A stretch of 64,000 nt of DNA, taken from the NCBI GenBank assembly GCA_021773835.1, contig JAJFJQ010000066.1, positions 1 through 64,000 on the forward strand. Direction: 5' to 3'. The notes under the pieces are model-generated. The model was not told where the DNA came from. It saw only the letters and a program-made list of their open reading frames with translations, and ran no database searches. The DNA is from Gammaproteobacteria bacterium. Its GTDB lineage: Bacteria; Pseudomonadota; Gammaproteobacteria; Ga0077536. Every line of letters begins with the position of its first letter. The first letter of the stretch is position 1. A program made the position numbers and the translations under genes. This document shows, one piece after another, positions 1-64,000 of this stretch.

Positions 1-388
<388 letters not shown>

Positions 389-503
389 AAGTTTTACGTC
401 GGGCTGAAAGGCCAGACAATCTTGAATTGACAAGCTCTGTTTGACGTAACGTCAGACGTTGCTCATCAGGGTCTCTGATGGTGCTCAATCTTAGACGTTA
501 GCG

Positions 504-563
504 CCCACACAAATTACATGTTCAGACTAATTTTTAAAGAGCGAGCGGGTAGGTTTCCCCGCT
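504..563 (-). promoter_or_regulatory. rRNA leader antitermination elements (boxB, boxA, boxC)
   Basis: Between the rRNA promoter and 16S, the transcribed strand shows a hairpin AGCGGG-N8-CCCGCT (544-563) in the boxB position. It is followed at once by GCTCTTTAAAAA (531-542), a close match to the boxA core TGCTCTTTAACAA. Further down is TGTGTGGG (504-511), identical to boxC. In the known system NusB/S10 bind boxA and make RNA polymerase resistant to Rho on rRNA operons. The assignment rests on order, spacing and motif match. Confidence 0.8.
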
Positions 564-575
564 GAGAGGGCGCGA

Positions 576-628
576 ATTATACTCACTTGGAGCGCACCGT
601 CAACGACCTAGCATTTTTTCGATTTTTC
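576..628 (-). promoter_or_regulatory. rRNA operon P1 promoter with UP element
   Basis: On the minus strand TTGACG (598-603) and a perfect TATAAT (576-581) are separated by 16 bp. They are followed by a GC-rich discriminator (TCGCGCCC), as in stringently controlled rRNA promoters. Immediately upstream, 613-628 is A/T-tract DNA reading AAAAATCGAAAAAA on the minus strand, in the position of an UP element. Together these indicate a strong, ppGpp-sensitive rRNA promoter starting near 568. The 389-745 gap holds only this promoter, its leader and a palindrome at 711-727. Confidence 0.85.
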
Positions 629-710
629 AGCGGTTTATGCGCGTCGATTTCGCGCCTATCGCCGCGTCAAAAGAGGACAGTCGTGGACGACAAATATCCA
701 TTGTGCGCAC

Positions 711-727
711 TGCAACAAAATGGTGCA
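711..727. promoter_or_regulatory. NtrC-box-like palindrome upstream of the rRNA promoter
   Basis: TGCAACAAAATGGTGCA differs by one base from the NtrC operator form TGCACCAAAATGGTGCA. It resembles the box over the ntrB start in this window (TGCACTATTATGGTGCA, 54938-54954). It lies between the tyrS stop codon and the rRNA UP element, about 150 bp upstream of the predicted rRNA start. No sigma-54 promoter is seen nearby. The match may be chance; function is inferred only. Confidence 0.3.
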
Positions 728-745
728 GCGATACGAGATTTAAAA

Positions 746-1942
746 CTACGACGCGCTGAGCAGCACCCGGGCTATGCGCCGCTTCCCAACCTGAATAACG
801 AACGCTTGCCCACCGTCTAGCAATTGTCGCCCATTTTCGACCTTAGCCCCGTCGATGCGAACGGCCCCCTGTCCCACCATTCTATGGGATTCCGACGTAC
901 TTGCAGTCAAACCTGCCGCCTTGAGCACGTTTGCCAGCGGCAAACCTTGCGTACCGACGACAACGGTAACTTCCGCTATTTCGTCCGGCAGTTGACCTTG
1001 CGCGAATCGCTGATTGAACGCATGGCATGCGCGGTCCGCACTTGCCGTATCGTGAAATCTCGAGACGATCTCCAAGGCTAATTCGATTTTGACCTCTTTC
1101 GGGTTCCGACCCGCCCTGGTCTGCTCGCGCAAATCTTCGATATCAGAAAGCGAGCGAAAACTAACCAATTCAAAGTATCGCCACATGAGCTCGTCGGAGA
1201 TCGACATCAATTTGCCGAACATATCATTCGCGGGCTCGGCTATCCCAATGTAGTTATTTAGGGATTTTGACATTTTGTCGCCGCCGCTTAGCCCTTCCAG
1301 CAATGGCATGGTTAAGACAATTTGCGGCGCTTGACCATAGGCCTGCTGTAATTGCCGGCCGACCAAGAGGTTAAACTTCTGGTCCGTACCGCCCAGCTCG
1401 ACATCGGACTCCAGCGCGACCGAATCGTACCCTTGGATCAAGGGGTATAAAAATTCATGTATCGCAATCGGCTGGCCGGCGGTGTAGCGTTTATCGAAGT
1501 CATCGCGCTCCAGCATGCGTGCAACTGTATGTTTTGCAGCGATTTTCACGAGATCAGCAGCGTCCAACTCGGACATCCACTGTGAATTAAATACAACCTT
1601 GGTCGCTACCGGGTCGAGGATTTTAAATACCTGTTCGGTGTAGGTCCGGGCATTGGCCTGGACCTCCTCGGTAGTCAGTGGCGGGCGGGTCGCATTCTTT
1701 CCAGTCGGATCGCCAATCATGCCGGTGAAATCGCCAATCAAGAATATGACTTCGTGGCCGATATCCTGGAATTGGCGCATTTTGTTTAACAGGACAGTAT
1801 GTCCCAAATGGAGGTCGGGTGCGGTTGGATCGAAGCCGGCCTTGATCCGCAGCGGCCGTTTCAGTTGCAGTTTCTCGATCAGTTCTTGTTCGACGAGAAT
1901 TTCAATGGCGCCTCGCCGAATAATATCTAACTGGTCTTGCAT
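746..1942 (-). CDS. tyrS: tyrosyl-tRNA synthetase
   Basis: 398-residue class I tRNA synthetase that charges tRNA-Tyr in the cytoplasm. It has the HIGH-type signature HLGH (about residues 45-48), the KMSKS loop ([11 protein letters not shown], about 224-234) and a C-terminal S4 RNA-binding domain over the last ~60 residues. Length and the [12 protein letters not shown] segment fit the TyrZ-like subgroup common in Gammaproteobacteria. It is divergent from the M23 peptidase gene and runs toward the rRNA operon. The tyrS / M23 peptidase / anmK arrangement matches Pseudomonas. No terminator is visible between its stop and the rRNA promoter. Confidence 0.97.
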
Positions 1943-2067
1943 GCCTAACGATCGCCAGGGACTAAGGTTTCTAAGATGACTAGCCTATCACATCGTCAGC
2001 CGCCGACACATTGACCAACGGTGGTCAAAACGTTATTTTGTGGAGCGCGAAAATTCAAGGTTTCCCG

Positions 2068-3540
2068 GTGTCTTACAAAAGACAAGTCATGTATGACTAC
2101 AACGTACAGATGACGCACGCTGCGGGACGCAGATCAACGTCTCGCGGACGTCGAGCCGCACGCATCGTCGCTGCCTTGACGCTCACTATGGGGAGCATTT
2201 TCGCGGCCTTCTATTTTCTCCCAAGCGGAACGTCGATAAGCGAGCAAAACGCAACGTCACCAATCGCCCTCGCATTACCCGGAACCACTTCTAAGTCGCC
2301 CATTAGCGCGGCGATATTGCCAAATAACCGGCTCCCATTCGAGCCTCGCACGCAGGCTCCCAGCGAGACAATGTCGTCAGATTGGGTGAGCGTTACGGTC
2401 GCACCTGGAGACAACCTGTCGTTGATCTTCGGACGGCATGGTTTTTCGAAAAAGGATCTGCACGAAATATTAGCGCTGGGACCAGATGCAAAAAAATTAC
2501 GCAGCATTAAACCCGGTCAACAAATCATGGTTCGGGCGGATGATAAGGGACGGGTCTTAGGACTCATTCAGGAGCTTGATTATCGCCGCTCCTTACACGT
2601 CACACGCGAACGCGATCATTACCTCGCGTCGATTGTCGAAATTGAACCAGAAATTCGTTACGCGAGTGTGCTCGCAAAAATCAAGCAATCTCTTTTTCTT
2701 GACGGTCAAGCTGCAGGCCTGTCCGATAAAACGGTCATGGAACTCACTGATATATTCGGCTGGGATATCGATTTCGTTTTAGATGTCCGCTCCGGGGATC
2801 AGTTTAGCGTCGTTTTTGAAGAATTATTTAAAGACGGCGAGAAGGTCAAGAGCGGAAAAATTCTAGCTGCGGAATTCGTCAATCGCGGTAAGAAACTTCG
2901 TGCCATCTACTACGCTAACGACGATGGACACGCAGGTTACTATTCGGATACCGGAAAGGCCATGCGTAAGGCGTTTTTACGCGCTCCGGTAAATTTCACC
3001 CGCATCAGCTCCCGGTTTAATTTGCGACGACGACATCCTGTCTTAAATACGATCCGCGCGCACAAAGGCGTCGACTACGCTGCCCCGCATGGAACGCCGA
3101 TTAGGGCCACCGCCGACGGCAAGATTTTGCATGCCGGGAACAAGGGCGGATACGGCCGGACCGTTGTTGTTCAACATGGTGAATCGTACAGCACGCTATT
3201 TGCACACATGTCTCGCTTTGCGCGCGGTATAAAAAAAGGCGTCAAGATTAAACAAGGACAGACGATTGGTTACGTCGGAAAAACCGGGCTCGCAACCGGG
3301 CCACACCTACACTACGAATTTCGCATCAATGGCGTACATCGCAATCCGTTAAAAATTGATCTTCCAAAAGCCCTTCCGCTGGATAAAAAGTACATCGCCG
3401 ATTTCCGATCGAAAGCTGAACCGTTGTTAGCGCAACTCGACGAACTTGGCGATGCCGCAAAATCGGACAAGCTAGTGGCGGAAGTCGATCCGAAACTCAA
3501 TCGGGCCGCATCAGCTCCGACACGATCGAAAACACAATGA
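2068..3540 (+). CDS. M23 family metallopeptidase (MepM-like murein endopeptidase)
   Basis: Envelope peptidoglycan endopeptidase. From the N terminus: a basic stretch and one membrane segment (signal anchor), a LysM/OapA-like region (VAPGDNLSLIFGRHGF, PGQQI), a linker domain, and a C-terminal LytM/M23 domain with the zinc ligands HKGVD and HLHYEF. These are the H-x3-D and HxH motifs of active enzymes, so it probably cleaves peptide crosslinks during wall growth. Start: GTG at 2068 has AAGG 7 nt upstream; a TTG at 2011 and an ATG at 2089 are alternatives. It lies 26 bp before anmK, a recycling enzyme, so co-transcription is likely. The last ~70 residues after the catalytic domain are low-complexity and variable. 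Confidence 0.92.
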   Translation: MSYKRQVMYDYNVQMTHAAGRRSTSRGRRAARIVAALTLTMGSIFAAFYFLPSGTSISEQNATSPIALALPGTTSKSPISAAILPNNRLPFEPRTQAPSETMSSDWVSVTVAPGDNLSLIFGRHGFSKKDLHEILALGPDAKKLRSIKPGQQIMVRADDKGRVLGLIQELDYRRSLHVTRERDHYLASIVEIEPEIRYASVLAKIKQSLFLDGQAAGLSDKTVMELTDIFGWDIDFVLDVRSGDQFSVVFEELFKDGEKVKSGKILAAEFVNRGKKLRAIYYANDDGHAGYYSDTGKAMRKAFLRAPVNFTRISSRFNLRRRHPVLNTIRAHKGVDYAAPHGTPIRATADGKILHAGNKGGYGRTVVVQHGESYSTLFAHMSRFARGIKKGVKIKQGQTIGYVGKTGLATGPHLHYEFRINGVHRNPLKIDLPKALPLDKKYIADFRSKAEPLLAQLDELGDAAKSDKLVAEVDPKLNRAASAPTRSKTQ

Positions 3541-3566
3541 GCTAATCGGCTAATCGAGTCTCCCCG

Positions 3567-4691
3567 ATGAGCCTATACATTGGACTCATGTCTGGCACCA
3601 GCATGGACGGGGTCGATGCAGCGCTAGTGTCATTCGACGGTGAAGACGGACCATGTCGGATCCTTCATTCAATCACGGCAAAGTACCCAACCGAGCTGCG
3701 TACGGAATTGGCGCGGGCGATTCTGCCTGGAGCGCGTTTCTCTTTACACGAATTCGCATCGCTCAACATTTCAGTCGGTCGCTGGTTCGCTCACACCGTC
3801 TCCCGACTTCTCGACGAATCGGAATATTCTGGCAACGATGTTGTTGCAATAGGCAGTCACGGCCAAACCTTACGCCACAGTCCCGACACGGACCCAGCGT
3901 ATAGCGTCCAAATCGGCGACCCGGCGACGATTGCCACGCGTTGTTCGATCATGACCGTAGCCGATTTCCGTTCGCTCGACATCGCCGCCGGGGGCCAAGG
4001 GGCGCCATTAGTTCCCGCGTTTCATGAGGCCTGCTTCCGCGACGACGTTGCACTCACAATTGTCATCAACATTGGCGGCATCGCAAATATCACCGTGCTG
4101 CCGCCGAAAGACCGCGGGGAAATCGTGGGATTTGATACCGGTCCAGGTAATTGCTTGCTCGACGGATGGATCTGGCAAGAACGGCAAATACCTTTCGACG
4201 ATGGCGGGCAATGGGCCGCTTCTGGAAAAGTATTAAACGGTTTATTAACGACGTTGATGACAGACGACTACATTCATCGCAGCCCGCCGAAAAGTACCGG
4301 TCGGGAATATTTCAATCTCGAGTTTTTAGAACGTGTAATAACTGATTTCGGAAAGAACGACCTTAACCCCGAGGACGTACAAGCGACCTTGTTGGAATAT
4401 ACGGCCGCATCGATCACATCTGCGCTCGAACAATCAGACCTACATCCAGACCGCGTTCTTATCTGCGGTGGCGGGGCCAATAACGAGACACTGATGGGCC
4501 GGCTGCGCGCGTTACAACCGGAGGCGGAAATCGTCTCAACAGCTGCATACGGTCTTGATCCGAACGCCGTTGAAGCCGCAGCGTTCGCGTGGCTGGCGCG
4601 ACAGCGCATCAAGGGAACTTCCGTATCGGTTACGACAGGGAATGGCGCATTGGCACGTATCCTCGGTGCGGTATATTTACCGACACGTTGA
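3567..4691 (+). CDS. anmK: anhydro-N-acetylmuramic acid kinase
   Basis: 374-residue cytoplasmic kinase of the ASKHA sugar-kinase fold. It cleaves and phosphorylates 1,6-anhydroMurNAc, giving MurNAc-6-phosphate for peptidoglycan recycling. Diagnostic segments are the N-terminal GLMSGTSMDGVD phosphate loop, the FRSLDIAAGGQGAPLVP substrate-binding stretch, NIGGIAN, and the C-terminal ICGGGANN adenosine motif. Length is normal. It follows the murein endopeptidase gene by 26 bp, consistent with wall turnover and recycling in one transcript. It is convergent with the PrsT-like gene, with 7 bp between the stop codons. Confidence 0.96.
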   Translation: MSLYIGLMSGTSMDGVDAALVSFDGEDGPCRILHSITAKYPTELRTELARAILPGARFSLHEFASLNISVGRWFAHTVSRLLDESEYSGNDVVAIGSHGQTLRHSPDTDPAYSVQIGDPATIATRCSIMTVADFRSLDIAAGGQGAPLVPAFHEACFRDDVALTIVINIGGIANITVLPPKDRGEIVGFDTGPGNCLLDGWIWQERQIPFDDGGQWAASGKVLNGLLTTLMTDDYIHRSPPKSTGREYFNLEFLERVITDFGKNDLNPEDVQATLLEYTAASITSALEQSDLHPDRVLICGGGANNETLMGRLRALQPEAEIVSTAAYGLDPNAVEAAAFAWLARQRIKGTSVSVTTGNGALARILGAVYLPTR

Positions 4692-4698
4692 AGTGCCT

Positions 4699-7530
4699 TT
4701 ACTTGTTACCTTTTAGCTTCGCTAGTAACTTCTCAGCTCGGCTTAAATCCGCAAACACATCACCGCTTCGAATAGCGGCCTCAAGTTCCTCCGCAGCGTC
4801 CGCGTTCTTGCCCAACTTCATTAAGGCCAATCCCGTGTGGAATCGGATCTCAGGGCCTGTGGATGAACGCGCAAAGGCTTCGCGTAACAACGGTAAGCCC
4901 TCATCGGGACTTCCATTCTCGGTCAATATCCAGCCGTAGGTATCGAGCACACTGGATGCCTCAGGGGCGCGCTCATAGGCCAACTTAGCAACCGCCAGCG
5001 CGCGTTTATCGCCAAGACGCTGATAGGTAACGGCAAGATTGTTCAACACGACGATGTCTTCGGTACCGTTCGCCCGCATATCTTCATAGACGACTCGCGC
5101 TTCTTCGTAGCGACCATCCGAGACCAAGCCCTGGCCAAGCGTATGGCGGGAACCGATATCATCGGGATGACGGCGAACCCATGCCTTTAGGAGTTGTAGT
5201 CCCTCGTCCGTGCGAGCAGCTGTACGGTAGGCTCGGTAGAGGGTTGTCACGGAGTCGCGTGTTGCTTCCATAGCATGCGCCTTAACAAATGCCGCGATGC
5301 CCTCGTCGAACCGACCCTCCGCCATATGTAAGTGGCCTTCGGCGGCCACAAGTGAACGTTGCTCACCGTGGACTTCGACGAGCGCAGCGAGCAATTCCTT
5401 GGCTTGTACGTAGTCTCCAAGGTCGGTCAATACGGTCGCCTTGAGAGTTCCCGATTCCAGATGGTTGGGGCTACCCTGTAGCGCCTTTGTTAGTGACCAA
5501 AGCGCTCCACTGAGATCAAGTAGGCGGGTCTGGAACTTTGCAACTTGCAGTAGCATTTCCGTTTCGAATTTAGCCTTCTCGCCGGCGTGTCGAAACGCCT
5601 TTTTAGCGTCAGCCCATTCTCCCAATTGAAGATGCATCTGACCAACAATGAGATCGACCTCAGGTTGCTTCGGAAATTTTTGCATCAATGTATACGCGGT
5701 TGATCGAATACTTTCGATTTCGGCACCCGCCCGCATTTGAATCTCTAGTTGTAAAACCGCCGCCTCAAATGAATCCGGTTCATTTTCAACGACGAGTGTT
5801 GCCAACTCTAATGCGTCTTCAAATTCACCTTGCTGAAGTTGCAAACGCGAGAGTTCAATTGCCGCCCTGGCATGGTTTGGGTGGGTTTGAAGGATCGCCC
5901 GAAAATACGATTCCGCTGACGCCAGCAGTTCTTGTTTCTGCGCAATGCGAGCGAGATTGAGTTGCGGCAATATCAGTTCCGGGTCTATATCCGCGGCCCT
6001 CTGGGTGTATTTTCGAGCTAGGTCTAGTTCATCGGCCGCCATATAGACAGCACCTGCAACCGTCAAAAAATGCGCGTTATCCCGCTGCGATTCCAATAAC
6101 GGCGCGATTTGGAGCTTTGCGTCATCGATGCGACCGATTCGCGTATAGACTTGCGCGAGTTGGATCTTCGCTTCGAGTAAGTCCGGGAATGTCTCGACTA
6201 GCCAGTTAAGATCTTTCACGGCCTGCTCTGCTTTACCCGCGTCAAGTCGGCTAAGCGCCAGACGGACCGCAAGGCCGACGGCGCTCGGCGCGAGTCGAAT
6301 CGCAGCTTCGTAGTATCGCTGTGCGGCCTTGAAATCCCCCTTTGCCCGATAGGCTTCGGCCATCATCGACAACGAAGTCGGATCATTCGGCGGTTCGGCG
6401 GTGGGCCTCGGGCGATACAATTTAATCACCGCATCCCACTCGCCCAAAGCAAGATAGGTTGACGCCAGGTAGCGCTTCGCACCGCTATGACTTGGGAACC
6501 TAGCTAGAAATTCGTTGAACCGTTCGACCGCTACACTGTGGTTTTCGTCGAAGTAGGCCACTATCCCTAGCATTAACGCGACGTGCGGTAGTTTCTCGCG
6601 GGCGTTATCTGAAATACCACGGATTTTGTCCGCACTTTCGCGCAGCAATTGCCGTGCCTCGTCGGCCTTACCTTGACGAAACTTCAACAGCGTTCTGAGA
6701 TAGATCGTCTCCAGCGTGCCAACGTCGAGGTCGGTGGCCTGTTGTAAGTCTTGCTCAGCCTCGGCAATGCGTCCGACGTCTATCCACATCGCGGCACGAG
6801 CCGTGAGTGCGCGTCCGGAAGTTGGTCGCAGCGACAGCGCACGTTCGAACGCGGGCAGCGCCTGGTCAAACTGTTTTGAATCGCGATGCAGCAGTGCCTT
6901 GTATATCCAAACGTCAAAATCGTCCGGCGCAAGCTGAGTGGCTTCGTTGACTAGTTTATCGACGGTAGAGCGTTTGCCTTTGGCGAGTGCAATATTGGCG
7001 CGGCCGATCAGTGCACGCGAGTCTGTGGGCATTAATACGCCTGCACTAAGGTAGGCTTCTTCTGCTAATTTAGTGTTGCCGAGCATCAGGTAAGCTTGCG
7101 CCTGAATGAGCAGTAACTCCCCGTCGACCTTCGGTTCATGGCCTTCAGCCACGATGCCGGTCAACACTTGTTCCGGCTTGAGCAGCTCCAAATATGACTG
7201 GGCGAGTGGTATGAGAATGAGATTTTCGTCCCCGCCCATACTCAGCGCCTTCTCCAGCTCGGTGACCGCGGCGTCGACCTGGTCTTCTATAAGTAGGGTT
7301 CGGCCAAGGAGGATCCGAGCCGGCAGGTTACCGGGGTCTTGCTGCAGTGCATTACGAAGCTGGATGACAGTCTCTGGATAACCGCCGCGGTTAAAGTGGC
7401 TCAGTGCGTCTTCATAGAATACCGTCGCCTTTCGCTGATCGACGGCTGCCGGTGCCGAGGCGCTCACTAGCAAGAGCGATACGGCGAGAATGCATAACAA
7501 ACACGTTGAAGTCGGTAGTGGCCTATCCAT
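4699..7530 (-). CDS. prsT: PrsT-like TPR protein of the PEP-CTERM/XrtA system
   Basis: 943-residue exported protein made almost wholly of tetratricopeptide repeats from about residue 35 to the end. The first repeats (ALSHFNRGGYPETVIQLRNA, LLGRTLL) closely resemble the PEP-CTERM system TPR lipoprotein family PrsT, ~900 residues long, found beside exosortase A loci. The N terminus has a Sec signal peptide ending near ASAPAA. Unlike typical PrsT, no lipobox cysteine follows the hydrophobic core, so it may be periplasmic rather than a lipoprotein. Its role in the family is unproven; a scaffold for exopolysaccharide or PEP-CTERM export is the usual suggestion. It is divergent from the PEP-CTERM gene and sits at the island border next to anmK. 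Confidence 0.82.
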   Translation of the reverse strand: MDRPLPTSTCLLCILAVSLLLVSASAPAAVDQRKATVFYEDALSHFNRGGYPETVIQLRNALQQDPGNLPARILLGRTLLIEDQVDAAVTELEKALSMGGDENLILIPLAQSYLELLKPEQVLTGIVAEGHEPKVDGELLLIQAQAYLMLGNTKLAEEAYLSAGVLMPTDSRALIGRANIALAKGKRSTVDKLVNEATQLAPDDFDVWIYKALLHRDSKQFDQALPAFERALSLRPTSGRALTARAAMWIDVGRIAEAEQDLQQATDLDVGTLETIYLRTLLKFRQGKADEARQLLRESADKIRGISDNAREKLPHVALMLGIVAYFDENHSVAVERFNEFLARFPSHSGAKRYLASTYLALGEWDAVIKLYRPRPTAEPPNDPTSLSMMAEAYRAKGDFKAAQRYYEAAIRLAPSAVGLAVRLALSRLDAGKAEQAVKDLNWLVETFPDLLEAKIQLAQVYTRIGRIDDAKLQIAPLLESQRDNAHFLTVAGAVYMAADELDLARKYTQRAADIDPELILPQLNLARIAQKQELLASAESYFRAILQTHPNHARAAIELSRLQLQQGEFEDALELATLVVENEPDSFEAAVLQLEIQMRAGAEIESIRSTAYTLMQKFPKQPEVDLIVGQMHLQLGEWADAKKAFRHAGEKAKFETEMLLQVAKFQTRLLDLSGALWSLTKALQGSPNHLESGTLKATVLTDLGDYVQAKELLAALVEVHGEQRSLVAAEGHLHMAEGRFDEGIAAFVKAHAMEATRDSVTTLYRAYRTAARTDEGLQLLKAWVRRHPDDIGSRHTLGQGLVSDGRYEEARVVYEDMRANGTEDIVVLNNLAVTYQRLGDKRALAVAKLAYERAPEASSVLDTYGWILTENGSPDEGLPLLREAFARSSTGPEIRFHTGLALMKLGKNADAAEELEAAIRSGDVFADLSRAEKLLAKLKGNK

Positions 7531-7561
7531 AGGAATGTCCGGAAAATAAGTATCTACGGCG

Positions 7562-7567
7562 ATTATA
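7562..7567 (-). promoter_or_regulatory. possible -10 element for the PrsT-like gene
   Basis: A perfect TATAAT on the minus strand lies 31 bp upstream of the PrsT-like start codon. No good -35 element sits at 16-18 bp; a TTGACA occurs 31 bp upstream, which is too far. The call rests on the -10 alone. Confidence 0.3.
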
Positions 7568-7742
7568 GCTAAGCGAAATCGAACGATTCGTAATGTTCTG
7601 TCAAATCGGGCATCGAGGCGCGAACTTCAATCAATCAACGCTTCGCCCAGCAGACGGACTTTCTTCCTAGCTCGGTCGTTGCGGCGAGGCCTGCTGTAAA
7701 AATTATTGACAGCGACCATACTCAAATAACCGCATGATTTAA

Positions 7743-7765
7743 TTGATTTTTATGCAAGAAATCAA
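7743..7765. repeat. inverted repeat TTGATTT-N9-AAATCAA
   Basis: A 7-bp perfect dyad with a 9-bp spacer in the 430-bp divergent region between the PrsT-like and PEP-CTERM genes. It may be an operator for either gene; no known factor is recognised. The rest of 7531-7821 holds no gene that can be supported. Confidence 0.3.
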
Positions 7766-7780
7766 CATAAGCCTAGATGT

Positions 7781-7791
7781 TTGTGCCAACT
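7781..7791 (-). promoter_or_regulatory. inverted copy of the sigma-54 -24 box without a -12 box
   Basis: On the minus strand this reads AGTTGGCACAA, identical over 11 bp to the -24 region of the sigma-54 promoter at 7893-7903 on the plus strand. It faces the PrsT-like gene. The -12 position reads TCTAG rather than TTGCT, so it is not a complete sigma-54 promoter as it stands. It could be a decayed promoter or a chance copy. Confidence 0.3.
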
Positions 7792-7821
7792 GCGCACTGA
7801 AATTCTGTCAATATCCTTTAC

Positions 7822-7845
7822 AAATGTCGCCGTCGAAAGACATTT
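7822..7845. promoter_or_regulatory. candidate enhancer-binding-protein site (AAATGTC-N10-GACATTT)
   Basis: A perfect 7-bp inverted repeat is centred about 88 bp upstream of the start expected from the sigma-54 promoter at 7895-7911. That is the usual distance for an activator of sigma-54 polymerase. In PEP-CTERM systems the activator is the response regulator PrsR; its binding here is inferred from position only. Confidence 0.45.
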
Positions 7846-7863
7846 TTCGCATCGCTTAATATA

Positions 7864-7876
7864 TAAATGGTTGATT
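7864..7876 (-). promoter_or_regulatory. IHF-like site
   Basis: The plus strand matches YAANNNNTTGATW, the reverse complement of the IHF consensus WATCAANNNNTTR, at every defined base. It lies between the dyad at 7822-7845 and the sigma-54 promoter, in AT-rich DNA, where IHF bends DNA at many sigma-54 promoters. Confidence 0.45.
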
Positions 7877-7894
7877 TATATAAGTTAAATATAG

Positions 7895-7911
7895 TTGGCA
7901 CAACGATTGCT
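7895..7911 (+). promoter_or_regulatory. sigma-54 promoter of the PEP-CTERM gene
   Basis: TTGGCACAACGATTGCT carries the -24 TTGGCAC and -12 TTGCT elements with the invariant GG and GC doublets at the correct 10-bp separation. It is a near-perfect sigma-54 promoter, placing transcription start near 7922, about 40 bp before the ATG at 7961. PEP-CTERM genes are known to be controlled by RpoN with PrsK/PrsR in several bacteria. Confidence 0.85.
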
Positions 7912-7960
7912 TCCAATACACGCAAACGACCCAATTCAGGCAAAAAAACTGAGAAAAACC

Positions 7961-8782
7961 ATGGATAAAATCAAAGCAATTAAAGCCGGGTTCGCAGCCC
8001 TAGCGATGGTCTCCGCGAGCGCGAGCGCCGAGGTGATTTATTTTAACGACTTCGATGGTGGCACGATGGATGGCGTGGGAACGGGAAATGAACTCGCCTC
8101 CTTCGTCGGTTCGAACAACAATTCGGATTGGAAAATCCATAGCGCTGCTCAAGCCAACAGCAACATTTCAAGTGGCATGAGTGGCAATCGAGTTGGCCAC
8201 GCAGGAAGCAGTTTTTACAACGACTTGGAGCAGTCGGTCTATACCTTCCGCATTGACGCGACCGGGTTCGAACTCACAAAACTGTCTTTCAATTTCGATT
8301 CCGAGCTACGCGACAGCGGCACCCTAGACATCGACGGCGCGAGCCTCGTCGCGTATACGGGAGCCTTCGACTCCGACGTCACCGGCGACAACAGCTACAC
8401 CTTGCTAAACACCAACAACGGTGAGTTTGTCTACGAGAATCTCGGCGAAGGGCGGTTAGACAATGCGCAGTTCGGTGGTGGCTTGGACCGTGGCTTCAAC
8501 AACATCAACAACGAACAAGGTACCGCGATGTTTGACCTCACGGGTCTCGGATTCGACGATCAGATCGTGAACTTCCGTTTGGCATTCGGCTCGGGCAACA
8601 CTAGTAATTCCGATGGCATCGCCTTCGACAAATTCAAATTAGAAGGCAGCGACTGCACCGGCTCCGGCGGCAGCTGTGAACCACCCGGCGGCGGTGGTAT
8701 CCCGGAACCGGGTTCGCTCACGCTTGCGATGTTAGGTTTGGTCGGACTCTACGGCGCTCGTAAAAAGCGCGCAAACGTTTAA
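7961..8782 (+). CDS. PEP-CTERM sorting domain-containing protein
   Basis: 273-residue exported protein. It has a Sec signal peptide (residues 1-24, ending ASASA), an Asn/Asp/Gly-rich beta-type body with no recognised enzyme domain, a Gly/Pro linker with the only two cysteines (CTGSGGSC), and a C-terminal PEP-CTERM signal. That signal has the motif IPEPGSL, a transmembrane stretch and an ARKKR basic tail. The family is processed at this signal by exosortase and associates with exopolysaccharide at the surface. The ATG at 7961 is chosen because an in-frame TTG at 7895 lies inside the sigma-54 promoter. A terminator follows 19 bp after the stop, so it is monocistronic. Body function is unknown. 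Confidence 0.9.
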   Translation: MDKIKAIKAGFAALAMVSASASAEVIYFNDFDGGTMDGVGTGNELASFVGSNNNSDWKIHSAAQANSNISSGMSGNRVGHAGSSFYNDLEQSVYTFRIDATGFELTKLSFNFDSELRDSGTLDIDGASLVAYTGAFDSDVTGDNSYTLLNTNNGEFVYENLGEGRLDNAQFGGGLDRGFNNINNEQGTAMFDLTGLGFDDQIVNFRLAFGSGNTSNSDGIAFDKFKLEGSDCTGSGGSCEPPGGGGIPEPGSLTLAMLGLVGLYGARKKRANV

Positions 8783-8800
8783 AGTAAAATCCATTGTGCA

Positions 8801-8829
8801 AAAACCCCCGACTATCGGGGGTTTTTTTT
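8801..8829 (+). terminator. Rho-independent terminator after the PEP-CTERM gene
   Basis: AAAACCCCCG-ACTAT-CGGGGGTTTTTTTT forms a 6-bp GC stem with a 5-nt loop followed by eight T's. The A-tract on the left side means it could also act on the minus strand for the convergent LPG_TM-type gene. Confidence 0.9.
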
Positions 8830-8845
8830 GGCCTCAAAACTGCCT

Positions 8846-9787
8846 CTAGGGTGCCTTCCCCGGCCGCGCTTGCGTTGCTGTGAACCAAACGCCGCCTACT
8901 ATCCCCGCCCAAACAAATATCGCATAAGTGCCGATTGACATGATCATGGCAGCCTCTTGTGAGATCCCAATGGTCGCGAAAAGAAAAATGAAACTTGCCT
9001 CACGCACGCCCAGCCCGCCGACACTGATTGGTAAAAACGTCGCGAACCAGACCAACGGCACCAACGCAAAAACAGCGAGCCAGTGCACCGGTAATGAAAA
9101 CGCCAGCACCACCACATAAGTGATCCCAACGGTGATTATTTGATAGAGCACCGAGGCGACAAAAACCACCAAGATGCGCTTCGGGTCGCGCAACACAAGG
9201 CCGAGTGTCGCTACCGCGTCATTGACCCAGCGAATATTTATCGGCCGCGGTCGCCAATAGCGATACGCCAGAGCTACTGCCAGCAACGATAGGACGGTGA
9301 GCACGACGGCTAGTGTTACAAACAACTCGATAGTCCGCGGCAGTTCGAACCAACATTGGGCGAGGACGGACAACAATACCAAGCTGCATACGCCCATAAC
9401 CCGCTCGATTACAACGAGTGAGAATGCGGTGCTAGGAGAAACCGCTGCTTTCGCTAACCATATGACCCGCAGCGCATCGCCGCCGATGGAGCTCGGCAAA
9501 AACAGGTTGAAATAACCAGCAGCGAAATACTGATAGACGTGCGACGTCAGCTTCAGCCGGGCAAAGGGGTCGAACAGCAATTTGAAGCGGTACGCCCCGA
9601 GGACCGTCTCGAACAAAACAAGGGCTGCGCCTGCGATCAAATAAGGCACATTAGCGCCCACCAAAAGACGCGCAAGTTCCTTAAATTCTATTCCTCTTAA
9701 ACAGAAAGCGAACAGGCCAATACTGGTCACAATTTTTGCGATGGTAACCAACCGGTTCCGCGCAATTGATGGCTTACCTAGACGCAA
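8846..9787 (-). CDS. lysylphosphatidylglycerol synthase TM region-like (UPF0104) membrane protein
   Basis: 313-residue inner-membrane protein with about seven to eight transmembrane segments. It matches the LPG_synthase_TM / flippase-like domain: the conserved NLFLPSSIGGDALRV segment (about 94-108) and a C-terminal PISVGGLGVREASF segment are family hallmarks. It lacks the cytoplasmic aminoacyltransferase domain of MprF, so it is a stand-alone membrane domain. Such proteins often sit beside polyprenyl-phosphate glycosyltransferases and may move or use lipid-linked sugars; that role is inferred here from the GT2 and GT-C neighbours. It is convergent with the PEP-CTERM gene and divergent from the deacetylase-GT2 fusion, with a 304-bp gap (9788-10091) where no promoter could be supported. 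Confidence 0.85.
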   Translation of the reverse strand: MRLGKPSIARNRLVTIAKIVTSIGLFAFCLRGIEFKELARLLVGANVPYLIAGAALVLFETVLGAYRFKLLFDPFARLKLTSHVYQYFAAGYFNLFLPSSIGGDALRVIWLAKAAVSPSTAFSLVVIERVMGVCSLVLLSVLAQCWFELPRTIELFVTLAVVLTVLSLLAVALAYRYWRPRPINIRWVNDAVATLGLVLRDPKRILVVFVASVLYQIITVGITYVVVLAFSLPVHWLAVFALVPLVWFATFLPISVGGLGVREASFIFLFATIGISQEAAMIMSIGTYAIFVWAGIVGGVWFTATQARPGKAP

Positions 9788-10091
9788 TTATTTTATCCGT
9801 CTCGTTGGTCGAATAACGTGGTTATGCAACGCACATCCGACTCGTTCCAATTTCCCGTTTGCGACACTGAGGTCGGTTGCTGTTCGAGGTTGAGTGACAA
9901 CAAAGCCATCTGCCGAGATGCACAGCCGAAACGATAGTATACTGCGACGTCTGGGTCAGATGACTTCATGCTAGTGCAGAATACGATGCTTCATCCTATA
10001 TGGGACATCTGGTAGCTAATGGTTCAGCAATCGCTGACCCAATCAATAAATTTCTGTCCAATTGATCCGTACGACAGCTGAGCGAGACCCA

Positions 10092-11780
10092 ATGATCGAG
10101 GCGACTGCAACTGGCGCGCGAAAGCACATCGTAACGATCAATATCGAAGATTATTTTCAAGTCGGTACATTTAGTCAGCTTATACCGTTTAGCCACTGGG
10201 AACGCTTCGATGCACGCATAAAACGCAATACCGAGGCAGCTCTCGATTTGCTCGATCGGTCTGCGACGATAGCGACGTTTTTTGCCAGCGGTTGGATTGG
10301 GGAAAACTATCCTGAGATATTGCGCAGTGTTGTTGATGCAGGGCACGAAGTTGCCTGCCAAGGATTTTACCAACAATCGATCCGCGATATTTCACCACCT
10401 GCATTTCGAGAAGATCTACGTCGCTCACGCAGTGCCATTGAGAACGCGACTGGTCATGCCGTACAAGGCTTTCGCGTTGGCCGCGGCCGCATTAGCGCAG
10501 ACGACGTCTGGGCGCTCGACATTTTGGCCGAAGAAAACTTCAGTTACGATTCGAGCATCTGTCCAATAGGCCGTCAGTTCGCAAACCAGAAAGAACGTTT
10601 CATACTGCACCAATATACGTCGCGCAGCGGCGACTTATGGGAAGTTCCCGCTTCAGCGACTAGGCTATTTGGTTGGGCGATCCCTTTTTCCGGCGGGAAT
10701 TATATCCGGCAGATGCCGGCCTGGCTGACCCGTGAAGCGGTCGCGCGCTGGGTCGAGCGGCGCCATGCACCATTGGTCATGTACTTCCATATTTGGGAAC
10801 TCGATACGGACCAGCCTGTAATCAATGCAGCAACTTGGCTACAACGGCTGCGCCATTATCGAAATCTCGCCGGCATGCCCGAACGCATCCGCTATTTCTT
10901 AGACAGCTACGCGTTCACTTCGATCAATAGTTATTTGGAGCTTGGAGATCTCCAAATTGAGCCCGAGACCAGGACAGCCCTTCAGCCACCCGTCGTGATC
11001 GAACGCGACGGCGAGGCTGAAGGGGTAGGCGGTGAACTAACCGAGCTGAGCATCGTGATCCCTTGCTACAACGAAGAAGCCTCGCTTTCCTACCTAAATA
11101 AAACCTTGGCCAATTTTTCCACTGCCAGCCGCGGGTCTTTGCTACCGAACTTTATCTTTGTTGATGATGGGAGCCACGATACGACCTGGGACAAACTCAA
11201 CGCATATTTCGCCGATCGCAGTGATTGTAAATTGGTGCGTCATGCGAAAAACGAAGGGATCGCGGCAGCGATTATTACTGGATTCAAAAACTCAACGAGT
11301 GACATCGTTGCTGTACTCGACGCGGACTGCACTTTTAATCCAATTCAGCTCATTGAGATGGTGCCAATGCTGAGTGATGAAGTCGCGGCCGTCGCGGCTT
11401 CGCCCCTGCATTCGCAAGGCAGTCTCGCGAATGTCCCCGGGTGGCGTTTACTACTGTCACGAGGCGCTGCGTTCCTCTACCGCAGCGTACTGCATCACAA
11501 ATTCACAAGTTATACGAGTTGCTTTCGCGTCTACCGCCGTTCGGCAGTGGCCGATATTTCCGTTTCTAATTACGGATTTTGCGGCGTCACGGAGATACTT
11601 GCGCGTCTTGATTTAGCCGGTTACCGCATAGTCGAATGTCCGGCCGAGCTTGAAACACGACTTCTCGGTCAATCAAAGATCAATTTATTTAAGACAATTG
11701 GCGGTCATCTACATTTGATCGCTCGATTAGCAGCGGCTCGCTGGTTGAAAATCCCGCTGCCGGATGGCACTAACAACTAG
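10092..11780 (+). CDS. degenerate NodB polysaccharide deacetylase fused to GT2 glycosyltransferase
   Basis: 562-residue two-domain protein. Residues ~10-290 match the XrtA/PEP-CTERM-locus polysaccharide deacetylase subfamily (IEDYFQV, YDSSI, PFSGGNY, YFHIWE). The motif-1 Asp is Asn17, and the H-x3-H metal site is Q90 and Q94, so deacetylase activity is probably lost. Residues ~318-555 are a family 2 glycosyltransferase resembling dolichyl-phosphate-mannose synthase (IVIPCYNEE, FVDDGS, and a DAD metal motif in VLDADCTF) without C-terminal membrane segments. It may make a polyprenyl-phosphate sugar. ATG 10092 is preferred over an upstream TTG at 10062. It starts a three-gene operon with gaps of 3 and 0 bp. 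Confidence 0.85.
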   Translation: MIEATATGARKHIVTINIEDYFQVGTFSQLIPFSHWERFDARIKRNTEAALDLLDRSATIATFFASGWIGENYPEILRSVVDAGHEVACQGFYQQSIRDISPPAFREDLRRSRSAIENATGHAVQGFRVGRGRISADDVWALDILAEENFSYDSSICPIGRQFANQKERFILHQYTSRSGDLWEVPASATRLFGWAIPFSGGNYIRQMPAWLTREAVARWVERRHAPLVMYFHIWELDTDQPVINAATWLQRLRHYRNLAGMPERIRYFLDSYAFTSINSYLELGDLQIEPETRTALQPPVVIERDGEAEGVGGELTELSIVIPCYNEEASLSYLNKTLANFSTASRGSLLPNFIFVDDGSHDTTWDKLNAYFADRSDCKLVRHAKNEGIAAAIITGFKNSTSDIVAVLDADCTFNPIQLIEMVPMLSDEVAAVAASPLHSQGSLANVPGWRLLLSRGAAFLYRSVLHHKFTSYTSCFRVYRRSAVADISVSNYGFCGVTEILARLDLAGYRIVECPAELETRLLGQSKINLFKTIGGHLHLIARLAAARWLKIPLPDGTNN

Positions 11781-11783
11781 CGC

Positions 11784-13097
11784 ATGACACAACGAGACCT
11801 TAGGCAAAACTGGGCAGTGTTGGGTGGCGGCATGCTCGGTCTCACACTCGCCCTGCGACTCGCACAGCGCGGCAACAAGGTCACGGTGATCGAAGCCGCC
11901 CCGAGCCTAGGCGGGCTGACTGCGAGTTTTAGCTACGAGGACATAACATGGGACCGCTACTATCACGTCATTGAATCTTGCGATCGGCATCTCCTTGCTT
12001 TGTTGAGTGAGCTCGGCATGGAAAAAATGGTCTCATGGGCGGTAACGAAGACAAATTTCTATGACGGTAGTGGCTTGTACCCCTTAAATAATGTATTCGA
12101 TTATTTGCGACTGCCGGTCCTCGGTCCGATCGATAAAGCCCGGCTCGGGTTCAACATTCTTTATGGTTCCGTAATTAAAGACGGGATTGGTCTGGAGCAC
12201 CAAAAAGTTGCAGATTGGCTGATTCGATGGTCGGGACGCCGAACGTTTGAAAAGCTCTGGCGTCCATTGTTGCGCGCGAAGCTCGGAGACAATGTCGAAC
12301 TTGCGTCCGCGGCCTATATTTGGTCGATTATCCAGCGATTCTACGGCGCCAGACAAGGCCAAAGTAAAACCGAATTATTCGGCTATGTCCGAGGCGGCTA
12401 CACGCAAGTGATCGATGCGATGGTACGTGCTCTGAAGGGTCACGATGTAGGCTTCGATATCGGAAGCCCCGTTACTGCTATATCGGCGGGCACGCAAAAC
12501 GTCGTCGTTACAACCGACAAAGAGACACGGCACTACGATCAAGTTGCGGTAACCTTTGCCTCACCAATTGCCGCCCAAATCTGCGAGGGGTTGAGCCCGC
12601 AAGAAAAGGCCCGCCATGAGGGGATCCAATACCAAGGTGTTGTCTGCGCTTCGGTGCTACTTAAGCGACCACTTGGCGGTGCCTACCTAACCTACATCAC
12701 CGACGAGCGGATGCCATTTACGACGGTAATCGAAATGTCTTCTTTGGTTGATCGTGAATTGATCGGCGGCCACCATCTAGTTTATTTACCCAAATATGTG
12801 CCGAGTGCGGATCCGTTTTTGGATGCAAGCGATAGCGAGGTTGAACAACTCTTCATGCCTGCACTTTTGCGCATGTTCCCTGAGCTCAAAATGTCCGATA
12901 TCGACGCCCTGCATGTTGCACGGACACGTTTTGTCACTGCAATATCAACCTTGAACTATTCGGCGAAGTTACCGCCGATGCAAACGGCGGTTCCCGGACT
13001 CTATATCTGCAATTCCGCACACATTGTCAATGCGGCGCTGAGCGTTAACGAATCCATCGAACTCGCGAATCGATGCGCAAACGAGATCTGCAGCTAA
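11784..13097 (+). CDS. NAD(P)/FAD-dependent oxidoreductase (amine oxidase / UGM-like)
   Basis: 437-residue flavoprotein. The N-terminal Rossmann fingerprint (AVLGGGMLGLTLALRLAQRG, about 11-30) ends in VIEAAPSLGGLTAS, the GG doublet typical of the protoporphyrinogen oxidase / phytoene desaturase / UDP-galactopyranose mutase superfamily. The C-terminal FAD-binding segment GLYICNSAHIVNAALSVNESI is also present. The substrate is unknown. In glycan loci such proteins are often annotated as UDP-galactopyranose mutase-like. It lies 3 bp after the deacetylase-GT2 fusion and its stop abuts the ATG of the next deacetylase, so the three are surely co-transcribed. Confidence 0.85.
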   Translation: MTQRDLRQNWAVLGGGMLGLTLALRLAQRGNKVTVIEAAPSLGGLTASFSYEDITWDRYYHVIESCDRHLLALLSELGMEKMVSWAVTKTNFYDGSGLYPLNNVFDYLRLPVLGPIDKARLGFNILYGSVIKDGIGLEHQKVADWLIRWSGRRTFEKLWRPLLRAKLGDNVELASAAYIWSIIQRFYGARQGQSKTELFGYVRGGYTQVIDAMVRALKGHDVGFDIGSPVTAISAGTQNVVVTTDKETRHYDQVAVTFASPIAAQICEGLSPQEKARHEGIQYQGVVCASVLLKRPLGGAYLTYITDERMPFTTVIEMSSLVDRELIGGHHLVYLPKYVPSADPFLDASDSEVEQLFMPALLRMFPELKMSDIDALHVARTRFVTAISTLNYSAKLPPMQTAVPGLYICNSAHIVNAALSVNESIELANRCANEICS

Positions 13098-14078
13098 ATG
13101 GCCGCAGCTAACGAAAAGTCAGCAGCAACCTTATCGCTCGACCTCGATGATCTCTGGGCTTATCTCCGAACGCGCGGCGACAGGCGCTGGCAAGATTACC
13201 CATCGTACCTCGACCGGGCGGTTCCACGTATGCTCCGCCTCTTTAAATCCCTAAACTTAACAATCACCGTATTTGTTGTCGGTCGCGATGCAGAAATCCC
13301 ACGCAACCAGGATCTTCTCTCGACTATTTTAAACGCCGGACACGAATTGGCTAGCCACTCCTACGAGCATTCGGTGGATTTCCATCGCGCCACAGCGGAA
13401 ACCGTTAACGACGAACTTGAGCGAACCGAGAGCGCAATCCAAGTAATCGGCGGGCCTCGCCCAATCGGGTTCCGCGGTCCTTCATTTCGGTTGTCGGAAA
13501 CAATAATTGAAACATTAATTCAGCGGGAATATCGTTATGACGCGTCGACATTTCCCACCTTTGCGGGGCCGCTTGCGCGCGCCTACTATCGAGCGAAAAA
13601 CCCGACACTCGGCCCAGATAGGGAGCGTGTTAGGGATCTGTTCGGCTCGTTCCGTGACGGTAGGCGCCCTTTAAAACCGTACCGTTGGTCGGTTGGTGAT
13701 ACTTCGATTTGCGAATTACCGGTCACGACTTTCCCACTTTTCCGGATGCCGATCCACCTGACTTACATCAATTTCCTTGCTGACCATTCGCCGTTACTCG
13801 CGCGGGTGTATTTTAGGAGCGCGCTAGCATGCTGCCGGATGTTTGGAACTACGCCTTCGCTGTTGTTACATGCCGCAGATTTTATCGGATCAAACGATGA
13901 CGATTGCCCGCAGTTTCTACCAGGCATGAAACGGAGTAGTGAAGAGAAAATCGCCTTTTTGCATAACATATTGCTTTGTTACGCGGGAAACTTTGGGGTA
14001 ACGGCGCTGGGAAGTTTCGTCGAAAATGAGGTGAGCAATACGGAGCTAAAGGTACTTAGCGTGTCGAGTCTTCATTAA
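13098..14078 (+). CDS. polysaccharide deacetylase family protein (intact NodB motifs)
   Basis: 326-residue NodB-fold carbohydrate esterase. Motif 1 is LSLDLDD (D15, D17, D18), motif 2 is SHSYEH (H87 and H91), and motif 3 is FRGPSF (R126), so the metal site and catalytic Asp are in place. It probably removes N-acetyl or O-acetyl groups from a glycan. No signal peptide is evident, suggesting action on lipid-linked or precursor sugar on the cytoplasmic side. It contrasts with the degenerate deacetylase domain two genes upstream and may supply the activity lost there. The ATG directly follows the previous stop. It is convergent with the GT-C gene, with 10 bp between the genes. Confidence 0.87.
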   Translation: MAAANEKSAATLSLDLDDLWAYLRTRGDRRWQDYPSYLDRAVPRMLRLFKSLNLTITVFVVGRDAEIPRNQDLLSTILNAGHELASHSYEHSVDFHRATAETVNDELERTESAIQVIGGPRPIGFRGPSFRLSETIIETLIQREYRYDASTFPTFAGPLARAYYRAKNPTLGPDRERVRDLFGSFRDGRRPLKPYRWSVGDTSICELPVTTFPLFRMPIHLTYINFLADHSPLLARVYFRSALACCRMFGTTPSLLLHAADFIGSNDDDCPQFLPGMKRSSEEKIAFLHNILLCYAGNFGVTALGSFVENEVSNTELKVLSVSSLH

Positions 14079-14088
14079 CCAAATATCT

Positions 14089-15687
14089 TTACAGACCAGG
14101 TTTTGCTTTTCGAAACTTCGGACGCAAGAGAAACCACGATCCCTTATGATCGTCCACCAACCGAATATAGTACTCCTCGATAAACTCACTAACACCGCCG
14201 CCGCGTCGCTCTATCATCTTCCGATTCTTCTCGTCGATATAAATGTAGGGTGCACTAGCCGCACGGAGCTGCTCCGGGACTTGCTCCCATTGTGCCTGTA
14301 GAAAATAATTCCATGGCCACCCGATAATAGGCAACGCAGGTTGTCGCCCCGACAGATGGTAGTAAAGCGGATCGCCGAGCACGTAGATCGCACCGGGAAA
14401 GGCCATTTTGTCGCCCAAAAACCGCGTGCTCCGATGGATTTTGGCATAGTCGCTATTGATTCCCATCTGCAGATCTAGAAGATCGCCGCGTTGTTGAAGA
14501 TAAATGACCGCAAAAGGCGTGAGCTTTTGGCCCGCCGGCACCGCTACCGCTCCGGTCACCGGCACGACAAAGGCGAGCGCCAGTAGCATCGCTCTGCGTT
14601 GCAAGGTCGGTGATGAGTCCACTATGTAACGAGTGAGTTCTCCGATCCCGCGCACCGAAAGGATCCCAGCCGGTGGAAACAGGATAAGGAAATGATACTG
14701 CCACCAAGAAAATCGTTGCACGAGGATCAATCCAAGGCCAACGATCAACCAAGCAAGCAACATGGTCGTCAATGGATCACGGTCCGATCGCCACCAGTGA
14801 AAAATGGCGATAATTATGAATCCACTCCAGGCCAAATAGAACGTTAGAAAAAAGCGAGACGATTCCAGTAGTCTGATATACGGCGCATTTGGGGAAGTAG
14901 TTAAAGCCTGTGGCGGATAAACGAAGGCAGTCCAAATCAGCTCGTCGAGCGCGCCATCGATCCAGAACTTACCAACCACGATCCCCAATACGACCGCGAC
15001 ACCAACGCTCACCGGTATCCAAATGTTCTTTATGATTGAGCGAATAGGTAGGCTTTGCGTCGAGTAGACGTGGAACGATGTCACTAACCAAAAAACGACG
15101 AATAGTGGAGCAAACAGTAATTTAAAGACCACCGCGATACCCGCGCAAACTCCCGACGCGAACGCTAACCAGCGTTGTGCCTTTGTGGACGAAGGCGGCC
15201 GTGTCACGAGCCAGGCGCTTAGAAAAATTGGCAGACCGACAAGGATCTCCAATTGGGTCAATAGAAACGGCTCGGAACTAACATAGTAAACAGAAATCAC
15301 CGCAATGGGCGCGACCGCGGATAGCCATGGAAAGCAGTAATACCTTCGTAGCGTCACCATTAGAACCAGAGCAAACGTGCTCATCCAAATGAGCTCTAGT
15401 GTGTGTACGCCAACCTCTGTATACCCGAAGAGTTCGCCAGCGGTGAAGTAGAACCAAAACAGGCCGGGCATCTTGTTGTCCCAAAAATCCACATACAACA
15501 CGCCCCCTGCGGCAATCGCTTTAGCGCCGCTAAGTGCAACAACCTGATCGGCAACAAAGGGATAAAAGAGATTTGGTATCGCGGTTATCAGGAAGACAAC
15601 CGTTGAGGCGATGTACCACACCCATCCCAGCCGATTTTTGGGCTCGTTCCGGACGGGGCTGCTGGGCGTCTCATGCGCGTCGGTCAT
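14089..15687 (-). CDS. GT-C fold glycosyltransferase, GT39/ArnT-like
   Basis: Integral membrane protein of 532 residues with about ten transmembrane segments and a C-terminal soluble region. The first periplasmic loop carries VADQVVALSGAKAIAAGG and YVDFWDNKMPGLFWFY, typical of the PMT/ArnT-like (PMT_2, GT39/GT83) superfamily. These enzymes use polyprenyl-phosphate sugars as donors on the periplasmic face. The GT2 domain in the facing operon could make that donor. The ATG at 15687 has GGAT upstream; a GTG at 15717 would add 10 residues. It runs in the same direction as the SGNH gene upstream, with a 116-bp gap. Acceptor unknown: exopolysaccharide, lipid or PEP-CTERM protein are possible. Confidence 0.8.
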   Translation of the reverse strand: MTDAHETPSSPVRNEPKNRLGWVWYIASTVVFLITAIPNLFYPFVADQVVALSGAKAIAAGGVLYVDFWDNKMPGLFWFYFTAGELFGYTEVGVHTLELIWMSTFALVLMVTLRRYYCFPWLSAVAPIAVISVYYVSSEPFLLTQLEILVGLPIFLSAWLVTRPPSSTKAQRWLAFASGVCAGIAVVFKLLFAPLFVVFWLVTSFHVYSTQSLPIRSIIKNIWIPVSVGVAVVLGIVVGKFWIDGALDELIWTAFVYPPQALTTSPNAPYIRLLESSRFFLTFYLAWSGFIIIAIFHWWRSDRDPLTTMLLAWLIVGLGLILVQRFSWWQYHFLILFPPAGILSVRGIGELTRYIVDSSPTLQRRAMLLALAFVVPVTGAVAVPAGQKLTPFAVIYLQQRGDLLDLQMGINSDYAKIHRSTRFLGDKMAFPGAIYVLGDPLYYHLSGRQPALPIIGWPWNYFLQAQWEQVPEQLRAASAPYIYIDEKNRKMIERRGGGVSEFIEEYYIRLVDDHKGSWFLLRPKFRKAKPGL

Positions 15688-15803
15688 TGCATTTATCCGA
15701 ATGTTCGTATCAATCACATGAAATATTCGACAGCGTCTGACAGAACGTTGCCAAACAGGTGTCGCAACAACGCTAGCTTATCTCGACCAACTTCAAAGCA
15801 CTA

Positions 15804-17075
15804 TTATTGCCTACCGGACGGACGATGGTCGGCACGTCGTGCATTCGCTAGTGACTCTTTTTCCTGGATCCACTCGACAACTGCATTTGCTGCAAGCTTG
15901 TTTCCACTGGCTGTCCAGTGCACATCGTAGTATGGATAAAGCTCCTCGCCCCGAGCTGCCGCTGTAATGAATGCCGGTCGCAGATCGACAAAATCGATGT
16001 TGTTGTCTTTTGCGAACTCGATTAAACGGTCGGTCGCGAAATTTTCCGCCTCCACTTCTGTGCGCAGGACATCGTTGGGCAGTTCATCTGCATATACTTG
16101 CAAATTACTTGGTGCGATCAATAACAAGAATTGCGTTTTATCTATCGATGACCGGCGTGCCGCAAGCGAAATCGCTCCAGTTGTCATCTTGAATCCGGAC
16201 GTTGCAACTTGACTGTCGATCGCCGCACCCTCACCGCGCCAAGCGAATAATTGTCGATTTTTAGTTGTTGTAAATGAATATGCATCCGTAGTGGAGATTT
16301 CGTCGTCCGGTGTCGTCTTCTGCAACTGTACTAAAGTATGTTTGATAAGGTTCGCAGAAATCGAGAACTGTTTAAGCCATTGGAGAAACCCGCGGTTGTG
16401 CATGGTTCCACGACGATCGGTTCCTGCGACCATGCACGGTAGCAAGCCTCCGGCAACATGTTGCACATCTTCACGCGGATCATTAACCCAGTATTGCCAA
16501 ATTACATAGCGCGGGTCGAGCTTACGTCCGTAATTTTCCAAGTAGCGAGAATGACTGGCTGAGCCAGTGCCTGGAACGGCCAAATTTGCGATCTTCAATC
16601 CAGTTCGTTCCGCCACATGTGTGACCCAGCAATCTTCCATTTCGACGTGGTGACAAAAAGCAAACGAATCGCCTACGACAACACCGTCCCAACGGTTGCT
16701 GTCGTTGTGCATCGTCCTAAAACCGACATGCTCAAACCCTAACGACGTCGTGCTGACGTGATAAATAGCCGGACCAAACTGGACTCGGTGACGCTTGAGA
16801 TTGGGCAGGTTGCGCGCAGCGAGATAGCTGTCGCCTTCGCAAATTTCCAGCCACGATGGTCCAAGGCTCGACCCGGCACTGCTCCATACGCGAACGTGGC
16901 GGATCATGTTTTGGACTGGAAAGGGCAAGTAACCGTATGCAAGCCGCAGACCGACTTCAACTAACAACAGGGCGATGAGCATTCCAAAAACGACCAGCGC
17001 GATTCGAGTTAAGAAATTGGATATCAAAGCCAAGTTGGATGCGCTACCGAGTTCGTCATTCGGGTTAAAGTGCAA
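15804..17075 (-). CDS. membrane-anchored SGNH/GDSL-type esterase
   Basis: 423-residue protein with one N-terminal transmembrane anchor (about 22-48) and a periplasmic SGNH domain. Block I is VVVGDSFAF (Ser137), an Asn-containing block is YWVNDPRED, and the C-terminal acid/base pair is in YDVHWT (D384, H386), so a complete catalytic set is visible. Such proteins in polysaccharide loci act as O-acetyl esterases or acetyltransferases; which one is unknown. The first possible start is a TTG at 17075 with no clear ribosome site, so the true start may lie a little downstream. The 282 bp upstream contain a 15-bp dyad at 17227-17241 but no gene. Confidence 0.78.
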   Translation of the reverse strand: MHFNPNDELGSASNLALISNFLTRIALVVFGMLIALLLVEVGLRLAYGYLPFPVQNMIRHVRVWSSAGSSLGPSWLEICEGDSYLAARNLPNLKRHRVQFGPAIYHVSTTSLGFEHVGFRTMHNDSNRWDGVVVGDSFAFCHHVEMEDCWVTHVAERTGLKIANLAVPGTGSASHSRYLENYGRKLDPRYVIWQYWVNDPREDVQHVAGGLLPCMVAGTDRRGTMHNRGFLQWLKQFSISANLIKHTLVQLQKTTPDDEISTTDAYSFTTTKNRQLFAWRGEGAAIDSQVATSGFKMTTGAISLAARRSSIDKTQFLLLIAPSNLQVYADELPNDVLRTEVEAENFATDRLIEFAKDNNIDFVDLRPAFITAAARGEELYPYYDVHWTASGNKLAANAVVEWIQEKESLANARRADHRPSGRQ

Positions 17076-17226
17076 CGGCCGATGGCGTATTCCGGAAGGA
17101 GCACACGACGGGTAGCGTGTTCATCATTTTTGCGTTGGAGTCAGAGTGGGAATTCAGACCATCAACATGGATTACTTATCCTGCTTGGCCTTAGCTAATT
17201 GCCCTGATTGTCATCGCCGCCAGCGT

Positions 17227-17241
17227 TGTCAAAAATTGACA
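17227..17241. repeat. small palindrome TGTCAA-AAA-TTGACA
   Basis: A perfect 6-bp dyad in the non-coding stretch between the SGNH gene and erpA. It is a possible operator, or a -35-containing element on both strands, but no -10 box at proper spacing was found. Confidence 0.25.
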
Positions 17242-17357
17242 TAATAGTCCGGCCGCATGCGCCGGTTTGCTCTACACATCCACCTGAACGATAGATCATT
17301 TCGTGGGCGACGACAGAATTTCGCGGCTACATTCGCGAGTTGACGGTGGCGACTAAA

Positions 17358-17711
17358 TTACACCGAAAATGAGGACCCACACCCGCACGTTGTTTGGGCG
17401 TTGGGATTGCGGATCACAAACTGCGCGCCTTCCAAGCCCTCGCTGTAGTCAATTTCGGCACCCATCAAATATTGGATACTCATGGGATCAATGAGCAGCT
17501 TCACCCCGCCGTTTGTCACGATCGTGTCGCCATCACCTTCTTTCTCATCAAAGGTGAAACCGTATTGAAATCCGGAGCACCCACCGCCGGAGATAAAGAC
17601 GCGAAGATTTAAGGAATCATCACCCTCTTCTTCGATTAGCGTTTTTACCTTCTGGGCCGCCGAATCGGTAAATACTAGTGGTGCTTCAACAGGATTTTCT
17701 ATGGTATTCAT
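17358..17711 (-). CDS. erpA: iron-sulfur cluster insertion protein ErpA
   Basis: 117-residue A-type Fe-S carrier that delivers clusters to apoproteins such as the isoprenoid enzymes IspG/IspH. The three cluster cysteines are seen in [11 protein letters not shown] and the C-terminal TTCGCGSSF. Length is normal. In Pseudomonas erpA neighbours anmK and a bactofilin gene. Here the bactofilin gene lies 54 bp upstream in the same direction, but anmK is ~12.7 kb away across the glycan island. Confidence 0.96.
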
Positions 17712-17765
17712 AACTTATTCTCTTTGCTGAACCAAATCAGCTTTAAATCATCGGTATTGGGTGGC

Positions 17766-18179
17766 TCAGTCAGCGGGTTCCGGGGTGCCGTGACTCAGTG
17801 CCAATGGTGAACTTTCTTCTTCAGAGATCCTAAGCAGCTTACCATTAACCTCTGCTCCCATTGCCATCTCAATAAGGCGGTAGTAGACATTCCCTTCGAC
17901 TCTCGCGCTCGACGCTAGTTCCACATGCTCTCTGGCATGAACGTCGCCTTTTACCACCCCGTTTAGAATGATAAAGGGTACTTTCACCTCCCCCTCGATC
18001 GTGCCTCGATCGCTTAATGTTAGCATCGCGTGCTCATCCTCATCGGCCAGTACGTTGCCCTTCACGGTACCGTCGATATGTAAGCCGCCGCTGAACCGAA
18101 AATCTCCGACAATCTGAGAATTTTGCCCAATCAGTGAGTCGACTGAGGTCGGTTTGCGTTTTTTGTTCTTACGTAACAT
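17766..18179 (-). CDS. bactofilin (polymer-forming cytoskeletal protein)
   Basis: 137-residue protein with the bactofilin beta-helix core: repeating short beta strands such as GDFRFSGGLHIDGTVKGNV, GTIEGEVKV, NGVVKGDVHA and ARVEGNVYY. Disordered N- and C-terminal tails flank it. Bactofilins self-assemble into filaments and organise local wall synthesis or polysaccharide export. It starts 13 bp after the DUF6776-like gene and precedes erpA by 54 bp, probably as one operon. Confidence 0.93.
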   Translation of the reverse strand: MLRKNKKRKPTSVDSLIGQNSQIVGDFRFSGGLHIDGTVKGNVLADEDEHAMLTLSDRGTIEGEVKVPFIILNGVVKGDVHAREHVELASSARVEGNVYYRLIEMAMGAEVNGKLLRISEEESSPLALSHGTPEPAD

Positions 18180-18192
18180 GTTGCTCGCCCGC

Positions 18193-18903
18193 CTAATTGA
18201 TTATTTTTGCCCAGTCGTAAATCTTGTTGAACGAACTCTTCTTACGGCCGTCCTCGTACACCGCAACATGTACTTCTTCTGGCGCAAAGTCGTCTGGCAA
18301 CTGCAAAACGCCCTCAATCCGGCGAAAATGCTTGAAATTGAAGGCTAAATCACCACTATCCGGCTCGGCCAAATCGGCTAAGGCCAATTTATGAGTGGCG
18401 TCGCCCCGTTGTCCGCGAATTTCAACGTCTACGTACCCGTTCGCGACCTTATCATCTTTGTTAACATGGGTTAAGACGAGCCGGTACTGATAGCGGCCGC
18501 CCCCGCCGTAATCACGCAATTTAAAACCTTGAACGTGCGGTCCCGTCGCGGCAACCGTCGACGACAAGATGTCTCGGTAGAACGCGAGCTCCAATCTCAA
18601 ATCGGCGATTTCAGACTGCATTGCCGAGATGGTCTTTTGCTGGTCGATTCGAGCGTATTGGTCAATCTCAGCCGCGCGCTCCAGCTTCGCTCGAATTTTT
18701 AGTAATTCTTCATTGTGCTGCTTCAAGTCGACGTAATCGTCCATGATCCCGCGCTTCAGCGACGCCGTGGTCATCGAATTGACAATCGACCGCCAATGTC
18801 CGTAGTGAAATGCGGTCGCGGTCGCGCCAATAACGGTCAATACGATGCCAATAGCGACCAGAACTCGCTGACGCGGTCGATGTGGCTTAATGACGAGTTT
18901 CAC
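18193..18903 (-). CDS. DUF6776-like membrane protein with coiled coil
   Basis: 236-residue protein of unknown function. It has a short basic N terminus, one transmembrane segment (about 14-35), an amphipathic coiled-coil region (about 55-110, rich in Glu/Leu/Gln/Lys) and a C-terminal beta-rich domain (FKLRDYGGGGRYQYRLVLTH). This matches the gene that sits beside the bactofilin gene in Pseudomonas, probably DUF6776. The position suggests a periplasmic partner for the bactofilin filament; this is inference. The 253 bp upstream (18904-19156) is AT-rich non-coding DNA. Confidence 0.75.
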   Translation of the reverse strand: MKLVIKPHRPRQRVLVAIGIVLTVIGATATAFHYGHWRSIVNSMTTASLKRGIMDDYVDLKQHNEELLKIRAKLERAAEIDQYARIDQQKTISAMQSEIADLRLELAFYRDILSSTVAATGPHVQGFKLRDYGGGGRYQYRLVLTHVNKDDKVANGYVDVEIRGQRGDATHKLALADLAEPDSGDLAFNFKHFRRIEGVLQLPDDFAPEEVHVAVYEDGRKKSSFNKIYDWAKIIN

Positions 18904-19156
18904 CTAGTCGTCTCCGGCTACTCGCATTGAATAACCCCGGCATGTGGTCGCGATTAGTGTGTAGTAACGGCCGAAAAATAATCGCGCAGCCGCGGAAGGA
19001 TACCATATTATTTATATTAGTCAATGAGTTACGGAACACTATTAACAAATTGAGGGGAATGTTTTGCTTCCAAATCGGTCCAAATAATGACGTATTCACA
19101 AGCATTTACTAGGCGAATACGCGACACTAGGCATAACTGAATTGAGGAGCTAGCAC

Positions 19157-19804
19157 ATGGAAATGACGGCAGGAATCGCGCTGGCAGCCGGCGCCGCCTG
19201 GGCCAGCGGCATTAATGTATATGCGGTGATGCTGGTGCTCGGTCTACTCGGATCGACGGGCTATATGACCTTGCCCCCCGACCTCGAAATTCTGATGAAC
19301 CCCTTGGTTATCGGTGCCGCAGGCCTGATGTATTGCGTAGAGTTCTTCGCCGATAAAACCCCCGGAGTTGATACCGGATGGGACGCCATCCATACCTTTA
19401 TCCGTATTCCTGCGGGAGCGGTGGTGGCTGCAGCGGCACTCGGAGAAATGGATCCGGCTATCCAAGTGGCTGCTTTTATTGTCGGTGGCGGTTTGGCGGC
19501 AAGCAGTCACGCCGCGAAAGCAGGGACGCGCGTTATGCTCAATACTTCGCCAGAGCCAGTCTCAAACTGGACCGCCTCAGTAACGGAAGACGTCGTTGTC
19601 GTTGCCGGACTGTGGGCGGCGCTCAATCACCCGCTCGTGTTCCTCGTCTTACTAGCCATCATCATTGCGTTCACGATCTGGTTCCTACCAAAACTCTGGC
19701 GGGCCCTGAAGCAGGTGTGGCGATCCCTAAAAGCGTTTTTTTCCCCGCCCGAGCCAGCGGGTATCGCGGATGAGCCCGAGGTTAAGTCTCTGGGAAAACC
19801 ATAA
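19157..19804 (+). CDS. DUF4126 domain-containing membrane protein
   Basis: 215-residue inner-membrane protein with about four to five transmembrane segments and repeated Gly/Ala-rich helices (GIALAAGAAWASGINVYAVM, AGAVVAAAALGEMDPA). It fits the DUF4126 family, whose function is unknown. The cytoplasmic tail (about 180-215) is basic then acidic and Pro-rich. A ribosome site (GAGGAG) lies 10 bp upstream of the ATG. It precedes hemJ by 67 bp in the same direction; a link to heme synthesis is only positional. Confidence 0.85.
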   Translation: MEMTAGIALAAGAAWASGINVYAVMLVLGLLGSTGYMTLPPDLEILMNPLVIGAAGLMYCVEFFADKTPGVDTGWDAIHTFIRIPAGAVVAAAALGEMDPAIQVAAFIVGGGLAASSHAAKAGTRVMLNTSPEPVSNWTASVTEDVVVVAGLWAALNHPLVFLVLLAIIIAFTIWFLPKLWRALKQVWRSLKAFFSPPEPAGIADEPEVKSLGKP

Positions 19805-19871
19805 TACGATCGCCATCCCCGATTGCTATAGCCAATAGACGACTCGTGTTTACCTTGCTTGCCGGATACTA

Positions 19872-20303
19872 ATGTATCTCTGGATCAAAGCGCTGCATGT
19901 CATTTTTATGGTGACTTGGTTTGCGGGACTATTCTATCTGCCGCGACTATTTGTTTATCACGCGACTACGCAAGAATCGGAAGGACGCGAAAGATTCAAG
20001 ATCATGGAACGAAAGCTATTCTTCGGAATTATGACACCAGGCGCGGTACTGACGGTGGGGTTCGGGCTTTGGTTGATGGTACTTCGAGGAGGCGATTGGG
20101 CGGCAACAACTAGTTGGTTGCATATCAAACTGCTACTCGTAGCGATTCTAGTTGCCTATCATCTGTATCTCGGTCATTTAGTCACCCAATTTAAAAATGA
20201 CACGAATTCGCATGGTCACGTGTATTACCGCTGGCTCAACGAGTTTCCTGTGCTCATTTTGGTCATAGTCGTATTACTGGCCGTAATTAAACCGATACTC
20301 TAA
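19872..20303 (+). CDS. hemJ: protoporphyrinogen IX oxidase HemJ
   Basis: 143-residue integral membrane protein of the UPF0093/HemJ family, which oxidises protoporphyrinogen IX to protoporphyrin IX near the end of heme synthesis. It has four transmembrane helices. The N-terminal signature YLWIKALHVIFMVTWFAGLF holds the conserved His9, and a second conserved region is RWLNEFPVLI. hemL lies 380 bp downstream. It ends 14 bp before the convergent rubredoxin gene. The natural electron acceptor of HemJ is not settled. Confidence 0.95.
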   Translation: MYLWIKALHVIFMVTWFAGLFYLPRLFVYHATTQESEGRERFKIMERKLFFGIMTPGAVLTVGFGLWLMVLRGGDWAATTSWLHIKLLLVAILVAYHLYLGHLVTQFKNDTNSHGHVYYRWLNEFPVLILVIVVLLAVIKPIL

Positions 20304-20317
20304 GTTTCCCGATTGGG

Positions 20318-20482
20318 CTAGATTTCAATCATCTCGAATTCATCTTTGCGCGCAGAACAATCCGGGCAACACCACGTTAGCGGGATCTCCTCCCATTTCG
20401 TTCCAGGCGGAATTCCGTCGCTTGGTAACCCCTCACTCTCGTCGTAGATAAATCCGCAGATTACGCACATATAACGTTTCAT
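20318..20482 (-). CDS. rubredoxin
   Basis: 54-residue small redox protein. The four iron ligands are Cys6 and Cys9 (MCVICG) and Cys39 and Cys42 (CPDCS); Cys38 is extra, next to the second pair. The body (DGIPPGTKWEEIP) and the tail (KDEFEMIEI) match the rubredoxin 2-type proteins of Pseudomonas and Acinetobacter, which pass single electrons to membrane oxidases. It is convergent with hemJ and divergent from hemL. Confidence 0.95.
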   Translation of the reverse strand: MKRYMCVICGFIYDESEGLPSDGIPPGTKWEEIPLTWCCPDCSARKDEFEMIEI

Positions 20483-20539
20483 TTGATTTACTGGCTGGAA
20501 ACTTCTTAATTCAAGCGGCGATTCTAGGACGCAACATGT

Positions 20540-20589
20540 GTCGATTCCAGCGTCCCGCTGATGTCATAATGAACCCCTTAGGAATCGAC
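20540..20589 (+). repeat. inverted repeat in the hemL upstream region
   Basis: GTCGATTCC (20540-20548) and GGAATCGAC (20581-20589) are perfect 9-bp complements 32 bp apart, between the divergent rubredoxin and hemL genes. They could form a leader hairpin or an operator. No T-run follows. Confidence 0.35.
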
Positions 20590-20591
20590 TT

Positions 20592-20690
20592 GTGATGGGG
20601 CTGGACCGGAAGATGGAGCAAAATGATCAAATTACAGTGGGCCAATGGGTACCGAAGATCCATTCCGGCGGAGGCCTAATTGATGTCTAA
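20592..20690 (+). CDS. possible 32-residue leader peptide overlapping the hemL start
   Basis: A small reading frame starts at GTG 20592 (AGGA 8 nt upstream) or ATG 20595 and ends with TAA 8 bp inside hemL. It contains the hemL ribosome site. The product, M(M)GLDRKMEQ... ending GGGLIDV, matches nothing I recognise. Translation of it would couple to hemL initiation. It may be a chance frame; evidence is only the ribosome site and overlap geometry. Confidence 0.25.
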
Positions 20691-21966
20691 ACGTTCGATC
20701 GAATTGTTTGACCAGGCTAAGTCAGTCATTCCCGGCGGCGTTAACTCACCCGTCAGATCATTTAAATCGCTTGGCGGAAATCCAATTTATTTCGAACACG
20801 CAAGTGGCGCCATCGTTCGCGATGTTGACGGCAAGGAATACATTGATTTTGTCGGTAGTTGGGGCCCTATGATCGCCGGGCACAGCCATCCAGACGTTAT
20901 GGCGGCAGTAAAAGAACAGCTCGAACACGGCTTCGGCTACGGCGCGCCAACAGAGATTGAAACGAAACTTGCGCAGAAAATCTGCCAATTAGTTCCCGGC
21001 ATCGAAAAGGTCCGCATGGTTAATTCCGGTACCGAAGCCGCGATGAGCGCGATTCGCCTTGCTCGGGGCGTCACCGGTCGCAATAAAATAGTGAAGTTCG
21101 AGGGTTGTTATCATGGCCACGCCGATTCGCTCCTAGTCAAAGCCGGATCCGGAGCGCTTACCCTGGGCATCCCAACGTCTCCAGGCGTACCCGCCGAGCT
21201 CGCGGAATTGACAATTACGCTGAGCTACAACGATCCGGATCAGGTTAAAACAGTATTTGAGCAGATTGGCGAAGAGATCGCCGCCATCATCGTCGAGCCC
21301 GTCGCCGGCAACATGAATTGTATTCCCCCGTTGCCTGATTTTCTTCCGACCTTGCGCGATGTCTGTGATAGCTCGGGTGCAATGCTTATTTTTGACGAGG
21401 TGATGACCGGATTTCGAGTACACCCGAACGGTGCCCAAACGCTCTATAAGGTGGCTCCAGACATCACGGTATTGGGTAAAATCATCGGTGGTGGCTTGCC
21501 CGTCGGCGCTTTTGGTGGATCAGCAACGTTGATGGAACATTTGGCGCCTAGCGGTGACATTTACCAAGCGGGTACTTTATCCGGCAACCCGATTGCAATG
21601 GCGTGCGGACTTGCGACGCTCGAAATCCTCTCGATGCCCGGATTTCACACCGAACTACTGGCATCGACTACCCGTTTGGTTAACGGTATCCAAGCGCTTG
21701 CCAAAGACGCTCAGATACCAGTTGCAACCAATCATGTGACCGGTATGTTTGGTGTGTTTTTCACTGAGGCAAAGAAGGTTACAAACTTCAAGCACGCAAC
21801 GAACTGCGATATTGAGCGATTCAATCACTTCTTCCATGGAATGCTGCGAGAGGGCGTCTATCTGGCGCCGTCACCGTTTGAAGTTGGATTCGTCTCGAGC
21901 AGTCATGACAACGCGACGATCGATAAAACACTGGAAGCGGTAGCCAAAGTATTACCGACTTTGTAG
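20683..21966 (+). CDS. hemL: glutamate-1-semialdehyde 2,1-aminomutase
   Basis: 427-residue PLP enzyme that converts glutamate-1-semialdehyde to 5-aminolevulinate in the C5 heme pathway. It has the class III aminotransferase core with the N-terminal [13 protein letters not shown], the YHGHADS segment, [10 protein letters not shown], and the PLP lysine K266 in [16 protein letters not shown]. The ATG at 20683 has GGAGG 8 nt upstream. Length is normal. hemB (51417) and hemJ (19872) are also in the window. Confidence 0.98.
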
Positions 21967-22003
21967 GGCACTTTTGTTCAATCCACGAACGAGGTAAGTG
22001 CGC

Positions 22004-22600
22004 ATGATTAAGTTCAATTCGATCTCGGATGTAAGCGCTCCAAGAATATCAATCTGTATGATGGTCACCATCGTGGTGCTGGCTTATTGCGCAAATAGCC
22101 GAGCGGATCAATCCGACCCCAAACTTGACGCCCTATTTGTGCAGCTCCGCGCCGCCACCAACCCAGTCATTGCGAGGCGAACGGAACGCGAGATTTGGGC
22201 TATTTGGCAGCACCCTCCGAACGACACCGCACGTCAAATGATGCGCCACGCACAAGCTGCACTAGACCAACGCGATTTCGAATCGGCGATCAGGTTGTTG
22301 GATAAACTCGTCGCCCACTCGCCAAATTTCGCCGAAGCATGGAATCAGCGCGCCATCGTGCAGTACTTCGCCGCCGATTATGATGCTTCGCTCAGCGATA
22401 TCGAACAAACTCTCGCGCTAGAACCAAGGCATTTCGGTGCGATGGCCGGGCGCGGCCAAGTCTATCTCCACTTGAACGAACTTGAACTTGCGCTTCAAGC
22501 CTTCGAGGATGCACTGGAATGGAACCCTTGGATGGCAAATGTTCGCGGCCAAATTTATAGGATACGCGAGTTAATCAGCGCACGGCCGAAACCGATTTAG
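22004..22600 (+). CDS. TPR repeat protein
   Basis: 198-residue exported protein. A hydrophobic segment (about 15-32, ending NSRAD) forms a signal peptide or anchor, followed by two to three tetratricopeptide repeats (about 80-180: AEAWNQRAIVQYFAADYDAS, GAMAGRGQVYLHLNELELA). A similar TPR gene often follows hemL in Gammaproteobacteria. It lies 37 bp downstream of hemL, so co-transcription is likely. The partner is unknown. ATG 22004 has GAGG 9 nt upstream; a GTG at 21998 is less likely. Confidence 0.85.
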   Translation: MIKFNSISDVSAPRISICMMVTIVVLAYCANSRADQSDPKLDALFVQLRAATNPVIARRTEREIWAIWQHPPNDTARQMMRHAQAALDQRDFESAIRLLDKLVAHSPNFAEAWNQRAIVQYFAADYDASLSDIEQTLALEPRHFGAMAGRGQVYLHLNELELALQAFEDALEWNPWMANVRGQIYRIRELISARPKPI

Positions 22601-22651
22601 CCGGACCGTAGTTCGATATAAGAGTTGAAGCGAGCGTTCGTGAAAGCAGAT

Positions 22652-23206
22652 TTAAACGTCGGTGAAAAGACCGACGCGAAGATTTTTCCCGGAATATATT
22701 TCTTCACCATCTATCTGCATTGTCGCGTCGGCGATCCCCATCACTAGAGACCGATTAATCACACGCCGAATATCCACCGTATAAGTAATGAGCTTTTTAT
22801 CCGGAGTGACCTGCCCGGTAAACTGAATTTCGTTTCCCCCAAGCGCCCGTCCGTGACCAAGCCCACCCTTCCATGCGAGGAAGAACCCGACTAATTGCCA
22901 CATCGCATCTAGCCCCAGGCAACCGGGCATCACCGGATCTCCCTCGAAATGACACAGGAAAAACCATTGGTCGGGACGAATATCCAATTCCGCAACCATC
23001 GTCCCGCGGTCGTATTTACCACCCGTATCCTGAATATCCGTAATTCGGTCGAACATCAACATCGGTGGCAGCGGAAGTTGCGCATTTCCAGGGCCGAATA
23101 ATCCGCCTTTGGCGCAGTCGATCAGCTCTTCGTGCGAATAAGAATTTTTTCGCCTTCCATTCGCCAGGATCGGCGCTTGCGCATTTAGTGTATCAATCGC
23201 CGCCAT
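22652..23206 (-). CDS. fabA: 3-hydroxydecanoyl-ACP dehydratase/isomerase FabA
   Basis: 184-residue bifunctional hot-dog enzyme that dehydrates 3-hydroxydecanoyl-ACP and isomerises the trans-2 product to cis-3, the branch point to unsaturated fatty acids. His86 in [19 protein letters not shown] and Asp100 correspond to E. coli H70 and D84. Length is slightly above the usual ~172 because of a longer N terminus. The usual partner fabB is not adjacent. A TATAAT (23232-23237, minus strand) lies 25 bp upstream of the start, without a clear -35. Confidence 0.97.
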
Positions 23207-23272
23207 TGAAGGTGCCCCCTTTGGAGCTGCGATTATAACAAGAGCGCCAGGTAAAAGATTGCGGGCTAAGAC

Positions 23273-24637
23273 CTAATAGTCATCGAAAATCATCACGACG
23301 ACGGTTCCGGCAGGTGAGGACTTGATCACCAGCCGTCCACTATAAACCTCCTCGACTAGCTCCTTTACAACGGCGAGCCCAATACCGTGTCCGGCCGTCG
23401 TCTCATCTAGTCGGGCACCGCGTAGCAAGGCTCGTGCTATATCGTCTTCTGGCATTCCGGTTCCGTCGTCATGGACCTCGATCTTCAATGAGAGATGGGC
23501 TTTGACATCTGGGTCATTGCTTTGGGACACTTTTACGACGACCGCCTGTCTCGCCCATTTGCACGCGTTATCAGCGATGTTCCCCAGCATCTCCATCAGA
23601 TCCCCTCGATCGCCACGAAACTTCATTCCAGGTTCGACCTCTGTCACGATGGAGATCCCACGATCGGCATGAACTTTACGCAAGGAACTTACGATCATTT
23701 CGACAATAGGTTCTATTTCGATCGATTTTCCGATGACCGAACGCCCCGCTGCGGCTGCCCTTTGTAATTGATAATCAATGGTGGAATCTAACTGATCGAG
23801 AGAGGCTCGCAATCCGCTATGGCCCGTGCCGAGCGCAGGCTCTCGATCTAAGCTAGTTCGGATTACTGCCAATGGTGTTTTTAAGCTATGCGCCAAATCA
23901 CCAAGCGCATTGCGATAACGCTTTAGGCTCGAATCATTCGTTCGAATTAACGCATTTAAGTTCTCTGTCAGCGCGCGTAATTCGGTGGGATATTCACCCG
24001 ATATTTCCCCCTTCTCACCCCGTTCAATACGATTAACTTCTATCGCCACGTCACGTAGCGGCTTCAAGCCCCAACGAAAAATTACCGTCTGAACAAGCAA
24101 GAGCACCACGCCAATGGCAGAAAAGCCTAACCACAAACTTTGCCTGAAGCGCGCGACTTGCGCCCTAAAGGCACGTTCGTTCTCAGCTACCTGTACCGTA
24201 TATAGACTCGATTCCGATCCCGTTCCTTCCCATACAATGGTGTAGCTCAGCACGAAAAGTTTCTCGCCGGTTGAAGATTGGGTATCAGCAAAACTAAATT
24301 CGCCAACCGTGCGATCACCGGGGCCCTCGAAAGTGATCCCTAGCATCGATGGGGAATTCCATACGCGGTTGTTCGATGCGTCTAAAACTTGGGCATAGTG
24401 ACCGGACTCAGGGGTCGATAGCGTCGCATCCGGGGGCGTGGAGTTTGCGGAAATTTTTTCCGGATCGTCGAGATCGATCATTCCGAGCATCATATAAATT
24501 CTACCCGTTAGCCGCTCACGCACCGATGTCTGCGCCGTATCGCGAAAAGCCTGATCGAGTACAAATCCCGCTGTACTCAAAAATGCGGCCAGCACCAATC
24601 CAGCGGCAACGAGAACACGAGAATTTAGTGAGCGCAA
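23273..24637 (-). CDS. phoQ: PhoQ-like sensor histidine kinase
   Basis: 454-residue membrane kinase. TM1 is at about 8-28, a periplasmic sensor domain at 30-168, TM2 at 169-189, then HAMP, the DHp helix with phospho-accepting His250 (GDLAHSLKTPLAVI) and a HATPase domain (NIADNACKWAR, GHGIGLAVV). The DHp and N-box wording is typical of PhoQ-type kinases that sense divalent cations or membrane-active peptides. The TTG start has GAGG 9 nt upstream. It follows the phoP-like gene by 97 bp on the same strand. The true signal cannot be read from sequence. Confidence 0.88.
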   Translation of the reverse strand: MRSLNSRVLVAAGLVLAAFLSTAGFVLDQAFRDTAQTSVRERLTGRIYMMLGMIDLDDPEKISANSTPPDATLSTPESGHYAQVLDASNNRVWNSPSMLGITFEGPGDRTVGEFSFADTQSSTGEKLFVLSYTIVWEGTGSESSLYTVQVAENERAFRAQVARFRQSLWLGFSAIGVVLLLVQTVIFRWGLKPLRDVAIEVNRIERGEKGEISGEYPTELRALTENLNALIRTNDSSLKRYRNALGDLAHSLKTPLAVIRTSLDREPALGTGHSGLRASLDQLDSTIDYQLQRAAAAGRSVIGKSIEIEPIVEMIVSSLRKVHADRGISIVTEVEPGMKFRGDRGDLMEMLGNIADNACKWARQAVVVKVSQSNDPDVKAHLSLKIEVHDDGTGMPEDDIARALLRGARLDETTAGHGIGLAVVKELVEEVYSGRLVIKSSPAGTVVVMIFDDY

Positions 24638-24734
24638 GAGAGCTTACCTCACGGCGGACGGGGAAACTTTGCGTGGTCGGCAAGGCGGCCCCAAGGTTTG
24701 ACCATCGATGGGTTCCATCTCCAATGGTCGCCTG

Positions 24735-25445
24735 TTAAGAGGAAGCGCTTTGCTCCAAACTTTCCTCAGTAGCGCGCTGAAACCGGAATCGATACCCCTG
24801 GCCACGAACAGTTTCAACGGGCTTTAATTCGCGTGTCGGATCGAGCTTCTTACGCAGCCGACCGACGATTACCTCTATAACGTTGCTGTCACGGTCGGTT
24901 TCGTCCTCGTAAAGGTGTTCAGATAGTTCTGTTTTCGACACGACTCGACCAGCGTGTAGCATAAGGTGCTCGAGAACTTTGTACTCGAATGCGGTGGTTT
25001 CAACCGCGGAACCTTGAACAGATGCGGTCTTTGCTGCGGTATCGAGAACGATTGGACCGCAGCGTAATTTAGATTCCGCCCAACCTGCTGCGCGCCGCAC
25101 CAGCGCGCGCAACCGCGCGATCAGTTCTTCGTTTTGGAATGGTTTAACGAGATAATCGTCAGCGCCGATCTCCAGACCGCGCACCTTATCCTCCCAGCGA
25201 TTACGCGCGGTCAGAATCAGAACCGGAAAACTCAAGTCCGATTCACGCCACTGCTGAATTACATCGGTCCCGGGGACATCCGGTAGCCCAAGGTCGACAA
25301 TCGCCACATCGATCGGGTATTCCGCGCCAAGGTACGCGCCCTCCGCACCGCTGCCGGTAGCATCCACTGCAAAGCCCTCGGCATGTAGCAGTGCGATAAG
25401 CTCTTCGCGCAAGCCCGGTTCATCTTCGATCAATAAGACACGCAT
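24735..25445 (-). CDS. phoP: PhoP-like OmpR-family response regulator
   Basis: 236-residue transcription factor. The receiver domain has acidic pocket E8/D9, phospho-acceptor Asp51 (IVDLGLPD) and Lys101 in YLVKPF. A C-terminal winged helix carries SNVIEVIVGRLRKKLDP and VRGQGYRF. The ILTARNRWEDKV segment and DNA-binding helix fit PhoP. It lies between a PepSY gene (33 bp upstream) and the phoQ-like kinase gene, probably one operon. Confidence 0.92.
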   Translation of the reverse strand: MRVLLIEDEPGLREELIALLHAEGFAVDATGSGAEGAYLGAEYPIDVAIVDLGLPDVPGTDVIQQWRESDLSFPVLILTARNRWEDKVRGLEIGADDYLVKPFQNEELIARLRALVRRAAGWAESKLRCGPIVLDTAAKTASVQGSAVETTAFEYKVLEHLMLHAGRVVSKTELSEHLYEDETDRDSNVIEVIVGRLRKKLDPTRELKPVETVRGQGYRFRFQRATEESLEQSASS

Positions 25446-25478
25446 TGCGACTACTCACCTTGGTTTGTGTATCTCGCA

Positions 25479-25748
25479 CTACTTCGATCTCACCGTAACC
25501 TCACGCACGCGCCCATCCGGGAGTAAAACCTTCACGATGTATATCGTTAGGCCATCTTGTGTACCTGCTTGAACACCGAGAATGCGACCACCCGTGTCTC
25601 TTCGAACCTTCGCGGCAGCTTCATCCTGCGACAGTTGCCCTGACTGCGCCAACAATAGCCCTACAGGCGCCACGCGCGCGCCCGCATCGACAGCGGCAAT
25701 CGAGCACATTAAACATGTCGCAAAAAGAAGTGAGCGTGGGTAGTTCAT
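25479..25748 (-). CDS. PepSY domain-containing exported protein
   Basis: 89-residue protein with a Sec signal peptide (about 1-23, ending VDAGA) and a single PepSY domain (LSQDEAAAKVRRDTGGRILG ... YIVKVLLPDGRVREVTV). PepSY proteins are small periplasmic inhibitors or sensors. Many precede a two-component pair, as here, 33 bp before the phoP-like gene. A feedback role on the PhoQ-like sensor is plausible but inferred. Confidence 0.88.
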   Translation of the reverse strand: MNYPRSLLFATCLMCSIAAVDAGARVAPVGLLLAQSGQLSQDEAAAKVRRDTGGRILGVQAGTQDGLTIYIVKVLLPDGRVREVTVRSK

Positions 25749-25865
25749 TGCCAGATAGTAACCCAGGGTTAGGCGCGCGGGAATCTGAACGAAGAACTAG
25801 TATGACAAATTGAGATCACCTTCTCCGAATGCCCGTATTTTTTAGTTAAATCATGCCGCAAATCA

Positions 25866-26423
25866 TTACTCGACGGCAATTACGTCGACTCGTACTTTTA
25901 TCCGGTCTCCAGGATGATTTGGCGTACGCGTCTCGTAGTGTCTTCCATTGTAGGAATATGACACCAGGTACCCGTCAGCTCGTTCCTCTTGCTGCTGCTC
26001 GTTCACTATGCGGCAGCGCCGCTCGTTTGTCGTGTAACTAGAGCCCGGCGTGTAGGCCCGACGCGTGGTGTAGTCTCTACCCACCGAGGCGCCGAGTGTT
26101 GTTCCTGCGATCGTTGCCAGATCTCGCCCACTACCGCTACCAAATTGATTACCAACGACCGCACCGATGATCCCACCTACGATCGTAGGCGTATAGGAAT
26201 GGCTCCCGGTGTGCGCGGGTGGCTGATAATGGGTTACCGGCTGCTCCCAGCATTCTTCACGGGAGACCGGTACCGTGACGATACGGGTCAGCGTTTTTAC
26301 CTGATCAACCACAGCGTAATCATATTCAGGTGTGTTCGCCGAATTTCCATGGTTTGCGACGGTAAGCTGTGAAAACAGCAACCCGGCAATTGCAAACACT
26401 AACGATAAAACATTTGTACTCAT
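25866..26423 (-). CDS. glycine zipper 2TM domain envelope protein
   Basis: 185-residue exported protein. A signal peptide (about 1-23, ending LTVAN) is followed by a Tyr/Pro-rich stretch. A glycine zipper (IVGGIIGAVVGNQFGSGSGR, about 81-100, then GTTLGASVG) is typical of the 17-kDa surface-antigen / 2TM family. The C-terminal beta region ends KVRVDVIAVE. Cys58 and a second Cys near 137 may pair. No lipobox is seen. It likely sits in or against the outer membrane. Confidence 0.88.
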   Translation of the reverse strand: MSTNVLSLVFAIAGLLFSQLTVANHGNSANTPEYDYAVVDQVKTLTRIVTVPVSREECWEQPVTHYQPPAHTGSHSYTPTIVGGIIGAVVGNQFGSGSGRDLATIAGTTLGASVGRDYTTRRAYTPGSSYTTNERRCRIVNEQQQEERADGYLVSYSYNGRHYETRTPNHPGDRIKVRVDVIAVE

Positions 26424-26515
26424 GGTCTAGATTACTCCTCCCGCTCGCAGTAGCTACCTAGGATGCTAAGGATTCTATGGCCACGTAGCTGAATCAAAGC
26501 TGAATTCTGGTACCG

Positions 26516-27349
26516 TTAGGGCAGACCAGGGCTCGCGAATGTACGGTCATGGTCTAACGACGGGATCATATGCCGCGCTTCTCCTACCTTATTTGGATCG
26601 ATTTCCGCGACGATGAACCCAGTATCTTCACCTGCATCGGCCAGCACCTCTCCCCACGGATCAACGATCAAGGAATGGCCATAGGTCCGCCTGCCCCATG
26701 GTCTGCGGCCGCATTGCCCGGGCGCAAAGACGTAGCAGCCAGTCTCTATTGCCCGGGCACGAACTAAGACATGCCAATGCGCCGCCCCGGTTGTCGCCGT
26801 AAATGCTGCAGGTATCGAGATAAAATCAGCGCCCGCATGTGCCAATGAGCGATACAGCTGAGGAAACCGAACGTCGTAGCAAACACTGAAGCCGAGCCGT
26901 CCCCACGGAAGTTCGGCAATGCACGCACGTTCTCCGGGCGCGACGGTATTGGATTCCCGGTATGACTCTCCCCGTTTTAAGGCAACATCGAACAAATGGA
27001 TCTTGTCATATGTCTCTACAATATCGCCGGAGGCATTCAACAAATAGCTCCGATTCCCAACCTTCGTGTCGGTTAGCTTTACCGCAACCGAGCCGAGCAG
27101 CAGCCATTTATTTAACTTAGCCGCGAGCTCGGAGAACTTCTCTAGTGTGGGATGGTTGCGCTCACCAAAACCGCGTTCGATATAGAGCGCGTCATTTTTC
27201 TCAAGGCAGGTGAAATATTCCGGCATGCAAACGAAATCAGCGCCCGCATCAACCGCGCGATAAATGAGTTCGCTTGCTTCTCGGATATTTAAGTCAACGT
27301 CGTCGATCGCAGAATTCTGGACGCACGCGACCGTGAACTTATTACTCAT
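26516..27349 (-). CDS. Nit-family carbon-nitrogen hydrolase
   Basis: 277-residue cytoplasmic amidohydrolase of the nitrilase superfamily. The catalytic triad is Glu44 (CMPEYF), Lys116 (YDKIHLFD) and Cys157 (SVCYDVRFP). Sequence style and length fit the Nit1/Nit2 branch, which hydrolyses deaminated glutathione or omega-amides; the exact substrate is not readable. It is followed on the same strand by the glycine-zipper gene after 92 bp and preceded by glmU at 41 bp. Confidence 0.92.
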   Translation of the reverse strand: MSNKFTVACVQNSAIDDVDLNIREASELIYRAVDAGADFVCMPEYFTCLEKNDALYIERGFGERNHPTLEKFSELAAKLNKWLLLGSVAVKLTDTKVGNRSYLLNASGDIVETYDKIHLFDVALKRGESYRESNTVAPGERACIAELPWGRLGFSVCYDVRFPQLYRSLAHAGADFISIPAAFTATTGAAHWHVLVRARAIETGCYVFAPGQCGRRPWGRRTYGHSLIVDPWGEVLADAGEDTGFIVAEIDPNKVGEARHMIPSLDHDRTFASPGLP

Positions 27350-27390
27350 GTATCGCCCGATCCCCGTTTAGGCATCCGAGTAGATCTCGC

Positions 27391-28758
27391 CTATTTCGAT
27401 TTCTTGCGCGGTCTAGTCCAGCCTGTGATTGCCTTTTGCTTTACCCGACTAATAACGAGCTCATCCGCGGCGACATCCGCGGTAACCGTAGTCCCAGCAC
27501 CCACCGTCGCTCCCCGGCCAACGGTTACTGGGGCAACGAGTTGCGTGTCGGAACCGATAAATACATCGTCCTCAAGCACGGTTTTATGCTTAAACGCACC
27601 GTCGTAATTGCATGTAATCGTACCCGCACCAACGTTGACGTTACGACCGATCTCGCTATCACCGACATAACTCAAATGATTGACCTTACTGCCATCGTTG
27701 ACCTGAGACTTTTTGATCTCGACGAAATTTCCAATATGAACCGAATTCCCAAGTACGGTCTCCGGCCTTACTCTCGCGAATGGGCCGATGCGCGACGCCG
27801 CCCCTATCTCAGCAGATTCGATCACACAATTCGCTAACAGCTCAACATTGTCGCCAACAACGGTATTTTCAATGACGCAATTTGGTCCAACGACTACCCC
27901 ATTGCCCAATATGACCTTGCCAATAAACACTGCATTGACGTCAATCTCGACATCACGGCCACAGGTCAATTCCCCACGTACATCAATACGACTGGGGTCG
28001 CGTAACATCACGCCGCGTTCCATCAATTCCGTCGCGAGCCTAAATTGGTATTGGCGCTCCAGTTCCGCGAGTTGCTTGCGGTCATTGACCCCAGTTACCT
28101 CTGCAACGCTTGACGCCGAAACGCCAGCGATTTTGATATCTTCCGCTGCCGCTGCGGCAACGCAGTCTGTCAAATAATACTCACCTTGCGCATTGTCATT
28201 ACTCAGCGCGGGGATCCAGCGATGCAGGTAATCGCTCTTCACGGCCATAATGCCCGTGTTGATTTCCGTGATCGCACGTTCTGCCGGCGACGCATCTTTT
28301 TCTTCCACTATCCTCACAATCTCATCACTCTCGTTTCGCACAATGCGGCCATAACCAGACGGGTCTTCAAGCTCGACGGTGAGCAAACCAAAGCCTGTGA
28401 TTTCTGCGGCAGCCACGAGCTCCTGCAAGGTGGAACTTTGCAATAGGGGTACATCACCATAGAGGATCAAGGTCATCGTATCGTTTGGTACGTGCGGTAG
28501 CGTCTGACCGACGGCGTGCCCTGTGCCTAATTGTTCGTGCTGCTCCACCCACACGATTGAATCGTGCTCAAATGCGGCTCGTAACAGTGGCCCACCGTGA
28601 CCATAGACGACGATTGGATCTTGCTCAGTGACATCCCGCGCCGTATCGATCACGTGACCAACTAACGGTTTGTCTGCGAGGCGGTGCAATACCTTTGGCA
28701 GATCGGAGCGCATTCGCTTGCCCTGCCCAGCAGCTAGAATGCAGACAGTAAGATTCAT
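27391..28758 (-). CDS. glmU: bifunctional N-acetylglucosamine-1-phosphate uridyltransferase / glucosamine-1-phosphate acetyltransferase
   Basis: 455-residue enzyme making UDP-GlcNAc. The N-terminal Rossmann uridyltransferase has the LAAGQGKRMRSDLPKVLH loop. From about residue 250 a left-handed beta helix of hexapeptide repeats carries the acetyltransferase (VHIGNFVEIKKS, GTITCNYDGA). ATG 28758 (GGA 9 nt upstream) is chosen; an in-frame start 57 bp earlier would add non-homologous residues. It follows the ATP synthase operon, as in many Gammaproteobacteria. A hairpin at 28840-28868 lies between atpC and glmU. Confidence 0.97.
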   Translation of the reverse strand: MNLTVCILAAGQGKRMRSDLPKVLHRLADKPLVGHVIDTARDVTEQDPIVVYGHGGPLLRAAFEHDSIVWVEQHEQLGTGHAVGQTLPHVPNDTMTLILYGDVPLLQSSTLQELVAAAEITGFGLLTVELEDPSGYGRIVRNESDEIVRIVEEKDASPAERAITEINTGIMAVKSDYLHRWIPALSNDNAQGEYYLTDCVAAAAAEDIKIAGVSASSVAEVTGVNDRKQLAELERQYQFRLATELMERGVMLRDPSRIDVRGELTCGRDVEIDVNAVFIGKVILGNGVVVGPNCVIENTVVGDNVELLANCVIESAEIGAASRIGPFARVRPETVLGNSVHIGNFVEIKKSQVNDGSKVNHLSYVGDSEIGRNVNVGAGTITCNYDGAFKHKTVLEDDVFIGSDTQLVAPVTVGRGATVGAGTTVTADVAADELVISRVKQKAITGWTRPRKKSK

Positions 28759-28839
28759 GGATGGAATTCCGGTAGTCGTTTCCGACCTATGATAGGACGG
28801 CCGGCGCGGCGCCACAAATTAGCGCAACAATGCAGAACG

Positions 28840-28868
28840 TAGATAGGACCGATCGGGCCGCCTATCTA
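28840..28868 (-). other. hairpin at the atpC stop
   Basis: TAGATAGG and CCTATCTA are perfect 8-bp complements around a 13-nt loop that holds the palindrome CCGATCGG. The hairpin overlaps the atpC stop codon and is not followed by a T-run. It may be an RNA-processing or partial attenuation site between atpC and glmU. Confidence 0.35.
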
Positions 28869-29294
28869 TCCGCGCCCGCCACCGGCGCGGCGGCGCAATC
28901 GTTGAATGGTCTGGATCTGTGCGACGGTTTCTGCCAGTTCCGATCGAGCAAGCGCATAGTCGATCGACCCTTCCTGGTTATGCAATGCCGCCTCGGCCGC
29001 CTCCTTTGCCTTTAGCACTGCCGCCTCGTCGAGATCCTCGGCGCGCTCCGCAGTATCCGACAGGATCGTCACGACTTTCGGTTGGACTTCAAGCACACCC
29101 CCAGAAACGTAGAATCCCTCTTCGCTGCCGTCTTCAAATTTCAATCGAACTTCGCCAGGACCAAGCTGGGTCAACAGCGGTGTATGTCCGGGTGCTATTC
29201 CGACTTCGCCAAGTACCGCGGGGGCGAATACCATTTCCGCCGTACCGGAAAATATTTCCCGTTCGGCGCTAACGATATCAACATGGATCGGCAT
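28866..29294 (-). CDS. atpC: ATP synthase F1 subunit epsilon
   Basis: 142-residue epsilon subunit of the F1 central stalk. It has the N-terminal beta sandwich (MPIHVDIVSAEREIFSG, GEVGIAPGHTPLLT) and a C-terminal two-helix regulatory hairpin. It is the last ATP synthase gene, 3 bp after atpD. Confidence 0.97.
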   Translation of the reverse strand: MPIHVDIVSAEREIFSGTAEMVFAPAVLGEVGIAPGHTPLLTQLGPGEVRLKFEDGSEEGFYVSGGVLEVQPKVVTILSDTAERAEDLDEAAVLKAKEAAEAALHNQEGSIDYALARSELAETVAQIQTIQRLRRRAGGGRG

Positions 29295-29297
29295 GGC

Positions 29298-30698
<1,401 letters not shown>

Positions 30699-30732
30699 TC
30701 AGATCCTCAAACTAATCAAAAATTATTTGGGC

Positions 30733-31593
30733 TTAAACGGCAGCCGCACCGCCGACGATCTCGGACAACTCTTGAGTGATGGCTGCTTGGCGCGCCTTGT
30801 TGTAGACGAGTTGTAACTCATCAATCAGCTTACCGGCATTGTCCGACGCGGATTTCATTGCAACCATGCGTGCGGCCTGCTCGCAGGCGATATTCTCGAC
30901 CACGCTTTGATAAACCAACGATTCAATATACCGAGTTAATAATTGTTCCATCACATCGTTGGTTCCGGACTCATAGATATAGTCCCAATGATGACTCATG
31001 TCGTCTGTCTCTGCCGGAACCAGGGGCACCAATTGTTCGATGTCGGCCGATTGGGTCATCGAGTTAACGAATGTGTTGTAGATGATGTACACCCGGTCAA
31101 CCTTACCGTCGTTGTAGGCATCGAGCATGATGCCGACAGTTCCGATTAGGTCTTCGAGGCTTGGGGTATCGCCGATCTGGTTCGTCGAACCAATCAAATT
31201 TCCGCCGATGCGGTTGAAAAACGCGATCCCCTTGTTGCCGATAATACTCAGGTCGAGTTCCTTGCCTTCGTTCTCCCATTGTTGGAACTGACGCAAGGCC
31301 TTACGAAACAGATTGCCGTTCAAACCACCGCACAGACCGCGATCGGTTGTTACGATGATCACCCCGATCCGCTTCACTTCGCGATCAATCAAGTAGGGGT
31401 GCTTATATTCGGTGTTAGCGTGCGCAACATGCGCGACCACGTTACGCATCTTGTCCGCGTACGGACGCGCGGACCGCATCCGATCCTGCGCCTTACGCAT
31501 TTTGCTCGCCGCAACCATCTCCATGGCCTTCGTGATCTTCTGCGTGTTTTTAACGCTTCCGATCTTGGTCCGTATTTCTTTTCCCGCAGCCAT
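30733..31593 (-). CDS. atpG: ATP synthase F1 subunit gamma
   Basis: 286-residue rotor shaft. The N-terminal helix ([23 protein letters not shown] in part) and the C-terminal helix ([20 protein letters not shown]) form the coiled coil inside the alpha3beta3 ring. The central Rossmann-like part includes [11 protein letters not shown]. Normal length; 34 bp upstream of atpD. Confidence 0.98.
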
Positions 31594-31617
31594 CTTAAAT
31601 TTCCTATCGCCGCGCGA

Positions 31618-33159
31618 CTACCACGTGTGGTTCGCTTTAAACTCTTCGACTGCCGCCTTCAGTTGCGCCTCGATTTCATCACTGAAATCACCGGACTCGT
31701 TGATTTTGTCCATCAACGCTTTGTGCGAGCTCCCCATGTAGCTGTGCAAGGCGTCCTCGAAGGCACTGATTTTGTCGAGTTCGATATCGTCCATGAAATC
31801 GTTTTCGACTGCGAATAGACTCACCGACATCTCCGCGACCGATAACGGCGCATACTGGCGCTGCTTCATCAATTCCATCACCCGTTGACCGCGCTCAAGC
31901 TGGCGACGTGTTGCCTCATCGAGATCTGAGGCGAACTGCGCAAACGCCGCTAGTTCACGGTACTGCGCTAGCGCCAGACGGATACCGCCGCCGAGCTTCT
32001 TGACGATCTTCGTTTGCGCGGCACCGCCGACACGGGAAACTGACAATCCGGCGTTAATCGCCGGGCGAAATCCGGCATTGAATAGGTCCGATTCAAGATA
32101 AATTTGTCCGTCGGTGATCGAAATGACGTTGGTTGGCACGAACGCCGACACGTCACCAGCTTGCGTTTCGATGATCGGCAATGCGGTCAATGAGCCAGTT
32201 TTCCCTTTTACCGCACCGTTCGTGATCTTCTCCACATGCTCCGCATTGATCCGGGACGCGCGCTCAAGTAGACGAGAATGCAGGTAGAATACATCGCCAG
32301 GATATGCCTCACGGCCGGGCGGCCGGCGCAGCAGCAGCGATACTTGACGATAGGCCCAAGCCTGCTTGGTCAAATCGTCGTACACTATCAGCGCATCTTC
32401 ACCCTTGTCGCGGAAATACTCTCCCATTGAGCAGCCCGAATATGGCGCGATGTATTGCATCGCTGCTGAATCAGACGCGCTCGCGGCAACGATGATGGTG
32501 TGCTCCATTGCACCGTGCTCTTCAAGCTTGTTGACGACAACGTTAATTGAGGATGCCTTCTGGCCGATCGCGACATAGATACACTTAACGCCAGTGCCTT
32601 TTTGGTTAATGATCGCATCGATCGCAACCGCAGTTTTACCAGTTTGGCGATCGCCGATAATTAACTCGCGTTGTCCGCGCCCAACCGGCACCATCGCGTC
32701 GATCGACTTCAGCCCAGTCTGGACCGGCTGACTCACTGATTGGCGCTGGATAACCCCTGGTGCAATTTTTTCGATTGGTTCAGATTGGCTAGAGTCGATA
32801 TCACCTTTACCGTCGATTGGCGCACCGAGAGAGTCAACCACGCGTCCTAGTAGCCCCTCTCCGACCGGCACCTCAAGAATGCGTCCCGTGCAACGACACG
32901 TATCACCCTCGGAAATGTGTTCGTATTGGCCCATGACCACGGCGCCAACCGAGTCCTGTTCTAAATTAAGTGCAAGACCATATACCCCACCCGGGAATTC
33001 AATCATCTCGCCCTGCATTGCATCGCTTAACCCATGTATTCGGGCGATGCCGTCCATAAGACTCACGACCGTACCTTCGGTACGCGCTTCTGTTTGCAGA
33101 TCGAGACCTTCGATTTTCTTTTTGATCAGTTCGCTAATTTCTGTTGCGCTGATGCTCAT
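31618..33159 (-). CDS. atpA: ATP synthase F1 subunit alpha
   Basis: 513-residue non-catalytic nucleotide-binding subunit. Walker A GDRQTGKT (about 169-176), the [23 protein letters not shown] segment and the conserved [11 protein letters not shown] with the catalytic-site Arg are present. It stands between atpH and atpG in the standard order. Confidence 0.98.
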
Positions 33160-33209
33160 GGCTGTCCTCTACGACAAAGTTTCAAATAAGTTGTGGCGGT
33201 AGCGCGCGT

Positions 33210-33743
33210 CTATAGCAGTCGCTGTTCAAGTGCACGCAGTCGACCGCGCAAGGAAATATCTATCACCGAATCGCCGACCTTAATGACGGCACCACCGATC
33301 AGTTCTGGGTTGACAACAGTCGTCACCTCGCATGCCATGCCGACCCGTTCACGAACCGCCGACGCAATGCGATCTTGCTCGGCCTCACTGATCTCAAACG
33401 CCGTTTCGACCTGAACATCGGCGACGCCTTCCGCCGCCGCTTTACGTCGTTCGAACAACTCCGCTATTTCCGGTGCCAACGCAAGGCGCTCAGCATCGAC
33501 CAGCGTATTGATAAAGTTTGTTCGTTGGGCGTTTAGATGTGCTCCAATAATGTCTTGCAGGAGCTCAACCAGTTGCGAGCTTGATATGCGTGGATGCGAA
33601 ATTAAGGGCATCAGATCTGGGTGTGACACGGCGCTCGCAAGCGCATCCAGCATCGACGACCACGCCGCCACATCGCCAGCGTCTTCAGCAAAACCGAATG
33701 CGGCCATTGCATAGGGTCGAGCAATGGTGAGTTTTTCCTGCAT
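33210..33743 (-). CDS. atpH: ATP synthase F1 subunit delta
   Basis: 177-residue peripheral stalk subunit (OSCP). The N-terminal six-helix domain begins ARPYAMAAFGFAED. The C-terminal part has VNPELIGGAVIKVGDSVIDISLRGRL, the family signature. It sits 6 bp after atpF. Confidence 0.96.
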   Translation of the reverse strand: MQEKLTIARPYAMAAFGFAEDAGDVAAWSSMLDALASAVSHPDLMPLISHPRISSSQLVELLQDIIGAHLNAQRTNFINTLVDAERLALAPEIAELFERRKAAAEGVADVQVETAFEISEAEQDRIASAVRERVGMACEVTTVVNPELIGGAVIKVGDSVIDISLRGRLRALEQRLL

Positions 33744-33749
33744 CTCGAG

Positions 33750-34220
33750 CTAGATTTCCTGAACCAGCTTATCGAGGACTTCCCGATGAGCCGCGGCGTC
33801 AACCTCACGCATTAGAATTTGCTCGGCGCCGGATAAGGCAAGACCCGCGACCTCGCTGCGCAATGACTCGCGAGCTTGGTTGCGTTCCTGGTCGATCTGC
33901 GAGCGAGCCGCCACTAACAGCCGCTCACCCTCTTCAACCGCTGCCTGCTTCGCCTGCTCAACGATTTCGTCCGCTCGTTTTTGCGACTGATTGACGAATT
34001 CCTGAGCTTTATCGCGACCGTCTTGCAATATCTCTTCGGCTCTTTGTGCTGCTGATTCGAGGTCCTGCTGCCCCTTTTCAGCCGCGGCCAAACCGTCAGC
34101 AATCCGAGTCTCGCGCTCTTCCAACGCCTTTTCGACCGGCGGCCACACGAATCTCATGCAGAACCACACGAAAATCGCGAACGATATTGCCTGCCCAAAT
34201 AATGTCAGATTGATATTCAT
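33750..34220 (-). CDS. atpF: ATP synthase Fo subunit b
   Basis: 156-residue peripheral stalk subunit. One N-terminal membrane helix ([20 protein letters not shown]) is followed by a long charged coiled coil to the end ([20 protein letters not shown]). Normal length for gammaproteobacterial subunit b. Confidence 0.96.
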
Positions 34221-34246
34221 GGCGAGTGCCCGTCCTTAACCGAGGA

Positions 34247-35363
<1,117 letters not shown>

Positions 35364-35411
35364 TTATCGATCGATGTAATTCGATGCTTTAATGTTTTTT
35401 CTCAAGTCTCT

Positions 35412-35873
35412 CTAAGCCCGCTCGCGTGGAGACTCACCCAAATCCGCTACAAAAAAAGCTATCCAGTTCACTGCAACCGTCGCCACATAAGCCAACAAGA
35501 CGACGCCAATTTCAACGTCAAGTACCAGTATCGCTACGACGAATAACGCAATGGTGAACGCTACTTTGATGCCTTCCCCAAGGTAGATCCCGCGCAGCAC
35601 CTGCTCTGGCGACATCGACTGTGTGCGCCGAAACAGCCGCACAGCCAAGTAGTAACTTGGCAGTATCCCGATAGCCGCCCCGACCAATGCCGAGTATCCA
35701 AATCGACTGCCGAAGGCAACAGTAATAGCCACCGATGCAAAGAGCGCGACTGCAATTTGGCCCGCAACAACACGCAATGCGATCTGCCGTGAGTATTTTT
35801 GTAGTGCCCCCGGAGCCGTCCGCTCCGTTGGCTTATCGATGTCCACGCCGGAATCAGTCTGCGCAAAACTCAT
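35412..35873 (-). CDS. atpI: ATP synthase subunit I
   Basis: 153-residue accessory membrane protein with four transmembrane segments. The GAAIGILPSYYLAVRLFR segment is typical of proteobacterial AtpI, which helps c-ring assembly. It is first in the atp operon and 45 bp downstream of parB. The N-terminal ~30 residues are hydrophilic and variable. Confidence 0.9.
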   Translation of the reverse strand: MSFAQTDSGVDIDKPTERTAPGALQKYSRQIALRVVAGQIAVALFASVAITVAFGSRFGYSALVGAAIGILPSYYLAVRLFRRTQSMSPEQVLRGIYLGEGIKVAFTIALFVVAILVLDVEIGVVLLAYVATVAVNWIAFFVADLGESPRERA

Positions 35874-35918
35874 GCATTGTAGCTGTTTTTGCGGCAGTGC
35901 GGCAAGTCGTAAATCTGG

Positions 35919-36788
35919 CTACTTGATGTGTTCCAGTATACCGTCCAACTCATCCAAAGAGTTGTAATTTATCAATAAAGCGCCCTTCCCATCACGACCG
36001 TGGCGGATGGTCACGGTAGCGCCCAGGCGCTCCGCCAGCGAATCTTGTAGGTGCTTGACGTTCGGGTCGACCGTCTTGGCTGTTTGGCTTTCCGTATTCT
36101 TCGGCGATCGCAGTTCTTTGACGAAATTCTCGGCTTGGCGCACAGACATACCGCCGGCCACAATTTTTTTGGCTGCCTGTGACTGCATCGCGCTCGGAAG
36201 GCCAGCGAGTGCACGCGCGTGACCCATTTCCAGATCGCCCGACTCGAGCATGCTTTTAACGTCACTATGCAAATCCAGCAGCCGCAGTAGATTACTCACG
36301 CTTGCGCGGGACCGTCCGATTGCTGTCGCCACGTCTTGGTGGGTCATTTCGAACTCATGTATCAGTCGATGCAGGGATTGCGCTTCTTCCAACGCATTGA
36401 GCTGTTCACGCTGGATGTTTTCGATTAATGCGACACTTGCCGCAACTTGATCGGACACATCGCGCACGATCGATGGAATTTCATGCAAGCCGGCTATTTG
36501 TGCGGCCCGCCAACGGCGTTCGCCGGCAACGATCTCGAACCTGTTCGGACCGTCAATTGGCCGCACGACGATTGGCTGAACAATGCCCTGCGCCTTGATT
36601 GAATCGGCCAAGTCCTGCAGCGTCTCGGCCTTTATGTCGATTCGCGGCTGGTAACGTCCGCGTTGAATCAAATCGACCGGTATCGATTTTAACTGGTCGC
36701 CGTTGCGCTCTTCTTGCACAGGCTGATCGGCACCCATTCCGAGCAGTGCGTCGAGGCCTCTGCCCAATGCCCTTTTTTTTGTCGCCAT
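35919..36788 (-). CDS. parB: chromosome-partitioning protein ParB
   Basis: 289-residue CTPase and DNA-binding protein. The N-terminal basic region is followed by the ParB/Srx domain (PVDLIQRGRYQPR, GERRWRAAQIAGL with the GERRxR CTP motif), a helix-turn-helix (THQDVATAIGRSRASVSNLLRLL) and a C-terminal dimer domain. It pairs with parA 47 bp upstream to segregate the origin. No parS palindrome (TGTTTCACGTGAAACA-like) was found nearby. Confidence 0.96.
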   Translation of the reverse strand: MATKKRALGRGLDALLGMGADQPVQEERNGDQLKSIPVDLIQRGRYQPRIDIKAETLQDLADSIKAQGIVQPIVVRPIDGPNRFEIVAGERRWRAAQIAGLHEIPSIVRDVSDQVAASVALIENIQREQLNALEEAQSLHRLIHEFEMTHQDVATAIGRSRASVSNLLRLLDLHSDVKSMLESGDLEMGHARALAGLPSAMQSQAAKKIVAGGMSVRQAENFVKELRSPKNTESQTAKTVDPNVKHLQDSLAERLGATVTIRHGRDGKGALLINYNSLDELDGILEHIK

Positions 36789-36835
36789 GATCGCTATCTC
36801 ATGTGTCCGATCGCCCTAGCGTCGATGGAACACGA

Positions 36836-37618
36836 CTAATTGGCCGCTAGTTCAGTTTCATCTCGCCGCAGCATTTCACCCGCAAGCGCCAAGTAGGCGA
36901 CCGCGCCGGTTGAGGTCTTATCGTAAAGCAAGGCTGGCAATCCATGACTTGGCGCCTCAGCGAGCCTAACATTACGCGGAATAACCGTGTTGTAGACCTT
37001 ATCGCCGAAATGTTTGAGTAGCTGCTGCGAGACCTGGTTAGCGAGATTATTGCGCGGATCGTACATCGTGCGTAGAAATCCCTCTATATGCAGGCCTGGA
37101 TTGAGAAATTTTTTGATTTTCTCGAGCGTCTCCAACAAGGCCGACAACCCCTCGAGCGCATAGTATTCACATTGCGTCGGAATGATTACGGAATTCGCGG
37201 CGACCAAGGCGTTGATGGTCAACATATTGAGCGCCGGTGGACAATCAATAATGATGTAGCCGTACTCGTCGCGCACCCCATCGAGCGCCTGCCGCAGCCG
37301 TAGCTCGCGTCCGAGTTGGTCGATGAGGCCAACCTCCGCGGCCGTGAGATCGGCGTTAGACGGCAGCAAGGAATAGCCGAGGTCGGGCAAGTCGACCACT
37401 GCCTCGGCAATGCCCATCTCGTCCATCAGTACATCGTAGCTGGACTTTTCGACCTCGCGTTTATCGATCCCACTACCCATTGTGGCGTTACCCTGCGGGT
37501 CGAGATCGACAAGCAACACGCGGCGTTTGGTTGCCCCCAACGATGCCGCTAGATTGACGCTCGTTGTGGTTTTCCCAACGCCGCCTTTTTGATTCGCAAC
37601 TGCGATGACTCTTGCCAT
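36836..37618 (-). CDS. parA: chromosome-partitioning ATPase ParA (Soj)
   Basis: 260-residue deviant Walker ATPase. The P-loop KGGVGKTTTSVNLAASL is at about 11-27, switch I/II segments include DLDPQGNATMGSG and IIDCPPALNMLT. ATG 37618 (MARVIAVANQ) is the family start; an upstream in-frame start would add 28 unrelated residues. It lies between rsmG and parB, the usual origin-proximal order. Confidence 0.97.
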   Translation of the reverse strand: MARVIAVANQKGGVGKTTTSVNLAASLGATKRRVLLVDLDPQGNATMGSGIDKREVEKSSYDVLMDEMGIAEAVVDLPDLGYSLLPSNADLTAAEVGLIDQLGRELRLRQALDGVRDEYGYIIIDCPPALNMLTINALVAANSVIIPTQCEYYALEGLSALLETLEKIKKFLNPGLHIEGFLRTMYDPRNNLANQVSQQLLKHFGDKVYNTVIPRNVRLAEAPSHGLPALLYDKTSTGAVAYLALAGEMLRRDETELAAN

Positions 37619-37796
37619 GATGACTACATTATTCGCCACGCATAGAATGCTCTGGTGGGCCGACGATCGGTCCGCATTATGGCATACCACGCATAGCCGC
37701 ACGCAGATCTACGTTGGCGCCTGGTCATGGGGCGGGTGCCGATTTGTGTCGACCCAGATCCCCCGAAGGTCTGCTCGAAATCCTCTAATACGACGC

Positions 37797-38417
37797 TCAA
37801 GCTTCAACCTTAATGGTGACCAAATGGCGATGATCCCAGCCCGGGACATCTAGCGCTTGGACCGCTACGGCGCTTGGATTGAGCCCCAATTCGGCAACTT
37901 CCGCGTCGCTCAGCAGACCTTTCATGGCCACCAGTCGAACACCGCGAGCATGCAAGGACCGGGTGTCGTCATAGAACTTTCGCAACGAGCTGTAGCCGCG
38001 ACAAATAATGCAGTCGATCGCAACTTGCGGGTGCCAATGTTCAATACGCTCCGCTACGACTTCAACATTGCCAAGTCCCAACTCTATTGCTACCTGACGC
38101 AAAAAGCGTGATTTTCGAGCCGAACGTTCAACCAAAAAGACCTGTGTTTCAGGTCTCAGAATCGCGATGACGATGCCCGGAAAACCCGCACCGGACCCAA
38201 CATCGACAAGACGCGCACTTTCAAAATAGGGAACAGCAGCAAGGCAATCAACGATGTGCTTGCTCACCAGATCGTCCGGCGAACTCGATCCGACGAGATT
38301 GGTAATGCGGTTCCACTTCACGATCAACGCGATGAAGTCGATCAGCGCCTTAAGTTCTTCAAGCTGTAAGGTAACGCCAATTTTGGCGCTATCGCGTCGC
38401 AGTAGATCTTCAATCAC
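37797..38417 (-). CDS. rsmG: 16S rRNA (guanine(527)-N(7))-methyltransferase RsmG
   Basis: 206-residue SAM-dependent methyltransferase of the GidB family, modifying G527 of 16S rRNA. SAM motif I is VDVGSGAGFPGIVIA and a later motif is FLVERSARKSRFL. It follows mnmG by 38 bp on the same strand. Confidence 0.96.
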   Translation of the reverse strand: MIEDLLRRDSAKIGVTLQLEELKALIDFIALIVKWNRITNLVGSSSPDDLVSKHIVDCLAAVPYFESARLVDVGSGAGFPGIVIAILRPETQVFLVERSARKSRFLRQVAIELGLGNVEVVAERIEHWHPQVAIDCIICRGYSSLRKFYDDTRSLHARGVRLVAMKGLLSDAEVAELGLNPSAVAVQALDVPGWDHRHLVTIKVEA

Positions 38418-38455
38418 GGGTTTTCGGTTGGGGCTTGCGCGATACGCCCACGCCC

Positions 38456-40348
38456 TTAAGCGGATTGAGCGAGCGTCAATTGTCGTTTTTTCAAATACAC
38501 CAACAAAAGTGAAATCGCGGCTGGCGTGACCCCGGAGATACGTGAGGCTTGACCAATTGTGGTCGGCCGGTGGTCCGATAGTTTTTGTTGAATCTCGTGC
38601 GACAGACCGCGTACATCGAAATAGTCGACCTCGCGTGGTAGCGCCGTATTTTCGTTGCGCAGGTGCTTTTCGATTTCGTCATGTTGGCGCTCGAGGTATC
38701 CGGAGTAACGTGCCTCGATTTCAAGTTGCTCAATGACGTCTACCGCGCTCACCCCAGGTCCGGCGCCGGGTAAGGTCATTAGGCCCCGGTAGTCGATCTC
38801 TGGTCGGCGCAATAAATCCGCCAAACTTTGTTCCTTACGCAATGGTTTCCCGAATACGGCGCAGGCGTCGGCGTCGGATAATTTTGCCGGCGACATCCAA
38901 GTCGCCCGGAGTCGCGATTGCTCGGACTCCAACAGCTCGCGTTTGGCCTCAAATCGATGCCATCGTTCGTCACCAACCAGACCCATGGTTCGTCCGATTG
39001 GGGTCAAACGCAGGTCAGCGTTATCTTCTCTGAGCAGTAGTCGATACTCGGCGCGACTGGTGAACATCCGATACGGCTCACTCGTGCCCCGCGTTACCAA
39101 GTCGTCTATCAAAACACCGAGGTAGGCCTCATCACGCCGGGGATACCAGGGATCGGCATCGCGCACGCGTAAGGCGGCATTAAGCCCGGCGAGTAAGCCC
39201 TGGGCCGCGGCCTCCTCATAGCCGGTAGTGCCGTTGATCTGACCGGCGAAATAAAGCCCTGTTATCTGTTTTGTTTCCAACCATGGGTAAATGTCGCGCG
39301 GATCAAAATAATCGTACTCGATCGCGTAGCCAGGACGGGTGATATGGGCATTTTCGAATCCATGAATGCTACGTACGAGGTCGTACTGGACGTCGAACGG
39401 AAGGCTCGTCGAGATCCCGTTGGGGTAGATTTCATCGGTATTGAGGCCCTCCGGTTCGACGAATATTTGGTGTGACGTTCTATCGGCGAATCGAGTTACC
39501 TTATCTTCGATAGAGGGGCAGTAACGCGGCCCGACCCCCTCAATGCTACCGTTGAACATCGGGGAGCGGTCGATACCGCGCGCAATGATGTCGTGTGTGG
39601 CTTGATTGGTGTGCGTGATGTGGCAATCGACTTGAGCTGGGTGCTGTGCCCGGTCACCGAGGAAGGAAAAGACAGGCACCGGATCATCACCGGGTTGGCG
39701 TTCCAGCACATCGAAATTTACCGTACGGCCGTCAATACGCGGCGGCGTGCCAGTCTTCAAACGCCCAACTCGAAACGGTCGCTCGCGTAAGCGCGCCGCA
39801 AGGGTGTTGGCAGGCGGGTCACCCGCGCGGCCCGCGGCATAGTTTGCCTCGCCCAAATGAATCAAGCCCCCGAGGAAGGTACCGACCGTCATCACAACCG
39901 TGGCGCCGCGAAATTTCAGACCCATTTGGGTGACGACCCCAGCCACCGCATCGGCTTCAATGATCAAGTCATCCACGGTCTGCTGGAATAACGTTAAATG
40001 CGGTTGGTTTTCGAGTACCTGCCGGGCGAAATTTCGGTAGAGTGCGCGGTCGATCTGCGCTCGAGTTGCCCGCACAGCGGGGCCTTTACTTGCATTCAAC
40101 CGCCGGAACTGGATCCCGCAATGGTCGGCGCCGCGCGCCATGAACCCACCGAGCGCGTCAATTTCGCGAACCAAATGCCCCTTCCCAATACCGCCGATCG
40201 CCGGATTACATGACATCTGACCCAAGGCGTCGATGCTCTGGCTCAACAGCAAGGTCTCTGCACCCATACGCGCGCTCGCTAGGGCGGCCTCAGTGCCCGC
40301 ATGGCCACCGCCGACGACGATCACGTCAAAATGTTTTGGATGTTCCAT
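38456..40348 (-). CDS. mnmG: tRNA uridine-5-carboxymethylaminomethyl modification enzyme MnmG
   Basis: 630-residue FAD enzyme that with MnmE modifies the wobble U of several tRNAs. The FAD fingerprint [19 protein letters not shown] is at about 9-27. [20 protein letters not shown] and the C-terminal helical domain ([30 protein letters not shown] in part) are family signatures. mnmG often marks the origin region in Gammaproteobacteria, but no DnaA-box cluster was seen in the gaps nearby. Confidence 0.98.
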
Positions 40349-40446
40349 GGTCGACCCGGGTGCAATAGGGGGCCGTGATTATACCGGCGAATGGTGAATT
40401 AAACGAAAATACGCTCGCCACCGAAGCGGTCCCGGCAAGCGGGCAG

Positions 40447-40980
40447 CTACATCGAATCTCGATGCTGCTCTTTCAACTTGCGGTAGTGCTTGAAGCTCCA
40501 ATCGATATAACCAATATCCTTGTCGGTCAACGGACGCACCTGACGCGCTGGCGATCCGGCGTACAGGAATCCAGAAACAAGCCGCTTGCCCGGGGTAACC
40601 AGGCTGCCCGCGCCCACTATCACATCATGTTCGATCACCGCGTGGTCCATCACTGTCGATCCCATACCAATTAGGCAGTGGTCATCGATTCGACATCCGT
40701 GTAGCAAGACCTTATGTCCGACGGTGATCTCGGCCCCTATCTCGAGCGGCGACCCACCAGGCGCAAGTATGCTGTCGCTATTGACGTGGAGAACACTACC
40801 GTCTTGGATGTTGCTATGGGCACCGATCGTTATGGTGTTCACGTCGCCCCGGATCACCACATATGGCAGCACAAACACTTCAGCGGCGATTGCCACCTCG
40901 CCAATGATGAGCGCCGTGGGATCGATAAAAGCACTCGGGTCGATCTTTGGCTCGGCGCCACAAAAGTTTCGAATTGTCAT
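40447..40980 (-). CDS. gamma-carbonic anhydrase family protein (YrdA-like)
   Basis: 177-residue left-handed beta-helix protein of hexapeptide repeats (IGEVAI, VVIRGDVN). The three zinc-binding histidines are H65, H89 and H94, in the order of active gamma-carbonic anhydrases. A 10-residue insertion (about 68-78, SDSILAPGGS) after H65 lengthens one turn. The ATG has GGAG 5 nt upstream; an in-frame start 84 bp earlier is not supported. Whether it hydrates CO2 is uncertain, since many YrdA proteins show no measured activity. Confidence 0.9.
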   Translation of the reverse strand: MTIRNFCGAEPKIDPSAFIDPTALIIGEVAIAAEVFVLPYVVIRGDVNTITIGAHSNIQDGSVLHVNSDSILAPGGSPLEIGAEITVGHKVLLHGCRIDDHCLIGMGSTVMDHAVIEHDVIVGAGSLVTPGKRLVSGFLYAGSPARQVRPLTDKDIGYIDWSFKHYRKLKEQHRDSM

Positions 40981-41437
40981 AGGTTCTCCGACCGGCCGAT
41001 TCGGTCCGCATAGTACGCGAATGCGGAGCCCACGGGCCACTTTCCTCACGCGCTGGCGCGGCACCGCTAACTTCCCAGCCGATATTTAAGTACTCGCCAT
41101 CGGGCTAAGCCGGTTATGCTGCGATCTTATATCGAGGGAACTACGCCCGCACAGATTGACTGTTCGGCGTTCGCAATCATTACAAATTCGTAATCTTTTG
41201 ATCGCGAAACTAATCGCGTGTCATGTTGTCAAGCTGACTATTGACGAATTTGTGAAGCTATGGAAAATTTGCGCGCCGTCGAGTCAGAGAAAAACTAACA
41301 GCCCGCCGAGGGCGGAGGATTGCAACTCGGGCCCACTGATACGTGTCCCGATGTTGCATGAATGGCAGGCACTGCCATCGCCTCACCGAACACCGGACTG
41401 GAAAAAAACAGCGCCTTGAAGCGCATTAGAAGCTACC

Positions 41438-41454
41438 CTAGCGAGTCGCGCTAG
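41438..41454. repeat. small inverted repeat before the GldA-like gene
   Basis: CTAGCG-AGTCG-CGCTAG lies 23 bp upstream of the ATG at 41477. The gap 40981-41476 (~500 bp) holds no gene I can support, and no convincing -35/-10 pair. The dyad may be an operator or leader hairpin. Confidence 0.3.
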
Positions 41455-41476
41455 CAGGGCATTGAGGCCATATTTT

Positions 41477-42448
41477 ATGGAAAACCTGATTTCAGTTAAG
41501 GGCTTGCACAAGCACTTCGGTAACTTAGTCGCAGTCGACGGTATCGATTTGGAAGTCCAACAAGGCGAAGTGCTCGGCTTCCTTGGCCCCAATGGTGCAG
41601 GAAAGTCGACTAGCATGAAAATGATAACCGGCTATCTCGCACCGACAGCTGGTTCCATAAGCGTTTGTGGACATGACGTTGCAATCGACCCGATCGCCGC
41701 CAAAACCTGCATTGGCTATCTACCCGAAGGCGCGCCAGCCTACGGCGAGATGACACCAAGCTCGTTCCTTAGTTTCGTCGCCGACATTCGTGGCTTGGGC
41801 GGCAAAACAAAGACCAATGCGATCGCAAGAGCAGTTGAGCAAATTAATCTTGAAGGCGTCATGCACCAACCAATCGAAACCTTATCGAAGGGGTTCAAGC
41901 GACGGGTCGGGCTGGCCCAAGCGATCCTACACGACCCCAAGGTCTTGATTTTGGACGAGCCGACCGACGGCTTGGATCCGAATCAGAAGCATGAAGTTCG
42001 AAGCTTGATCAAGGAAATGGCGGCACAAAAAGCCATCGTGATCTCGACCCATATTCTTGAGGAAGTCGACGCGGTGTGCAGCCGCGCCGTCATAATCGCC
42101 AAAGGTCGGCTGCTGTTTTCGGGGACCCCGGCCGAATTCGCCGCCCACTCCTACTACCACAACGCAGTGACCTTAAGCGTGGCGTCCGACATCAGCGCTA
42201 CGGTCGAAAAGACGCTTGCCGTGTTGGCGGACGTATCCGGAATTGAATCAGCGACCACTGACCGAGACATGACCCGAGTCACTGTCATCCCGAAAGAGAA
42301 CCGGTCGATCGTTGGGAGCATTCACAATTGTATTCGGCAGCACGAATGGGAAGTCGACGAATTGTTTGTCGAACCCGGCCGGCTCGATGAAGTATTTCGC
42401 ACGCTAACCACAAAATCAGAGAGCACAGGCGAGGAGACCCGCACATGA
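41477..42448 (+). CDS. ABC transporter ATP-binding protein, GldA-like
   Basis: 323-residue ATPase. Walker A GPNGAGKS (about 38-45), signature region LSKGFKRRVGLAQAIL, Walker B VLILDEPTDGLDPNQ and the switch His are present. A ~90-residue C-terminal extension fits drug/gliding-type ABC-2 ATPases. It overlaps the permease gene by 4 bp (ATGA). The set ATPase, permease, GldG-like and DUF4340 (41477-46260) is a recurring cluster outside gliding bacteria; substrate unknown. Confidence 0.92.
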   Translation: MENLISVKGLHKHFGNLVAVDGIDLEVQQGEVLGFLGPNGAGKSTSMKMITGYLAPTAGSISVCGHDVAIDPIAAKTCIGYLPEGAPAYGEMTPSSFLSFVADIRGLGGKTKTNAIARAVEQINLEGVMHQPIETLSKGFKRRVGLAQAILHDPKVLILDEPTDGLDPNQKHEVRSLIKEMAAQKAIVISTHILEEVDAVCSRAVIIAKGRLLFSGTPAEFAAHSYYHNAVTLSVASDISATVEKTLAVLADVSGIESATTDRDMTRVTVIPKENRSIVGSIHNCIRQHEWEVDELFVEPGRLDEVFRTLTTKSESTGEETRT

Positions 42449-43179
42449 GTCGCACGCTGACTATTCTAAAGCGCGAACTTGGCGCTTATTTTGCAACGCC
42501 CGTCGCGTACGTATTCATTGTGATTTTTTTGCTGTTAACTGGTGTGTTCACGTTCCACATCGGTGAACTATACGAGCGTAATCAGGCGGACTTAGAGCCG
42601 TTTTTTCGGTTTCATCCGTGGCTTTATATGCTCTTGATCCCAGCGATTTCAATGCGCCTGTGGTCGGAGGAACGCAAGGCGGGCACGCTTGAGCTGTTGA
42701 TGACATTGCCGATTTCGCTAGTTGAAGCGGTGATCGGAAAATTTCTTGCTGCATGGTGCTTTACTGCGATCGCACTCGCCTTAACCTTCCCCGTTTGGAT
42801 CACAATTAACTATTTAGGTGATCCGGACAATACCGTCATCATCGCCGGTTATCTGGGTAGCTTGTTGCTCGCCGGTGGCTGCCTTGCTATCGGCTCGTTT
42901 ATTTCTGCGCTCACGAAAAACCAGGTGATCGCGTTTGTCATTAGTTTTGTGATCTGCTTTTTATTCAATCTAAGCGGATTCCCACTGGTATTAGACATGT
43001 TCAGTTCATGGGCGCCACAGGCAATCGTCGACGTAATTAGCTCGTTCAGTTTTCTGACCCATTTCGAGTCGATCCTGCGAGGAGTTGTCGATATCCGTGA
43101 CATTATATTTTTCGGGACTTTGATTGCCTTCTTTTTGTACGCCAATGTTCTCGCCATCGAAGCGAAGAAAGGTAGTTGA
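42445..43179 (+). CDS. ABC-2 type permease, GldF-like
   Basis: 244-residue membrane protein with six transmembrane segments. The RELGAYFATPVAYVFIVIFLLLTG start and MRLWSEERKAGTLELLMTLPIS segment are hallmarks of the GldF/NosY-type ABC-2 permease. It is translationally coupled to the ATPase upstream and 25 bp before the GldG-like gene. Confidence 0.93.
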   Translation: MSRTLTILKRELGAYFATPVAYVFIVIFLLLTGVFTFHIGELYERNQADLEPFFRFHPWLYMLLIPAISMRLWSEERKAGTLELLMTLPISLVEAVIGKFLAAWCFTAIALALTFPVWITINYLGDPDNTVIIAGYLGSLLLAGGCLAIGSFISALTKNQVIAFVISFVICFLFNLSGFPLVLDMFSSWAPQAIVDVISSFSFLTHFESILRGVVDIRDIIFFGTLIAFFLYANVLAIEAKKGS

Positions 43180-43204
43180 GCTCAACTCGGAGTGAAGTCA
43201 TAGC

Positions 43205-45100
43205 ATGAATAACAAATTTCTCACGGGAACAGGCCTAGTCGTTGCACTTGTGCTATTTCTCGGTATCAATATCATTGCGAATAACACGCTAACCAGCCAA
43301 CGCCTTGATGTCACCGAAGGCTCGTTGCATACGCTGTCAGAAGGCACGCGGAATATTCTCAATGCGATCGATGAACCGATTACGATCCGCTACTATTTTT
43401 CGGCCAAGCAGTTTACCGAAGCCCCCGAGTTCGCAACCCACGGCAAACGAGTACGCGACCTTCTAGACGAATACGTCGCGGCTAGTCGAGGAAAGATCAA
43501 CTTGCTGGTGATCGATCCAGAGCCGTTCTCCGAAGCAGAAGACCAGGCAACGGGATTTGGGATCCAGGCGATCCCATTGAGCGCGAGCGGGGAAAGAGCC
43601 TACCTGGGCTTGGTCGGGACGAATACAATCGATGACGAGATACCGATGCCTATTCTGAGTCCCGAGCGCGAAGGTGCTCTCGAATACGACCTGACAAAAA
43701 TGGTCTACACCTTGTCGAACCCTACGAAACGGGTGATCGGCCTGCTTTCGGGATTGCCTGTAGTAACGACGCAACAGAACCCTATGACTGGTCGACCGTC
43801 GAGCCAGGAATGGGCCGTAATTACGCTACTACGTGAGGTCTACGATATAAGAGAACTCGATGAAGCTAATCCGAATCTCACAGATGACATTGACACACTG
43901 GTGATCATCCATCCCAAAGATTTCTCTGATCAAACCCTCTATGCGATCGATCAATTTGTCATTAAGGGCGGTAGAGCGATCGTTTTCGTTGACCCATTTG
44001 CGGAGACCGATCGACCTGAACGTGATCCTAATGCGCCCCAGACAATGCCGGTGGTCAATTCAAGCCTAGAACCGATCTTCGCGAAGTGGGGGGTCGCGAT
44101 GGAACCGAACAAAATCGCCGCGGACATCGACCTGGCCGTTCGCGTGCAGTTCCAAAGTGCAACCGGCCCGAATGAAGTGGAGTATCTACCGTGGCTGCAA
44201 CTAACTGCCGAGAATTTCAATCGCGATGACTTCATCACGACCGAACTCAATAGCGTGAACGTCGGTACGGCCGGCTCGTTGACGCAAGTCGAAGGGGCGA
44301 CGACGAACTTCACGCCGTTGCTAAATACCGGACCAAACTCCGGAATGCTCGAACGCGATGCGATTGTATTCGTGCGCGACCCCGCGGCACTATTGGAAAA
44401 TTTTGAACCGAGCGGCGGCAGCGTCACGATCGCGGCACGCATCAGTGGCGTCGTCGAGACCGCCTACCCTGACGGCAAGCCGCTCGATGAGCTAGCCGAG
44501 AAAATAGATCCCGAGCCGGACGCCGGGTTTACTGCGAAATCAGCCGCGCCGATCAACGTCATCGTCGTTGCCGATACGGATATCCTCTCGGATCGCTTTT
44601 GGGTTCGATTTCAAAGCTTTTTGGGGAGGCAGATACCCCAGGCCATCGCGAATAACGCAGACCTCTTAATCAACGGTATCGATAATCTTGGTGGCAATGA
44701 TGATCTGATCAGTTTGCGAAGTCGTGGCGAGTACTCGCGGCCATTCGGCGTCGTGCAGCAAATCAGGCGCGACGCGGAAGCCCAATTTCGCGACCAAGAG
44801 CGTGCCCTACAAGCGAAACTTGAAGAAACGGAAACAAAAATGCAGGAACTGCAACAGCAGCGCGACGAAGGCGGTAGCTACCTCCTATCACCGGAACAGC
44901 GGGTCGAAATCGAGTCGTTTCGTACGGAGCAATTGAAAACTCGAAAGGAACTTCGCGCAGTGCAGCACAACCTGCAGCGGAACATCGAAAAACTCGGTAC
45001 AACACTTAAGTTCATCAACGTTGGCCTGGTGCCGATGCTCATTTCGATTTTCGCCATCGGAATCAGCGTCTACCGATCACGCCACCAAAACTCAAACTAG
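43205..45100 (+). CDS. GldG-family ABC auxiliary protein
   Basis: 631-residue protein with an N-terminal membrane segment (about 7-27), a large periplasmic ABC_transp_aux region (RLDVTEGSLHTLSEGT, TIRYYFS, KRVIGLLSGLPV), a coiled coil (about 525-605, Gln/Glu/Leu-rich) and a C-terminal membrane segment (VGLVPMLISIFAIGISVY). The family partners GldA/GldF. It probably forms the periplasmic part of the complex. It ends 5 bp before the DUF4340 gene. Confidence 0.92.
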   Translation: MNNKFLTGTGLVVALVLFLGINIIANNTLTSQRLDVTEGSLHTLSEGTRNILNAIDEPITIRYYFSAKQFTEAPEFATHGKRVRDLLDEYVAASRGKINLLVIDPEPFSEAEDQATGFGIQAIPLSASGERAYLGLVGTNTIDDEIPMPILSPEREGALEYDLTKMVYTLSNPTKRVIGLLSGLPVVTTQQNPMTGRPSSQEWAVITLLREVYDIRELDEANPNLTDDIDTLVIIHPKDFSDQTLYAIDQFVIKGGRAIVFVDPFAETDRPERDPNAPQTMPVVNSSLEPIFAKWGVAMEPNKIAADIDLAVRVQFQSATGPNEVEYLPWLQLTAENFNRDDFITTELNSVNVGTAGSLTQVEGATTNFTPLLNTGPNSGMLERDAIVFVRDPAALLENFEPSGGSVTIAARISGVVETAYPDGKPLDELAEKIDPEPDAGFTAKSAAPINVIVVADTDILSDRFWVRFQSFLGRQIPQAIANNADLLINGIDNLGGNDDLISLRSRGEYSRPFGVVQQIRRDAEAQFRDQERALQAKLEETETKMQELQQQRDEGGSYLLSPEQRVEIESFRTEQLKTRKELRAVQHNLQRNIEKLGTTLKFINVGLVPMLISIFAIGISVYRSRHQNSN

Positions 45101-45105
45101 CCGCT

Positions 45106-46260
45106 ATGAGCAGTCGTAATTTAATAATCGCAATCGCAACGATCGCCGTGGTCGTCATGGCTTGGAAAATCTCGCAGCAAAAGGCACCGGAGACCGAACT
45201 CGCCACCGACCGGCTTTACCCTGCGTTGTTCGATCAACTGAATGACGCGAACCGCGTATCCATAAAAACCACGGAGCACAACACCGAGCTGGCCAAACTC
45301 AATGACGAATGGGTGGTGGCAAATCGAGACAACTTCCCGGCGGAATTTACCGCCATAAAAAGCACGCTGCTAAACATTGCTCAGGTCTCCGTAATTGAAC
45401 GGAAAACGTCGAAGCCGGAATTTTACGAGAAAATCGGCGTTGCTGGGATCGAGCAAGCCGACAGTAATTCGGTACTCGTCCAGGTAGAAGACGCAAATGG
45501 AAATGAGTTGGCGTCGGTCGTGATTGGTAACGAACGGGACGGGAGCAACCTGGAGACACCGAACTATTATGTACGCAAGGCTAAAGAAGCCGTTGCGCTA
45601 CTGGTTGAAGGCGACCTAGACATCGATGACGAACCTACGGATTGGATGAATACGGAAATCGCAAACATCGAAGCGAAACGGATCCGGAACGTCACTATCG
45701 ATCGACCGGATGACAAACCGATAGTCGCTTCGAAGGAATCCCACAACGACCCCTACCTGGCACTAGAGGGCATTCCGGCCGGCTTCGTGGCGACCTCGCG
45801 ATCCTCTGTTTCTGCTTACGGCGGTCTACTATTGAACCTGAAATTCGAGGACGTAGCCGCCGTTACAAAAGTTCACGGGCTCGAACCACAAAATGTCGCG
45901 AAAGTGCAGACATTTGATGGGATGGTTGCAACCGTTGAACAATTTAACATCGACGAAGACGCTTATATCCGATTTCACTTTGCCTTCGATCCCGACATCG
46001 TGATCGCGCCACCTGAAGTTCCTGAAGGGATCGCGGCGGCGCTGGACTCTCTAAATAAGAAAGACGATCCGTCCAAAGATAATGAGCCGGAAGAAGAAGT
46101 TTCCGTGGAAGACGAGGTGGGCACACTAAACGCTAAAGTTAGCGACTGGGTCTATAAGATCCCTGAGTACAAAGTGCGATTGCTCGATAAGAAATTCGAC
46201 GAATTGATCAAACCCGAGGAAGGTGAGAAAAAGCCCACTGAGGAGGCCAAGGACAAATAG
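45106..46260 (+). CDS. DUF4340 domain-containing protein
   Basis: 384-residue protein with one N-terminal membrane anchor (about 4-20) and a periplasmic DUF4340 domain of repeated beta segments (ATDRLYPALFDQLNDANRVS, YVRKAKEAVALLVEGDL). A Lys/Glu-rich, low-complexity stretch lies at ~315-345 and a charged tail ends the protein. DUF4340 always accompanies GldG-like ABC systems; the role is unknown. Convergent with the hypothetical gene at 46293. Confidence 0.9.
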   Translation: MSSRNLIIAIATIAVVVMAWKISQQKAPETELATDRLYPALFDQLNDANRVSIKTTEHNTELAKLNDEWVVANRDNFPAEFTAIKSTLLNIAQVSVIERKTSKPEFYEKIGVAGIEQADSNSVLVQVEDANGNELASVVIGNERDGSNLETPNYYVRKAKEAVALLVEGDLDIDDEPTDWMNTEIANIEAKRIRNVTIDRPDDKPIVASKESHNDPYLALEGIPAGFVATSRSSVSAYGGLLLNLKFEDVAAVTKVHGLEPQNVAKVQTFDGMVATVEQFNIDEDAYIRFHFAFDPDIVIAPPEVPEGIAAALDSLNKKDDPSKDNEPEEEVSVEDEVGTLNAKVSDWVYKIPEYKVRLLDKKFDELIKPEEGEKKPTEEAKDK

Positions 46261-46292
46261 GAATTACGCCGCCGGCGCTGCGTTTATTACTG

Positions 46293-46856
46293 TTAATTGA
46301 TCGCTAGACTTGAAGAATTGCTCGGCAAGGCCGGGGTCGCTCTACGCAAAACATTCCACGCCTGCGAACTACCTGTGTCGCGCCATAGTTGATAAGCGCT
46401 TAGCGGGTCAATACACCAATCGTGTTCGTCTTCTTCCCGCATAGCCTGCAGGACATCCATCACTTCGACGAAGAAATCCGCCAACATTCCGAATAGTGGA
46501 TCGTTCCTGCAACCCCAGTATTGTTGGTACGCCGCCTGACCGACTTTGACGAAGTAGGAAATGGGTAGATTGCGCGTAATCGCCTGTTCCGGAAATAGGC
46601 CCGCGAACATTAGGCACTGATCACCCACAAGCCGCAGATCTTCAATTTCATCCACATTTTGCTCGGCCGAATTTTGTCGTAAGGCTGACGCGTCAAAACC
46701 ATGCTCAAGCGCAGAAGTTTTGGTTGTCCGGAATAAAACGCGCACCAGGTATTCTTCCAACTCCGGATGGAGTTCAATCTTCGCAGTAAACTGGGCCCGA
46801 GCTAAGAGCGCCCGCCAACCGGCCATCTCAGCCAAATGGATGTCAATGGTTTCCAT
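46293..46856 (-). CDS. hypothetical protein, family not recognised
   Basis: 187-residue soluble, mostly alpha-helical acidic protein. There is no signal peptide or membrane segment. The central stretch LRLVGDQCLMFAGLFPEQA (about 74-92) and ISYFVKVGQAAYQQYW (about 98-113) look conserved-protein-like, and an acidic EEDEHDW follows. I do not recognise the family. It stands alone between the DUF4340 gene and glyQ, divergent from glyQ with 114 bp between. Confidence 0.7.
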   Translation of the reverse strand: METIDIHLAEMAGWRALLARAQFTAKIELHPELEEYLVRVLFRTTKTSALEHGFDASALRQNSAEQNVDEIEDLRLVGDQCLMFAGLFPEQAITRNLPISYFVKVGQAAYQQYWGCRNDPLFGMLADFFVEVMDVLQAMREEDEHDWCIDPLSAYQLWRDTGSSQAWNVLRRATPALPSNSSSLAIN

Positions 46857-46970
46857 CTCTCCGGTAGCGGCCCCAATCGACAGTTCTTTAGTCGGTAACG
46901 AATGTCACCGCATAGGCACGGACTCGGCCAAGCGATATACTGCGCGCCTTCGAACGCAATCGCAGCACCC

Positions 46971-47903
46971 ATGGCTAATTCAATCGGCCCTGCCTCGTCC
47001 TTTCAGTCACTCATCTTCCAATTGCAGTCATTCTGGAGTGCAAAAGGCTGCGTGGTGCTGCAACCCTACGACATGGAAATGGGGGCCGGCACCTTTCATC
47101 CGGCGACATTTCTGCGTGCCATCGGGCCCGAGCCATGGCGCGCGGCCTACGTTCAGCCTTCGCGGCGCCCAACCGACGGTCGCTATGGCGAGAATCCGAA
47201 CCGCCTGCAACATTATTTTCAGTTCCAGGTGCTACTAAAGCCGTCGCCAGCCGACATGCAAGATCTCTACCTCGAATCGCTCAACAGCCTCGGGATAGAC
47301 ACGCGGGTCCACGATGTCCGATTCGTTGAAGATAATTGGGAGTCACCCACCCTCGGGGCCTGGGGGCTGGGTTGGGAAGTCTGGTTGAATGGTATGGAGA
47401 TCACCCAATTCACCTACTTCCAACAAGTGGGCGGCTTGGATTGTCGTCCGGTATCCGGCGAGATCACTTACGGCCTCGAGCGTATCGCGATGTATTTACA
47501 GGAGGCCGATTCGGTCTACGATTTGGTTTGGTCGGATGCTGGCGAACACCCAGTCAGTTACGGTGATGTGTACCACCAAAATGAGGTCGAGATGTCGGCG
47601 TTTAATTTTGAGCACGCCGACGTCGACATGTTGTTCCAGCGGTTCAACGACTGCGAAACGGAAGCAACGCGACTGATCGAATTAAAACTACCGTTGCCAT
47701 CCTACGAAATGATGGTACAGGCTTCGCACACGTTCAATTTGCTCGATGCGCGGCATGCGATCTCGGTCACGGAACGCCAACGCTACATCCTCCGGGTACG
47801 GGCATTAGCCCGGGCGATAGCGGAATCCTATTACGCGGCACGGGAAACGCTCGGTTTTCCGCTGGTTGGCAAAACTCCGCAATCGCCGGAGAAAGCGTCA
47901 TGA
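46971..47903 (+). CDS. glyQ: glycyl-tRNA synthetase alpha subunit
   Basis: 310-residue alpha subunit of the bacterial heterotetrameric glycyl-tRNA synthetase, class II core. The [26 protein letters not shown] terminus (in part), [23 protein letters not shown] motif 2 region and [11 protein letters not shown] motif 3 are present. ATG 46971 matches the family start; a frame upstream is longer but not homologous. Stop overlaps glyS ATG by 4 bp. Confidence 0.98.
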
Positions 47904-49975
47904 GCGAGCGACAAGGATTCTTGGTTGAAATCGGCACCGAAGAACTGCCACCCAAGGCACTATTGCCGCTCTCGCAGGCATTTTTGCGCGAAGTCACCAA
48001 CGGCTTCGACCGGCATAAGCTCGAATATGACGACGCACGTCCGTTTGCTACACCGCGCCGCCTTGCCGTTTTGGTCTCGAAACTTGCCGTACGCCAGGAC
48101 GATCAGAAGATCGAACGTCGCGGTCCGGCACTAAATGCCGCATTCGACGCCGATGGCAATCCAACTAAAGCAGCAATAGGGTTCGCCACCTCTTGTGGTG
48201 TCGAGGTGGCGGCACTCGGCCGTCTCAAAACTGATAAAGGCGAGTGGCTCAGCTTCAGTGCCGACATCGCAGGCCAGGACACCAGCGCGCTACTGCCCGA
48301 GATCGTTGAACAGGCACTGGGTGCGCTACCTATTCCGAAACCGATGCGCTGGGGCAGTGGCAATGCAGAATTCGTGCGACCGGTGCATTGGATTGTGATG
48401 CTGCTTGGCAAAGATCAAGTGAAAGCAAGCATTCTCGGTATCGAAAGCGGAAATAAAAGCCGCGGACATCGATTTCACGCACCGCAGGAAATCGAACTGG
48501 CGTCGACTGCGCAGTATCCAGATATTTTACAAGAGACTGGGTTCGTAACCGCAGATTTCGATAGTCGTCGCCAACAAATTGTACAACTCGCGAAGGATAC
48601 TGCAGCGCAGAATGACGGCCGAGCGGTAATTGACGATCAACTGCTCGACGAAGTTACGGCGTTAGTCGAATGGCCCGTCGCGGTATTTGGCAGCTTTGAT
48701 CAACACTTTCTAACGTTACCGCGTGAAGTCTTGATCGCGAGCATGCAAGACCACCAAAAATACTTCCCTATCGAGTCGTTCGATGGTGCGCTCACCAATA
48801 AATTCATAACCATTAGTAATATCGAAAGCATCGATCCCGATGCCGTTAGACGCGGCAACGAAAAAGTGATCAGGCCACGTCTAAGCGATGCAGCTTTTTT
48901 CTGGGACCAAGATCGAAAACTACGACTCGACGAACGCCTCCAACGTCTACAGGAGATCGTTTTTGAGAAACAACTGGGTAGCATCAAAGACAAAACCGAC
49001 CGGGTGGTGGTTCTCGCGCGAGCCTTAGCCCACGACTTCGACGCCTCACCGGAACACGCTGCCCGCGCGGCACTGTTGTCCAGGTGTGATCTCGTGAGCG
49101 ACATGGTCGGTGAATTTCCGGCGTTGCAAGGGTTAATGGGGAGCTACTACGCAGCCGCGGACGGCGAGGCGCAAGAGGTGGTGGACGCCCTGCGCGACTT
49201 TTATCGGCCGCGGTTCGCCGGTGATTCAATCCCGGCAAGCACGGTGGGGCGTTGCGTGGCCTATGCGGACAAACTCGACACCCTCGTTGGTATATTCGCG
49301 ATTGGCTCTGCACCAACAGGCGATAAAGATCCCTTTGCGCTCCGGCGTGCGGCACTTGGTTGTATCCGAACGGCACTGGAATCCAACTCAAGCGTCGGAT
49401 TTAGCGAATCGCTGCAACTCGCAAGCAACGGCTATGCGAATGTAATTGATACGAAAGACGTCGCGGCCGAGGTATTACAATTCATCATCGATCGAACCAG
49501 GGGATATTTCACTGAGCAAGAGATCCCGGGGTCTGTAATCGAAGCGGTGTTGGTCGTGTCCCAGAATAATCCCGCCGACATTCAACGCCGCATTGCTGCT
49601 GTTGCTGCGTTTCAAAAACTGCCCGAAGCGGCGGCGCTCGCCTCTGCCAATAAGCGCATCGCTAATATATTACGCAAAAACGCGACCGACCAGATCGCCA
49701 CAATCAACGAAGCTCTGTTTCAAGACCCAGCCGAGCGTACGCTTGCGGATCACATCGATTCCGTATCTAACTTGGCAGATGATTTTATTCAACGCGCAGA
49801 CCACACTGCATATCTAAAAACCCTCGCCGAATTGCACGACCCAATTAATCAATTCTTCGATGACGTAATGGTAATGTGCGATGACATAGAAGTTCGTGAC
49901 AATCGGATTGCACTGCTGACCAAGATCCGCGGCCTGTTCACTCGTGTCGCCGATGTCGCATACTTAAACGACTGA
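47900..49975 (+). CDS. glyS: glycyl-tRNA synthetase beta subunit
   Basis: 691-residue beta subunit needed for tRNA binding. It begins [14 protein letters not shown], with [29 protein letters not shown] near 452-480 (in part), a family hallmark, and a C-terminal DALR-type helical anticodon domain. Translationally coupled to glyQ. Confidence 0.98.
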
Positions 49976-49991
49976 TAGCTCTTACTATATT

Positions 49992-50528
49992 GTGCGCTTT
50001 CTGATCCTAGACAGAGACGGAGTGATCAATCACGATTCTCCGGAGTTTATTAAGTCGCCACAAGAATGGATCCCCATTCCGGGTAGTCTGCAGGCAATTT
50101 CACGGGCAAATCAGCTCGGCTTCCGCGTGGTGGTAATTTCCAATCAATCCGGTCTTGCGCGAGGTTTATTCGATATCGGCCAACTCAATCAGATCCACTC
50201 GACAATGCTCAGTGAAGTCGCGCATTTCGGCGGCCGCATCGACGCTATATTTTTCTGCCCGCATGGACCAGATGATGGTTGCAACTGCAGAAAACCGAAG
50301 CCAGGTCTGTTACTCGATTTGGCTCAGCGCTCAAAAGTCGACTGGTCTTCAACTTTCGTCGTGGGCGACCGCAGAACCGATATGCTTGCGGCAGATGCAG
50401 TCGGGGCACGAAAGATATTGGTCAAGACTGGCCACGGGATGGAGGCGGTAGGAGCGACGAAAGACCTTTCGGACATTATCGTGTGCGACGACCTTGCCAG
50501 CGCAGTCGATGAAATTTCGATGCTCTAG
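49992..50528 (+). CDS. gmhB: D-glycero-beta-D-manno-heptose 1,7-bisphosphate 7-phosphatase
   Basis: 178-residue HAD phosphatase of ADP-heptose synthesis for LPS core. The nucleophile motif is LDRDGVIN (Asp7, Asp9), SNQSGLARG follows, and the zinc loop CPHGPDDGCNCRKPKPG has the C-H-C-C ligands of GmhB. Motif 4 is VGDRRTDMLAA. It starts with GTG, 16 bp after glyS, in the frequent order glyS-gmhB-plsC. Confidence 0.95.
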   Translation: MRFLILDRDGVINHDSPEFIKSPQEWIPIPGSLQAISRANQLGFRVVVISNQSGLARGLFDIGQLNQIHSTMLSEVAHFGGRIDAIFFCPHGPDDGCNCRKPKPGLLLDLAQRSKVDWSSTFVVGDRRTDMLAADAVGARKILVKTGHGMEAVGATKDLSDIIVCDDLASAVDEISML

Positions 50529-50530
50529 CG

Positions 50531-51247
50531 ATGACCACCGCTAGATCAATTCTATTCTATCTTGGATTGCTTCCGGTGACTGTACTGTTCAGCTTACTAA
50601 GCTGGCTTATCCTGCCACTAGATCGCAAAACTCGATACAAAATTGTGACTCAATGGTCACGGTTTTCGCTCTGGTGGCTACGCATAACTTGCGGCGTCAG
50701 TTCGTCGATCAAGGGCCTGGAGAATATTCCCTCACGTCCGGCTGTGATTTTCTGTAAGCATCAATCCGCTTGGGAGACGATGGCGTTACAATTCATATTT
50801 CCACCTCAGGTCCAGGTGGTGAAACGCGAACTATTGTACGTGCCATTTTTCGGTTGGGGGCTTGCCAGTCTCAACCCCATCGCGATAGACCGCAGCGCCG
50901 GTGCCAAGGCCCTACGCCAAGTATTGCGCGTTGGTACGGAGCGAATTCGGGAAGGCTGGTGGGTGCTGCTATTTCCGGAAGGTACACGCACAGCCCTCGG
51001 GGACGTGCGTGAGTATTCCCCGAGCGCCGCGGCACTGGCTATCCGGGCAGATTGCATGCTCGTCCCAGTGGCACATAATGCTGGCGTGTTCTGGTCACGG
51101 AATGCATTGCGCAAAATGCGCGGCGAAATCCAACTAAGTATCGGCCCGGCGCTCGATAGCAAAGGAAAGTCGGCAGCCGAACTGACCGCCGAAGCAGTAA
51201 AGTGGATCGAGGCCCAATGCGCCGAGATGCCACAGAGCGTGACTTAA
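50531..51247 (+). CDS. plsC: 1-acyl-sn-glycerol-3-phosphate acyltransferase
   Basis: 238-residue membrane enzyme that acylates lysophosphatidate. One N-terminal membrane segment precedes the acyltransferase motifs: CKHQSAWE (HX4E in place of the usual HX4D), the block with PNPIAIDRS-like LNPIAIDRSAG, and FPEGTR. The HX4E form is known in the subgroup beside glyS-gmhB. It starts 2 bp after gmhB. Confidence 0.93.
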   Translation: MTTARSILFYLGLLPVTVLFSLLSWLILPLDRKTRYKIVTQWSRFSLWWLRITCGVSSSIKGLENIPSRPAVIFCKHQSAWETMALQFIFPPQVQVVKRELLYVPFFGWGLASLNPIAIDRSAGAKALRQVLRVGTERIREGWWVLLFPEGTRTALGDVREYSPSAAALAIRADCMLVPVAHNAGVFWSRNALRKMRGEIQLSIGPALDSKGKSAAELTAEAVKWIEAQCAEMPQSVT

Positions 51248-51398
51248 TGTTGGATCCCACGTGATCCTGACAAAGCTACGCCTCTTGAAGTTGCCCTGTC
51301 CCGTGTTGCCTGCACCGCCCGTTGGGACGGGTGCGAATTCACGCTATATTTAGGATAAGCGTATTGTTGTCGTGACGGCACGGCATAACTCCAATTGA

Positions 51399-52424
<1,026 letters not shown>

Positions 52425-52443
52425 GGCGCGCGCGCTCGGGACC

Positions 52444-53856
52444 TCAGACTTCGAGGTCGAGTTCCTTAATCTTTCGGGTCAAGGTGTTCCGGCCCCAGCC
52501 GAGCAGGCGCGCAGCATCTTGACGGCGACCTCGTGTCTGCGCCAAAGCGACGCGGATCATGATCCTTTCGAACCGGGGCACGGCTTCGTCCAATATCGGG
52601 GTCGTCGTTGACACGACTAGACGTTCCGCCCATTTTTTTAAGGTCGCCTCCCAGTCCTCTCCAGCTGGCGACGCCCCATTGCCGTCAATCATGCGCAATT
52701 CATCGGGTAGATCCTCGACATCGATCTCTTGCGCCGGGGCCATGATGGTTGCGCGACGGCAAACGTTCTCCAATTGTCGAACATTGCCAGGCCACTGGTA
52801 ACACGAAAAAAGATCGAGCGCCCCTGGGCGTAGGCGCTTTGCTTCGATATCGAGCTCTTGTGCGGTCATCATGAGAAAGTGCTCGGCTAATTCTGGGATA
52901 TCTTCGACGCGTTCGCGCAAAGCCGGCAGATGTAATCGGATAACGTTCAAGCGGTGGTAAAGATCTTCACGAAACGAACCGTCACTGACACGCGCATTTA
53001 GATCTTGGTGTGTGGCGGCAACAACTCTCACATCAACCTTTACCGATTGATGACCGCCAACTCGATAGAATTCTCCATCTGCGAGGACGCGCAACAGTCT
53101 GGTCTGCAGTGCGGCCGGCATATCGCCAATTTCATCTAGAAATAACGTCCCTGAATTAGCCTGCTCAAATCGCCCAAGGTGTTGACCCGTAGCGCCGGTA
53201 AATGCACCTTTTTCGTGTCCGAATAGTTCGGACTCCAACAACTCGCTCGGGATAGCGGCTGTATTAATTGCAACGAAAGGGCTATCACGACGCGGTGAGT
53301 GACGATGCAAAGCCTGCGCCACAAGTTCTTTTCCAGTTCCACTTTCTCCGGTGAGCAATACCGTCATATTAGATTTAGACAGTCGCCCAATCGCCCTAAA
53401 CACCTCTTGCATCGCCGGAGCCGAACCAATCAGCGTAGCCTCGGTTGCGGCTGCTGGTGATGGGCCATCGACCATTTGCAATTGCGGCGCGTTCTTCACC
53501 GCACGACTGACAATTGCAACTGCATCATCAACATCGAACGGTTTAGGAAGGTACTCAAACGCCCCTCCTTGAAATGCCGCAACTGCCCGGTCTAGGTCCG
53601 CATACGCCGTCATGATAATGACTGGAAGGTCCGGATAGTTTTGGTTAACGTGGTCGAGTAAGGCCATACCGTCCGTTCCCGGCATCCGAATGTCGGTGAC
53701 GATAGCATCAGGTTCGACCTTACGAAGCCGCGCAATGACTTTATCGGCCTCATCAAAGCTGCGGGTTTTAATCTCGGCTTGTGCCAAGGCCCTTTCCAAT
53801 ACCCACCGTATCGCGTGATCATCGTCTACGATCCAGACTTCGTGTTGATGAGTCAT
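52444..53856 (-). CDS. ntrC: nitrogen regulation protein NR(I) (NtrC)
   Basis: 470-residue sigma-54 activator. The receiver domain has acidic D11-D13 and phospho-acceptor Asp55 (VTDIRMPG). The central AAA+ domain has Walker A GESGTGKE and the sigma-54 contact loop GAFTGA. The C-terminal Fis-type helix-turn-helix is [21 protein letters not shown] 53856 overlaps the ntrB stop by 4 bp (ATGA), so the two are coupled. It should act on the NtrC boxes at 54938-54954 and upstream of glnA. Confidence 0.98.
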
Positions 53857-54938
53857 TTTCCGACCTCTATCGGTAACCAAACGGTAAATTCCGTATGCCC
53901 TGGCTCACTCTTAAAGCCAATTAACCCGCCATGACTGTTGATCATCGATTGGGCCAACGGCAGACCCAAACCCGATCCGTCCGCATGACCCGACACCATC
54001 GGGAAAAATATGCTCTCAGATATCTCGGGGGCAACCCCAGTTCCGCTATCAATGACATCGATGCGCATTACCAAGGTGTGGACTTTGTCACCAATCGTGA
54101 AATTTCTATCTGCCCGACTACGAACGGTAATCGTCGCGTCAATCCCCTCGATCGCGCGTACGGCATTGCGGACCAAATTCAAAAACGCTTGAATCAATCG
54201 GTCGCGGTCGCCCTTTATCTCCGGCAGGCTGGGATCATAATCGCGCACAATTTTGATGGCGCCTGTATGCTCCGCCTCGACTAACTGGTTGACCTGTTCG
54301 AGCACCTCATGGATATTCACCTGGCCGACCTCAGGACGTTCTCGCGGGCCAAGCATCTTGTCGACCAGCGTGCGTAGACGGTCCACCTCCCCGATAATTA
54401 TTTGCGTATATTCCGCCTGACGCTGATCTTCAAGCTCTCGTTCTAACAATTGCGCCGCACCCCGGATCCCACCCAACGGGTTTTTCACTTCGTGGGCCAA
54501 ACCGCGCATTAGCGCCGAGGTCACATGGTTTTGTCTGATCATGTTCTCTTCAAGTTGGATCCGCTGATGCCTTTCAACGCTCGCAATTTCAATCACCGCT
54601 TTCACTTCACCGTCGCCGCTTGCGTCCCACGGTGAAACGGTAAAATCAACAACGATTGGATGCATGTTTAGTGGTGTTAGCACCATATCGCGTTCGGTAA
54701 ACGAACGGCCCTCCGCGAATACCCGCGCAATGATTTGAAGAAATTCGCAGCCGCCGGCGATAACCTCGCGCAATTGCCGCCCAACGAGTTTTGTCGCGCT
54801 CTGGGCCAATAGGCTTTCCGCCGCCGGGTTGACTTGGATAATGCCCAACCCCGGGTCGACGACCATTACCGACGTCGCAAGCGCCCCAATTAGGGTGCTT
54901 TCACTCTCCTGGGAATGCTCGCGTGGGCTAATCATCAT
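53853..54938 (-). CDS. ntrB: nitrogen regulation sensor kinase NR(II) (NtrB)
   Basis: 361-residue soluble histidine kinase that phosphorylates NtrC at low nitrogen and is controlled by PII. It has a PAS domain (about 15-120), phospho-accepting His149 (GLAHEVKNPLGGIRGAAQLL) and an HATPase domain (NLVRNAVRAIE, GLGLPLAQSMI). No membrane segments. The start codon overlaps the last base of an NtrC-box-like palindrome (54938-54954). A gap of 251 bp separates it from the DUF4124 gene. Confidence 0.97.
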   Translation of the reverse strand: MMISPREHSQESESTLIGALATSVMVVDPGLGIIQVNPAAESLLAQSATKLVGRQLREVIAGGCEFLQIIARVFAEGRSFTERDMVLTPLNMHPIVVDFTVSPWDASGDGEVKAVIEIASVERHQRIQLEENMIRQNHVTSALMRGLAHEVKNPLGGIRGAAQLLERELEDQRQAEYTQIIIGEVDRLRTLVDKMLGPRERPEVGQVNIHEVLEQVNQLVEAEHTGAIKIVRDYDPSLPEIKGDRDRLIQAFLNLVRNAVRAIEGIDATITVRSRADRNFTIGDKVHTLVMRIDVIDSGTGVAPEISESIFFPMVSGHADGSGLGLPLAQSMINSHGGLIGFKSEPGHTEFTVWLPIEVGK

Positions 54939-54954
54939 GCACTATTATGGTGCA
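54938..54954. promoter_or_regulatory. NtrC-box-like palindrome at the ntrB start
   Basis: TGCACTATTATGGTGCA is a near-perfect 17-bp palindrome fitting the NtrC operator TGCACY-N5-RGTGCA at all conserved bases. Its last base is the A of the ntrB ATG. In E. coli the glnL promoter is repressed by NtrC bound beside it, so autorepression of ntrBC is likely. A weak TTGAAC-N17-TAATTG (minus strand, 55010-55038) could be the promoter. Confidence 0.7.
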
Positions 54955-55189
54955 TATCGTCGATGTTGTTTTGATCCGCCATTTAGAACCGCCATTCGCA
55001 ATGCTAAATCAATTACTTAAAGATCCCCCATAGTTCAAAAAGGGGATATGGATAGCGGAGTAATACAACGCAAGATCCGGACCAGATCGCGCAGGTAACG
55101 CGTGCGGTAACACCCTAGTTCAGGAAACCGCCATTGAGTGTTAGCGCCGGTCCCGTCGATCTGACGGCAACGTGGTTCAGCTATTGGTG

Positions 55190-55720
55190 TTAGGGCGCGG
55201 CTCTATTGACTGATTGCTTATGGACGAAGAATGTCGTGATAGGCGAGCGCATAACGACCTTCCCTTCTGGGGTCGATATAACGGCTTGGAGCGTGTGCGC
55301 CCCCCGATCTACGGATTCCAAGGTAAAGTTTGTTTTACGGCCTGGCTCGCCGACGCCTTGCCCATCAAATAACAACTGTAACCTGTGGCCGGATCCCGAC
55401 TGCAGATGCGGTTGGGCGCTGATCGCAACCTTAACATTCGCAACGTTGTTACGAATCGTTTGCTCATCGGCCGGCTGTGTAATGGTCAACGATTTATATT
55501 TTACGGCACCCGGCTTTTCCGTTTTGGATTGCGTACGGCCACTTGGCAATGGTTGCGACGGCACGATAGTCGGTTCCTCGACAACGACCTTTTCAGAACC
55601 CGGTCCCGCCGTATCCGAATACACCACATTCCCTTCGCTATCTTTCGAACGGTAAATATCCGCCGCCTGCGCACTCACCGTGAGCATGCCGATCAGGGTT
55701 ATGTAAGCCAGCTGTTTCAT
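55190..55720 (-). CDS. DUF4124 domain-containing protein
   Basis: 176-residue exported protein. A signal peptide (about 1-19, ending SAQAA) precedes the DUF4124 domain (DIYRSKDSEGNVVYSDTAGPG). A Pro/Ser-rich linker and a C-terminal Ig-like beta domain (TLESVDRGAHTLQAVI) follow. It often lies between glnA and ntrBC. Function unknown. ATG 55720 is chosen, with the signal peptide directly after it. Confidence 0.88.
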   Translation of the reverse strand: MKQLAYITLIGMLTVSAQAADIYRSKDSEGNVVYSDTAGPGSEKVVVEEPTIVPSQPLPSGRTQSKTEKPGAVKYKSLTITQPADEQTIRNNVANVKVAISAQPHLQSGSGHRLQLLFDGQGVGEPGRKTNFTLESVDRGAHTLQAVISTPEGKVVMRSPITTFFVHKQSVNRAAP

Positions 55721-55873
55721 ATTATCAGCATAGACAACCAATACCGGGTGAACAAGGCCCGCATTGCCGGATCCCGGCGTCCAATAACGCGGTCTTCAGA
55801 AACTTTGACAGCGCTGCGGTCGCAGCGTTCCCCAATGATGCAGGTACCTTTGCAGGGGGTGACGATTGCTAGC

Positions 55874-55900
55874 AAAAAAAACCCCTGCCGGGGGCAGGGG
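55874..55900 (-). terminator. Rho-independent terminator of glnA
   Basis: On the minus strand CCCCTGCC-CCC-GGCAGGGG, an 8-bp GC-rich stem, is followed by eight T's. It begins 23 bp past the glnA stop. Confidence 0.92.
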
Positions 55901-55923
55901 TCTAGGTTATACGAAGCGCAATC

Positions 55924-57333
55924 TTAGACGCTGTAGTACAGGTCGTATTCGATCGGATGAGTCGTCATCCGTAGCGCGGTTACTTCTTCCATCTTGAGGT
56001 CGATATAAGCATCGATGCAATCATCCGAAAATACGCCACCCGCTTTAAGAAAGTCGCGATCCGAGTCTAATGATTCCAACGCTTGGTCAAGGCTGTAACA
56101 AACCGTTGCAATGTCCTTTTCCTCTTCCGGACTCAGGTCATATAGATCTTTGTCCATCGCAGAACCCGGATCGAGTTTGTTTAAAATGCCGTCCAGTCCC
56201 GCCATCATCAATGCCGTGAAAGTGAAGTAAGGGTTACCAGCAGAATCGGGGAATCGCACTTCGATGCGCCGCGCTTTCGGGCTCGAGACCCACGGAATAC
56301 GGATCGATGCTGAGCGGTTACGGGCCGAATACGCCAACAAAGTCGGGGCCTCGAAGCCTGGCACCAATCGCTTGTAACTATTCGTCGATGCATTGGTAAA
56401 TGCATTAAGTGCACGGGCATGTTTGATAATGCCGCCGATGTAGTGCAATGCCGTATCCGACAAGCCGCCATAGCCGTCACCGGCAAAGATATTCTCACCA
56501 CCCTTAGAGAGCGATTGATGCACGTGCATGCCGTTACCGTTGTCACCAACCAAAGGCTTGGGCATAAATGTCGCCGTTTTGCCGAACGTGTGCGCGACAT
56601 TGTGCACGGCGTATTTCAAGATCTGTAGCGTATCCGCACGCTTTACCAGCGTATCAAAGCGCGTCCCGATTTCGCATTGCCCCGCGGTTGCAACTTCATG
56701 GTGATGAACTTCGACGGGTAGCCCCATCGACTCCATCACCAGACACATCGCCGATCGCAAATCCTGTAAGGAATCAACCGGCGGTACGGGAAAATACCCA
56801 CCCTTAACTCCCGGCCGGTGGCCAATGTTGCCGTCTTCAAAGACCTTCTCCGAATTCCACGAGCTCTCGTCTGAGTCAACTTCGAAGAATGACCCGCGCA
56901 TTTCTATGCTCCAACGAACGTCATCGAAGACAAAAAACTCTGGTTCCGGACCGAAATAGGCAGCGTCCCCAACCCCGGTTGAACTCAAATATGCCTCAGC
57001 GCGTTTCGCCAATGAGCGCGGACAACGGTCATAACCAGCACCCGTAGTCGGCTCAACCACGTCACAGCGTAAATTCAAGGTTTTTTCTTCAAAGAAGGGA
57101 TCAACAACTGCGGTAGTGAGATCCGGCATCAAGATCATGTCCGATTCATTAATGCCCTTCCAGCCTGCGATCGACGAACCGTCAAACATTTTTCCGTCTT
57201 CAAGCATTTCGTCATCGCACACGCTTGCCGGAATCGTGACGTGCTGTTCTTTACCTTTGGTATCGGTAAAGCGTAGGTCGACGAAGCGGACATCTTCGTC
57301 TTTTATCGTCTTAAGGACATTATCAACTGACAT
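55924..57333 (-). CDS. glnA: glutamine synthetase, type I
   Basis: 469-residue dodecameric enzyme making glutamine from glutamate and ammonia. It has the GSI metal and ATP motifs ([23 protein letters not shown]) and the adenylylation site Tyr near 398 (DLYDLSPEE), so it is GlnE-controlled. A sigma-54 promoter (57492-57507) and NtrC-like sites (57516-57573) lie upstream, and a strong terminator downstream. It heads the block glnA-DUF4124-ntrB-ntrC. Confidence 0.98.
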
Positions 57334-57491
57334 TTTCTTAATTCCTCCAACACGTATGTCGTCTGTTTTTTTAATCGTTCTTAGTGGTCAACACGGTGTT
57401 CGTGCATCCGCGCATACACCGATTCGAACCAACATTGCGAGCCCTTCCAGGCATGCGGCGCCCTATAGAGAACCGGCTACAAGGTTAGCTG

Positions 57492-57507
57492 TGCATAAAA
57501 TGTGCCA
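57492..57507 (-). promoter_or_regulatory. sigma-54 promoter of glnA
   Basis: On the minus strand TGGCACATTTTATGCA has the -24 TGGCAC and -12 TGCA elements with GG and GC 10 bp apart. It differs from the consensus at one position. Start is expected near 57482, giving a ~150-nt leader before glnA. Confidence 0.75.
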
Positions 57508-57515
57508 GCACTATA

Positions 57516-57573
57516 CCGCCATTTTGGTGCGTATCCACGACCGTACCCAGAACTCACGCATTATTTCGGTGCG
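57516..57573 (-). promoter_or_regulatory. two NtrC-like sites upstream of glnA
   Basis: On the minus strand CGCACCAAAATGGCGG (57516-57531) and CGCACCGAAATAATGCG (57557-57573) resemble the NtrC operator TGCACC-N5-GGTGCA with three to five mismatches. They are about 42 bp, four helical turns, apart. Their centres lie near -41 and -83 from the expected start. E. coli glnA has weak sites at similar positions. Confidence 0.5.
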
Positions 57574-57595
57574 AACAGTCCTCGATATGCACCGT

Positions 57596-58846
57596 TTAGG
57601 TGCGGACAGCCTGACCGAGCCGGTACTCGCCCGCATAAAGTTGCGCGCTCGTCTCGCGTTCGCGTGCGAGATGGACTTCACCACCATCGATCAACACCTC
57701 CGCCGGGCGTGGGCGCGCGTTGTAATTCGACGCCATAACGAACCCGTAGGCACCGCAATCCATCAATGCGATGAGATCGCCGCTAGAGGCAGCCAAACTT
57801 CGATCACGGGCGAGGAAATCGCCGCTCTCGCACACTGGCCCGACGATGTCCACGACCTGCTCTTCTCCGCCAACATTCACAGGCAGCACATTGTGGTGCG
57901 CTTGATATAGCGCCGGTCGGATCAACTCCGTCATCGCAGCATCACAAATCGCGAATGTTTTCCGTGGCGTCTGCTTAATATATTGCACGCGGCTTAGCAA
58001 CGCTCCTGCGGCACCCACTATTGAGCGTCCCGGTTCGATGACGATTTCGTATCGCGCATCGATAGTCTGGCAAATCCCCCGAACGTACGCCTCAATCGCT
58101 GGTGGTGATTCATCGCTATAGGCGATCCCCAGGCCCCCGCCGATATCGATATGATCAACCTCGATGTTTTCACCGGCCAGTGAATCAACCAACTTCATAA
58201 CCCGCTTCGCTGCATCAACTATCGGTTCAAGCGCAGTCAGCTGTGACCCGATATGGCAGGCAACCCCGGCAACTCGCAAACTCGAAAAGGACGCAACCCG
58301 ACGATATACGTCCATTGCGTCGGCCATTGGAATTCCGAACTTATTCTCGTTCAATCCAGTCGCGATATAGGGATGTGTATCCGCATCGACATCCGGGTTC
58401 ACTCTTATTGCAACGGGTGCAATGAGGCCCCGTGAGGCTGCGACCTGCGCGAGTAATTCCAGCTCTTCAATAGACTCAACATTGAAACACGCGATGCCAG
58501 CTTCGAGCGCCTGCTCCAGCTCGGCGCGGGTCTTACCGACACCGGCAAAGGTTACCGTCTGCTGATTTCCGCCTGCCGCGCCGACGCGCTCCAGCTCGCC
58601 GGCGGAGACGATATCGAAGGCCGTCCCAAGGCGCGCAAGCACATCGAGTATCGCCAAGTTTCCGTTCGCCTTAACGGCGTAACATACACGGTGGCGACGC
58701 CGACCAAACGCCGCCCTATAGGCCTTGAAATTTGATTCAATAATCGCTCGTGAGTAAACGTAACACGGTGTACCGTGAGTATCCGCGATAGACGCCAAGG
58801 GGACGTCCTCGACGTAAAGTCGACGATCCTGATAATGAAACGACAC
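57596..58846 (-). CDS. lysA: diaminopimelate decarboxylase
   Basis: 416-residue PLP enzyme (alanine racemase fold) that makes lysine from meso-diaminopimelate. PLP Lys59 lies in YAVKANGN; later motifs are HIGSQ, GGGLG, EPGRSIVG and CESGDFLARDR. Start GTG 58846 is chosen because earlier starts lie inside lptM; the gap to lptM is then 11 bp. The lptM-lysA order is common in Gammaproteobacteria. Confidence 0.96.
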   Translation of the reverse strand: MSFHYQDRRLYVEDVPLASIADTHGTPCYVYSRAIIESNFKAYRAAFGRRRHRVCYAVKANGNLAILDVLARLGTAFDIVSAGELERVGAAGGNQQTVTFAGVGKTRAELEQALEAGIACFNVESIEELELLAQVAASRGLIAPVAIRVNPDVDADTHPYIATGLNENKFGIPMADAMDVYRRVASFSSLRVAGVACHIGSQLTALEPIVDAAKRVMKLVDSLAGENIEVDHIDIGGGLGIAYSDESPPAIEAYVRGICQTIDARYEIVIEPGRSIVGAAGALLSRVQYIKQTPRKTFAICDAAMTELIRPALYQAHHNVLPVNVGGEEQVVDIVGPVCESGDFLARDRSLAASSGDLIALMDCGAYGFVMASNYNARPRPAEVLIDGGEVHLARERETSAQLYAGEYRLGQAVRT

Positions 58847-58857
58847 GGGTTCTACGC

Positions 58858-58992
58858 CTAGAAGTTGGCGTTCTCCGCGCTCGCATCGTACGGTAGGTAC
58901 AGGTCGCCTTTTTGCCCACAACCTGACACAAACAGAATAATTAGTACTATGGCGATTACGGTCATCGGCCGTCTTGGCGTTCGGATCGGCAT
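58858..58992 (-). CDS. lptM: LPS translocon maturation chaperone LptM (YifL)
   Basis: 44-residue lipoprotein. The signal peptide ends at the lipobox VSGC (Cys25), followed by the family signature GQKGDLYLP. LptM assists disulfide maturation of the LptD/E LPS translocon at the outer membrane. ATG 58992 has GAGGA about 10 nt upstream. It lies 11 bp before lysA. Confidence 0.92.
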   Translation of the reverse strand: MPIRTPRRPMTVIAIVLIILFVSGCGQKGDLYLPYDASAENANF

Positions 58993-59154
58993 GTTTTTAG
59001 TTTCCTCGGCACACAGGCCAATGTTCACGCGGAACGTCAAGGTCAGCCGCAACGGTGAGCGATTGCCCCTGCGTGATCGACGCCCCGAAACTAGCGCGCC
59101 GCAGTTAAATCAGCGCCCGCTGTATGATACGGTTTTCGGCCGCATCTGCCTACG

Positions 59155-59844
59155 ATGAGCAACAACCCCATGACGACAGAACTACAACGAATTATCCTTG
59201 AACCTACGACTACTGCAGATGCCAGTGTCATCTGGCTACACGGTTTAGGCGCCGATGGACACGATTTCGAACCGATCGTCCCCGAGTTGCAATTGCCGGC
59301 AGACCACAGAGTCCGTTTTATATTTCCTCACGCGCCGATCCGTCCAATAACGATAAACGGTGGCATGGAGATGCGCGCTTGGTACGACATCGCCATGAAC
59401 GGACTTGAACGCCAGGTCGACGAGGCCGGCATCCGCCACTCTGCCGCCGCCGTGGTTGCGCTCGTCGATCAGGAAATCGAAAGCGGCATTGAATCTCAGC
59501 GTATTGTGCTTGCAGGATTCTCGCAGGGTGGCGTAATAGCGCTGCATCTGGGTCTACGGTATCCGCATCGGCTAGCGGGGATCCTGGCGTTATCGACCTA
59601 CCTTGCGCTTCCCGAAACCCTAGACAGCGAGGCGGATCCGGCACAACAAAAGCTACCAATATTTGTCGGACACGGCACCCAGGATCCGATGGTTCCAGAG
59701 ACGCATGGCAGCCGCGGCGCGCAAACCTTGGAACGCGCGGGCTACCTAGTCGAGTACAAAACCTATCCGATGCAACACTCGGTTTCGGCTACGGAAATTC
59801 AGGATGTATCGGTCTGGATCAAGCAATGCCTAGCGATTAGCTGA
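59155..59844 (+). CDS. carboxylesterase / alpha-beta hydrolase
   Basis: 229-residue soluble hydrolase of the phospholipase/carboxylesterase family (YpfH/EstB-like). The oxyanion loop is WLHGLGADGHDF, the nucleophile Ser123 lies in GFSQGG, with Asp177 (HGTQDPMVP) and His208 (MQHSV). Known relatives hydrolyse short-chain esters or lysophospholipids. It is divergent from lptM. Confidence 0.93.
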   Translation: MSNNPMTTELQRIILEPTTTADASVIWLHGLGADGHDFEPIVPELQLPADHRVRFIFPHAPIRPITINGGMEMRAWYDIAMNGLERQVDEAGIRHSAAAVVALVDQEIESGIESQRIVLAGFSQGGVIALHLGLRYPHRLAGILALSTYLALPETLDSEADPAQQKLPIFVGHGTQDPMVPETHGSRGAQTLERAGYLVEYKTYPMQHSVSATEIQDVSVWIKQCLAIS

Positions 59845-60003
59845 CGCATTCCAAGGCGTCTTGGCTAAAGTCGTTTATTGCACCACAGCACTCAACTCGC
59901 CGCCGGCCGTGCGTGGGAGAGCGCCGAATTTACAGGTTGCAATGCTTGATTAGTTGAGACCAAAATGGCGGCATCAGTTAACCGATAGGAGAGCAAACAT
60001 TCC

Positions 60004-60330
60004 ATGAGCGACAATATTGTGTACGTCACCGACGACTCGTTCGACGACGATGTCCTGCAGTCGACCAAACCTGTATTGGTTGATTACTGGGCGGAATGGT
60101 GCGGGCCATGCAAAATGATTGCACCAATACTTGAGGAAGTTTCCGGCGACTACGACGATAAACTCACGATTGCAAAGCTCGATGTCGATTCAAACCAAGG
60201 CACTTCAGCGAAATACGGTATTCGTGGCGTTCCAACCCTAATGTTGTTCAAAGAAGGTAATGTAGTTGCTACCCACGTAGGCGCCTTATCGAAGTCACAA
60301 TTAACAGCATTCATCGACGGGAATATTTAG
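60004..60330 (+). CDS. trxA: thioredoxin 1
   Basis: 108-residue disulfide reductase with active site WCGPCK (Cys33, Cys36) and the conserved cis-Pro in RGVPTL. Lies 205 bp upstream of rho; the trxA-rho order matches E. coli. A ribosome site (AGGAGAG) lies before the ATG. Confidence 0.98.
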
Positions 60331-60356
60331 ACCCCAATTAAACAAGCTAATGAGGG

Positions 60357-60406
60357 AATTGGCGTCGAGCTGAACGGCTGAGGATAATAGCTGGACGCCG
60401 CCAATT
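60357..60406 (+). promoter_or_regulatory. long imperfect hairpin in the trxA-rho leader
   Basis: AATTGGC (60357-60363) pairs with GCCAATT (60400-60406), and GTC and AGCT pair inside with a 3-nt bulge and one mismatch. It forms a stem of about 14 bp with a ~17-nt loop. There is no direct T-run, so a simple terminator is unlikely. Confidence 0.5.
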
Positions 60407-60428
60407 TCGCGTGCTATGTTTTACACGT

Positions 60429-60493
60429 AGCGCCAAATAACACCTTTCCTGGCGCTCTCCCGAAACTCAAAATACCACTTCTTTCAACTTCCG
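60429..60493 (+). promoter_or_regulatory. second rho-leader hairpin and C-rich, G-poor stretch
   Basis: AGCGCCA (60429-60435) and TGGCGCT (60450-60456) form a perfect 7-bp stem with a 14-nt loop. From 60441 to 60493 the transcribed strand is rich in C and poor in G, with many YC dinucleotides, like a Rho-utilisation site. In E. coli rho is autoregulated by Rho-dependent attenuation in its leader; the same is likely here. Confidence 0.5.
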
Positions 60494-60535
60494 TGCGTGC
60501 GCTTGCGTGCAATATCAGCATTAACCAACCACATG

Positions 60536-61792
60536 ATGAACCTAACGGATCTTAAACAAAAACCCGCATCTGAATTAGTCGACCTTGCAGACGAAATGGG
60601 CCTCGACGGCGTAGGCCGCGCTCGTAAGCAGGACGTAATATTTGGGATACTCAAGGCCCATGCAAAGAAAGGCGAGGATATCTCGGGCGACGGCGTCCTA
60701 GAAATTCTCCAAGACGGTTTTGGGTTTCTCCGCTCGGCAGATTGCTCCTACCTCGCCGGGCCCGACGATATCTACGTTTCACCGAGCCAAATACGGCGCT
60801 TCAATCTGCGCACCGGCGACACGATCTCCGGGAAGATCAGGCCACCGAAAGACGGCGAGCGATATTTCGCGTTACTGAAGGTAGGCGAGATTAACTTCGA
60901 ACCACCCGAGAACGCCAAGAATAAGGTTTTGTTCGAAAACCTAACCCCATTATTTGCCGACGAGCGACTGACCCTAGAACTCGGTAATGGATCGACGGAG
61001 GATCTTACGCCGCGGGTGATCGACCTAACCGCCCCAATTGGCAAGGGTCAGCGAGGCCTGGTCATCTCTCCACCAAAAGCCGGTAAGACGATGATGCTAG
61101 AGAGCATCGCGCATTCAATGGAAGCGAACAATCCTGATTGCTACTTCATCGTACTGCTGATCGACGAGCGCCCGGAAGAAGTCACAGAAATGCAGCGCGC
61201 CGTCAAAGGTGAGGTCATCAGTAGCACGTTCGATGAACCAGCGAGCCGTCACGTCCAAGTCGCCGAGATGGTGATTGAGAAGGCGAAACGATTGGTTGAA
61301 CACAAACGCGACGTGGTTATTTTATTAGACTCTATTACTCGACTCGCGCGCGCCTACAACACAGTTGTCCCGTCTTCCGGAAAAGTACTCACCGGCGGCG
61401 TCGATGCAAATGCCTTGCAACGACCCAAACGCTTCTTCGGTGCAGCGCGCAATGTCGAAGAAGGCGGTAGCTTGACAATAATCGCCACTGCATTGGTCGA
61501 CACCGGTTCGCGCATGGATGATGTGATCTACGAGGAATTCAAGGGCACCGGCAACATGGAGATACACCTTGACCGGAAGATCGCAGAAAAGCGCATATTT
61601 CCTGCGGTCAACATCAATCGTTCTGGAACACGTCGCGAGGAACGCCTAACGAAACCAGACGAATTACAAAAGATTTGGATATTGCGAAAATTGCTCCACC
61701 CGATGGAGGAAATCGCAGCGATGGAGTTCTTGCTAGAGCGGCTCAAAGCGACAAAAAACAATGCCGAGTTTTTCGATTCAATGAAACGCTAA
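60536..61792 (+). CDS. rho: transcription termination factor Rho
   Basis: 418-residue hexameric RNA helicase. It has an N-terminal helical part ([20 protein letters not shown]), an RNA-binding cold-shock-like domain ([22 protein letters not shown] in part), Walker A SPPKAGKT, Walker [17 protein letters not shown], and the Q-loop and R-loop. ATG 60536 matches the family start; an upstream ATG at 60533 is adjacent. Length is that of E. coli Rho. Confidence 0.98.
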
Positions 61793-61836
61793 TTTTCCCA
61801 ACAGGCGCGAAAGACCGTCCGAAACAAACACCGCCG

Positions 61837-62412
61837 TTACAAATTGTCCCGCCTCAGCGAGAAAATAGCGCGATTATCTTCTCGCACGATATCACCCGAA
61901 CGCAGCGGAAATTCGCCCGTCTTTCGATCTTCAAAATAAAATTTCAGCGTATGTAATATCGTCGGAAACGCCAAGTCATTCCACGGAATCTGGGCCTCGT
62001 CATATAACTCAACTTCAAGGCTCTCCTCACCGGGAGAAAAATCCAAATCGGTCAACTTTCCACGAAACATCATATAGACCTGATCGGTATGCGGGATATT
62101 AAATACCGTATAGAGATCTACAATTTCGACACGTGCATTCGCCTCTTCTAGCGTCTCGCGCACCGCCGCCTCCAAGGTTGTCTCGGCATTTTCCATAAAC
62201 CCCGCTGGTAATGTCCAATACCCATGGCGTGGCTCGATCGCGCGCTTGCATAGCAATACCTTGTTATCCCATTCCGGAATGCAGCCAGCCACAATCTTCG
62301 GGTTTTGATAAAAAATCGTATCGCACTTTGGACAAACATGGCGCGGACGATTGTCACCGGGCGGGATCACCCATGCGAGTTCGCTCGAACCACAATGACT
62401 ACAATAATTCAC
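61837..62412 (-). CDS. Nudix hydrolase with zinc ribbon
   Basis: 191-residue protein. An N-terminal zinc ribbon (CSHCG, CPKCD) is followed by a Nudix domain whose box reads from GFMENAETTLEAAVRETLEEA. Similar two-domain proteins are annotated NudC-like or ADP-ribose pyrophosphatase-like; substrate not readable. GTG 62412 makes the ribbon start at residue 4 and leaves 20 bp to tesA; a longer in-frame start would overlap tesA. Confidence 0.88.
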   Translation of the reverse strand: MNYCSHCGSSELAWVIPPGDNRPRHVCPKCDTIFYQNPKIVAGCIPEWDNKVLLCKRAIEPRHGYWTLPAGFMENAETTLEAAVRETLEEANARVEIVDLYTVFNIPHTDQVYMMFRGKLTDLDFSPGEESLEVELYDEAQIPWNDLAFPTILHTLKFYFEDRKTGEFPLRSGDIVREDNRAIFSLRRDNL

Positions 62413-62432
62413 ACTAGACCGCCTGCTGGTTA

Positions 62433-63071
62433 TTAAAGTTTGTCTTTCAAGTATACCCAAACATTTTCCAACATTTTTGCTTGGGCATTTACATTTGGAT
62501 GCAAACCATCGCTTTGCATTAGCGAGGGATCTAGTACAACGTCATGAAGGAAAAACGGAACTAAGTGAACTTCATCTGACGCACCGAGCCTGCGGTATAG
62601 ATCTTCAAACTGGTGTGCGTAGGCCGGGCCGTAATTTGGCGGGACTCGCATCTCAAGCAAAAAGCTTGTCGCCTCAGCGCCTCTAACGAGTTCAAGCATG
62701 CGGCGCAAATTGCGCTCGGCTTCAGCAACTGGGATCCCACGTAAGCCATCGTTAGCCCCTAATTCGATCACTACCGCCACCGGCCTGTGACGGCGTAACA
62801 GCTCAGGTAATCGCGCAAGCCCACCGCTGGTTGAATCGCCACTGATACTAGCGTTCTCGACACGATGGGAAAAGCCGGTGTCGCGTAGGCGACGTTGCAA
62901 TAGCGCCGTCCACGAACGTTGGATATCGATGCCGTAACCTGCGCTCAAACTGTCGCCGAGGATCAATACGACTTTTTCAGTCGCAGCCACCGATCCGGGG
63001 AGCCACATGATCAGACATAATAGCGAGATGGAAATGCTGACTCGTGATGCGGCAATCGTCGTAGAGAACAT
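62433..63071 (-). CDS. tesA: arylesterase / thioesterase I TesA
   Basis: 212-residue periplasmic SGNH hydrolase (TesA/protease I/lysophospholipase L1). The signal peptide ends GSVAA (about 30). Ser41 lies in LGDSLSAGYG, GANDG is block III, and the C-terminal SDGLHPN has Asp188 and His191. The ATG at 63071 is needed to keep the whole signal peptide, so its 5' end overlaps ybbA on the other strand. The divergent tesA/ybbA pair is conserved. Confidence 0.95.
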   Translation of the reverse strand: MFSTTIAASRVSISISLLCLIMWLPGSVAATEKVVLILGDSLSAGYGIDIQRSWTALLQRRLRDTGFSHRVENASISGDSTSGGLARLPELLRRHRPVAVVIELGANDGLRGIPVAEAERNLRRMLELVRGAEATSFLLEMRVPPNYGPAYAHQFEDLYRRLGASDEVHLVPFFLHDVVLDPSLMQSDGLHPNVNAQAKMLENVWVYLKDKL

Positions 63072-63714
63072 ATCGAAATTCTATTCGACCCCAGACGGGC
63101 CATTGAAGGTGCTTGATGATATCAATTTTCGCGCGGAGCAATCGGAATCTATCGCAATTGTTGGGGTGTCGGGCTCGGGTAAGTCTACCTTACTCGCGCT
63201 GCTGGCAGGTTTAGACCTCGCGACTAGCGGAACGATTCACATTCACGGAGAGGACCTTAGCGATGCAGATGAGGACGAACGCGCCCGCCTGAGGAACCGG
63301 TACATCGGCTTCGTGTTCCAACAATTTCACCTGCTCCCCAATCTTACGGCGTTGGAGAATGTCGCCCTGCCGCTCGAATTGCGTGCCGATGTTGATGCGG
63401 ACCGCCACGCCTTGGCGGCCTTGTCACAAGTCGGCCTCGCCTCCCGAGTACAACACTTTCCCCGTCAGCTCTCCGGGGGCGAGCAACAACGCGTTGCAAT
63501 CGCGCGCGCCTACTGTTCGCGACCGCAGATCCTTTTCGCTGACGAGCCAACCGGGAATCTCGATGCAAAAACAGCCTTGCGCATCGCCGACCTCCTGTTC
63601 GAATTAAATGACGAATACAGCACCACCTTGGTACTGGTAACCCACGACACCGGACTCGCGTCGCGTTGCGATCGGCGCCTGCGGATCGAAAACGGCCGGT
63701 TGCACGGCGAATAG
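63007..63714 (+). CDS. ybbA: ABC transporter ATP-binding protein YbbA
   Basis: 235-residue LolD/MacB-type ATPase. Walker A GVSGSGKS, the VFQQFHLLP Q-loop, signature LSGGEQQR, Walker B ILFADEPTGNLD and switch His THD are present. The start at 63007 has GGGGAG 4 nt upstream; ATGs at 63028 or 63034 are alternatives and would shorten the overlap with tesA. It pairs with the downstream FtsX-like permease. Confidence 0.95.
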   Translation: MIRHNSEMEMLTRDAAIVVENISKFYSTPDGPLKVLDDINFRAEQSESIAIVGVSGSGKSTLLALLAGLDLATSGTIHIHGEDLSDADEDERARLRNRYIGFVFQQFHLLPNLTALENVALPLELRADVDADRHALAALSQVGLASRVQHFPRQLSGGEQQRVAIARAYCSRPQILFADEPTGNLDAKTALRIADLLFELNDEYSTTLVLVTHDTGLASRCDRRLRIENGRLHGE

Positions 63715-63724
63715 AACGCGTTAC

Positions 63725-64000
63725 GTGGTCAATCGTATTCTGAGGCTGTTCGTTTTACCTTCGCTGCGTGCATTTCGGCGCGACCTCGCAGATCGTCATT
63801 TCATTGTGATTGGTGCAGCCATCATCGTCGCGGTCGCAAGCGTCACGGCGGTGGATATGTTTACTGACCGCGTTCGCAATGCGCTCGAACGCCAATCAGG
63901 CGCGCTGCTGGCGGCCGATTTCGTTGTGATCGCCAACAGCGACCTGCCGCGACGCTACGCCAAACTGGCACAGAGCTTGGCGTTACAAACGACCTCAACG
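63725..64000 (+). CDS. ybbP: ABC transporter permease YbbP, 5' part (truncated by window edge)
   Basis: 92 codons from GTG 63725 encode the N terminus of a large FtsX-like permease: a basic segment (LPSLRAFRRDL), a first transmembrane helix (VIGAAIIVAVASVTAV) and FTDRVRNALERQSGALLAADF, typical of YbbP. It starts 10 bp after ybbA. The rest lies outside the window. Confidence 0.88.
   Translation, partial: MVNRILRLFVLPSLRAFRRDLADRHFIVIGAAIIVAVASVTAVDMFTDRVRNALERQSGALLAADFVVIANSDLPRRYAKLAQSLALQTTST

Follow-up and report, generated by a model that had tools for sequence, protein, structure and literature searches.

A deacetylase-like domain without its catalytic residues is fused to a lipid-type GT2 glycosyltransferase and accompanied by a flavoprotein and an intact deacetylase

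The stretch of DNA analysed here (the window, 64,000 nucleotides of a gammaproteobacterial contig) contains a gene for a NodB/DUF3473 domain joined to a GT2 glycosyltransferase domain. The open reading frame, the domain order and the coordinates proposed in an earlier note on this DNA all proved correct, the protein giving Pfam matches to Polysacc_deac_1 (residues 39-137), DUF3473 (154-282) and Glycos_transf_2 (320-488). A hydropathy scan revealed zero transmembrane segments, and the AlphaFold model held the fold with confidence (pLDDT 86). The gene for a flavoprotein begins 3 nt past the stop codon of the fusion, and directly past the stop of the latter gene begins that of an intact deacetylase (DEAC2), which the note had rightly placed two genes downstream. 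DEAC2 itself was modelled poorly by AlphaFold (pLDDT 64.5), and this model was left out of the analysis.

These three genes (the trio) are followed, on the opposite strand, by the gene for a polytopic membrane protein that is 26-28% identical to proteins encoded within two Acidobacteriota copies of the operon. It has no Pfam match, and we infer that it is a putative GT-C glycosyltransferase. It adjoins a gene for an AlgX-like SGNH protein, possibly an acetyltransferase (window positions 15804-17075). On the other side of the fusion lies a divergent gene whose product, with a flippase-like domain, is an uncertain member of the system. The region 4699-8782, also near the trio, encodes PrsT (4699-7530, minus strand) and a PEP-CTERM protein (7895-8782, plus strand).

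Table 1. Position of the fusion gene, its parts and its neighbours in the window.
Feature	Position	Strand	Basis
Pseudo-deacetylase (NodB/DUF3473)-GT2 fusion, 562 aa	10092..11780	+	ORF and domain searches
Degenerate NodB/DUF3473 domain, residues 12-285	10125..10946	+	Alignment and fold comparison
Codons of N17; E19; Q90; Q94; H233	10140-10142; 10146-10148; 10359-10361; 10371-10373; 10788-10790	+	
Linker, residues 286-316, mostly low model confidence	10947..11039	+	AlphaFold model
GT2 domain, residues 317-550, DPMS/ArnC-like, intact DAD (D410, D412) and RxxGxSK (R523-K529)	11040..11741	+	
FAD-dependent amine-oxidase-fold oxidoreductase (NF005560/PRK07233), second trio member	11784..13097	+	
Intact CE4-type deacetylase (DEAC2), third trio member; D15/D17, H87/H91, R126-G-P and H258 conserved	13098..14078	+	
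Polytopic membrane protein, 9 predicted hydrophobic segments, putative GT-C	14089..15717	-	
LPG_synthase_TM / flippase-like domain protein, divergent neighbour	8846..9787	-	

HpPgdA binds zinc through Asp14, His86 and His90 and holds the attacking water molecule with Asp12, Asp14 and His247 (PMC3084791). Motif alignment and fold similarity made N17 of the fusion equivalent to Asp12, E19 to Asp14, Q90 and Q94 to His86 and His90, and H233 to His247. An Asn therefore stands in the place of the water-holding Asp and a Gln in that of each metal-binding His. These three substitutions had been noticed before, and the alignment then suggested, run here with 27 canonical proteins of the TIGR03006 type, bore them out; it also showed an altered motif 3 (RVGR for RAPS), which was absent from the earlier list. 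Since the Asp and the Glu of the D-x-E motif are both invariant in canonical XrtA deacetylases and the next residue is variable, this motif matches Asp12-x-Asp14. As judged from the alignment, the lost Asp is thus the water-holding residue, whereas the acidic metal ligand, E19, remains. Of what makes a CE4/NodB domain active, namely a water-holding Asp and a His/His/acid metal triad, the window domain retains only E19, together with H233. The NodB fold itself was well recognized in the model, with Z-scores of 19.5-23.3 to 3rxz, 3qbu, 3cl6 and 8t0j (3RXZ, 23.3; HpPgdA, 21.6; PuuE, 19.8; ArnD, 19.5).

We compared 41 fusions from four phyla with the 27 ordinary relatives. The motif-1 Asp and the first metal His were each found in 0/41 fusions versus 27/27 canonical proteins, a difference in sequence that is no chance pattern. 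The second metal His (position 94) is kept in 36 of the fusions, the window protein being among those without it, while E19 is present in all 41 and H233 in 37/41. Residues specific to the clade have appeared as well: N203 (40/41), Q207, D153 and R257 (41/41 each), and, at position 90, an Arg or Lys (35/41, the window protein with its Q90 not being one of these). In a maximum-likelihood tree, the degenerate fusions occupied one side of a 100/100 branch with a length of 0.83 (the tip F_L153 is an intact neighbouring gene and not the fusion of that genome, which is split by a stop). The NodB domain showed a dN/dS of 0.09-0.15 in four close pairs, similar to the GT2 domain and indicative of strong purifying selection. 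These low values and the loss in 41/41 ruled out the recent decay of a single gene. The clade-wide loss, the newly fixed residues and the low dN/dS suggested that the domain is kept for something other than metal-dependent deacetylation, and the new residues and the purifying selection argue for a pseudoenzyme that has been re-specialized rather than one that is decaying. On sequence and model, the domain qualifies as a CE4 pseudoenzyme, with a conserved fold, lost catalytic residues and continued selection; the loss of the catalytic residues dates from long ago, and new conserved ones have been gained.

The earlier note had called for a search for other NodB-GT2 fusions and had allowed that this one might be a lone exception among intact homologues. 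This was ruled out, as every clade fusion found lacks the motif-1 Asp and the first His, the second His being gone in only 5/41. The sole intact NodB-GT2 fusion that we found is an independent one (L193:7739-9871, on contig C253 of genome G260). In 710 aa, it links an intact TIGR03006-type deacetylase to a different, ArnC/GtrB-like GT2 whose C terminus has hydrophobic segments; neither the flavoprotein nor DEAC2 is encoded nearby. In yet another locus (L191:6909-11829, G318:C191), a split fusion gene lies next to two others, one for an intact deacetylase of the XrtA type and one for another degenerate, DUF3473-like protein with the motifs INVRDYF and SGTIGRP.

The family nearest to the N-terminal domain, DUF3473 part included, is that of the XrtA-system deacetylases (TIGR03006), and the domain had been described earlier as being of the XrtA-locus type. 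The relationship held, but membership did not: the N-terminal part scored 254 bits against TIGR03006, below the curated cut-off of 276.2, and, unlike the members, it belongs to a separate 100/100 clade, has lost the catalytic residues, carries a GT2 domain and is encoded away from the exosortase locus. The true TIGR03006 deacetylase of this genome (388 bits) is encoded on another contig, C26, no more than about 1.2 kb from an exosortase gene; exosortases were found on contigs C25 and C26 and the fusion is on C63, thus outside any exosortase/EPS locus.

The assignment of the C-terminal half to the lipid-type GT2s found support both in sequence and in fold. Its best solved relatives were dolichol-phosphate-mannose synthase (DPMS; E 4e-21 by sequence, Z 26.8 with the AlphaFold model) and ArnC (Z 23.8). 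The window protein has the fold, the DxD motif and the RxxGxSK motif of polyprenyl-phosphate GT2s of the DPMS/ArnC type, and the first six fusions to be aligned showed no variation in the Asp-rich and RxxGxSK motifs. From these features, and from the model, the fusion is probably an enzyme that attaches a sugar to a membrane lipid.

A scan of the collection had returned seven homologous fusions with 37-46% identity. Profile searches gave matches, nearly all of them clade members, in 21/347 genomes of Acidobacteriota, 10/343 of Planctomycetota and 12/284 of Myxococcota. In the window's own class, the window itself was the only match among 369 genomes, which suggests, from gene distribution, that its fusion was probably acquired by horizontal transfer. 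No description of such a fusion was found in the open-access literature on DUF3473 and on pseudo-deacetylase/GT fusions.

The flavoprotein and the deacetylase each adjoin 30 of 38 fusions. Genome-wide, the live deacetylase was found in 40/40 fusion genomes versus 0/40 controls at E < 1e-30 (with one weaker match, 36% identical, at 2e-29), and the flavoprotein in 40/40 versus 1/40 (the control match being 31% identical); the controls were the first-listed fusion-less genomes of the same phyla, unmatched for relatedness. The partner deacetylase has both His and motif 3 in 30/30 aligned copies and the motif-1 Asp residues in all 29 readable ones. The partners are encoded apart from the fusion in several genomes; the clearest example is G123, whose deacetylase and fusion genes share a contig but are separated by about 1.4 Mb. 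This indicates co-inheritance and more than operon linkage. The strict co-occurrence is a sign of a sugar-processing trio, hitherto undescribed, that spans four bacterial phyla.

The neighbouring genes gave clues as to the sugar. A WecB-type UDP-GlcNAc 2-epimerase adjoins 24/38 fusions, and a set comprising a DegT aminotransferase, a Gfo/Idh oxidoreductase (best named match, UDP-GlcNAc 3-dehydrogenase, under its cut-off) and a hexapeptide acetyltransferase adjoins 18/38. The WecB, DegT, Gfo/Idh and hexapeptide genes resemble WbpI, WbpE, WbpB and WbpD, respectively. On a Magnetococcales contig (L043:193-2103), a WecB-type epimerase is fused directly to the same type of GT2. These neighbours and this fusion suggested a 2,3-diacetamido sugar, perhaps manno-configured, as the probable substrate in genomes where Wbp-like genes adjoin. 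In the window's genome, a search conducted without a positive control found no match for the WbpE-like DegT aminotransferase, and the only WecB was a distant one (35%); its sugar must therefore differ from the diacetamido sugar or be made by other enzymes.

These findings led us to a reading that we hold to be reasonably likely, namely that the fusion is a polyprenyl-phosphate sugar synthase with a catalytically intact GT2 domain and an N-terminal pseudo-deacetylase, served by the flavoprotein and the live deacetylase in a route resembling that of ArnC and ArnD. The GT2 domain would transfer an N-acetylated sugar from UDP to polyprenyl phosphate at the cytoplasmic face; in many relatives, WbpB/E/D- and WecB-like enzymes probably supply a 2,3-diacetamido sugar for this step. 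The flavoprotein would then modify the sugar, and the live deacetylase would subsequently remove an N-acetyl group, after which the product would be flipped and the sugar passed by a GT-C enzyme to an acceptor in the envelope; putative GT-C genes do come after the trio in several loci. The dead domain would not deacetylate. Its most likely role is to bind the acetylated sugar-lipid or to dock the live deacetylase, thereby passing on the product of the GT2. The new conserved residues and the purifying selection are consistent with a binding role, such as that of a glycan-binding module presenting substrate to the GT2 domain, which the note had suggested, and equally so with docking. Against this reading count the absence from the window protein of the R/K90 of most clade members and of the second His, and, in its genome, the missing DegT match and the distant WecB.

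We considered the possibility that the NodB domain is a mere structural or membrane-docking support, with no ligand pocket, for a GT2 that has no transmembrane helices of its own. Many polyprenyl-phosphate GT2s do have such segments, and the NodB fold is confidently retained in the model. Yet a scaffold need not conserve N203, Q207 and R/K90 at motif positions, and soluble relatives of this GT2, e.g. L042, stand alone, so that we regard this explanation as unlikely. The domain could also still be an enzyme in which E19, H233 and the new residues catalyse another reaction or one that needs no metal. The retention of E19, H233 and, in most fusions, H94, the strong selection and the precedent of PuuE, which has the same fold and is active without metal (PMC3084791), would fit with this. 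However, the water-holding Asp and the first metal His are absent from all fusions, motif 3 is lost, metal binding is unlikely beside the R/K that 35/41 have at the metal site, and an intact deacetylase is always alongside; a residual activity consequently appears quite improbable to us. Similarly small is the chance that the product of the trio is an exopolysaccharide or O-antigen sugar of the ordinary kind, the fusion being one EPS glycosyltransferase among many. Other bacteria do use WbpB/E/D/I-like genes to make UDP-diacetamido sugars for their O-antigen (PMC7468200), but the GT2 domain is nearest to polyprenyl-phosphate synthases and not to polymer-forming or chain-extending GT2s, GT-C genes come after the fusion, and the core trio is also present without Wbp-like genes in some loci.

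If the fusion is, as we favour, a polyprenyl-phosphate sugar synthase with a pseudo-deacetylase, its closest parallel is the ArnC/ArnD/ArnT system of Salmonella (Und-P-Ara4N), in which a DPMS-like GT2 is followed by a CE4-fold deformylase acting on the polyprenyl-phosphate amino sugar, which is then used by a GT-C enzyme. The GT2 domain resembles ArnC and the NodB domain ArnD, but in the present system the GT2 carries a dead CE4 domain, the live CE4 enzyme is a second, separate protein, a flavoprotein is added and the sugar is probably of the HexNAc type rather than Ara4N. The Bacillus anthracis CE4 pseudoenzymes BA3943 (6hm9/7bkf) and BA0150 (4M1B) have likewise kept the NodB fold and lost catalytic motif residues; they are, however, separate proteins with no GT2 attached and no known partner trio. 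Streptomyces MatB combines a GT2 and a CE4 domain in a single protein, but its GT2 is a PgaC-like polymer synthase, connected through a transmembrane helix to an extracellular CE4 domain that is predicted to be active (PMC5972031). In the Wbp/Vim linking-sugar pathway of P. gingivalis, WbpB/D/E(/I)-like enzymes, similar to those adjoining many fusions, work with the CE4 deacetylase VimE (PMC7468200); neither a GT2 fusion nor a flavoprotein is described there, and the Wbp-like aminotransferase was the one not found in the window's genome. The fusions offer a clean case in which catalysis was lost once, across phyla, and the domain was kept under selection, with new residues at motif positions and a live deacetylase always as partner. 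In Acidobacteriota, Myxococcota and Planctomycetota, and through one probably acquired copy also in the window's class, the three genes would make up a module for a lipid-linked amino sugar, and this may be a case of a pseudo-deacetylase that steers the processing of a glycan.

The sugar by which T9SS cargo is anchored is a product of the Wbp/Vim pathway, and the authors of that work brought up a link with PEP-CTERM systems (PMC7468200). Exosortase genes were found in 24/40 fusion genomes versus 7/40 controls (E < 1e-20; p = 0.0002, uncorrected for genome relatedness). A tight dependence on exosortase was unsupported, 16/40 fusion genomes showing none, and on both counts the link is weak. It is therefore speculation, and improbable, that the trio represents an undescribed envelope-sugar pathway with a pseudo-deacetylase-gated polyprenyl-phosphate GT2, a flavoprotein and a live deacetylase, the amino sugar of which could, in exosortase-bearing hosts, be the molecule joined to PEP-CTERM or related surface proteins.

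In one Acidobacteriota locus, the trio is directly followed by a gene for a decaprenyl-phosphate phosphoribosyltransferase (UbiA; L180:3416-4351, minus strand), and ORFs of like length (309-312 aa) follow the trio in L181, L182, L186 and L195.
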